Shown piece by piece: positions 1 to 32,264 of a DNA stretch of 32,264 nucleotides. Under the pieces are notes generated by a model that saw only the letters and a list, made by a program, of their open reading frames with translations, was not told the DNA's origin and did not search any database. The stretch covers positions 1 through 32,264 of the forward strand of contig DRHW01000030.1 of the NCBI GenBank assembly GCA_011053005.1, given 5' to 3'. Positions within the stretch are counted from its first letter, which is position 1, and every line of letters begins with the position of its first letter. Source of the DNA: Methylophaga sp. GTDB taxonomy: Bacteria > Pseudomonadota > Gammaproteobacteria > Nitrosococcales > Methylophagaceae. Both the position numbers and the translations under genes were made by a program.

Positions 1-2
1 AA

Positions 3-659
3 CTAACACTGGCTCTGGAGCTGCAATACGTTCTGGGTAAAACGCCGCTTCAGTCCGGTATTTTTATGATTCCCATCATGGCTGCGGCCGCTGTCGGTGG
101 CCCTATAGCTGGCTACTTATCGAATCGGTTCGGTGTGCGCCTGGTCTCCAGCATGTCGCTGGCAGTCGCAGCATTGGCACTGGCATTTTTAGCGCTGACT
201 GAACTGCAGACGCCTGGCTGGATTGTGCCAACGCTGTTGGGGCTCCTAGGGCTTACATTGAGCATCGGGATGACGTCTTCATCCATTGCCATTATGGGTT
301 CGGTAGACGCTGAAAAAGGTGGTGTTGCCGGGTCGCTGGAGGCGACAGCGTACGAGTTGGGTACTGGACTTGGGATCACATTCTTCGGTGTATTTATGTC
401 CAGTATGTTTATGCACACGGTTTCGTTTGCGCCTGAGCTTGCAGAGCCGCTGGCTGAACAAGCCGCACGGTCGATCAGTGACAGTTACATTGTTGCCCAG
501 GGGCTGAATGAACCTCTAGCAACTGCAGTGATTGACGCTGCCAGAGTCGCTTTTTCAGAAACCCACTCGACCTTGCTGATGACATCGGCAGCCCTGATTG
601 GGCTTTTGGCTTGCGTTATTCCCTTCATGCTGCGAACCAAAAAGTTCAGACTATATTGA
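3..659 (+). CDS. MFS efflux transporter, DHA2/SmvA-QacA type, C-terminal part (5' end off window)
   Basis: The reading frame is open from the first bases of the window, so only the C-terminal ~218 residues of a longer protein (family usually ~480-500 aa, 14 TM) are present. It is a proton-driven drug/cation exporter of the inner membrane. Visible are the segment LELQYVLGKTPLQSGIFMIP, typical of the middle of DHA2 proteins, then a loop with GYLSNRFGVRLV (the second copy of the MFS loop motif), and several hydrophobic helices. The end is followed by a strong shared terminator. The gene uses many CTG, GCC and GCG codons and is clearly richer in G+C than everything to its right, which suggests a different origin. 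Family assignment is firm; substrate is unknown. Confidence 0.85.
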   Translation, partial: LTLALELQYVLGKTPLQSGIFMIPIMAAAAVGGPIAGYLSNRFGVRLVSSMSLAVAALALAFLALTELQTPGWIVPTLLGLLGLTLSIGMTSSSIAIMGSVDAEKGGVAGSLEATAYELGTGLGITFFGVFMSSMFMHTVSFAPELAEPLAEQAARSISDSYIVAQGLNEPLATAVIDAARVAFSETHSTLLMTSAALIGLLACVIPFMLRTKKFRLY

Positions 660-786
660 AAATAAAATGGTACTAACTTGAGAAATCAATGATATAGGCA
701 AGCAACTAAAAGTAGGCATCAAATGTTGCTGGTGTATTCCTGTAATTAAGAAGTTATTTGAATAATATTTCGTGACCGCACCACAA

Positions 787-818
787 AAAAAACGCCCAAC
801 AAAAGTTGGGCGTTTTTT
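787..818. terminator. Bidirectional intrinsic terminator
   Basis: A perfect 14-bp stem (arms 787-800 and 805-818, core ACGCCCAAC/GTTGGGCGT) with an AAAA loop. It is flanked by an A-run on the left and a T-run on the right, so it can terminate both the rightward MFS gene and the leftward aldehyde dehydrogenase gene that converge here. Confidence 0.93.
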
Positions 819-846
819 ATTTATAAGCTAATAAAATAAACCGCAT

Positions 847-2229
847 TTAAGATGAACTAGCGATCATCACTGATTTAATATTAACAAACTCTTTTATACC
901 AAAGCCGCCATGTTCTCTACCATAACCGCTGTTTTTTACACCACCAAACGGTAAGTTGGGTTGTGCCAAACCATAGCCATTAATGTTGACCATTCCGGTA
1001 TTGAAGTGTTTAACAGCAAGTTCTATCGCGTGTTCTTCATTTTTAGAGAAGATACCGCCGCCTAAGCCATAACTTGAGTCATTGGCAATTCGCATTGCAT
1101 CTTCATCATCTTTTGCTTTTATAAGGGCTGCAACTGGGCCAAACAATTCGTCATCGTAGGCTGGCATATTTGGTTTTACATTTTCTAGTATTGAGGCGGG
1201 GTAAAAATAGCCTTTTCCTTCTGGGATTTCGCAACCACACACAACCGTCGCACCAGCAGCAATAGATTCAGTTACTTGCTCGTGTAATTTTTCACGCAAG
1301 TCTTTTCTCGCCAAAGGTCCTAAGTCTGTATCGTCAGATCTTGGATCACCTAATTTAAGTTGCATCATGGCTTGTTTAAAACCTTTCTTAAATGCTTCGT
1401 AATTTTTTTCTGTCACGATAAAGCGTTTTGCAGAAACACAGGTTTCGCCATTATTGATGACTCGTCCCATAACACACGCTTTAATAGCTGATGGAATATC
1501 TGCATCATCAAGTACCATGTATGCATCATTACTGCCTAATTCTAATACTGTCTTTTTGACGTATTTAGCCGCTTCTTGTGCCACCAATTTACCAACTTTG
1601 TCACTACCGGTAAAAGTAACGCCTTTGATGCCGTCATGACTAATCAACTTGCTGGCCGTTTCACCATCAATTAACAACGATTGATAAGCGTATTTTGGAA
1701 AGCCGGCTTCTTCATAAAGTGCTTGAATTTTTTGTGCCATGCCAAATACGTTCGATGCATGTTTCATCACTGTAGTATTACCAGCAACTAAGTTAGAGAT
1801 ACTGTATCTAATGACTTGATATAACGGGAAATTCCAAGGTTCAATACCTAAAATAACGCCAAGAGGCTGGTAGGTGACAAATGCTTTACCTTGGTCATAA
1901 TCACGCTTTTCATTGGCTAATGCTTTCTCTGCAATGCTCGCAGTGTATTTACAAATCGCAACACAATGAGCCACCTCTTGTTTAGCTTGAGATTGCACTT
2001 TACCCATCTCATCGATCATCAATTTTACTAGTTCATCTTCATTATCAGCGAGGACGTTTGCTAAGGAGTTTGCTAGTTCGGCACGTTCTGCAACTGTAAC
2101 GAGTTTCCATTTCTCGAAGCAGTGATCAGCATTTTGTACAGCTTCTTTAGCCTCATCATATGACATCAAGGTATATTCTTTTAATGTTTCCTCAGTGAAG
2201 GGATTGATAGTTTTTATTACTTTACTCAT
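847..2229 (-). CDS. NAD(P)-dependent succinate-semialdehyde dehydrogenase-like aldehyde dehydrogenase
   Basis: A 460-aa full-length aldehyde dehydrogenase of the YneI/Sad-GabD branch, predicted to oxidise succinate semialdehyde (or a similar short aldehyde) to the acid in the cytoplasm. The cofactor-domain motif GIEPWNFPLYQ is near residue 130 and the FTGSDKVG nucleotide loop near 205. The general base Glu is in LELGSNDA (E230) and the nucleophile Cys in NNGETCVSAKR (C264). The C-terminal LPFGGVKNSGYGRE signature is intact. The start codon has an AGGA-like site upstream. It stands alone, ending at the bidirectional terminator. Family is certain; the exact substrate is inferred from the closest subfamily and not proven. 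Confidence 0.9.
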   Translation of the reverse strand: MSKVIKTINPFTEETLKEYTLMSYDEAKEAVQNADHCFEKWKLVTVAERAELANSLANVLADNEDELVKLMIDEMGKVQSQAKQEVAHCVAICKYTASIAEKALANEKRDYDQGKAFVTYQPLGVILGIEPWNFPLYQVIRYSISNLVAGNTTVMKHASNVFGMAQKIQALYEEAGFPKYAYQSLLIDGETASKLISHDGIKGVTFTGSDKVGKLVAQEAAKYVKKTVLELGSNDAYMVLDDADIPSAIKACVMGRVINNGETCVSAKRFIVTEKNYEAFKKGFKQAMMQLKLGDPRSDDTDLGPLARKDLREKLHEQVTESIAAGATVVCGCEIPEGKGYFYPASILENVKPNMPAYDDELFGPVAALIKAKDDEDAMRIANDSSYGLGGGIFSKNEEHAIELAVKHFNTGMVNINGYGLAQPNLPFGGVKNSGYGREHGGFGIKEFVNIKSVMIASSS

Positions 2230-2370
2230 AAATTTGTCCTATCTTGTTATGGTTATTAATTGACACTTACAAAGTCAACGCCGTCTTTTAAGATGATTTA
2301 TCATCGCTTTACCATGACTCATTGAATGTGTAACTAAGCAAGTGAATAAATACGGTTTAATACGGATCTA

Positions 2371-3003
2371 CTAAAAGGTTTGAGCAATGCTGTCGTTACC
2401 ATTGAACAGCTCAACAATGCTGTTTTCTTTGACTGGATTTTTAACCCGATATAACACGGCTAAGGCGACATCTTCACGGGTAATAACCGCTTGGCTTTTA
2501 TCTTTAGGTCGCTCAGTGCTGAAATTGGCTTTCGATTTATCGTTAGTCAGTGTGCCGGGGCGAATAATGGTGTATTGCAAACCGCTGTTTATAAGATGCT
2601 CATCAGCCATATGTTTAGCTACTAAATAGGGCTGCATAGTTTCGGAGCCTTTTAAAGGTTCATCAGCGCCTATCGAACTAATCATAATAAAATGCTTAAC
2701 GTGATTAGACTTTGCGTAATCGGCGGCACGACATGCTGCCCACAAATCAATTAGTAAAGTTTTATCAGCACCCGTGCTAGCGCCTGATCCGGCTACAAAC
2801 ACAACATTTGAACACTGATCAAATGCGGCACTAAAGTCACTGTTTAAATCTTGCTCAAAGATAGTCAGATTTTCACTATTAATATCAGATAATTTTTGTT
2901 TATCTCGAACAAGTGCAACCACATGATGACCGTCATCCAACATCTGTTGGGTCAAGATTTTTCCAATTTGGCCGCTTGCACCAATAATTAATGTACGGTT
3001 CAT
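2371..3003 (-). CDS. NAD(P)-binding atypical SDR (NAD-dependent epimerase/dehydratase-like)
   Basis: A 210-aa single-domain protein with an N-terminal Rossmann motif GASGQIG (residues 8-14), matching the YhfK/NmrA-like atypical short-chain dehydrogenases (SDR_a5). It has the FIMISSIGAD strand with the conserved serine and the YTIIRPG segment typical of the group. A good GGAGGC ribosome site lies just before the ATG. It is 56 bp downstream of the MAPEG gene on the same strand and is probably co-transcribed with it. The reaction is unknown; members are often NADPH-dependent reductases or redox sensors of stress operons. Confidence 0.82.
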   Translation of the reverse strand: MNRTLIIGASGQIGKILTQQMLDDGHHVVALVRDKQKLSDINSENLTIFEQDLNSDFSAAFDQCSNVVFVAGSGASTGADKTLLIDLWAACRAADYAKSNHVKHFIMISSIGADEPLKGSETMQPYLVAKHMADEHLINSGLQYTIIRPGTLTNDKSKANFSTERPKDKSQAVITREDVALAVLYRVKNPVKENSIVELFNGNDSIAQTF

Positions 3004-3059
3004 TTTGCCTCCATCATATAAAAATATTTTTAAATCAAAGAATGATTTTTTGTTTAGTT

Positions 3060-3476
3060 TTAGATGATTCTGATGCCAATTAAGATCAACATGAATACAT
3101 TGGCTGCAAGACCGATCAAAAAGAAATAACTACGTGGACTTGGATTTTTCTCAGTCGCAATACCGTAATACAGAATCATATGTAAAATTCTTGCTACAAG
3201 GTAAACCCACACTGCAATAGCAAATAGAGCACCTTGATAATTAAGAATAAAGGCAAAAAGAACCGTACCGACAAACAGTAGGCTATTCTCTAACGTATTC
3301 TGAAAGGTGCGGTGAGATCTAAAGACAAAACTCTCGTGAGATAAATCACTACTAATCTTGCCGGGAACCGAATTCGGCTGATTAGCTTTACTAATGCTAG
3401 CGACACCCCATTGAATGAGTACCATTACTAAATATAGATAAAACGCCAAGTAAACCGTGTCGGCAAACTCAATCAT
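3060..3476 (-). CDS. MAPEG family membrane protein
   Basis: A 138-aa integral membrane protein with about four hydrophobic helices and the MAPEG segment RSHRTFQNTLEN (around residues 53-64) between helices 1 and 2. In the family this R/N/E-rich stretch belongs to the glutathione-binding region. Eukaryotic members are glutathione transferases or peroxidases; bacterial ones are mostly uncharacterised. It is first in a likely leftward two-gene unit with the NAD(P)-binding protein. AAAGGAGAAAAACAC precedes the ATG, a strong ribosome site. Confidence 0.85.
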   Translation of the reverse strand: MIEFADTVYLAFYLYLVMVLIQWGVASISKANQPNSVPGKISSDLSHESFVFRSHRTFQNTLENSLLFVGTVLFAFILNYQGALFAIAVWVYLVARILHMILYYGIATEKNPSPRSYFFLIGLAANVFMLILIGIRII

Positions 3477-4105
3477 GTGTTTTTCTCCTTTAAAATAGGG
3501 TTAGGGCTATGCTCGATTAATAATGTTTGAATCAATGATTTCGTTCAATCTGATTCGAAGATTAAGGGTGATTGCTTCATCCCATAACATGTCGATTAAT
3601 ATAGGCGGATCAGATTAAAGAATATGTCAGTCGAATCATAAAGCTTTGTAGTCTTTGTCTTGCAATAAAGTACTTAAATTTATTGAGACAAGATCAATCT
3701 GCAACCCTTTTTGAAAAAAATTAATCTTAATTAGATGTTTGATTGCCCAAAATTTCTCATTGGAAAGCCGATGAAAACAGGATTACAAAGGCAATAAGTT
3801 AATCAATTGAAGTGCAAGAAAATCATTTCAAGATATTGGTAAGTAACTCAAAGCTAGCATCAACTTTAGCAAGTATATTTTTTAGATTTAGCCATTATTT
3901 GTATAATTTAGGGTCGATAATTTGTTGTAATAGCTAGCCTAATCGGTCACTATTGCGTTCAAGAATTTCTTGCTGATAGATAATCGCTTTTGTTTTATCA
4001 TCATTTGGAGAGAAATTTTAGTCTGTATTTTATTTGTCTAGAAATTAAAGGGGATTTAATTTCTATTAACGATAACGTTATGAATAAACAAACAAGGAAG
4101 TAGTA
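3477..4105. other. 629-bp AT-rich intergenic region, no gene seen
   Basis: The stretch separates the divergent MAPEG and lipoprotein genes. I find no convincing short gene, RNA gene or terminator. It is AT-rich with several scattered GATTAA/GATTCGAA-like repeats but no clear dyad. Promoters for both flanking genes must lie here. The lipoprotein start at 4106 has a good AAGGA site. Confidence 0.5.
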
Positions 4106-4774
4106 ATGAACTTAAATAAATACCTAGTAGCAACTTTTCTTATATCGCTTACCGGTTGTATTGGCGGAACTCAACCAATCAATTTCAAAGCCAGTGATGC
4201 TATAACTAAAGCCAATTACAATCAAAACAAGAAAAATAATGGTGTGATCCTGCTAGATGTGAACTGGGGAAGAGTATGGAGCTGTGGTGGCTATGAAAAT
4301 GCTCAGTTAATTAGCTTAGCTTTCGATAAATTGCCTATTATTGACGCTTCTAATGAGGCTGTTCCAAATATCGTTCTTCAAAGTCCATCAAGAATCAATC
4401 CCGCTGAAAAATTTATGAATTATGCTTATTCAATTCCAGCTGGCGAATATGCCCTTAGTGCTTTCAGCATAAAAGCAGCTAGATCTGTTGCCGAAGTCGG
4501 TTTTTTTACAGCAGAACGAAACACGCTTTTTACAGCAGGCAAGCCGGTGGGTGGTACTTTTAGTGTGGCGGAGGGAGAAACGGTATTTTTAGGTAATTTC
4601 TATTTAGATTGCACTTATGAGCCAACTCTTTGGCGATATTACTCTAAAAGCAAACAGGCTTTTCAAGAACAGATTATCGAATACCAACATAGCTTTCCAT
4701 ATCTAGATCTCAGTGACGTTAAATTCAGACTATTCAAAACAAAAAACTTTGGTAATGACTATGAGCTTGAATAG
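4106..4774 (+). CDS. Putative lipoprotein of unknown function
   Basis: A 222-aa protein with a clear lipoprotein signal: MNLNK, a hydrophobic stretch and the lipobox LTGC (Cys17). It is therefore predicted to be lipidated and anchored in the inner or outer membrane facing the periplasm. The mature part contains YSIPAGEYALSAFSIKA and VGGTFSVAEGETVFLGNFY, which look like strands of a small beta-sandwich (PAGxY-type segments occur in many uncharacterised surface lipoproteins). A strong AAGGA site precedes the start. It is flanked by long gaps and looks monocistronic. I do not recognise the family. Confidence 0.75.
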   Translation: MNLNKYLVATFLISLTGCIGGTQPINFKASDAITKANYNQNKKNNGVILLDVNWGRVWSCGGYENAQLISLAFDKLPIIDASNEAVPNIVLQSPSRINPAEKFMNYAYSIPAGEYALSAFSIKAARSVAEVGFFTAERNTLFTAGKPVGGTFSVAEGETVFLGNFYLDCTYEPTLWRYYSKSKQAFQEQIIEYQHSFPYLDLSDVKFRLFKTKNFGNDYELE

Positions 4775-5024
4775 CTAAAGCTCGATCAATGAGATTGATT
4801 TATTTTAATCTGATTTTCAATAAATTCATGAAAACATTGAGTTCAGCTTCGATTAAAATTTAACTTAATTTTTAAGGACTCAATCCTAATGGGGAACAGT
4901 TAAAAATTATATTAATCACCATCACTTGCATAAAACAATCAAAACGATAACTCAACGTGCTTATTGAGCGTTAGACCTATATTGTCTACAATGACTGACT
5001 TTAAATCTACTTCAGGTCACTAAT

Positions 5025-5273
5025 ATGAACGACACTACATCGCTTCCCGTTTTACCCGATCGTCTTTCGATCGATCCAAAAAGCCCTCACCATATTGCAG
5101 AAATTTTTGAGCACAATATTGGCATAAGGGTGAATGGCAAAGAGCGGAACGATGTCGATGAATATTGCATTAGTGAAGGTTGGGTGAAGATTGCATCATT
5201 AAAGGCTGTCGATCGTCGTGGACAACCGCTTATGATGAAGATTAAAGGCACTATTGAAGCGTATTATCTTTAA
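5025..5273 (+). CDS. DUF3297 family small protein
   Basis: An 82-aa soluble protein matching the DUF3297 pattern: LPDRLSIDPKSPHH near the N-terminus, then GIRVNGKERNDVDEYCISEGW and a C-terminal GQPLMMKIKGTIEAYY. Family members are about this length and widespread in proteobacteria. Some are labelled glutathione peroxidase in databases without real support. An AGG sits 9 nt before the ATG. Function is unknown. Confidence 0.8.
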   Translation: MNDTTSLPVLPDRLSIDPKSPHHIAEIFEHNIGIRVNGKERNDVDEYCISEGWVKIASLKAVDRRGQPLMMKIKGTIEAYYL

Positions 5274-5283
5274 TCATATTTAA

Positions 5284-5380
5284 AAAGAGACAGGTTTATT
5301 TTTCGTATAACTGTAAACCGTAGAGACAATCGAAAAAGCTAAGAAAAACTACTCAGCGGTATTGATAAACCTGTTTCTTT
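5284..5380. repeat. Nested inverted repeat (possible small mobile repeat or structured RNA)
   Basis: The outer arms AAAGAGACAGGTTTAT (5284-5299) and ATAAACCTGTTTCTTT (5365-5380) are complementary at 15 of 16 positions. An inner pair TTTTTCG/CGAAAAA sits inside. The element occupies the gap between the DUF3297 and MscS-type genes. It could act as a terminator for DUF3297, or be a MITE-like repeat; copy number cannot be seen from one window. Confidence 0.5.
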
Positions 5381-5605
5381 CGTTAAAATTTAATATCGTG
5401 TTATTTATTAAGATTGTGAAATAAGTTATTGTTTAATATTTGTTTTATTGTGTCTTTTTAATGCTAAACTGCTCGTGTCACTATGTTCAGTACTACGCAT
5501 GTCGATCTGAATAGTCATCATGTCATAACATGACGAAATTGCTAACTTCACTATATAAATCCTAATCATGCTAGTCGATTCAACCTCAATAACAAGGCAA
5601 CAATA

Positions 5606-6910
5606 ATGGGAAGCTTGGATACTTTACGCAACGAGTTTAAACAGTTTTTACTAGCATTATTAGAAAGCTACGTGCCCGGTTTATCTAACCTATTGTTCGA
5701 TGGTTTTGTGTTGGTTTGGATTATTGCTTTCACCGTATTTTTGCATATCATTTTGCATGTTTTTATACGCCGCTCATTATTAAAACTAGCCAGTAAAACA
5801 GTAGGGAAATGGCCTCAAGCACTACTTGAAGGCAGACTTTTTCAACGAGTTTCCTTTGTGCTTCAGGGCATAGTGGTGCATTTTCAAGCGAGTCTTTGGC
5901 TTGATGAACCGTCATTTCTACTTCGTGTAATACAAGGCGCTGCCAGCCAGTGGATTTTGTTATTTGGCATGTTGGCTTTGTTTTCTGTACTCAACACATT
6001 CGAGCGATTGCTCAATGCACGTACTAATAAGATACGTTTTCCATTTCGCGGTTTGATTCAAACAATCAAACTCATTCTCAGTATATTGTTTGGCTTGTTG
6101 GCTATTTCTTTATTAATGGGTAAATCTCCCGTTATTTTGTTTAGTGGTTTAGGTGCATTATCGGCGATTTTATTATTAGTATTTAAAGACGCTATTCTGG
6201 GATTAGTGGCAGGAATTCAGCTTTCTGCTAACCAAATGTTGTCGGTTGGTGACTGGTTAGAAATGCCAAAATATGGGGCTGATGGTGATGTTATTGACAT
6301 TGCTTTAACCACGGTAAAGGTGCAGAACTGGGACAAAACGATCACTACGATACCGACTTATGCACTGATTTCGGATTCATTTAAAAATTGGCGTGGTATG
6401 TCGGATGCCGGTGGTAGACGAATTAAACGTAGTGTTTTGATTGAAACATCGAGCATTGGCTTTTTAGATGAAACACTTTATTTATACCTTAAAAAATCAG
6501 ATTTTTTGGGTAGTTACTTAGATGAAAAATCGGAAGCAATTAAACTCGCTAATGAAGAAAAAAAGATAGATATGTCGGTTCGGCTCAATGGTCGTCGATT
6601 AACCAACATTGGTACATTTAGAAATTACATGGTTTCCTACCTAAAATCGCATCCGTATATCCGTCAAGATATGACGCTTATTGTCCGCCAGATGGATTCC
6701 TCAAGTAATGGTGTTCCGATCGAGATCTATGCGTTTACTAACACAACAAGTTGGAATTTATACGAAGACATACAATCGGATATTTTTGATCATATCTTTG
6801 CTGTGTTACCTGAATTTGGCTTACGAATTCATGAAGCGCCCACCGGACATGATGTGAGGGGTTTGGTAGGTATGCAGCAAACAACAGAGAAACAACAAGT
6901 AGCAGAATAA
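5606..6910 (+). CDS. ybdG: MscS-superfamily mechanosensitive channel, YbdG/MscM type
   Basis: A 434-aa inner-membrane channel (E. coli YbdG is 415 aa). About five N-terminal hydrophobic helices are followed by the pore-lining region GALSAILLLVFKDAILGLVA and the beta domain AGIQLSANQMLSVGDWLEMP typical of MscS proteins. The C-terminal part ISDSFKNWRGMSDAGGRRIK is characteristic of the YbdG branch and not of short MscS. It should release solutes on membrane tension. AAGG precedes the ATG. The next gene is a potassium/proton-type antiporter, which fits a turgor-control theme, but each has its own leader region. Confidence 0.88.
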   Translation: MGSLDTLRNEFKQFLLALLESYVPGLSNLLFDGFVLVWIIAFTVFLHIILHVFIRRSLLKLASKTVGKWPQALLEGRLFQRVSFVLQGIVVHFQASLWLDEPSFLLRVIQGAASQWILLFGMLALFSVLNTFERLLNARTNKIRFPFRGLIQTIKLILSILFGLLAISLLMGKSPVILFSGLGALSAILLLVFKDAILGLVAGIQLSANQMLSVGDWLEMPKYGADGDVIDIALTTVKVQNWDKTITTIPTYALISDSFKNWRGMSDAGGRRIKRSVLIETSSIGFLDETLYLYLKKSDFLGSYLDEKSEAIKLANEEKKIDMSVRLNGRRLTNIGTFRNYMVSYLKSHPYIRQDMTLIVRQMDSSSNGVPIEIYAFTNTTSWNLYEDIQSDIFDHIFAVLPEFGLRIHEAPTGHDVRGLVGMQQTTEKQQVAE

Positions 6911-7040
6911 CCAATGAACCTTAGGTTTATGTTCAATGACATGTTGACTGATAAATAAACAGAAAAAGCGTCTTATTATGAAGGGATGCCAGCAAAATGA
7001 TTAGGCGTGTTTGACTCCCTTGAATTACTTAATCAGCAAG

Positions 7041-7057
7041 TACCTCATTTTGAGGTA
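7041..7057. promoter_or_regulatory. Short perfect dyad TACCTCA/TGAGGTA
   Basis: A seven-base perfect dyad with a TTT centre lies 75 bp before the antiporter start. No U-run follows, so it is more likely an operator than a terminator. No regulator is identified. Confidence 0.3.
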
Positions 7058-7131
7058 ATCTAGTGTATCTGGGAAATATGTTCTGAATTAATACGTTACT
7101 AAATAAGCCTTGCTAAGGAGCCAAAATCCTA

Positions 7132-8832
7132 ATGGAAAATCTTGCAGAAATTATCATACTTTTGGGCGTGGCTGTTGCAGTTGTAGTGTCGTGTTTACGT
7201 TTTCATATTCCGACGAGTCTTGGTTATCTATTTGTTGGTGTGATTGTCGGCCCGTATACTTTTGGACCTCATGTTCAAGTACCTGAGCTTAAATCATTGG
7301 CTGAGTTTGGCGTCGTTTTTTTATTATTTACGATTGGCCTCAACTTTTCATTGCCACAATTACATGCATTACGGCATCAAGTTTTTGGTTTTGGAACGGC
7401 GCAAGTTGTGTTCACAACTATTGTGGTCGGCCTCGTCGTATGGCTAGCGGGATTACCTATTGCAGCCGCGTTTGTGATTGGTGCCGTTTTTGCTCAATCA
7501 TCCACTACGATTATTGGTAGTCAATTAGCTGAGCAGGGTGAAGAGAACAGTCATCACGGTCGACTTGGACTTGCAATGTCGGTCTTTCAAGATGTTACAG
7601 CAGTACCATTTTTGGTTGTCATTCCTGTGTTAGGTATGGCGGCAGGTGCAGATATGTTAGCCGCTAATCTTGGCTTGGCAATTTTAAAAGCAATCGCAGC
7701 ATTTGCATTGGTCTTCTTTGCTGGCCGCTGGTTATTGCGTCCTCTTTTTCGCCTTGTCACCCAAAAACAATCTTCTGAAGCATTTACCTTAACGGTCTTA
7801 CTGGTGGCGCTACTTGCGGCTTGGTCTACCAATAGTCTTGGCTTATCTTTAGCTTTCGGTGCTTTTTTAGTTGGAATGATGCTCGGTGAGACAGAGTTTC
7901 GCCATCAGATGGAGTCAAGCATTCGTCCATTCCGTGATGTGTTGCTGGGTCTATTCTTTGTCGGTATCGGCATGTTATTTGATCCGGCAATCATTCCTTC
8001 AATATGGCTTTGGGCTTTACTTGGTGTATTACTTATCGTTGTTAGTAAAACACTGATCGTGGTCACGATGGTACGCAGAAGTGGCGTGGATATTCTATCT
8101 GCATGGCGTACTGGTTTATTGTTATCGGTTGGCGGAGAGTTTGGTTTTGCACTTGTTTTCATCGCATTAGATGCCAATGTGATTACGCCTGAAATAGGGC
8201 AGATAGCGATGACGTCCGTGCTTTTTTCGATGATCGCTGGTGCTTTTTTAATTCGTTTTAACGGTGTTATTGCAACGTGGCTGACAGGTTCAAAAGGTGA
8301 AGAAGATTTAGGCAATCCTGCTGAAGCCGCGTCGATGATGCAGCATGTTGTTATTGGTGGTTATGGTCGTGTTGGCCACGCGGTAGCAGTCTTATTGAGA
8401 TCAAGTGGTATTGCCAATGTTGCCTTTGACACGGATTCAAAGCGTGTGGCACAAGGGCGATCTGATGGAAACCCGGTATCGTATGGCGATATATCTGAAC
8501 CTGAATTGCAAACGACGATCAATATTGGCCAAGCCTCTTTAGTTATCATAACGATTAACAATACTACGATGGCATTGCGTGCCGTTACATCGATACGTCG
8601 TGCTTATCCACATGTACCGATTATCGCACGAGCACGGGATTTGAAAGCAAGTTCACAACTGATTGAAGCGGGCGCTGCTTTTGCCTATCCCGAAACATTG
8701 GAAGCCAGCTTGCGTTTAGGTGCAACAGCACTAGAAATGCTGCGTGTGCCAACCAATGATATCGATTCTGTCGTTCAAGATGTCAGGGATTGGAATTACA
8801 AATCTATCGATGAAGAACGGGCGGATAAGTAG
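7132..8832 (+). CDS. CPA2 family cation:proton antiporter with TrkA-N domain (YbaL/KefB-like)
   Basis: A 566-aa protein (E. coli YbaL is 558 aa). Residues 1 to ~385 form a Na+/H+ exchanger domain with about twelve helices, including LAEFGVVFLLFTIGLNFS and the functional stretch AQSSTTIIG. Residues ~400-515 form a TrkA-N nucleotide-binding domain opened by VVIGGYGRVGHAVA, which binds NAD(H)-type ligands and gates transport in related systems. A strong AAGGAG site precedes the ATG. Likely role is K+/H+ exchange in pH or osmotic homeostasis. It has no separate ancillary KefF/KefG neighbour, which favours the YbaL type. Confidence 0.9.
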   Translation: MENLAEIIILLGVAVAVVVSCLRFHIPTSLGYLFVGVIVGPYTFGPHVQVPELKSLAEFGVVFLLFTIGLNFSLPQLHALRHQVFGFGTAQVVFTTIVVGLVVWLAGLPIAAAFVIGAVFAQSSTTIIGSQLAEQGEENSHHGRLGLAMSVFQDVTAVPFLVVIPVLGMAAGADMLAANLGLAILKAIAAFALVFFAGRWLLRPLFRLVTQKQSSEAFTLTVLLVALLAAWSTNSLGLSLAFGAFLVGMMLGETEFRHQMESSIRPFRDVLLGLFFVGIGMLFDPAIIPSIWLWALLGVLLIVVSKTLIVVTMVRRSGVDILSAWRTGLLLSVGGEFGFALVFIALDANVITPEIGQIAMTSVLFSMIAGAFLIRFNGVIATWLTGSKGEEDLGNPAEAASMMQHVVIGGYGRVGHAVAVLLRSSGIANVAFDTDSKRVAQGRSDGNPVSYGDISEPELQTTINIGQASLVIITINNTTMALRAVTSIRRAYPHVPIIARARDLKASSQLIEAGAAFAYPETLEASLRLGATALEMLRVPTNDIDSVVQDVRDWNYKSIDEERADK

Positions 8833-9116
8833 TTAATGATTAGTCATATAAACCAAGCATGAAGTTTGAATGAAAATGTCATTATGTTTATTTGCGATTT
8901 TTGATCATTTTTTCAAAATCTAAATAAGTTTAGCCAATTAACATTAAAAAGTTGTACTCTAAAATGCGGTATAATTTGGCACTTTCTTATTTAAAATCAT
9001 TCGTTTTGTTCACGGTTTTTTGTAAATTTAATCAAAACAATGCGTCGAAGAATGGTCTTTAAATAACCATTAATTGACGACAATCTCTTATTCCTTTTTA
9101 AAATGACACTAAATAA

Positions 9117-9989
9117 ATGACTGATATAACAATCGCAACCCACAATGGTAATTTTCATGCTGATGATGTGTTCAGTATCGCTGCACTTAAAAGCATATTC
9201 CCATCTTTTAAACTTATCCGCACCCGCGATTTAGAACTTATTGCTAAGGCAGATGTTGTTATCGATGTCGGTGGGGAATACGACGCAGAGACTGATCGGT
9301 TTGATCATCATCAACGTGGTGGGGCAGGCGAACGTGAAAATGGTATTCCATATTCTTCATTTGGTTTGGTTTGGCAGAAATATGGCGTGCAGATATGTCA
9401 AGGTAATCAAAGTGTTGCCAATGCTCTTGATGCAGGACTAGTATCAACGATTGATGCAATTGATTGTGGTCATGTTGAAGGCGTTTCGCAAGGCATTAGT
9501 CTCAGCCAAACGATTTCAATGTTTAATCCAACTTGGCAAGAAGATAGTGATTTTGATCATTGTTTTGATGAAGCCGTGGAGTTTGCATCGCGTGTTTTAA
9601 CACGATTTATTGCAGCTGCAAATGGTGGTATCAGTGCAAAAGCTATTGTGGCTAAGGCCATTGATAATGCCGAAGATCCGAGAGTGATTGTGTTAGAAAA
9701 ATATACACCATGGAAAAAAACGGTTCATGCTTTATCTCAAGACGCTTTGTATATGGTTTACCCTTCTCAAACCGGTCAATGGCGAATTCAAACTGTGCCT
9801 GTAGAGCCGGGTTCATTTGAAGATAGAAAGTCATTGCCTAAACAATGGGCGGGCTTGTCGGATAAAGCGCTGCAAGAAGTGACTGGGATTGATGATGCGA
9901 TGTTCTGTCACAATGGTTTATTCATTGCTGGTGCAGCCTCGTTTGAAAGTACGATGAAAATGGCAACTATTGCACTTGATCAATCATAA
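9117..9989 (+). CDS. MYG1 (UPF0160) family metal-dependent hydrolase/exonuclease
   Basis: A 290-aa protein with the MYG1 hallmark motifs: THNGNFHADD near the N-terminus (metal ligands His and Asp), DVVIDVGGEYD, RFDHHQRGG (the DHH-like motif), and SLSQTISMFNPTW in the middle. The family is DHH-related. Human MYG1 is an RNA exonuclease; bacterial members are uncharacterised. The frame ends in the usual GAASFES region, so the protein is complete. A TATAAT-like -10 lies at 8970-8975 without a good -35. The ribosome site is weak. Confidence 0.85.
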   Translation: MTDITIATHNGNFHADDVFSIAALKSIFPSFKLIRTRDLELIAKADVVIDVGGEYDAETDRFDHHQRGGAGERENGIPYSSFGLVWQKYGVQICQGNQSVANALDAGLVSTIDAIDCGHVEGVSQGISLSQTISMFNPTWQEDSDFDHCFDEAVEFASRVLTRFIAAANGGISAKAIVAKAIDNAEDPRVIVLEKYTPWKKTVHALSQDALYMVYPSQTGQWRIQTVPVEPGSFEDRKSLPKQWAGLSDKALQEVTGIDDAMFCHNGLFIAGAASFESTMKMATIALDQS

Positions 9990-10066
9990 ATTATTAGTAT
10001 AAAAATATTTATTTCAAAAAGTTATTGTCTGTATTTAATGCAGATTTTAACAATAGGAAAGTAGTG

Positions 10067-10234
10067 ATGAACCGACGTAAACAAGGTATTGATATTGTAA
10101 AAATGCGTATTAAAAAGGCTAAAGCTAAATTAGCCCCAAAAAATAAGCCTAAATACATCAGCAAAGCCAAACGAGCAAAATTAGAATCTGAATCTGTTGA
10201 AAATGTTGTTGTAGAACGTGAAGAGTTGAGCTGA
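10067..10234 (+). CDS. DUF2986 family small basic protein
   Basis: A 55-aa, highly basic protein starting MNRRKQGIDIVK, with the family segment KAKLAPKNKPKYISKAKRAKLE. The length and Lys/Arg-rich N-terminus match DUF2986 proteins of gammaproteobacteria. I chose the ATG at 10067 because AGGAAAG lies 7 nt upstream; an in-frame TTG at 10025 lacks a ribosome site and would add residues outside the family. Function is unknown; nucleic-acid binding is conceivable from charge alone. Confidence 0.75.
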   Translation: MNRRKQGIDIVKMRIKKAKAKLAPKNKPKYISKAKRAKLESESVENVVVEREELS

Positions 10235-10296
10235 TCTAAATTTAAGACAAACCGTAGTCATCTATACATTTAATCGATTTACAGGAAATAAGTTAT

Positions 10297-10635
10297 ATGA
10301 ATATTGATCAAAATGATTTGAATACTGATTATTTAGAAGAGGCACCGACTAGCCAACAGCTTAGCGATATGCGTGGCAATGTCATTGTTGAATTTGGTGT
10401 ACCTGAGTGTCCACATTGTCAGCTTACAGAGCCACTGTTGCAAGAGGTGTTGTCTACTCATCCTGAGCTAACCCATATCAAAATATATGATGGAAAAGGT
10501 AAACCTTTAGGAAGAAGATTTAAGGTTAAACTCTGGCCAACATTGATTTTTCTACAAGATGGACAAGAGATAGATCGGCTTGTTCGACCTTCAAATGTGG
10601 ATCAGATTTATCAACTAGTGATGCAATTTAAATAA
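10297..10635 (+). CDS. Thioredoxin-like protein with CPHC active site
   Basis: A 112-aa thioredoxin-fold protein. The active site is CPHC (C38-C41), a DsbA-like dipeptide rather than the CGPC of standard thioredoxin, and the cis-Pro loop is in KLWPTLIF. No signal peptide is visible, so it should act as a cytoplasmic thiol reductant or isomerase. An AGGAAAT site precedes the ATG. It lies 62 bp after the DUF2986 gene and 29 bp before the next membrane-protein gene, so the three may be one unit. Confidence 0.85.
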   Translation: MNIDQNDLNTDYLEEAPTSQQLSDMRGNVIVEFGVPECPHCQLTEPLLQEVLSTHPELTHIKIYDGKGKPLGRRFKVKLWPTLIFLQDGQEIDRLVRPSNVDQIYQLVMQFK

Positions 10636-10664
10636 AAGCTAAACGGGGATAGGACTGAAATCTG

Positions 10665-11261
10665 ATGTTTAAAATACACACTAAGTCTGAAAAATTTCAT
10701 GTCAAACATGAAACACATAAAGAAACCTTATTAAAATTTGTTGCTTTGGCGCTCGTATTTATAAGCTATTTTTTATATATGAGTTGGAAGTATGACGCCT
10801 CGACCGGCTTTGCCGTTGCCGTATTGACGTGGAGTTTTTTTGTACTATGTACGCCGATTGCTGATGGCGGCTTTATTTTGGCATTTCCAATTCGTTTATT
10901 GTTCGGCATTAAAATGTCTATCACGCAAGTTGTGCTGTGGTTTGTTGCAATTGGCTTTAATATGTATATGCTGGCGACGGATCCAAAAGCCTATGACTTG
11001 GCCTTTTTAACACAGTTGTTAAAGCATATTTTGACTGAGCCGTACCCGTATTGGAGCATTTTAATACTGAGTGCCGCAGGTACTTTATTATCAATCTATT
11101 TTGGTGATGAGATGATGGATGTGGCGTCACATAAACAGCGACAAAGTCATCATCGTCATGGCTTAAAATACCGAACAATCGTTATTGCAGGTTTATGTAT
11201 TTTAACGATAGTCACTTATTACTATTTATTAAATAGCTTAAATATAGCATTACCTAAATAG
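10665..11261 (+). CDS. Unknown integral membrane protein
   Basis: A 198-aa protein with about five hydrophobic segments (roughly residues 20-38, 45-62, 82-104, 128-147 and 172-192). A charged basic N-terminus comes before helix 1, and a His-rich loop (SHKQRQSHHRHG) before the last helix. The segment GGFILAFPIRLLFGIKMS after helix 2 looks conserved enough to be a family signature, but I do not recognise the family. It starts 29 bp after the thioredoxin-like gene and is probably co-transcribed with it. The histidine cluster could bind metal; that is speculation. Confidence 0.7.
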   Translation: MFKIHTKSEKFHVKHETHKETLLKFVALALVFISYFLYMSWKYDASTGFAVAVLTWSFFVLCTPIADGGFILAFPIRLLFGIKMSITQVVLWFVAIGFNMYMLATDPKAYDLAFLTQLLKHILTEPYPYWSILILSAAGTLLSIYFGDEMMDVASHKQRQSHHRHGLKYRTIVIAGLCILTIVTYYYLLNSLNIALPK

Positions 11262-11263
11262 TT

Positions 11264-11317
11264 GGCATATAACACAACAAGAATTCCACCAATAAGAACA
11301 AATATAGGTTATATGCC
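11264..11317. repeat. Inverted repeat GGCATATAAC/GTTATATGCC before the TonB receptor
   Basis: Perfect 10-base arms at 11264-11273 and 11308-11317, separated by 34 bases. The element starts just after the stop of the unknown membrane protein and ends ~88 bp before the receptor start. No U-run follows, so it may be a weak terminator or a regulator-binding arrangement. No clear Fur box is seen. Confidence 0.4.
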
Positions 11318-11404
11318 TTAATAATCTATCAAATAACGTATTTATTTATGCGTGTTTTCAGGTTTAATGGACGGCTAAATTTAGCTTTCATATTAGGTTT
11401 ATTC

Positions 11405-13438
11405 ATGAAAAAGAAAATTCTACCTTCGTGCATCCATATTATATTGATGGTGGCAGCGTCTAATGCTTTTGCTGAAGAAGCACCTGCGACTAAAACGAAT
11501 GCAAATTCAGCTCTAACCTTAGGCACAATGCAGGTGAGTGCTGGTCGTACCGGCACGTTGCGTAGTGAGGATATGCTGACATCGGTTGATATTCTCAGTA
11601 GTAGTTTGATTGAAAATCAAAATGTTGATAATAGTTGGGAGTTATTTTCTCAGCTGCCGGGTGTTGCTCTCACTAACTTTAATCAAGGTGCTATTTCTGG
11701 TGAATTTGCTATTCGTGGTTTTAATGGTGAAGGTGATATTAACGCGGTTAAATTATTAATCGATGGCATCCCAAGTAATACCAATTCAGGCAATATGGAA
11801 TATATCGACACGGTTTTTCCGCTGGATATTGATTCTATAGAGTTAGTGCGTGGCACAAATGATCCACGTTATGGTCTGCATAATATTGCTGGTAATGCCA
11901 ATATAGCAACGCGGATCGGCGGCAATTATACCGAAGCACGGACTGGTGCTGGAAGTTACGATACTTACGATTTACAAGTTTCTAAAGGTATTGAAAGCAA
12001 TACCTTTAGCCAAAATTACTCATTGAATTATCATGAATCTGGTGGCTATCGCGACCATGCCGATGCCGATAAATTTAGTTTTGCCGGTAAGTGGTTTGTA
12101 ACACCAGATAATGCAAATTTTACAGCGGGTATTATTGCCCGTTGGCACCAAAGTGAAGCGAAATCTCCCGGTTATTTAACATTAAAAGAAACGCGCGCCG
12201 ATCCTCAACAAGCGTTTTCAGAAGGTGCAACCGATGGCACTGAATATGACATCGGTCAATATAGTGCTCATTTAGATGTTGAGCTCAGTGATCGATTATT
12301 TTGGTCGGTGAAAAGTTATATAAACACGTTTGATAAGTCTCGTTGGGTGAAGTTTGCTCCGGGTGCTGTTCAGCAAGAACGGGTTGAAGACGAAATGCAT
12401 TATGGTGCTATTTCAACTTTAACCTATCGCCAAAGCGATATGTTGCGGCTTGAAGGCGGTGTCAATTATGAACACCAACAAAATGAAAATATTCGATATG
12501 CTGATATTGATCGTGTTCGACAATCTCAGACACGTAATCAAGATTTTGAATTAGATAATTTTGGTGCATTTGTGCAAGCTTCCATTGCACCAACATCATG
12601 GTTAGAACTTGTCCCTGCGTTACGAGTTGATACCTTAAACGGTGATTTCAGTAATAAATTGAATAACACGACTAAAAAAATAAATGATTATGATGCGATT
12701 TGGCAGCCGAAATTCAGTGCAGTGATTACGCCAATAGACGGTTATAGTCTTTATGGAAACTGGGGTCGAACCTTTCAAGTGGGTGTCGGTGCCAGTGCGT
12801 ATTACAGTGACGGTCAACCCAAGCTTGAACCTTCGATCAATGATGGTTGGGAAGTGGGCTTAAAATTTAAACCAATAGAATCTCTCGAAGGACGCGTTGC
12901 TTATTGGGAGCAAACAGCCAGTAATGAAGTGCGTAGAATCTTATTAAGCGCCAATGATGATAGTGAAAACGTGGGTGAAACGAAGCGACGAGGCATTGAT
13001 CTGCAAGCAAGTTTACAGATTAGTGATCCTTTATCGATTTGGGCGTCTTATTCTTGGCAAGAAGCGATTATCGAAAAACCGGGTGAAACAGATTTAAATA
13101 CGCGAGGAAAAGAGTTAAATCATACTCCTGACTTTTTGTTTAGTGCTGGAGCAAACTATAAAATCACACCTAAACTGACTAGTTCATTAACGGCTTACGC
13201 TCAAGGCGATTATTATGTTGAAAGGACCAATAGTCTGACGGGCCAATTTGGTGATTATTATTGGCTAAACATGGCTTTTGATTATCAAGTAACGCAAACA
13301 GTGAGCCTTAATCTTCAAGTGAAAAACTTAACTGATCAAGATTCTGAATATGTGTGGGATTATGACATGACTGGTAATACACGACATTCAGAAGCTGATG
13401 GTCGCACGGTTTATGGGGCTATTACAGTCAGATACTAA
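11405..13438 (+). CDS. TonB-dependent outer-membrane receptor (siderophore-type)
   Basis: A 677-aa receptor. The N-terminus MKKKILPSCIHIILMVAAS...FA is a signal peptide. It is followed by a TonB-box-like TLGTMQVSAG, a plug domain with LPGVALTNFNQG and FAIRGFNGEG, and a 22-strand-type barrel ending in an aromatic residue (VRY). The length fits ferric-siderophore receptors. I chose the ATG at 11405 because it begins the signal peptide; the in-frame ATG at 11348 adds a tail with no role. The stop codon overlaps the next start (TAATG), so it is translationally coupled to the PepSY protein. Iron or siderophore uptake is inferred from this pairing. Confidence 0.92.
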   Translation: MKKKILPSCIHIILMVAASNAFAEEAPATKTNANSALTLGTMQVSAGRTGTLRSEDMLTSVDILSSSLIENQNVDNSWELFSQLPGVALTNFNQGAISGEFAIRGFNGEGDINAVKLLIDGIPSNTNSGNMEYIDTVFPLDIDSIELVRGTNDPRYGLHNIAGNANIATRIGGNYTEARTGAGSYDTYDLQVSKGIESNTFSQNYSLNYHESGGYRDHADADKFSFAGKWFVTPDNANFTAGIIARWHQSEAKSPGYLTLKETRADPQQAFSEGATDGTEYDIGQYSAHLDVELSDRLFWSVKSYINTFDKSRWVKFAPGAVQQERVEDEMHYGAISTLTYRQSDMLRLEGGVNYEHQQNENIRYADIDRVRQSQTRNQDFELDNFGAFVQASIAPTSWLELVPALRVDTLNGDFSNKLNNTTKKINDYDAIWQPKFSAVITPIDGYSLYGNWGRTFQVGVGASAYYSDGQPKLEPSINDGWEVGLKFKPIESLEGRVAYWEQTASNEVRRILLSANDDSENVGETKRRGIDLQASLQISDPLSIWASYSWQEAIIEKPGETDLNTRGKELNHTPDFLFSAGANYKITPKLTSSLTAYAQGDYYVERTNSLTGQFGDYYWLNMAFDYQVTQTVSLNLQVKNLTDQDSEYVWDYDMTGNTRHSEADGRTVYGAITVRY

Positions 13439-14589
13439 TGCCAAATAACGTTAAATCAAAAGCCAATACACGGAAGTTATGGCTGAACACGCATTTATAT
13501 TTAGGTCTTATCTTTGGCCTATTTTTTGTTATGACGGGCATAACAGGCAGCATATTGGCTTTTTATGTCGATATAGATGAGTTGTTGAATCCTGAACTTG
13601 TGATTGCTCATCATGAAAATCAGCATAAGCAATCTTACGAAACCTTGTTTCAAGCGCTCAAAACAGCAGAACCAAGCCGCGATAAAGCATGGCGACTTGA
13701 ACTTCCTGATAATCCTAACCGGATGGTCACCGCGCGTTATTACAAGCCAGAAGAAACCAAGCATCTTGATTTTGCACCGCTGATTGTTTCTGTGAATCCA
13801 TATACTGCCGAAGTCGTTGCCAGCCGTTTTTGGGGCGAGTTTGCGATGACTTGGATTTATGATCTGCATTATACCTTGCTGCTAAATGGCACTGGTCGTG
13901 TGGCTATGTCAATTATTGGTATCTTCATATTTTTATCACTTTGCACGGGTATTTATCTTTGGTGGCCGACCAAACATACACTGAAAACAGCCTTTTCTTT
14001 TAAACGACATACTAGCTCAAAACGTAATATTTATGATATACACAAACTCAGCGGAGTTTATAGTTTGCCTATTTTGGTAATAGTTGTCGTAACAGGTGTT
14101 TTGCTGGGTTTTCCCTATGTTGAACCTGCTGTACAAGCATTGTCACCACTATATAAACCTGCAAGTACTAGCTCAATACTCATTGATAACGGGCAACGTC
14201 TTCCTGTAGATAAAATTGTTGATATCGCTCAACAACAATTTCCTAAAGCAAACGTTAAGTGGATAGAAACCCCGAATGGCATCACGGGATCGTATCGAAT
14301 TAATTTGAGGCAAGAGGGCGAACCTAGCCAACGCTTTCCTAAAACAAATGTCTGGCTTGACCAATATAGTGGGAAAATATTAGCGATTCGAGATATTCAT
14401 AAAGATGGTGCTGGCGATACGTTTTTACGCTGGTTGCATCCACTTCACACTGGCCAAGCATTTGGATTAACTGGGCGGATTATTGTCTGTATCTCCGGTT
14501 TATTGCCCGTTATATTATTTGTCACGGGTTATATTCGCTGGCGACAAAAACAACGTAAAAAAACTAATGTAATACATAAGTTTAGCTAG
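13438..14589 (+). CDS. PepSY-associated TM domain protein (siderophore reductase-like)
   Basis: A 383-aa inner-membrane protein of the PepSY_TM family. Helix 1 (WLNTHLYLGLIFGLFFVMTG) is followed by a periplasmic PepSY segment, then helices around 148-175 and 200-225, a second periplasmic segment, and a last helix near 345-365. The His residues of THLYLGL, DLHYTLLL, IHKLSGVY and WLHPLHTGQ are those typical of the family and may bind haem. Members next to TonB receptors are thought to reduce ferric siderophores in the periplasm (FoxB-, PiuB-like). It starts on the last base of the receptor stop codon. Confidence 0.9.
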   Translation: MPNNVKSKANTRKLWLNTHLYLGLIFGLFFVMTGITGSILAFYVDIDELLNPELVIAHHENQHKQSYETLFQALKTAEPSRDKAWRLELPDNPNRMVTARYYKPEETKHLDFAPLIVSVNPYTAEVVASRFWGEFAMTWIYDLHYTLLLNGTGRVAMSIIGIFIFLSLCTGIYLWWPTKHTLKTAFSFKRHTSSKRNIYDIHKLSGVYSLPILVIVVVTGVLLGFPYVEPAVQALSPLYKPASTSSILIDNGQRLPVDKIVDIAQQQFPKANVKWIETPNGITGSYRINLRQEGEPSQRFPKTNVWLDQYSGKILAIRDIHKDGAGDTFLRWLHPLHTGQAFGLTGRIIVCISGLLPVILFVTGYIRWRQKQRKKTNVIHKFS

Positions 14590-14623
14590 GCTAAGTATTC
14601 TGAGATAACACAAACTCTTGGTT

Positions 14624-15664
14624 TTAATGGGATGTTAAATGTGCTTTTCTAACGCCCCACGCTGTGTAAAACTGTGCCATTAATAATAACAATAGAATCA
14701 GCATTGCCACCCATAAAAAAGGCACGGTTTTAGATTGTCGTGGCATTAATTCTTCTACCATTAAGGTTTGGTGTTGTTGCTTATCTATTGTATCCATCGT
14801 GGCAGAAAAGCTAGAAACTGAATCAGCTGAAAACACGCGATAAGGGATATTGAGCGAGCTAAAAAATACCTGTAATTTTTTCTCTGGTCTACTTGCCGTC
14901 CAGCCATCATCATTGACGGGTACTGTAGAGCCTATATTTTTTACTTGGCCCATATAAATCCAATAAAGAGTGATGTTTTCTTGCTGATAAAGTCTCGCTA
15001 TCGTTTGCTTTTCATCATCGGTAAATTCTTGGCCACCATCGGATACTAATAATACAGTGCGAGCACCTCGGTAGGTTTGTGTGCTATACATTTCTGCTGC
15101 TTTAATTAAGGCGCTGGCAATATTGGTTTCAGAAAGACCTCTACCTAAAGAGCTGGCATTAATCGTGGCATGAATGGTTTCCCGGTTATAACTCAAAGGT
15201 AATATATCGAGCGCTTTATTGCTGAATAAAATAAAGCCAAAACGATCGTCGGGGCGTTTATTGACAAACTCCAGTAAATATTGATTAGCCACACGTCGCT
15301 TACTATTGCCTTTACCGACAGAACGACTAGTTGAAGCACCTTCAGACTTTTTTGATTTTGATACAAAAGGATCGTCCATGCTTCGACTACGATCAACCAA
15401 CATCAATACTTCAGCACCACTGCCTACACGCTCAACGATTTTTTCAGGAATATAGGGCTGGGCGAGGGAGATAATTAAACAAGTGATAACAATAGAGGCC
15501 AGTGACTTTAACGTAATGCCAATCAATTTTGATATCGGATCAATCGATATGAAGTTAGCGTAGGCAATCGTTTTGACTTGAGTACGCGTGAACCACGGTA
15601 ACAAGAGTAAAGGCAGCAGCAACAGCATTAATGGTTGGGCCAACTGATAATTAAAAAATGTCAT
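14624..15664 (-). CDS. VWA-domain membrane protein with MIDAS motif (BatA/MxaC-like)
   Basis: A ~346-aa protein. Two N-terminal helices (FNYQLAQPLMLLLLPLLLLP and the one near residue 55) precede a von Willebrand A domain with the MIDAS motif DRSRSM (D91-S93-S95) and the later VLLVSDGG strand. A C-terminal helix (VPFLWVAMLILLLLLMAQFY) ends the protein. The architecture matches BatA/BatB and MxaC-type proteins, which help assemble or activate membrane or periplasmic complexes. I prefer the ATG at 15664, 13 bp after the upstream stop; a TTG at 15694 would overlap the upstream gene by 17 bp, and neither has a clear ribosome site. The partner is unknown; no MoxR ATPase is in sight, which is unusual. 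Confidence 0.8.
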   Translation of the reverse strand: MTFFNYQLAQPLMLLLLPLLLLPWFTRTQVKTIAYANFISIDPISKLIGITLKSLASIVITCLIISLAQPYIPEKIVERVGSGAEVLMLVDRSRSMDDPFVSKSKKSEGASTSRSVGKGNSKRRVANQYLLEFVNKRPDDRFGFILFSNKALDILPLSYNRETIHATINASSLGRGLSETNIASALIKAAEMYSTQTYRGARTVLLVSDGGQEFTDDEKQTIARLYQQENITLYWIYMGQVKNIGSTVPVNDDGWTASRPEKKLQVFFSSLNIPYRVFSADSVSSFSATMDTIDKQQHQTLMVEELMPRQSKTVPFLWVAMLILLLLLMAQFYTAWGVRKAHLTSH

Positions 15665-15677
15665 ATAAAAAAGTAGT

Positions 15678-16136
15678 TTAGTTGTTTTTTTCAAAGGTTG
15701 ATTTGAATACTAGCACTGACGCTTTACCAAAGCCATAACTGGTCATCAATAAGCTGGTATATAAATAAATGTTAAATATATCTGGACCAAGACCTATGGG
15801 ATTGAAGGTGTCGTGTAATGGATCTAATGTGGGAAACAACGCATACATTAAAAATAGGCTGGAGTTAGTAAATGCACCCATAACCATCGCCCATCGAACA
15901 TGCCAAGGTAAGAAGACTTTAGCAGCATAAAAACCCAAGATTAATGCGCTCATAATTAAAAAATCTAAATGTGCTTGTAATACCCGTTTAGGGCTACCGG
16001 GAAAAATAGCTTTTAAAATATCAAGATGGTTATACAGTCCAACCAGGCTCCACGCCAATAATAGCGCCATGATTATCCATAAACAGGCACCTCTTAGCAT
16101 CACAACATTGCCTGCGTGTTTTGAATTTTGTGTCAT
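15678..16136 (-). CDS. Four-helix membrane protein, possibly styrene-oxide-isomerase-like
   Basis: A ~152-aa protein with four hydrophobic helices. The start at 16136 is preferred over the ATGs at 16151 and 16142 because AGAGGA lies 6 nt before it. Between helices 1 and 2 it has IFPGSPKRVLQAHLDFLIM, and helix 3 is followed by GLGPDIFNIY. To my memory these resemble the PGSPxxWxRAH and GPGDIF segments of small styrene oxide isomerases (StyC/SOI, ~169 aa). Several residues reported as catalytic appear different here, so this may be only a fold relative. It is upstream of and likely co-transcribed with the VWA protein. The family call is tentative. Confidence 0.5.
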   Translation of the reverse strand: MTQNSKHAGNVVMLRGACLWIIMALLLAWSLVGLYNHLDILKAIFPGSPKRVLQAHLDFLIMSALILGFYAAKVFLPWHVRWAMVMGAFTNSSLFLMYALFPTLDPLHDTFNPIGLGPDIFNIYLYTSLLMTSYGFGKASVLVFKSTFEKNN

Positions 16137-16243
16137 ACTCATTCCTCTCATTTATAGTCGTTTTTAGAGATTATTATGTCTCTCTGAGAGGATTAATACC
16201 TTGTTCAAACGGCGCTATAACTTGACTGAAACGGTGATAAAAA

Positions 16244-17287
16244 ATGGTCCAATATGATTTATTAAAGGCCTCACACGATAAAACGCACGATGGGGTGAGT
16301 TTGGCTCGATTAGGGGGACAGCGCTTTTGTACTGATGATCATTCACCCTCAGATCGACAGGCGTGGTTAAAGGAAATAATAGGTAAAGAATACGCTAATG
16401 TAGATATTTCACCGCTGAGCGATGTTCAATTATTTAATGATATGGCTATTTATCCATGGCGCCATGGTATGCGTTTATCACCGATTCAATCTAATGCCAT
16501 TAAGTTAAAACGTTTAATGAAGGAACCAACGGAAGCCGTTCAAGACTGTTATTTTGCTGTTGTCTTAACATCAGGCAAATACTCGTTAGAGCAAGCAGGG
16601 CGGGAAGTATTCTTACAACCTGGTGATATGACGCTATATGATGCAACAGAGCCACATAGTATTGTTATGCCTCAGACTTCATCTAAAATTCTGATTTCAA
16701 TTCCACGTAATTTATTAGACTCACGCATTTTTAACGTAGGTAAAATGACAGCAAAACATATTCCTTCAAAATCAGGCATAGGCGCGGTGGTGTCCTCTTT
16801 TATCCAAACGACGGTCAATCAACTTAATACGCTAGAACAAGCAGCGTTTCTTGAACTATCAGATCCCATACTCGATATGCTGACGTTATCGTTACAGCAA
16901 TTAAATACTCGCTCTGTTGAGCTGTCTCAGCATCGAACGCTCACCTTGATGCGTGTGAAACAGTTTGTTCATAACCATATTGAAGAGTGTGAGTTAAATG
17001 CTGAAATGATTTCAAATGGCGTGGGCTTATCGCTTCGATATATAAATAATTTATTCAATGCCGAAGATACCTCGTTAATGCGATTTTTAACCCAACAAAG
17101 ACTTACTATAGCGAAACGTCGTTTAAGCAATCATCTGTTCAATCATAAAACAATTACCGAGCTCGCCATGCAAAGCGGCTTTAATAATATGGCACATTTT
17201 AGTCGTGTGTTTAAACAAAATTATGGTGTGTCACCACGTCAATTTCGAGTGCTCAATTTGACGCATTATTTAAATGATAAAGCCTAA
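16244..17287 (+). CDS. AraC family transcriptional regulator
   Basis: A 347-aa regulator. Residues ~60-210 form an AraC-binding-like (cupin) sensor domain with GREVFLQPGDMTLYDATEPH. Residues ~235-340 form the two-helix-turn-helix AraC DNA-binding domain with LSLRYINNLF, ITELAMQSGFNNMAHFSRVF and KQNYGVSPRQFR. The layout matches FeaR-type activators. It is divergent from the four-helix/VWA pair across only ~107 bp, so regulation of that pair is plausible. The GNAT gene follows 11 bp downstream. The inducer is unknown. Confidence 0.9.
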   Translation: MVQYDLLKASHDKTHDGVSLARLGGQRFCTDDHSPSDRQAWLKEIIGKEYANVDISPLSDVQLFNDMAIYPWRHGMRLSPIQSNAIKLKRLMKEPTEAVQDCYFAVVLTSGKYSLEQAGREVFLQPGDMTLYDATEPHSIVMPQTSSKILISIPRNLLDSRIFNVGKMTAKHIPSKSGIGAVVSSFIQTTVNQLNTLEQAAFLELSDPILDMLTLSLQQLNTRSVELSQHRTLTLMRVKQFVHNHIEECELNAEMISNGVGLSLRYINNLFNAEDTSLMRFLTQQRLTIAKRRLSNHLFNHKTITELAMQSGFNNMAHFSRVFKQNYGVSPRQFRVLNLTHYLNDKA

Positions 17288-17298
17288 TATTTAAGAAA

Positions 17299-17730
17299 AT
17301 GTATACCAAACAAATTAAACACAACTCCCTAGATTATATGGCCGCTTTGAAATTGAGAACCGATATTTTGAGGAGGCCTTTAGGTAAACAGCTTTCCTTT
17401 TCTGATACAGCAGGTGAAGAAGCTCAGTTACATTTTGGCTATTACAAGCATCATCATTTGCTTGCTTGTGTAGTTATCAAGTCAGTGAGGAATGCTGCCA
17501 CTGCAAAATTGAGACAAATGGCCGTTGATACGCATTTACAAGGTCAAGGCATCGGTAAAGCATTGATAGTGGATATTGAGAAGATTTTAAAACAGACTGG
17601 CTATAAAACTATTGAGTTGTCTGCACGAAAAACAGCACAGGGTTTTTATGAAAAATTAGGTTACAACGCCTTGGGAAGTGTTTATTTAGAGCATGGAATT
17701 GAACATCTATCCATGCAAAAAATGCTCTAA
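17299..17730 (+). CDS. GNAT family N-acetyltransferase
   Basis: A 143-aa acetyltransferase. It has the acetyl-CoA-binding motif A as LRQMAVDTHLQGQGIGKALI (residues ~74-93; Q/RxxGxG/A signature) and the ELSARKTAQGFYEKLGY motif B region typical of ElaA/YjcF-like members. The N-terminus starts YTKQIKHNSLDYMAALKLRT. It lies 11 bp after the AraC gene and is probably co-transcribed. The substrate (a small molecule or protein amine) is unknown. Confidence 0.85.
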   Translation: MYTKQIKHNSLDYMAALKLRTDILRRPLGKQLSFSDTAGEEAQLHFGYYKHHHLLACVVIKSVRNAATAKLRQMAVDTHLQGQGIGKALIVDIEKILKQTGYKTIELSARKTAQGFYEKLGYNALGSVYLEHGIEHLSMQKML

Positions 17731-17870
17731 TCAAGTTATGTTCAACACAACTGGGTCACCGCCAGCTTATAATCGTCGATGCTTAGTGCTAGAGCCAAAT
17801 GTGTGCATATGAATATATTTAGTGACACTAATTGGTGCATGCGAGAGTTTAAGATGCACATTAATTTATT

Positions 17871-17880
17871 AAGTAACTGA
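17871..17880 (+). promoter_or_regulatory. AAGTAACTGA element upstream of sigma-54 promoter (copy 1)
   Basis: The same ten bases occur upstream of the porin promoter at 27261-27270. In this copy 20 bp separate it from the -24 box, and 19 bp in the other. A shared activator or IHF-type contact is possible; the protein is not identified. Nearby TGCAC/GGTGCA half-sites (17831-17860) could be NtrC-like. Confidence 0.4.
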
Positions 17881-17900
17881 TTTTATATGTTAAATATTAT

Positions 17901-17916
17901 TGGCATAGCGATTGCT
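17901..17916 (+). promoter_or_regulatory. Sigma-54 promoter of the FNT transporter
   Basis: TGGCATAGCGATTGCT has GG and GC at exact -24/-12 spacing and differs from the consensus (TGGCAC-N5-TTGCW) at one conserved base. The predicted transcript starts near 17927, four bases before the first leader hairpin. Confidence 0.8.
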
Positions 17917-17930
17917 ATTCTTACAATGAA

Positions 17931-18012
17931 TTCTGCAATGGCGTAGAAGGCGATTTAATTTAAATTTTTAATGGTAATGAAGCCATATCTAACCTGTGTA
18001 GATATGGTTTTT
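17931..18012 (+). promoter_or_regulatory. ANTAR-target antitermination leader of the FNT transporter
   Basis: Hairpin 1 is TTCTGC-AATGGC-GTAGAA (17931-17948): a 6-bp stem with a hexaloop that has A at position 1 and G at 4, the pattern required by ANTAR proteins. A second A-A-T-G-G-T hexaloop follows at 17970-17975 on a weak stem. Its 3' side runs into an intrinsic terminator (arms 17983-17991 and 17999-18007, then five T). The porin leader has the same order and near-identical loops. Predicted function: binding of the downstream-encoded NasT-like protein stabilises the hexaloop hairpins and prevents terminator formation. Confidence 0.8.
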
Positions 18013-18038
18013 GTGTTTATAACATAAGGAAAAACAAT

Positions 18039-18845
18039 ATGTCCTATCTAGAACCGACAGAGTTCGTAACCAAGATGGTCGATGGCGGTGAAGCAAAAGT
18101 CTTCATGTCGACAAAAGACACGTTGATTCGTGGCTTTATGGCGGGTGCTACTTTAGCACTTGCTGCTGTATTTGCTATCACGGTCGCTGTTCAATCAGGA
18201 TCACCATTATTAGGAGCGATACTGTTTCCTGTTGGTTTTATCATGTTGTATTTGATGAAGTTTGATTTATTAACAGGTGTGTTTATGTTGGTGCCTTTAG
18301 CACTTTTAGATAAACGACCCGGTGTGACGTTTGGCGGTGTGATGAGAAACTGGGGTTTAGTGTTTGTGGGTAATTTAGGCGGCGCTTTAACGATCGCCTT
18401 TTTGATGTCATTCATTTTTACCTACGGTTATAACACTGATGGTGGTGCCATTGCAGCAAAAGTAAGCAGTATTGGTGAGTCGAGAACATTAGGTTATTCA
18501 ACCTATGGAATTGAAGGTTGGTTTACTATTTTCATCCGTGGCATGTTATGTAATTGGATGGTTTCGATGGGAGTAGTGGGGGCGATGATTTCTACTTCAG
18601 CCAGCGGTAAAATGATGGCGATGTGGATGCCTATCATGTTGTTCTTTTTTATGGGGTTTGAGCATTCAATTGTTAATATGTTTCTATTCCCATTCTCTAT
18701 GATCATGGGCGGTGAATTCACGGTGATGGATTATCTAATATGGAATGAAATTCCAACTGTATTAGGTAATTTGGTCGGTGGTTTTGTGTTTGTCGCATTA
18801 CCTTTATATTACACACACGTTAGAACAAGTCCGAACCGTAAATAA
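18039..18845 (+). CDS. Formate/nitrite transporter (FNT) family channel
   Basis: A 268-aa inner-membrane protein of the FocA/NirC family with six helices. GFMAGATLALAAVFAITVA is helix 1, FVGNLGGAL and CNWMVSMGVVGAM are the broken-helix regions, and GFEHSIVNMF carries the conserved pore histidine. NEIPTVLGNLVGGFVFV closes the fold. Family members move small monovalent anions (formate, nitrite, hydrosulfide). Position just upstream of cyanase and under an N-type leader suggests nitrite or cyanate as substrate; this is inference. The start has AAGGA 10 nt upstream. A terminator separates it from cynS. Confidence 0.9.
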   Translation: MSYLEPTEFVTKMVDGGEAKVFMSTKDTLIRGFMAGATLALAAVFAITVAVQSGSPLLGAILFPVGFIMLYLMKFDLLTGVFMLVPLALLDKRPGVTFGGVMRNWGLVFVGNLGGALTIAFLMSFIFTYGYNTDGGAIAAKVSSIGESRTLGYSTYGIEGWFTIFIRGMLCNWMVSMGVVGAMISTSASGKMMAMWMPIMLFFFMGFEHSIVNMFLFPFSMIMGGEFTVMDYLIWNEIPTVLGNLVGGFVFVALPLYYTHVRTSPNRK

Positions 18846-18857
18846 GCGATTTATATC

Positions 18858-18890
18858 AGCCTCAACTAAGTAATTAGTTGGGGCTTTTTT
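18858..18890 (+). terminator. Intrinsic terminator between FNT gene and cynS
   Basis: A 12-bp stem (18858-18869 with 18874-18885, one G-T pair), GTAA loop and a run of six T ending directly before the region of the cynS ribosome site. It may reduce cynS expression relative to the transporter, or cynS may have its own promoter. Confidence 0.85.
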
Positions 18891-18914
18891 ATGAAAGCAA
18901 GCGAGGGATATATA

Positions 18915-19355
18915 ATGAATAAACAAACGATGACTGATGTAATTGTGAGTACCAAGGCCAGTAAAGGCATTACATGGGAAAAAATGGGCATGGATTTGCA
19001 TTTATCACCCGTCTGGTTAGCCTCAGCCTGTTTGGGGATGAACAGTGCAACACCAGAGCAGGCTAAAGCGATTGTTGGTTATCTCGGTTTAGATAGTAAT
19101 GTCGCAACGGCGCTTGAAGACTATCCGGTTAAAACATGGGATCAGCAAATACCAACCGATCCACTTATTTATCGTTTTCACGAAATTACCGGTGTATATG
19201 GCAGTACGTTGAAAACGGTGATTCAAGAAAAATTCGGTGATGGTATTATGAGCGCAATCGATTTTTCAATGGACGTTGAAAAAATTGAAGATCCTAAAGG
19301 GGACCGTGTCTTAGTCACGATGAATGGTAAATTTTTGCCTTATAAAAGTTGGTAA
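18915..19355 (+). CDS. cynS: Cyanase (cyanate hydratase)
   Basis: A 146-aa enzyme that decomposes cyanate with bicarbonate to ammonia and CO2, giving usable nitrogen and detoxifying cyanate. The catalytic triad of E. coli CynS (R96, E99, S122) is present as R87, E90 and S113 in YRFHEITGVYG and DGIMSAIDF, with identical spacing. The DNA-binding-like N-terminal helical domain (GITWEKMGMDLHLSPVW) and C-terminal dimer strand (RVLVTMNGKFLPY) are intact. I chose the ATG at 18915 because GAGGGA lies before it; the ATG at 18891 directly follows the terminator T-run. Lack of a cynT carbonic anhydrase nearby is notable. Confidence 0.95.
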   Translation: MNKQTMTDVIVSTKASKGITWEKMGMDLHLSPVWLASACLGMNSATPEQAKAIVGYLGLDSNVATALEDYPVKTWDQQIPTDPLIYRFHEITGVYGSTLKTVIQEKFGDGIMSAIDFSMDVEKIEDPKGDRVLVTMNGKFLPYKSW

Positions 19356-19371
19356 CAATGATCGATATCAA

Positions 19372-19414
19372 AATGCCGGTAGTATCTTCATTAAAGTTTA
19401 TTATCGGCATTTTT
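19372..19414 (+). terminator. Intrinsic terminator after cynS
   Basis: A 13-bp stem with two G-T pairs (19372-19384 with 19399-19411, core AATGCCG/CGGCATT), a 14-base loop and a short T-run. It separates cynS from the phosphatase-kinase gene, which may therefore have its own promoter. Confidence 0.75.
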
Positions 19415-19466
19415 ATAGGATGATATTGCTCATTTTGACCCAATATTCAAACCGATCTGCCTGATT

Positions 19467-21191
19467 ATGGCTCACCAATTAAACATCACCGTTGGTCAGT
19501 ATTCTGATAAAGGTCGCAAGGCGATTAATCAAGATTTTCATGGTGTGTATATCCCCGAACAACCGGTACTAACATCAAAAGGTATAGCCATTGCTTTGGC
19601 GGATGGTATTAGCAGTAGTGAAGTTAGCCAAATTGCAAGTGAGGCAACGGTGAGAGGCTTTTTGATTGACTATTATTGTACGTCGGAAGCATGGTCGGTT
19701 AATAAATCAGCCTTACAAGTTTTAACGGCAACGAACTCTTGGTTGCATTCACAATCGCATCGTAGTGAGCATCGTTACAATAAAGACAAGGGGTATGTCT
19801 GCACCTTAAGCTGCATCATTTTGAAATCGACAACGGCGCACTTATTTCATATTGGTGATTCGCGAATTTATCGACTTCGTAATGATCTTCTAGAGCAATT
19901 AACCGAAGATCACCGAAGCTGGCATGGTGAAACTGAAAGTCATCTCAGCCGAGCAATGGGCGTGATGCCGCAATTGGATATTGATTACCAAACGCAGGCT
20001 TTGATGTTAGATGATATTTTTATTTTGGCAACAGATGGTGTGTATGAATTTGTCAGCACAGGGTTCATTATCGACACTATTCAACAGCAAAATGATGATT
20101 TAGATGCCGCGGCTAAATGTATTATCGACAAGGCTTTTGAACTAGGCAGCGACGATAATCTCACCGTTCAATTAGTTCGAATTGATCAATTACCGACTCA
20201 GAATGTCGATGAGTTATATCAACAATTAACCGCATTACCTTTTCCACCGATATTAGAGGCACGAACGGTCTTTGATGGTTACACCATTGTTAGAAGTGTA
20301 CATGCCAGCAGTCGAAGTCATGTTTATTTAGCCATTGATAATGAAAGTAATGACTTGGTTATTATCAAAACACCTTCCGTTAATTTGCAAAGTGATGCCG
20401 CTTATTTAGAACGTTTTTTGATGGAAGAGTGGGTCGCACGACGCATCAACAGTCCTTACGTATTAAAGCCCTGTTTTCAATCTCGCAAGCGTCATTATCT
20501 TTATATTGTGATGGAGTATATTGAAGGTCAAACCTTAACCCAGTGGATGCGTGATAACCCTAAACCGAGCATGTTAGCAGTACGTGATATCGTAGGGCAG
20601 ATTGCCAAAGGATTGATGGCATTTCATCGGCTGGAAATGTTGCACCAAGATTTACGACCTGAAAATATAATGATCGATAGCGCAGGTACGGTGAAAATTA
20701 TTGATTTTGGTTCGACTAAAATGGCGGGCTTAACTGAAATTTCCAGTCCGTTGGAACGAGATCCTATTTTAGGAACGGCTCAATATACGGCACCCGAATA
20801 TTATTTAGGAGAAAGTGGCACAACGCGATCGGATATGTTTTCTTTGGCAGTCATTTGTTATCAAATGTTATCAGGTAGATTGCCGTATGGTATTCATGTT
20901 TCCAAAGCGCGTAGCAAGTCGGCACAAAATAAACTGTCTTATCAAACCGTACTTCATGAAGAACGTGAGATCCCCGCTTGGATTGATGACACGTTAAAAA
21001 GAGCATTACAGCCTAATCCTTTTAAACGTTATGAAGAATTATCTGAGTTTATATTTGATTTAAGTCATCCCAATAAAACGTTTTTACATAAAACAGCACC
21101 ACCGTTAATGGAGCGTAATCCTGTGTTATTTTGGAAAAGTGTTTCATTAGTTTTGCTGTGTGGTGTTCTATATTTAGCTATTTTTAAATAG
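19467..21191 (+). CDS. PP2C-type phosphatase fused to Ser/Thr protein kinase, with C-terminal membrane helix
   Basis: A 574-aa bifunctional signalling protein. Residues 1-~245 are a PP2C phosphatase: metal-site motifs IALADGISSS, HIGDSRIYRL, LATDGVYEF and GSDDNLTVQLV. Residues ~270-550 are a Hanks-type kinase: K301 in VIIKTP, catalytic HQDLRPEN (H393-D395-N400; Gln replaces the usual Arg of HRD), D413-F414-G415 and GTAQYTAPEY. The glycine-rich loop is degenerate (RSVHASSRSHVYL). The last ~20 residues form a membrane anchor. In Pseudomonas a similar fusion lies within nitrate-assimilation genes, and here it follows FNT and cynS, so a role in nitrogen control is a reasonable guess. No clear ribosome site is seen. 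Confidence 0.9.
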   Translation: MAHQLNITVGQYSDKGRKAINQDFHGVYIPEQPVLTSKGIAIALADGISSSEVSQIASEATVRGFLIDYYCTSEAWSVNKSALQVLTATNSWLHSQSHRSEHRYNKDKGYVCTLSCIILKSTTAHLFHIGDSRIYRLRNDLLEQLTEDHRSWHGETESHLSRAMGVMPQLDIDYQTQALMLDDIFILATDGVYEFVSTGFIIDTIQQQNDDLDAAAKCIIDKAFELGSDDNLTVQLVRIDQLPTQNVDELYQQLTALPFPPILEARTVFDGYTIVRSVHASSRSHVYLAIDNESNDLVIIKTPSVNLQSDAAYLERFLMEEWVARRINSPYVLKPCFQSRKRHYLYIVMEYIEGQTLTQWMRDNPKPSMLAVRDIVGQIAKGLMAFHRLEMLHQDLRPENIMIDSAGTVKIIDFGSTKMAGLTEISSPLERDPILGTAQYTAPEYYLGESGTTRSDMFSLAVICYQMLSGRLPYGIHVSKARSKSAQNKLSYQTVLHEEREIPAWIDDTLKRALQPNPFKRYEELSEFIFDLSHPNKTFLHKTAPPLMERNPVLFWKSVSLVLLCGVLYLAIFK

Positions 21192-21198
21192 TCACGCT

Positions 21199-21241
21199 GT
21201 TATGCACTGTGATTGCTATTGGAGCAACCTCAGTGCATAAC
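21199..21241. terminator. Hairpin between convergent kinase and old-yellow-enzyme genes
   Basis: A perfect 11-bp stem GTTATGCACTG/CAGTGCATAAC with an inner TTGCT/AGCAA stem. It lies between two converging genes. There is no T-run on either side, so it may stabilise 3' ends rather than terminate. Confidence 0.5.
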
Positions 21242-21274
21242 AATGAGTGAATAATAAATCACCATGCAGCATTA

Positions 21275-22372
21275 TTAAATTTTATAACGTTCTAACCAAT
21301 GTGCATAAGGCGCAGGCAACACCCAAGCTGGTTTTTCAACGCCTAATGCTTTTGCTGCGGTGTATGTCCAATGTGGGTTTTCTAAATGAGCGCGACCAAT
21401 CATTACGATATCGAGTGCATCATGTTCAACCGCATGCTCTGCAAGATCAGGTTTACCAAAGCCCCAAGCTGATGAAACAGGCAATTGTGTTGAATCCTTG
21501 ATCCGTTTAGCAATAGGTTCCATAAAAGCTGGTCCCCACGGAATATTGGCATCAGGTGTTGAAAAGCCAACGCTGACGCTCATCATATCAAGACCCGCTT
21601 CACGAAATTGATTAGTTAATTCAATGGATTCCAGTAACGTTTCCTCATCACGGCCATCAAATTCTAGTACGCCAAACCTCATCGTGAAAGGAAGGTGTTC
21701 AGGCCATACTTTTCTAACGGCTGCCATTGTTTCTAGCAAAAACTTAGAGCGGCCTTTCAAATCACCACCATATTCATCGGTACGTTTGTTGGAGTGGGTT
21801 GAAAAAAAGCTTTGCGCTAAATAACCATGGGCAAAATGTAATTCTAGCCATTCATAACCTGCATTTAAGGCGCGTTTTGCAGCTAAAACAAAATCAGCTT
21901 TAACACGTTCAATATCTTCAATAGTCATTTCATGCGGAACTTGAGGTAAAAGATCGCCACCAAATGCGACAGCAGAAGGGGCAATGGTTTGCCATGCGCG
22001 TGAATCATCAACTTTCATATGATCATCACCTTCCCACGGACGATTTGCACTGGCTTTACGGCCTGCATGGGCAATTTGTAAGCCAGGTACGGCGCCGTAT
22101 TTTTTAATCGCTTTAACAATGTTGGCATGTTCTACCGCTTGTTCGTCATTCCAAATCCCTAAACAACCCGGTGTAATTCGACCTTCAGGTGATACGGCGG
22201 TCGCTTCAACAATCAGTAAACCCACACCACCTTTGGCAATTTCAGTGTAATGGGCTAGATGCCAGTCATTGGGTACGCCATCATCTGCCATGTATTGACA
22301 CATCGGTGGTACGGCAATGCGGTTGCGTAATGTGATGCTTTTTAATTTAAAAGGTGTAAACAGTTTAGACAT
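21275..22372 (-). CDS. NADH:flavin oxidoreductase, old yellow enzyme (YqjM/XenA type)
   Basis: A 365-aa FMN-dependent ene-reductase, an (alpha/beta)8 barrel. The N-terminus has VPPMCQYMADDG with Cys25, the redox-tuning cysteine of the YqjM/XenA (class III) branch. The substrate-binding LQIAHAGRK is near residue 107, then LHFAHGYLAQSFFSTHSNKR and the C-terminal phosphate-binding IVMIGRAHLENPHW. It should reduce activated C=C bonds such as enones, or nitro compounds, with NAD(P)H. It is last in the leftward cluster with two SDRs and a DUF2798 gene, which may reduce related carbonyl substrates. Confidence 0.92.
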   Translation of the reverse strand: MSKLFTPFKLKSITLRNRIAVPPMCQYMADDGVPNDWHLAHYTEIAKGGVGLLIVEATAVSPEGRITPGCLGIWNDEQAVEHANIVKAIKKYGAVPGLQIAHAGRKASANRPWEGDDHMKVDDSRAWQTIAPSAVAFGGDLLPQVPHEMTIEDIERVKADFVLAAKRALNAGYEWLELHFAHGYLAQSFFSTHSNKRTDEYGGDLKGRSKFLLETMAAVRKVWPEHLPFTMRFGVLEFDGRDEETLLESIELTNQFREAGLDMMSVSVGFSTPDANIPWGPAFMEPIAKRIKDSTQLPVSSAWGFGKPDLAEHAVEHDALDIVMIGRAHLENPHWTYTAAKALGVEKPAWVLPAPYAHWLERYKI

Positions 22373-22451
22373 GGTGATTCCTGTAAATAAATGAGGTCAA
22401 TCAGAGGCTTTGTTAAAATATTAAAGGCCTATGATTGAGTTGAAGATGTCA

Positions 22452-23243
22452 TTAATATGCGCTTTTAATCACGCCGCCATCGACTCTTAATGCTGCACCT
22501 GTTGTAGCAGAAGCCAGAGGACTCGCGATATAGGTGACTAAGCTTGCAACTTCTTCTGTGGTCGCAAAGCGTTTGATTAATGAAGTTGGTCTAACGTTTT
22601 CAAAAAAATCCTGTTCAAATTCTGCTACAGAAGTACCTTGTTCTTTTGCTAATGTTTCAACAAAATCGCCCACACCACGAGAACGGGTTGGGCCCGGTAA
22701 TATGCTATTTACTGTAATAGCGGTACCTACTAAAGATTCTGCTAAGCCACGAGAAACGGCTATTTGAGCCGATTTAGTCACACCATAATGAATCATTTCA
22801 GGCGGGATCTGGATGCCACTTTCACTGGAAATAAAGATGATTCTTCCCCAGTTTTTAGTTTTCATTGCGGGTAAATATAATCGAGATAAACGAACACCAC
22901 TTAATACATTGACATTAAAGTGTTTTTCCCAATCTTCATCAGGCGTGTTTTCAAATTCTTTAGGTTCAAAAATACCTAGGTTATTGATCAATATATCGAC
23001 TTCTGGATAGGCATTTGCTAATAATTCGGCTGTATGAGCTTGGCTTAGATCGCCAGCAAAACCGACGACATCAACACCGGCTTCCTGTTTAATTTGGGCA
23101 ATGGCTTTATCGACAGAATCTTGTTGTCTGCCATTAATGATAACGTGTGCACCTTCTTTGGCTAATGACACGGCAATGGCGTAACCAATTCCAGCGGTTG
23201 AACCACTCACCAGCGCTTTTTTGTTTTTTAATTGTAAGTCCAT
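22452..23243 (-). CDS. Short-chain dehydrogenase/reductase
   Basis: A 263-aa classical SDR. The cofactor motif GSTAGIG is at 14-20, NNLGIFEPKEF stands for the NNAG motif, the catalytic Ser is in FISSESGIQIP, and Tyr-Lys are in YGVTK. It ends in TGAALRVDGGV, typical of the 3-oxoacyl-ACP reductase-like group. AAGGAAG precedes the ATG. It lies 79 bp upstream of the old-yellow-enzyme gene and 57 bp downstream of the DUF2798 gene. Substrate unknown. Confidence 0.9.
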   Translation of the reverse strand: MDLQLKNKKALVSGSTAGIGYAIAVSLAKEGAHVIINGRQQDSVDKAIAQIKQEAGVDVVGFAGDLSQAHTAELLANAYPEVDILINNLGIFEPKEFENTPDEDWEKHFNVNVLSGVRLSRLYLPAMKTKNWGRIIFISSESGIQIPPEMIHYGVTKSAQIAVSRGLAESLVGTAITVNSILPGPTRSRGVGDFVETLAKEQGTSVAEFEQDFFENVRPTSLIKRFATTEEVASLVTYIASPLASATTGAALRVDGGVIKSAY

Positions 23244-23300
23244 ATTGAGCTTCCTTTATATAAGTTTGAAATTTAAAAATTAATATTCACTAGCTATCAT

Positions 23301-23534
23301 TTAAGACTGAGTTTGTTTAGTAATGTGGAGTGTGAGCTTATTCGCTATAGGTGCAACTAAGGTGATAGCAGGAAAGGCTACAACAAATGCAAAACACCAT
23401 GCCTTTAACCATAAAAGGATTCCCCCGTTGTGCAGACCAATATTAAAAATAGTGATAACAAACGACATCAAACAAGACATCATCAGCGCCATAAAGAAAG
23501 CAAAGACGAGTTTTTTGTGTTTGGGGTTAATCAT
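23301..23534 (-). CDS. DUF2798 family two-helix membrane protein
   Basis: A 77-aa protein with two hydrophobic helices, MMSCLMSFVITIFNIG and AWCFAFVVAFPAITLVAP, the second carrying the conserved W-x-x-x-F and P motifs of DUF2798. The N-terminus is basic. A GGAG site lies before the ATG. It sits between the two SDR genes in the leftward cluster. Function is unknown. Confidence 0.8.
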   Translation of the reverse strand: MINPKHKKLVFAFFMALMMSCLMSFVITIFNIGLHNGGILLWLKAWCFAFVVAFPAITLVAPIANKLTLHITKQTQS

Positions 23535-23578
23535 ATTATTTGCTCCGCTTTAATCTCTATCAATCTCAAATTTTTTTA

Positions 23579-24325
23579 CTAACGAAGACCACCCGTAATA
23601 AACAGTGTTTCGCCAGTGATCCAAGATGAATCATTTGAGGCAAAAAAGACGACTGCTGGTGCAATATCATCAGGTGTTCCAATACGGCCTAATGGCGTCA
23701 TTTCGGCGACGCTTTTGCTTTGTTCTGACATACCTGTGTTATGGAGACCTTCGGTTTCGACCATGCCTGGATTGACTGAATTAACACGAATATTACGCGG
23801 AGCGAGTTCTTTAGAAAAAGTACGGGTAATAGAATCAACAGCCGATTTAGTGGCGTTATAAACAGCAAGGCCAGGAAAGGCCATTGTGCTGACCAATGAG
23901 CTAATGTTAATAATGCTGCCGCCTTGTTCATTAAAATATTTGAGGGCTTGTTGCGTGGTTAAAATAAGCCCCAGCATATTGAGATCAACTTGCTTATGAA
24001 AATGTGCTTCGGTAATGTCTTCGATAGGAGATGGGTTATAAATACCCGCATTGTTCACTAAAATATCAATGGCGCCATAAGCACTTTTACTGGCGGTAAA
24101 TAAGCGTTCAATATCTGCTCTTTTGGATACATCAGCTTGCACCGCAATAGCATTACCACCTTTACTTAAAATTTCTGCGATCACTTTTTCCGCTGCAGCC
24201 TGACTTGTCGAATAATTAACAATGACAGACGCACCTTCTGCTGCAAGATGTTTGGCGATGGCTGCACCGATGCCTTTTGATGCCCCCGTTACTATCGCTA
24301 TTTTGTTGTCTAATTTTTGGCTCAT
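23579..24325 (-). CDS. Short-chain dehydrogenase/reductase
   Basis: A 248-aa classical SDR with TGASKGIG at 13-20, NNAGIYN, catalytic Ser in INISSLVS, YNATK as the Tyr-Lys pair, and the C-terminal GETLFITGGLR. It resembles glucose-1-dehydrogenase/3-oxoacyl-ACP reductase-like enzymes. It is first in the leftward cluster and divergent from the LysR gene, which therefore likely controls it. AGGAAG precedes the ATG. Substrate unknown. Confidence 0.9.
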   Translation of the reverse strand: MSQKLDNKIAIVTGASKGIGAAIAKHLAAEGASVIVNYSTSQAAAEKVIAEILSKGGNAIAVQADVSKRADIERLFTASKSAYGAIDILVNNAGIYNPSPIEDITEAHFHKQVDLNMLGLILTTQQALKYFNEQGGSIINISSLVSTMAFPGLAVYNATKSAVDSITRTFSKELAPRNIRVNSVNPGMVETEGLHNTGMSEQSKSVAEMTPLGRIGTPDDIAPAVVFFASNDSSWITGETLFITGGLR

Positions 24326-24443
24326 AAAAATCTTCCTAAAAATACTGATGAATATTTGACATGGAATACAGTATATTAGTGATGTTTATATAGATAAAGG
24401 TGGTGTAACTGGAAACACTGTCTTGTTTTACGGGATAATAACA

Positions 24444-25373
24444 GTGGATAGATTTGATGCGATGCTCGCTTTTACCCGCGTGGTTGAGCTCAATAGTTTT
24501 ACTAAGGCGGCCAATTCTTTAAATATGCCAAAGGCTACACTTTCGGCGCAAGTTGCTGCATTAGAAAAGTATTTGAATGTAAAGCTGTTACATCGTACGA
24601 CTCGAAATGTCAGTGTGACGCATGATGGCGCTGCATATTACGAAAGAGTATTACGCTTATTGCAAGATCTTGATGAAACCGAGTCATTGGTCACCCAATC
24701 TCGAATCGCTTATCGTGGGCGATTACGCGTTGATATTGCCACGACCATTGCTCGTAGAATTATTTTGCCGGCATTAGATGATTTCATTAAACGCTATCCC
24801 GAAATAGAACTTGAACTGGGCTGTACTGATCGTACGGTGAATTTATTACAAGAGGGCGTAGATTGTGCAATAAGAGGTGGTATGCCAATAGATGAAACCT
24901 TGGTTGCACGCAAATTGATCACCACTAGTCAAATTACATGTGCAACACCGACTTATCTTGAACGGCATGGCATGCCTAAATCATTAGCTGAGTTAGAGCT
25001 GCATTCCGTTGTCAATTATCAATCACCTCGAACCGCTCAAATCATTCCTTTTTATTATCAGATAGATGATGAATTGGTTGGCGTGCAAGGTAGAAGAAAA
25101 CTAGCGATTAATGATATTGATTCCTGTGTGAATGCGGTGCTGGCTAATATAGGTATTGCACAATTACCGTATTTTGGGGTGAGAGACTATATTAATAATG
25201 GTCAGTTGATTCAACTATTACCAGAATTTCAGGCAGAACCTGCACCTTTATATATAGTGTATTTACAAAATAGACATTTATCGGCCAATGTTAGAGCATT
25301 TGTTGACTGGGTTATTGCGTTGTTTAAACAAGAAGAGGCGGGTTATTTAAAGTGTTGTAAAAAGATTGAATAA
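24444..25373 (+). CDS. LysR family transcriptional regulator
   Basis: A 309-aa regulator. The N-terminal winged helix-turn-helix runs from FDAMLAFTRVVELNSF to LLHRTTRNVSVTHDG. Residues ~90-295 form the LysR substrate-binding domain (RGRLRVDIATTIAR onward). I chose the GTG at 24444, which gives the usual DRFDAM start and has GGGATAA upstream; an in-frame TTG at 24423 would add seven odd residues. It is divergent from the SDR/DUF2798/SDR/old-yellow-enzyme cluster, with ~118 bp between starts, the usual position of a LysR activator of its neighbour. Confidence 0.9.
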   Translation: MDRFDAMLAFTRVVELNSFTKAANSLNMPKATLSAQVAALEKYLNVKLLHRTTRNVSVTHDGAAYYERVLRLLQDLDETESLVTQSRIAYRGRLRVDIATTIARRIILPALDDFIKRYPEIELELGCTDRTVNLLQEGVDCAIRGGMPIDETLVARKLITTSQITCATPTYLERHGMPKSLAELELHSVVNYQSPRTAQIIPFYYQIDDELVGVQGRRKLAINDIDSCVNAVLANIGIAQLPYFGVRDYINNGQLIQLLPEFQAEPAPLYIVYLQNRHLSANVRAFVDWVIALFKQEEAGYLKCCKKIE

Positions 25374-25562
25374 ATAATGCCTATGACATGTCGCTACTCT
25401 TGTGGGCATGTTAATAATGTGCCGGGATTCAGCAACATAGAGAGAGTATGATTTTTGGCTAAAATATATAGGAGGTTTTCACATTAACAAGCAATAAAGT
25501 GTCACGCTTGCTAATGTATGACCCTAATTTTACTTAATCACTCATTTTACGGCGAGAGCATT

Positions 25563-26537
25563 ATGATCAACCAACTAAAGGAAAAATATCAACTATCCTT
25601 ATTGTTGCTACTTGCTTTTGTAGCTGTGCTTGGGATTACCCCGTTTGTGGTTATACGTTACCTTAGTGGCAATCTTGCTGCTGTACTTATTGATATAGCT
25701 TTGATAGTAGGCATCGTAGCATTAGTTTGTTATGCGCATTACTTTAAGAAAATACGAATTATTAGTGTGATATCTGCTGTATTTATTAATGCCGGCGTCG
25801 TATTGATCGTATCCGTGAATGGGGTAGACAGTTTTTTGTGGGTTTACCCCGTTTTCGTAACTACTTTTATTTTAGTCAAACCGATAGAAGCGCTTTGCAT
25901 TAATGGGTTCGCCGGCGTTGCTCTGGTGGCGCTGTCTGATATTTTTGACATTATTTCACTGGAAGCTTACATCGCGACAACAATAATGTTGTCTTTGAGT
26001 TTCTTTGTTTATGCAAGTCATGGTGTAAAGCAGTTTCAATTACTGGAAAAACTAAATATGATTGATGCACTAACGGGTGCATTAAATCGCAGAGCCATGA
26101 GCACAGATCTCAAAGCTGCTTTATACAATGCCGAGCGGAATGGTATTAAGCCGCTATTAGCGATATTAGATTTAGATTACTTTAAGAGAGTAAATGACAA
26201 GTATGGTCATTGCGTAGGGGATCAAGTACTAAAAGATTTCGTTACGATTACGACTTCCAACATTCGTCAATATGATCGGCTTTATCGATTTGGTGGGGAA
26301 GAGTTCGTATTGTTGATTCCTGAGATAAAAGATCAACAACATATATTTATTCAAACACTTAGTTCAGCTATTAAAGCAGAGTTAAGAACACCTGATGGTG
26401 AAGAGATAACCGTGTCATTTGGTGTCGCGTTATGGGAACCTGGCACTACTGAAGATTCATGGTTGCAACGTGCAGATGAAGCACTTTATCTAGCGAAGGC
26501 AAAAGGACGAGATTGTGCTGTATTCAGTAATGAATAG
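25563..26537 (+). CDS. Membrane-bound diguanylate cyclase (GGDEF)
   Basis: A ~324-aa protein with about five to six N-terminal helices (residues ~8-165) and a C-terminal GGDEF domain that makes c-di-GMP. The active site is GGEEF, preceded by the inhibitory I-site RQYD exactly five residues upstream, and the metal/nucleotide region DLDYFKRVNDKYGH is intact, so it should be active and feedback-controlled. The helical part has no named sensor motif I recognise. The ATG at 25563 starts just before the first helix; an upstream ATG at 25518 adds 15 residues. Confidence 0.9.
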   Translation: MINQLKEKYQLSLLLLLAFVAVLGITPFVVIRYLSGNLAAVLIDIALIVGIVALVCYAHYFKKIRIISVISAVFINAGVVLIVSVNGVDSFLWVYPVFVTTFILVKPIEALCINGFAGVALVALSDIFDIISLEAYIATTIMLSLSFFVYASHGVKQFQLLEKLNMIDALTGALNRRAMSTDLKAALYNAERNGIKPLLAILDLDYFKRVNDKYGHCVGDQVLKDFVTITTSNIRQYDRLYRFGGEEFVLLIPEIKDQQHIFIQTLSSAIKAELRTPDGEEITVSFGVALWEPGTTEDSWLQRADEALYLAKAKGRDCAVFSNE

Positions 26538-26614
26538 CGTGTCTTGATATGCTTTTTATACTATTTCGATACCCATGTTATTTGATAAAAAACTATGTCT
26601 TAGATCTGGACTTC

Positions 26615-27043
26615 TCAAGAGTGCCTATCTGAATGTAGGTTTTGCAAATGCTGAGTGACCGTTATTGCATCTTTTAGATTACGTTTTGCTTTTACAACGC
26701 GTTTGTCTTCAAGCATCGCTATCATCGCAATAATGCCTAATAAAGCAGCAATAGTTTCAACAATCAAACCACCAGATTTTAAAGCGATATATTCAGCAGA
26801 AGCGATAATCAAAAAGATTTGGATAATCATCCATTGTGATGCTAACTTTTCTTTATGACAGGTCTTTATCTTAAGCTGCCATAGCCTGACCAGTTCATTG
26901 AGTTCTGCATCGGTTAAGATGGCAAGGTTGGCATAATAATCAATACCAATAAGCTCATCATTATAGTTTCGCGACACTAAGTGAACATTTTCAGCCATGT
27001 CTTTTAAAGCAGAAAAAACATCCTCATCACGTTCTTTTATCAT
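26615..27043 (-). CDS. Unknown two-helix membrane protein
   Basis: A 142-aa protein starting MIKERDEDVFSALKD, with a soluble helical N-terminal ~80 residues, two adjacent membrane helices (WMIIQIFLIIASAEYIALK and IVETIAALLGIIAMIAML) and a short charged tail. I chose the start at 27043 because AAGGAG precedes it with ideal spacing; the longer in-frame start at 27205 has no such site and its added residues do not look like protein. I do not recognise the family. It is divergent from the porin, about 250 bp from the porin promoter. Confidence 0.7.
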   Translation of the reverse strand: MIKERDEDVFSALKDMAENVHLVSRNYNDELIGIDYYANLAILTDAELNELVRLWQLKIKTCHKEKLASQWMIIQIFLIIASAEYIALKSGGLIVETIAALLGIIAMIAMLEDKRVVKAKRNLKDAITVTQHLQNLHSDRHS

Positions 27044-27260
27044 TATGTTCTCCTTACAACACGGTTCTACTATCTGATATTTACAGTGATCATAATAGGG
27101 GAGTATCTCCCAAGCTAGCAAGGATAAAATTCCCTGAAAAACGCACCATTGTTTATTGGATTCAAATGACGGATAAAGACCGTTCCAAATCTGTGCAAAT
27201 AACAAATTTTAATGTTGCCGTTTGGTGCGATTTTCACATTTTTAGAAAAGGATGTTTTGT

Positions 27261-27270
27261 AAGTAACTGA
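27261..27270 (+). promoter_or_regulatory. AAGTAACTGA element upstream of sigma-54 promoter (copy 2)
   Basis: Identical in sequence and nearly in spacing (19 versus 20 bp to the -24 box) to the copy before the FNT gene at 17871-17880. Confidence 0.4.
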
Positions 27271-27289
27271 ATTTACTACGTTTAAAAGA

Positions 27290-27305
27290 TGGCACGCTCA
27301 TTGCT
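27290..27305 (+). promoter_or_regulatory. Sigma-54 promoter of the porin
   Basis: TGGCACGCTCATTGCT is a perfect match to the -24/-12 consensus. The -12 GC lies 16 bases before hairpin 1 of the leader, the same distance as in the FNT leader. Confidence 0.88.
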
Positions 27306-27319
27306 TTTCTATATTTAAA

Positions 27320-27397
27320 TTCTGCAATGGCGTGGAAACTAATTTAGTTTTTTAATGGTAACGAAGCCGTATCTATCTCGTATAGATATGGCTTTTT
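27320..27397 (+). promoter_or_regulatory. ANTAR-target antitermination leader of the porin
   Basis: Hairpin 1 is TTCTGC-AATGGC-GTGGAA (27320-27337), the same as the FNT leader except that one A-U pair becomes G-U, which keeps the stem. The second AATGGT hexaloop is at 27354-27359 on a weak T/A-rich stem whose 3' side overlaps the terminator. The terminator (arms 27365-27376 and 27382-27393) has 12 bp, one G-U pair and a T-run. The spurious open frame starting at 27355 lies in this RNA; the true porin start is 27439. Confidence 0.82.
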
Positions 27398-27438
27398 GTT
27401 TTTATAGCGTTTCGTTTTTATATTGTAAGGAAAAAATA

Positions 27439-28674
27439 ATGAATTTCACCAGAAAACCAATCGTATTGGCATTACTTGCTTCAGGAGTAAGCGCGATGGG
27501 CACGGCTAATGTTGCCTATGCTGAAGATGCTTTTTTCGATGCATTAACAGGCGGTAAAGTGAGTTTTACTGCTCGTGCTCGTTATGAAGCTGTGAAAGAA
27601 GATAATGCTAAGAAAGATGCTGATGCTTATACATTGCGTAGCACATTAGGTTATCAAACAGGGAGTTTTAAGGGCTTTGGTGCATTTGTTGAATTTGAAG
27701 ATGTGCGTGCCGTAGGCGATGAAGACTTCAATAATTTTGAAAATGGTCATACCAACTATTCAGTCGTTGCTGATCCGGTTGGTACAGAAGTCAACCAAGG
27801 TTATTTAAGTTATAACGGTTTTGATACTGAATTTAAATTAGGACGCCAAGAGATCACCTATCGTGATGCACCATTTCATCGTTTTATAGGTAACGTGTTA
27901 TGGCGTCAAAATCATCAATCATTCGATGGTTTTAGCTTGGTTAATAAATCATTTGATAACACTAAAATTGGTTATGCCCATATCGAAAACGTGAATACTA
28001 TTTTTGGTGAAGATAGCATAGGTAAAGCTCAAAATGTTGATATGAATAGTGATTTATTTAATATTCAATACAGTGGCTTACCAATTGGTAATTTAGAAGC
28101 TTATGCTTATTTACTTGATAATGAAGACGTTATTACGAGTTCAACGGAAACATTTGGTGCTCGTCTATCAGGTAGCCAAGCGATTAATGACGATTGGCAA
28201 GTGCTTTATAGTCTTGAATACGCGAATCAAGATGATTATAAAGATGGCCTGATGGATGACCAAAACTACTACCTGGCTGAGTTAGGTGGTAAATATAATG
28301 GTTGGACAGCGAAATTCTCATACGAAATGCAAGAGGGCGACGGCACTTATAGCTTCAATACGCCTTTAGGGACGAATCATGCATTCCAAGGTTGGGCTGA
28401 TATTTTCTTAGCAACGCCGAGCCGAGGTTTGGAAGATATGTATTTCACGGTGGTGGGTAATGTCTTAGGTGCAAAAGTGGTGGCGGTTTACCATGACTTT
28501 GAAACCGATGCTGATAGTCTTGATGCAGGTAATGAATTCGATATTTTAGCTGAAAAAACATTCAATACACATTACACCGTTGGTGTTCAATATGCCGATT
28601 ACAATGCGGGTGATGCATCATTAGGCTATGTTGATACTCAAAAATTCTGGGTTTACGGCCAACTTAAATTTTAA
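27439..28674 (+). CDS. Outer-membrane porin (alginate-export/OprD-like beta-barrel)
   Basis: A 411-aa protein. MNFTRKPIVLALLASGVSAM...AYA is a signal peptide, and the mature part is rich in alternating aromatic/polar beta-strands (VSFTARARYEAV, FVEFEDVRAV, FKLGRQEITYRDAPFHRFIG, TVGVQYADYNAG). It ends in LKF, with the terminal Phe required for barrel assembly. The RARYE and LGRQE segments resemble alginate-export-type/OprD-like 18-strand porins. AAGGA precedes the ATG. Its sigma-54 promoter and antitermination leader match those of the FNT transporter, so it is probably a nitrogen-compound porin, made when nitrogen is limiting and the inducing anion is present; the solute is inferred. Confidence 0.88.
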   Translation: MNFTRKPIVLALLASGVSAMGTANVAYAEDAFFDALTGGKVSFTARARYEAVKEDNAKKDADAYTLRSTLGYQTGSFKGFGAFVEFEDVRAVGDEDFNNFENGHTNYSVVADPVGTEVNQGYLSYNGFDTEFKLGRQEITYRDAPFHRFIGNVLWRQNHQSFDGFSLVNKSFDNTKIGYAHIENVNTIFGEDSIGKAQNVDMNSDLFNIQYSGLPIGNLEAYAYLLDNEDVITSSTETFGARLSGSQAINDDWQVLYSLEYANQDDYKDGLMDDQNYYLAELGGKYNGWTAKFSYEMQEGDGTYSFNTPLGTNHAFQGWADIFLATPSRGLEDMYFTVVGNVLGAKVVAVYHDFETDADSLDAGNEFDILAEKTFNTHYTVGVQYADYNAGDASLGYVDTQKFWVYGQLKF

Positions 28675-28701
28675 ATAAATAGTCTCTTCCTCGTGGCTAT
28701 T

Positions 28702-28735
28702 GCCGAGCAACATCCTTGTTGTTCGGCTTTTTTTT
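28702..28735 (+). terminator. Intrinsic terminator of the porin gene
   Basis: An 11-bp stem (28702-28712 with 28717-28727, one G-T pair), TCCT loop and eight T. It ends the porin transcript, so the sensor operon to the right needs its own promoter. Confidence 0.9.
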
Positions 28736-28917
28736 ATCCCTAATAAGTCCTTGCTTATTAAACGTCGATTTTTGAAATAAAAAGATAGTTTGAATGCTAA
28801 ATAAGCGACATTATCTGGTCGCAATTATTTGGTGCGAGCATTTTATATTGCACGATTCTTGTGCGCTAAGTTGGAATTAGGTCATCCTAATGTACTGATT
28901 TTTAAGTTATTTAATTT

Positions 28918-28933
28918 TGGCATCAATTGTGCT
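28918..28933 (+). promoter_or_regulatory. Sigma-54-like promoter of the sensor/antiterminator operon
   Basis: TGGCATCAATTGTGCT has GG and GC at the correct -24/-12 spacing; the -12 box is GTGC instead of TTGC. The predicted transcript starts near 28944, exactly where the first perfect hairpin begins. Confidence 0.6.
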
Positions 28934-28944
28934 TTATATATTAT

Positions 28945-29050
28945 GCCAAACAATTTTTTACTGTCATTTTAAATTGTTTGGCTTCTCTCTCTGCTCAATT
29001 TACGTTGCAGTTTGGGATAAGCCTTAGCAACAAAGGCTTATCCCATTTTT
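28945..29050 (+). promoter_or_regulatory. Two-hairpin leader with terminator before the sensor operon
   Basis: A perfect 12-bp hairpin (28945-28956 with 28971-28982, GCCAAACAATTT/AAATTGTTTGGC) is followed by a perfect 12-bp terminator stem (29014-29025 with 29033-29044, GGGATAAGCCTT/AAGGCTTATCCC) and ATTTTT. It precedes the 37-residue ORF, so transcription of the sensor operon must read through it. I found no A-x-x-G hexaloop here, so control may be by another mechanism. Confidence 0.6.
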
Positions 29051-29078
29051 AAATTAACTACTTCATAAGGAATATGTA

Positions 29079-29192
29079 ATGGGCTATTTAATTGATACGT
29101 TCTACTTAAGCCGTGAGTTACTCAAACTTTCTTTAATGGTGTTCGTTTCGCCATTAGGTTTGCTCGCCGTTTATCTATTTAGTTGGGAATGA
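29079..29192 (+). CDS. 37-residue single-helix membrane peptide
   Basis: A short ORF starting MGYLIDTFYLSRELLKLSLM with a good AAGG site 8 nt upstream. The C-terminal half (LSLMVFVSPLGLLAVYLFSW) is one membrane helix, and the N-terminal half is amphipathic. It is the first gene after the sigma-54-like promoter and terminator leader and ends 40 bp before the NIT sensor gene, so it belongs to that operon. I do not recognise it. It could modulate the membrane-bound sensor, or its translation could control the operon. Confidence 0.55.
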   Translation: MGYLIDTFYLSRELLKLSLMVFVSPLGLLAVYLFSWE

Positions 29193-29232
29193 GCTAATTT
29201 GAACGTAGTAGTTTAAGTTTAGAGAAATAAAT

Positions 29233-30090
29233 ATGGATTTAAAAATAGTTGCTACTGTTTCGGTCAGTTTATTGTTGCTTGTCATCATTAAATATTGGTT
29301 ATCGAATAACAAAAGACAGGCAGCTAAAATAAAGCTTGGATTTCGTCTAATCGAGCATATTCAGAAAGTCATCTCATGCTGCCAACAGCATAGAGGAATA
29401 AGTAATGCGATATTACAAGGTAATAAAAGCCTTAGGACTCAGCTTATTTCTACCCAATTACACTTAGATGAGCTCGTTGCTGAAGGCAATATTTTGGGTT
29501 TGAAAGCATTTCCGCAATGGGAATCGTTTATTGGTCATTGGCCTAAATTGAAAATGCATTCATTAGAGCGTGATTTAACGTCTCAAAACTTGCTTCGTCA
29601 GCATAATGTGATGGTTTATGGGCATTTGTCATTATTAGATGAATTAATGAGTGAGCATGATCTTACTTGGATTATGTTGGGTTCAAGTATTCATATGTCT
29701 CAACTGTGTATTGATACCTTAAAAGTAGCTGAAACGATTGGTCAATCAAGAGCCATTGGCTCGGGAGTTTGTTCGCGAGGCGAATGTCTTGGCATCGACA
29801 AAATATCATTAAGCTTTTTGCGTATTTCGATCATTTCACCTACCAATGAATTATTAACAGAGTTGAGCCAAGTCGAAGATCCTGTATTACTATCTCAGCT
29901 TACGGCTGCATCAAAACTCATCAAGGAGGCCGTTGATAAGTTGGTAGCAACGATTGAAGATAAAGTGCTAATTGATGGCAAAATAGAATTGGATGCAGCT
30001 GATTTTTTCAAACTGGCAACACAACCTATTGATGCTTTGAACGGCGTCTACAAAAGTCTTGTTGCTCATTCATCTCGCGCCACGAATTAA
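29233..30090 (+). CDS. Membrane-anchored NIT-domain (nitrate/nitrite-sensing) protein
   Basis: A 285-aa protein. One N-terminal helix (residues ~4-23) is followed by a helical domain of ~260 residues. QQHRGISNAILQGN (51-64) and ETIGQSRAIGSG (167-178) match the two conserved Arg-containing motifs of NIT domains (PF08376), which in NasR of Klebsiella line the nitrate/nitrite pocket; here they are R54 and R173. There is no kinase, receiver or ANTAR domain. Helix-then-domain order leaves it open whether the sensor faces cytoplasm or periplasm; residues after the helix are basic (NNKRQAAK), which favours the cytoplasm. The ANTAR gene follows after 11 bp. The NIT call rests on motifs, not on a search. 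Confidence 0.75.
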   Translation: MDLKIVATVSVSLLLLVIIKYWLSNNKRQAAKIKLGFRLIEHIQKVISCCQQHRGISNAILQGNKSLRTQLISTQLHLDELVAEGNILGLKAFPQWESFIGHWPKLKMHSLERDLTSQNLLRQHNVMVYGHLSLLDELMSEHDLTWIMLGSSIHMSQLCIDTLKVAETIGQSRAIGSGVCSRGECLGIDKISLSFLRISIISPTNELLTELSQVEDPVLLSQLTAASKLIKEAVDKLVATIEDKVLIDGKIELDAADFFKLATQPIDALNGVYKSLVAHSSRATN

Positions 30091-30101
30091 TATCGAGCCT
30101 A

Positions 30102-30686
30102 ATGTTTAAAGCAATTAATACCATCGTTATCAGCGATCAACCAGCATCAACACTGTTATTAAAAAAAGTGTTCGAATCGACAGAATATAAAATTATTTTT
30201 GAAAGCTCGATTTTAGATAAGCAGCTTTCTGGTTCATGGATGATCGAACCTGATCTATTGATTATCATCAATAGACAACTCGGGTCGGGAACATTAGAAC
30301 AATTAAAAACCATTATTACTCATTATCCATTGCCTATCGTTGTATTTAGCAATGTGGATACTAATGATGCTATTCATGAAGCTATTGAGACCGGTATTAG
30401 TAGCTATATTGTAAATGGCTTAGATGAAAAACGTATTATCAACATCTTAAAAACAGCATCTATAAGGTTTAACCATCAGCAGCAATTATTAAAACAGCTA
30501 GAAGATTTGAAAACGAGCTTAGCTGAGAGAAAAATTATTGATCGAGCTAAAGGCTTAGTGATGCAGCAAAGACAATGTTCAGAAGATGATGCTTATAAAT
30601 TATTACGAACATCAGCCATGAAGCAAAATTTAAAATTAGCGACCTTATCAAAAACGATAATAGAAGCCGCAGTTTTATTTAATTAA
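30102..30686 (+). CDS. nasT: NasT-like ANTAR-domain antiterminator with degenerate receiver
   Basis: A 194-aa protein. Residues 1-~120 resemble the NasT pseudo-receiver (ending PLPIVVFSNVDTNDAIHEAI and SSYIVNGLDEKRI). A coiled linker (~122-135) leads to the ANTAR RNA-binding domain (~135-194) with LAERKIIDRAKGLVMQQR, CSEDDAYKLLR and SAMKQN. The usual phosphoacceptor Asp after beta-3 is absent (IIIN at 54-57). ANTAR proteins bind paired A-x-x-G hexaloop hairpins to block terminators; the leaders at 17931, 27320 and 30885 are its likely targets. It is co-transcribed with the NIT protein, which replaces the NasS partner of classic NasS-NasT. Confidence 0.88.
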   Translation: MFKAINTIVISDQPASTLLLKKVFESTEYKIIFESSILDKQLSGSWMIEPDLLIIINRQLGSGTLEQLKTIITHYPLPIVVFSNVDTNDAIHEAIETGISSYIVNGLDEKRIINILKTASIRFNHQQQLLKQLEDLKTSLAERKIIDRAKGLVMQQRQCSEDDAYKLLRTSAMKQNLKLATLSKTIIEAAVLFN

Positions 30687-30849
30687 TGAATGAATGCACA
30701 TTAATGAATACTGAGTAGGTAAAGCACGCACTATTAGAGGGCGTTTTTCATACCAATAATGCTTGAAGATTCGCTGGAGTGTTATTGAAAGTTTAAAATA
30801 CTGTTTTTAAGTTATTGTATTAATTGGTTATTGCAATGTAAGTAATAGT

Positions 30850-30865
30850 TGGCATCGTAACTGCA
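30850..30865 (+). promoter_or_regulatory. Sigma-54 promoter of the IS-interrupted gene
   Basis: TGGCATCGTAACTGCA has GG and GC at -24/-12 spacing, with CTGC in place of TTGC. It lies just before the third ANTAR-type hairpin. Confidence 0.7.
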
Positions 30866-30884
30866 TACACTAAAGTCATGAATT

Positions 30885-30978
30885 AATAATCCAACGGTGG
30901 ATTGTTCTTACTATCCCGGTTGGGAAAATAGATAAAGGCGTCTCTCAAGATAATCATCTTGAAGAGCGCCTTTTTTTT
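30885..30978 (+). promoter_or_regulatory. Third ANTAR-target leader with terminator
   Basis: Hairpin 1 has an 8-bp stem AATAATCC/GGATTGTT closed by the hexaloop AACGGT (30893-30898), again with A1 and G4. A small CCC/GGG hairpin follows (30915-30924) without a canonical hexaloop. A long terminator (about 30934-30973, two single-base bulges) ends in eight T. The loop sequence differs from the other two leaders but keeps the A and G required for ANTAR binding. Confidence 0.75.
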
Positions 30979-31006
30979 GGAAAAAATTTATTATTGGAGT
31001 AGCTAC

Positions 31007-31022
31007 ATGGACACCATAAAAC
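31007..31022 (+). pseudogene. First five codons of a gene cut by the IS element
   Basis: After the third leader, TTGGAG and an ATG at 31007 begin MDTIK, then the IS end starts inside codon 6. The spacing and ribosome site match a real gene start. The rest of the gene is not in the window; it may lie beyond the IS. By analogy with nitrate-assimilation operons it could be a transporter or reductase gene, but five codons cannot show that. Confidence 0.6.
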
Positions 31023-31040
31023 TGGTAAGGCCTGAGTTTA

Positions 31041-31865
31041 CTAGACACTTTTCTGATTCTGAAAATACAGTCGTTCATACTCATTAGGTGATATTCGTCC
31101 ATTACTGGTATGACGACGTTTTGGATTGTAAAACATTTCGATGTAATGAAACATCGCTTGTTTAGCATGTTCTCTGGTTTTATATTTTATCCGCCTGATT
31201 TGTTCCTTCTTAAGATTACTGAAAAAGCTTTCTGCAACGGCATTATCCCAACAGTTACCACGGCGACTCATACTTCGTTCGATATTTAATTTACTCAATA
31301 ACTTTCTGAAGTTACGACTGGCGTATTGAGAGCCTTGATCAGAGTGAAACTTTACAGTTCCTGTCGGTTTGCGACGCCAATAAGCCATCGTCAGTGCATC
31401 GAGTACCACGTCATCAGTCATTCTCTCGCTCATCGACCAACCCACAATATTACGAGCATATAAATCCATGACCACGGCCAAAAACAAAAAGCCCTCATGA
31501 GTGTGGATATAGGTAATATCACTGACCCACCATTGGTTCGGTGAGCTGACGACAAATTCACGCTTTAAAACATTGGGAGCTGTATTGTCTGGCTTGCCTG
31601 AGTAATACCCCTTTGGTGTTTTATAACCACGTTCGGCTTTGATGTTTGTTTGTTGCATTAGTCGTAACACACGGTCTCGGCCACATTGAATCTTCGCTTC
31701 TTTTAGATCCAAGTAAATATTACGGTAACCGTAATGACCACCACTTTCCAGCCAATACTGTTTGATATAGGCAAGTAGGCGTTTATCCTCTCGTTCACGC
31801 TGACTAACGGGATGTTTCAACCAGGTATAGTAGCCACTAGGATGAAGATCAACGGCTGCACACAA
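31041..31865 (-). CDS. IS3-family transposase OrfB (DDE integrase domain)
   Basis: The 274-aa frame has the HTH_21 region (DLHPSGYYTWLKHP, YGYRNIYLDL) and a DDE core: SDITYI, HSDQGSQY and AVAESFFSNLKKE. The frame is open further upstream to 31958 in the -1 frame relative to OrfA, with RYAFIKARSQYYPV matching the usual fused region, so the functional product is the OrfAB frameshift fusion. The codon at 31865 is TTG and is probably not a real start. Candidate A_AAG slip sites lie in the overlap (near 31912 and 31950). No disabling mutation is seen. Confidence 0.92.
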   Translation of the reverse strand: MCAAVDLHPSGYYTWLKHPVSQREREDKRLLAYIKQYWLESGGHYGYRNIYLDLKEAKIQCGRDRVLRLMQQTNIKAERGYKTPKGYYSGKPDNTAPNVLKREFVVSSPNQWWVSDITYIHTHEGFLFLAVVMDLYARNIVGWSMSERMTDDVVLDALTMAYWRRKPTGTVKFHSDQGSQYASRNFRKLLSKLNIERSMSRRGNCWDNAVAESFFSNLKKEQIRRIKYKTREHAKQAMFHYIEMFYNPKRRHTSNGRISPNEYERLYFQNQKSV

Positions 31866-31897
31866 TAAGCGAACGGGATAATATTGACTGCGAGCTT

Positions 31898-32194
31898 TTA
31901 TGAAGGCATAGCGTTCTTTGACTCGCAGGCAAAGAACACGGCGGCTTCCTTTAGGATGTCACGCTCTTTTTGTGTCCGTTTTAGTTCACGTTTGAGACGG
32001 GCAACTTCAGCCTGAAGATCGTGTTGTTCCTCACGCTTTTTGGCAGGTTTTGATAATTCTTTTTGCCATTTGTACAAGCTTTTGGTGCTCACACCCAATC
32101 GCTTGGCAACTTCAGAAACATTATAGCCATGAACAATAACTTGATTCACCGCTTCTTGTTTAAATTCGTTCGTATATCGGATCCCTGTTCCCAT
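31898..32194 (-). CDS. IS3-family transposase OrfA (helix-turn-helix)
   Basis: A 98-aa protein with the DNA-binding HTH motif VIVHGYNVSEVAKRLGVSTK (residues ~19-38) and a C-terminal leucine-zipper-like coiled coil (LQAEVARLKRELKRTQKERD), both typical of IS3 OrfA. It binds the IS ends and is fused to OrfB by -1 frameshifting. Confidence 0.93.
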   Translation of the reverse strand: MGTGIRYTNEFKQEAVNQVIVHGYNVSEVAKRLGVSTKSLYKWQKELSKPAKKREEQHDLQAEVARLKRELKRTQKERDILKEAAVFFACESKNAMPS

Positions 32195-32264
32195 TTTTTT
32201 GACCCCTTATGGTTTAAGTTACATTTTTACCATAAAAAGTGTCTACAGTTTTCAGGCCTTACCA

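Follow-up and report, generated by a model that had tools for sequence, protein, structure and literature searches.

A membrane-anchored NIT protein and a separate ANTAR antiterminator appear to switch nitrate-uptake genes in Methylophaga

Nitrate is known to be coupled to antitermination in two ways. In NasR, the binding of nitrate in cis activates RNA binding (PMC7496416, PMC3369931); in NasS-NasT, nitrate-dependent release of the antiterminator from a separate sensor has been demonstrated in Paracoccus (PMC3795266). At the locus considered here, an ANTAR protein is encoded directly behind a NIT protein, and the question is what informs this antiterminator of the presence of nitrate. In this marine, methanol-eating host, the nitrate-uptake genes appear to be switched by a two-protein device, composed of a membrane-anchored NIT protein and a separate ANTAR protein. 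The reading proposed here, to which a probability of about 0.6 is assigned, is a nitrate-responsive antitermination system in which the NIT protein would restrain the ANTAR protein until nitrate releases it. What the sequence itself shows is the genes and how they are conserved, the predicted fold with its motifs, the decay of the receiver domain, and the target RNA with its covariation.

The window (the whole stretch of DNA that was analysed, 32,264 nt) is the entire contig C30 of a 2.89 Mb genome that is 99.96% complete. The nearest named locus is that of Methylophaga sp. LH_M6, whose NIT protein is 74% identical, and by its relatives the locus belongs to the Methylophaga family. All features given below lie on the forward strand. 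The regulatory operon begins with an ORF for a 37-aa predicted single-helix membrane microprotein (29079-29192), followed by the gene for the NIT-only protein, predicted to be membrane-anchored and a nitrate/nitrite sensor (29233-30090, 285 aa), and by the gene for a NasT-like antiterminator (30102-30686, 194 aa). The latter two ORFs lie in different frames with a gap of 11 bp, exactly as the preliminary description had placed them. NIT and ANTAR are therefore not joined in one polypeptide, and the genes are likewise separate in all 18 of the paired named loci. Further downstream, the first codons of nrtA (31007-31022) are interrupted by an insertion element; the remainder of nrtA, together with nrtBC, is found on contig C36.

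The identity of the NIT protein had been proposed from motifs. By Pfam, the window protein falls short, since PF08376 (NIT) scores 19.8 bits, below the gathering cut-off of 24.9; however, its homologs, its predicted fold and its motifs uphold the assignment. A NIT match at E ≤ 0.01 is obtained for 16 of 20 aligned homologs (best 2.6e-10). The AlphaFold2 model (mean pLDDT 94.4, pTM 0.89) is an all-helical bundle for which Foldseek returns NasR (4akk) as the best match (E 1.6e-4), and nothing other than the two 4akk chains reaches E ≤ 0.001. VIA aligns the model to 4akk with a Z of 23.9 (rmsd 4.7 over 257 residues); its second row, the nitrate receptor McpN, has a Z of 13.7, and values of up to about 13 can arise between unrelated helical bundles. 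NasR is found by fold comparison alone: a PDB sequence search with the protein or its profile does not find it, and the profile matches NasR-like proteins weakly (E 0.042). As modelled, then, the product is predicted to carry a NasR-like NIT fold. Both nitrate-site motifs of NasR occur here: QxxRG, on helix 1, as Q51xxR54, and GQxRA, on helix 5, as G170QSR173; in four NasR-like proteins read from class genomes (five regions were fetched, and the ORF of L196 is not among the four) they read LQRERG and GQERA. Across the 20 aligned homologs R54 and R173 are invariant and G170 is not. The G-x-x-R motif and the glutamine variant found in NasR are described in PMC8199190, and a role for NasR E175/R176 is described in PMC7496416.

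An N-terminal membrane helix had also been proposed, and a hydropathy scan bears this out, with a single N-terminal hydrophobic segment in 19 of the 20 aligned NIT proteins, including that of the window; only in L028 is this helix missing. The segment is preceded by 0-1 positive charges and is followed by 3-7 positive charges within the next 15 residues (net 0 to +5). According to the positive-inside rule, the positively charged flank of a membrane helix faces the cytoplasm. The protein is thus predicted to be membrane-anchored with its NIT domain inside the cell, within reach of a partner that binds RNA.

The partner protein is more readily recognized. PF03861 (ANTAR) matches with an E of 1.3e-19 and 70.1 bits against a gathering cut-off of 27.3, and N-terminal to it lies a weak match to PF00072 (receiver; 22.6 bits, cut-off 30.2). 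The best PDB relatives (6wsh, 1s8n and 4akk) are response-regulator antiterminators and NasR, and the model (mean pLDDT 86.0) combines a receiver-like portion with a long helix and the helices of the ANTAR domain. The protein thus has the NasT build, as previously stated, with a receiver-like and an ANTAR domain. The receiver, though, is degenerate: an isoleucine occupies the phosphoacceptor position, which sets the protein apart from the EutV type. This loss extends throughout the family. The phosphoacceptor Asp, the first Asp of the receiver and the Arg six residues past the phosphoacceptor are each missing from all 28 Methylophagaceae ANTAR proteins, whereas each is found in 26 of 27 NasT proteins from other families. 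These 27 represent the best-scoring NasT loci of the matching genomes outside the family (matches were obtained in 100 of 369 genomes, of which three are Methylophagaceae). In a maximum-likelihood tree of these 55 proteins, the 28 and the 27 are split by a 100/100 branch. The residue aligned with NasR W362, which was considered as a mark of NIT coupling, is Tyr in 28/28 Methylophagaceae proteins and also in 22 of the 27 best-scoring others; as it is common to both groups, the position does not discriminate.

A target for this protein is present immediately upstream of nrtA. ANTAR target RNAs consist of two stem-loops with hexaloops carrying A1 and G4, the second of which is mutually exclusive with a terminator (as set out in part of PMC3369931). 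The nrtA leader (30879-30978, located with RNA model R1) has this form: the P1 stem (30885-30906, identified by covariation) carries the hexaloop AACGGT, the P2 stem (30930-30943, by pairing) carries AAAGGC, each with A1 and G4, and P2 overlaps the 5' arm of an intrinsic terminator (30934-30977, pairing in 15 sequences) with which it is mutually exclusive. Model R1, which was built from 15 sequences with the window leader among them, finds one strong site in its own genome, the leader itself (E 4.5e-16; 150 of 1123 first-look candidates were scored). Two more matches (E 0.64 and 0.69) were considered as further targets and are taken as chance. A search of the whole window against Rfam at gathering thresholds gave no matches.

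The pairing is supported by compensating changes, in counts whose shuffles ignore relatedness and whose leaders had been chosen for showing the motif. In 17 distinct P1 sequences, 18 cells are changed on both sides, a number reached in 0 of 500 shuffles; across the 8 pairs of the stem, of which the outer ones vary, 75.7% of cells are paired, and the covariation score is 0.319 versus at most 0.120 for slid partners. P2 is paired in 98.3% of cells, with an outer A-U in place of G-C in 4 of 15 sequences. When P1 and P2 are taken together, 94.1% of cells are paired and 13 are changed on both sides (0/500 shuffles). The number of pair types is unexceptional both for P1 (96/500 shuffles) and for the two stems together (468/500). 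The lower stem of the terminator is paired in 99.0% of cells (15 sequences), one pair having changed on both sides in 6 of them; here, owing to the runs of A and T, pairing remains at 84-86% when partners are slid by +2 or +3. Alignment A3 leaves out L050, which has no T run, and L047-L049, L052-L056, L109 and L028, in which the full motif was not seen, while alignment A2 adds L050, L052 and L053. Overall, the full leader is present in 10 of 19 paired loci (the window and 18 named loci); L050 and L052-L055 have part of the motif, and no leader was found in paired loci L047-L049 and L056, where nrtA does not lie downstream. R1 also matches NasT loci that have no NIT gene in other families (L117, L123, L126 and L142), and so this type of leader is not a mark of the NIT-ANTAR pair.

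Promoters of the sigma-54 type are predicted upstream of both transcripts. A pattern search with the -24/-12 consensus (TGGCA N7 TGC) places one site before the regulatory operon (28918-28933) and another before the nrtA transcript (30850-30865). The window contains four such sites where 0.45 are expected, and 0 of 100 shuffles reach four; as judged by eye, relatives have similar sites upstream of the 37-aa ORF. Promoters of the sigma-70 type occur at chance level (10 found, 10.1 expected). Four terminator-like sites are found where 1.6 are expected. One of them, a hairpin between the sigma-54-type site and the 37-aa ORF (29013-29045), with a similar hairpin seen by eye in L038, was considered as a second ANTAR leader; it is terminator-like only, having no ANTAR loops and no match to R1. 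Thus, where target leaders in the plural had been claimed for the window, one stands.

Given a target and an antiterminator, the next matter is the sensor. In other families, an NrtA/NasS-like gene lies no more than about 1.5 kb away at 22 of the 27 best-scoring NasT loci (some being NasS-like genes directly beside nasT, others nrtA behind nasT), and none of the 27 has a NIT gene. No soluble NasS partner of this kind is found in the Methylophaga genome. Its two NMT1_2 proteins are NrtA, the product of the leader's own target operon (C36, followed by nrtBC), and a binding protein encoded in a different ABC operon (C5); besides NrtA, the NMT1_2 search yielded no NasS candidate, and a NasS elsewhere in the genome was therefore set aside as the true partner. 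Together with the family-wide loss of the receiver Asp, these neighbourhoods make "replacing NasS", the phrase of the preliminary description, a fair one. Of the two findings that the description named as refuting, a first protein with no NIT-like fold and a genuine nasS elsewhere in the genome, neither was obtained.

Within the family, the pairing of the two genes is nearly constant. The 57 Methylophagaceae genomes (the window's own included) contain 23 full-length NIT-only matches in 22 genomes, and an ANTAR gene lies directly downstream of 21 of the 23, which exceeds what chance would give. In named genomes, which are largely the same set, 18 of 19 loci are paired, and in 9 of the 18 the two genes overlap by 4 nt. 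The two NIT-only genes with no ANTAR neighbour are L010/L040 and L028. One Methylophagaceae NIT-only gene lies behind a porin gene and genes that we take, by eye, to be narHJI-like, and faces a histidine kinase gene. Plasmid records searched with the NIT protein gave no match.

The reverse case, ANTAR without NIT, also occurs. The ANTAR gene is detected (E below 1e-30) in 31 family genomes, ten of which have no NIT match; NIT is thus not indispensable, and in these ten the ANTAR protein would work alone, with another sensor, or not at all. At the nine of these loci that were read, no NIT gene is nearby, the 37-aa ORF is kept in three and missing in six, and nrtA lies downstream in six. Among those six, the leader is intact in five and absent in L109; the wider ANTAR-only loci without nrtA, L192 and L193, have no leader. 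In six of the ten genomes, the strong NMT1_2 matches (E below 1e-95) correspond to the nrtA that follows the ANTAR gene; in G051 the match at that position is partial, and G014 has none, while weak matches lie elsewhere in G004, G006, G016, G033 and G044. When the presence of NIT is placed on the ANTAR tree, four changes are required, three of which are forced by starred branches, a history that fits, and does not prove, one gain followed by repeated loss.

Outside the family, the same kind of NIT protein keeps different company. Members of this membrane-anchored NIT-only family occur in Colwellia, Thalassotalea, Pontibacterium and Rhodocyclales, where the neighbouring output gene encodes a chemoreceptor signalling protein and lies upstream, instead of an ANTAR gene downstream. 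Among the NIT-only genes scanned (proteins of up to 370 aa, fusions dropped, neighbours within 250 nt; the input including 13 loci out of a set of 30, as well as L190), a truncated MCP lies directly upstream in 19 of 23 and an ANTAR gene downstream in 0 of 23; L069 runs off the end of its contig, L078 is a fragment and L060 lies beyond the gap limit. Pfam confirmed the MCP domain in all six of the truncated MCPs tested. At the 19 named Methylophagaceae loci, no truncated MCP lies directly upstream. A search with one query for the N-terminal half of the MCP (L063) found none in the window's own genome and one weak match in the 57 family genomes (E 3.4e-5, in G017, a genome with no NIT match); on this single query, a role for the NIT protein as a chemoreceptor subunit in Methylophagaceae was rejected. 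The membrane-anchored NIT-only sensor has thus apparently changed its partner, from a truncated MCP to an ANTAR protein. A second lineage may have made the same swap independently, a single but suggestive case. L136, in genome G100, is the one of the 27 best-scoring other NasT proteins that has lost the phosphoacceptor Asp, the first Asp and the Arg; its cluster encodes a NIT-only protein behind nrtBC (profile E 3e-17, the Pfam NIT threshold not being reached) and also has two leader-like R1 matches (E 2.1e-5 and 4.4e-4).

How the two proteins might work together can be laid out as a sequence of steps, for which we infer physical binding between them, nitrate as the ligand, control by nitrogen, the direction of the signal and sequestration at the membrane. 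Under nitrogen limitation, sigma-54 promoters would drive both the regulatory operon (37-aa ORF, NIT and ANTAR) and the nrtABC operon, with transcription of the latter ending by default in its leader. When nitrate is absent, the cytoplasmic NIT domain would bind the degenerate receiver, possibly together with the ANTAR domain, and hold the antiterminator inactive at the membrane. Binding of nitrate or nitrite at the arginines of QxxR and GxxR would then alter the NIT bundle and release the ANTAR protein, which would pair, bind both hexaloops and stabilise P2, so that the terminator is prevented from forming. The third layout suggested earlier, a membrane-tethered NIT protein with a separate antiterminator, thus finds support, both as a gene arrangement and as a hypothesis, and its mechanism is as we infer it. 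Restraint followed by release is the favoured mode, like that shown for NasS-NasT of Paracoccus and described for AmiC-AmiR. AmiC belongs to another fold class and senses amides; like the NIT protein as proposed here, it is a separate ligand-binding protein that restrains an ANTAR protein (AmiR is held back in this way according to the relevant part of PMC3369931).

The reverse sign can also be argued. Nitrate-bound NIT could be a positive partner, docking on the ANTAR protein to bring about its pairing, such that antitermination needs NIT. The cis activation of NasR provides a precedent (PMC7496416, PMC3369931), and the order of the genes, NIT then ANTAR, mirrors the order of the NasR domains. 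However, five loci in NIT-less genomes keep both the ANTAR gene and an intact leader. Survival of antiterminator and leader without NIT favours restraint over activation, as loss of a negative partner, comparable to NasS or AmiC, would fit five intact leaders among six nrtA loci better than loss of an obligate activator, and NIT as activator is considered unlikely. It is still less probable that NIT works for some other output (chemotaxis, for instance, or a kinase), its gene being merely co-expressed with that for ANTAR. The MCP neighbours outside the family and the Methylophagaceae NIT gene that faces a histidine kinase gene speak for such an output, but the tight linkage and overlap of NIT with ANTAR speak against it, as does the near-absence of the MCP N-terminal half (L063 query) from the family.

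The ten genomes with ANTAR and no NIT match raise another alternative, in which the part of NIT is no more than modulating and the true sensor throughout the family is something else; NrtA, another kinase and the 37-aa protein are examples. Retention of the 37-aa ORF at three, and of nrtA at six, of the nine ANTAR-only loci read would be in keeping with this. Yet the 37-aa ORF is missing from the other six, the receiver has no phosphoacceptor Asp, and no further sensor gene was noticed beside the ANTAR-only genes in an unsystematic reading of these loci; such a sensor is very improbable. Release from NIT thus remains the preferred reading. A wider version of it, in which NIT-only proteins are detachable, trans-acting nitrate sensors that swapped a chemoreceptor for a NasT-type partner, with the receiver decaying to a docking surface, release occurring from the membrane and the 37-aa protein acting as a third component, is possible, with the odds leaning somewhat against the whole.

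In comparison with NasS-NasT of Paracoccus and Azotobacter, the system shares a sensor separate from a receiver-like/ANTAR antiterminator, and a nitrate-gene leader as target. It differs in its sensor, a NIT helical bundle anchored to the membrane rather than a soluble NrtA-like protein, in its receiver, which has lost the Asp and nearby Arg that 26 of the 27 best-scoring other NasT proteins have, and in the additional 37-aa membrane ORF. With NasR of Klebsiella it shares the NIT fold and nitrate-site motifs, the ANTAR domain and the leader with A1/G4 hexaloops; unlike NasR, it consists of two polypeptides, the NIT protein with a membrane helix of its own and the ANTAR protein with a receiver-like domain.

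If correct, antitermination under nitrate control would be wired in a third way, in addition to NasR and NasS-NasT, and with a membrane-tethered sensor. The apparent history of partner swapping adds interest beyond the layout first proposed: one sensor module would be exchangeable between chemotaxis and RNA-based gene control, and a receiver domain could be repurposed to dock a new sensor, which would be one instance of the open question of how pseudo-receivers are controlled (PMC12632262). Since a single family offers a natural series (NIT with ANTAR, ANTAR without NIT, and NIT without ANTAR), the proposal is directly testable. In the literature searched (titles and abstract openings, subscription papers being mostly outside reach), no pair of NIT-only and ANTAR genes is described, which is weak evidence of novelty. 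A study of the nitrate reductases of M. nitratireducenticrescens mentions an assimilation pathway, and the words NasR and ANTAR are absent from its main text (PMC4689864).

A further conserved piece, missed in the preliminary description, is the 37-aa ORF opened by base 29079, the first base of the region. A membrane ORF of 36-37 aa lies upstream of all 21 NIT-ANTAR pairs in the family genomes (18/18 paired named loci, largely the same genomes) and is absent before both NIT genes that have no ANTAR neighbour. It evolves as a coding sequence: the median pN/pS is 0.26 over 136 pairs of 17 sequences, with changes at the three codon positions of 1523/543/2572, summed over those pairs. Neither Pfam nor NCBIfam matches it. 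The product is a putative membrane protein that may have some part in nitrate control. The idea that it is a remnant of the N terminus of a truncated MCP was rejected, as the resemblance is loose and judged by eye, and copies elsewhere in Methylophagaceae oppose it. In the class sample, the ORF matches 2 of 369 genomes, both Methylophagaceae. Matches are present in 42 of the 57 family genomes, and most genomes with pairs have a second, weaker copy elsewhere; the ORF family is thus not tied to nitrate genes. Six of the copies at other sites were read, and four of these lie beside a gene that, named by eye, is tsaB-like, with the other two located elsewhere.

The nrtA gene of this Methylophaga sp. 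strain is interrupted directly after its first codons by an IS3-type element, which occupies positions 31023-32264 of the window. The element contains an integrase ORF (31041-31865) and, as judged by eye, a second ORF at 31898-32194. The remainder of nrtA, together with nrtBC, is present on another contig of the same genome, C36, and the sequence AAC is found on either side of the element, in the window and at the start of C36. A relative (locus L038) carries nrtA without interruption; therefore, nitrate uptake through the nrtABC operon may be broken in the strain of the window.

In the same window, a sigma-54-type site (27290-27305) is located ahead of a gene for an alginate-export-like porin (27355-28674). 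Among the 13 loci listed, 11 show by eye a similar porin gene upstream of their regulatory genes; this protein may be a nitrate-uptake porin. Another sigma-54-type site is followed by genes for a formate/nitrite transporter and a cyanate lyase (17901-19355). Close by, at 19467-21191, a single protein contains both PP2C phosphatase and Ser/Thr kinase regions, and a protein that resembles it by eye is encoded after the MFS transporter at locus L049. At locus L037 (7959-11018), PAS, GGDEF, and EAL domains are fused to an ammonium transporter.

NIT-only genes also occur with other neighbors. At 19 of the 23 NIT-only loci scanned outside Methylophagaceae (L057-L059, L061-L065, L069, L070, L077, L146, L149-L153, L156, and L157), a truncated MCP gene is immediately followed by the NIT-only gene, a split chemoreceptor layout for which a literature search found no description. 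Within the family, a NIT-only gene of genome G022 (L040 / L010) has no ANTAR gene; it lies behind a porin gene and genes named by eye as narHJI-like, and a histidine kinase gene faces it. A second lineage, represented by L190 of genome G100, has an ANTAR protein that lacks the receiver Asp, as well as leader-like matches for ANTAR; its NIT-only protein, encoded behind nrtBC, shows no clear membrane helix at the N-terminus.

The genome of the window encodes further proteins of both types on contig C2. One NIT-domain protein (10622-11191, L003; 28.7 bits, above the Pfam cut-off) is a long sensor with GGDEF-like sequence and no adjoining ANTAR gene. A second ANTAR protein of 238 aa (70738-70893, L002) is encoded upstream of a gene that resembles those for membrane sensors; no nitrate gene was seen in its vicinity. 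The 37-aa microprotein likewise has relatives elsewhere, on contig C44 of this genome (16927-17025) and at L217-L222; a gene named by eye as tsaB-like adjoins the relative in four of the six loci read.
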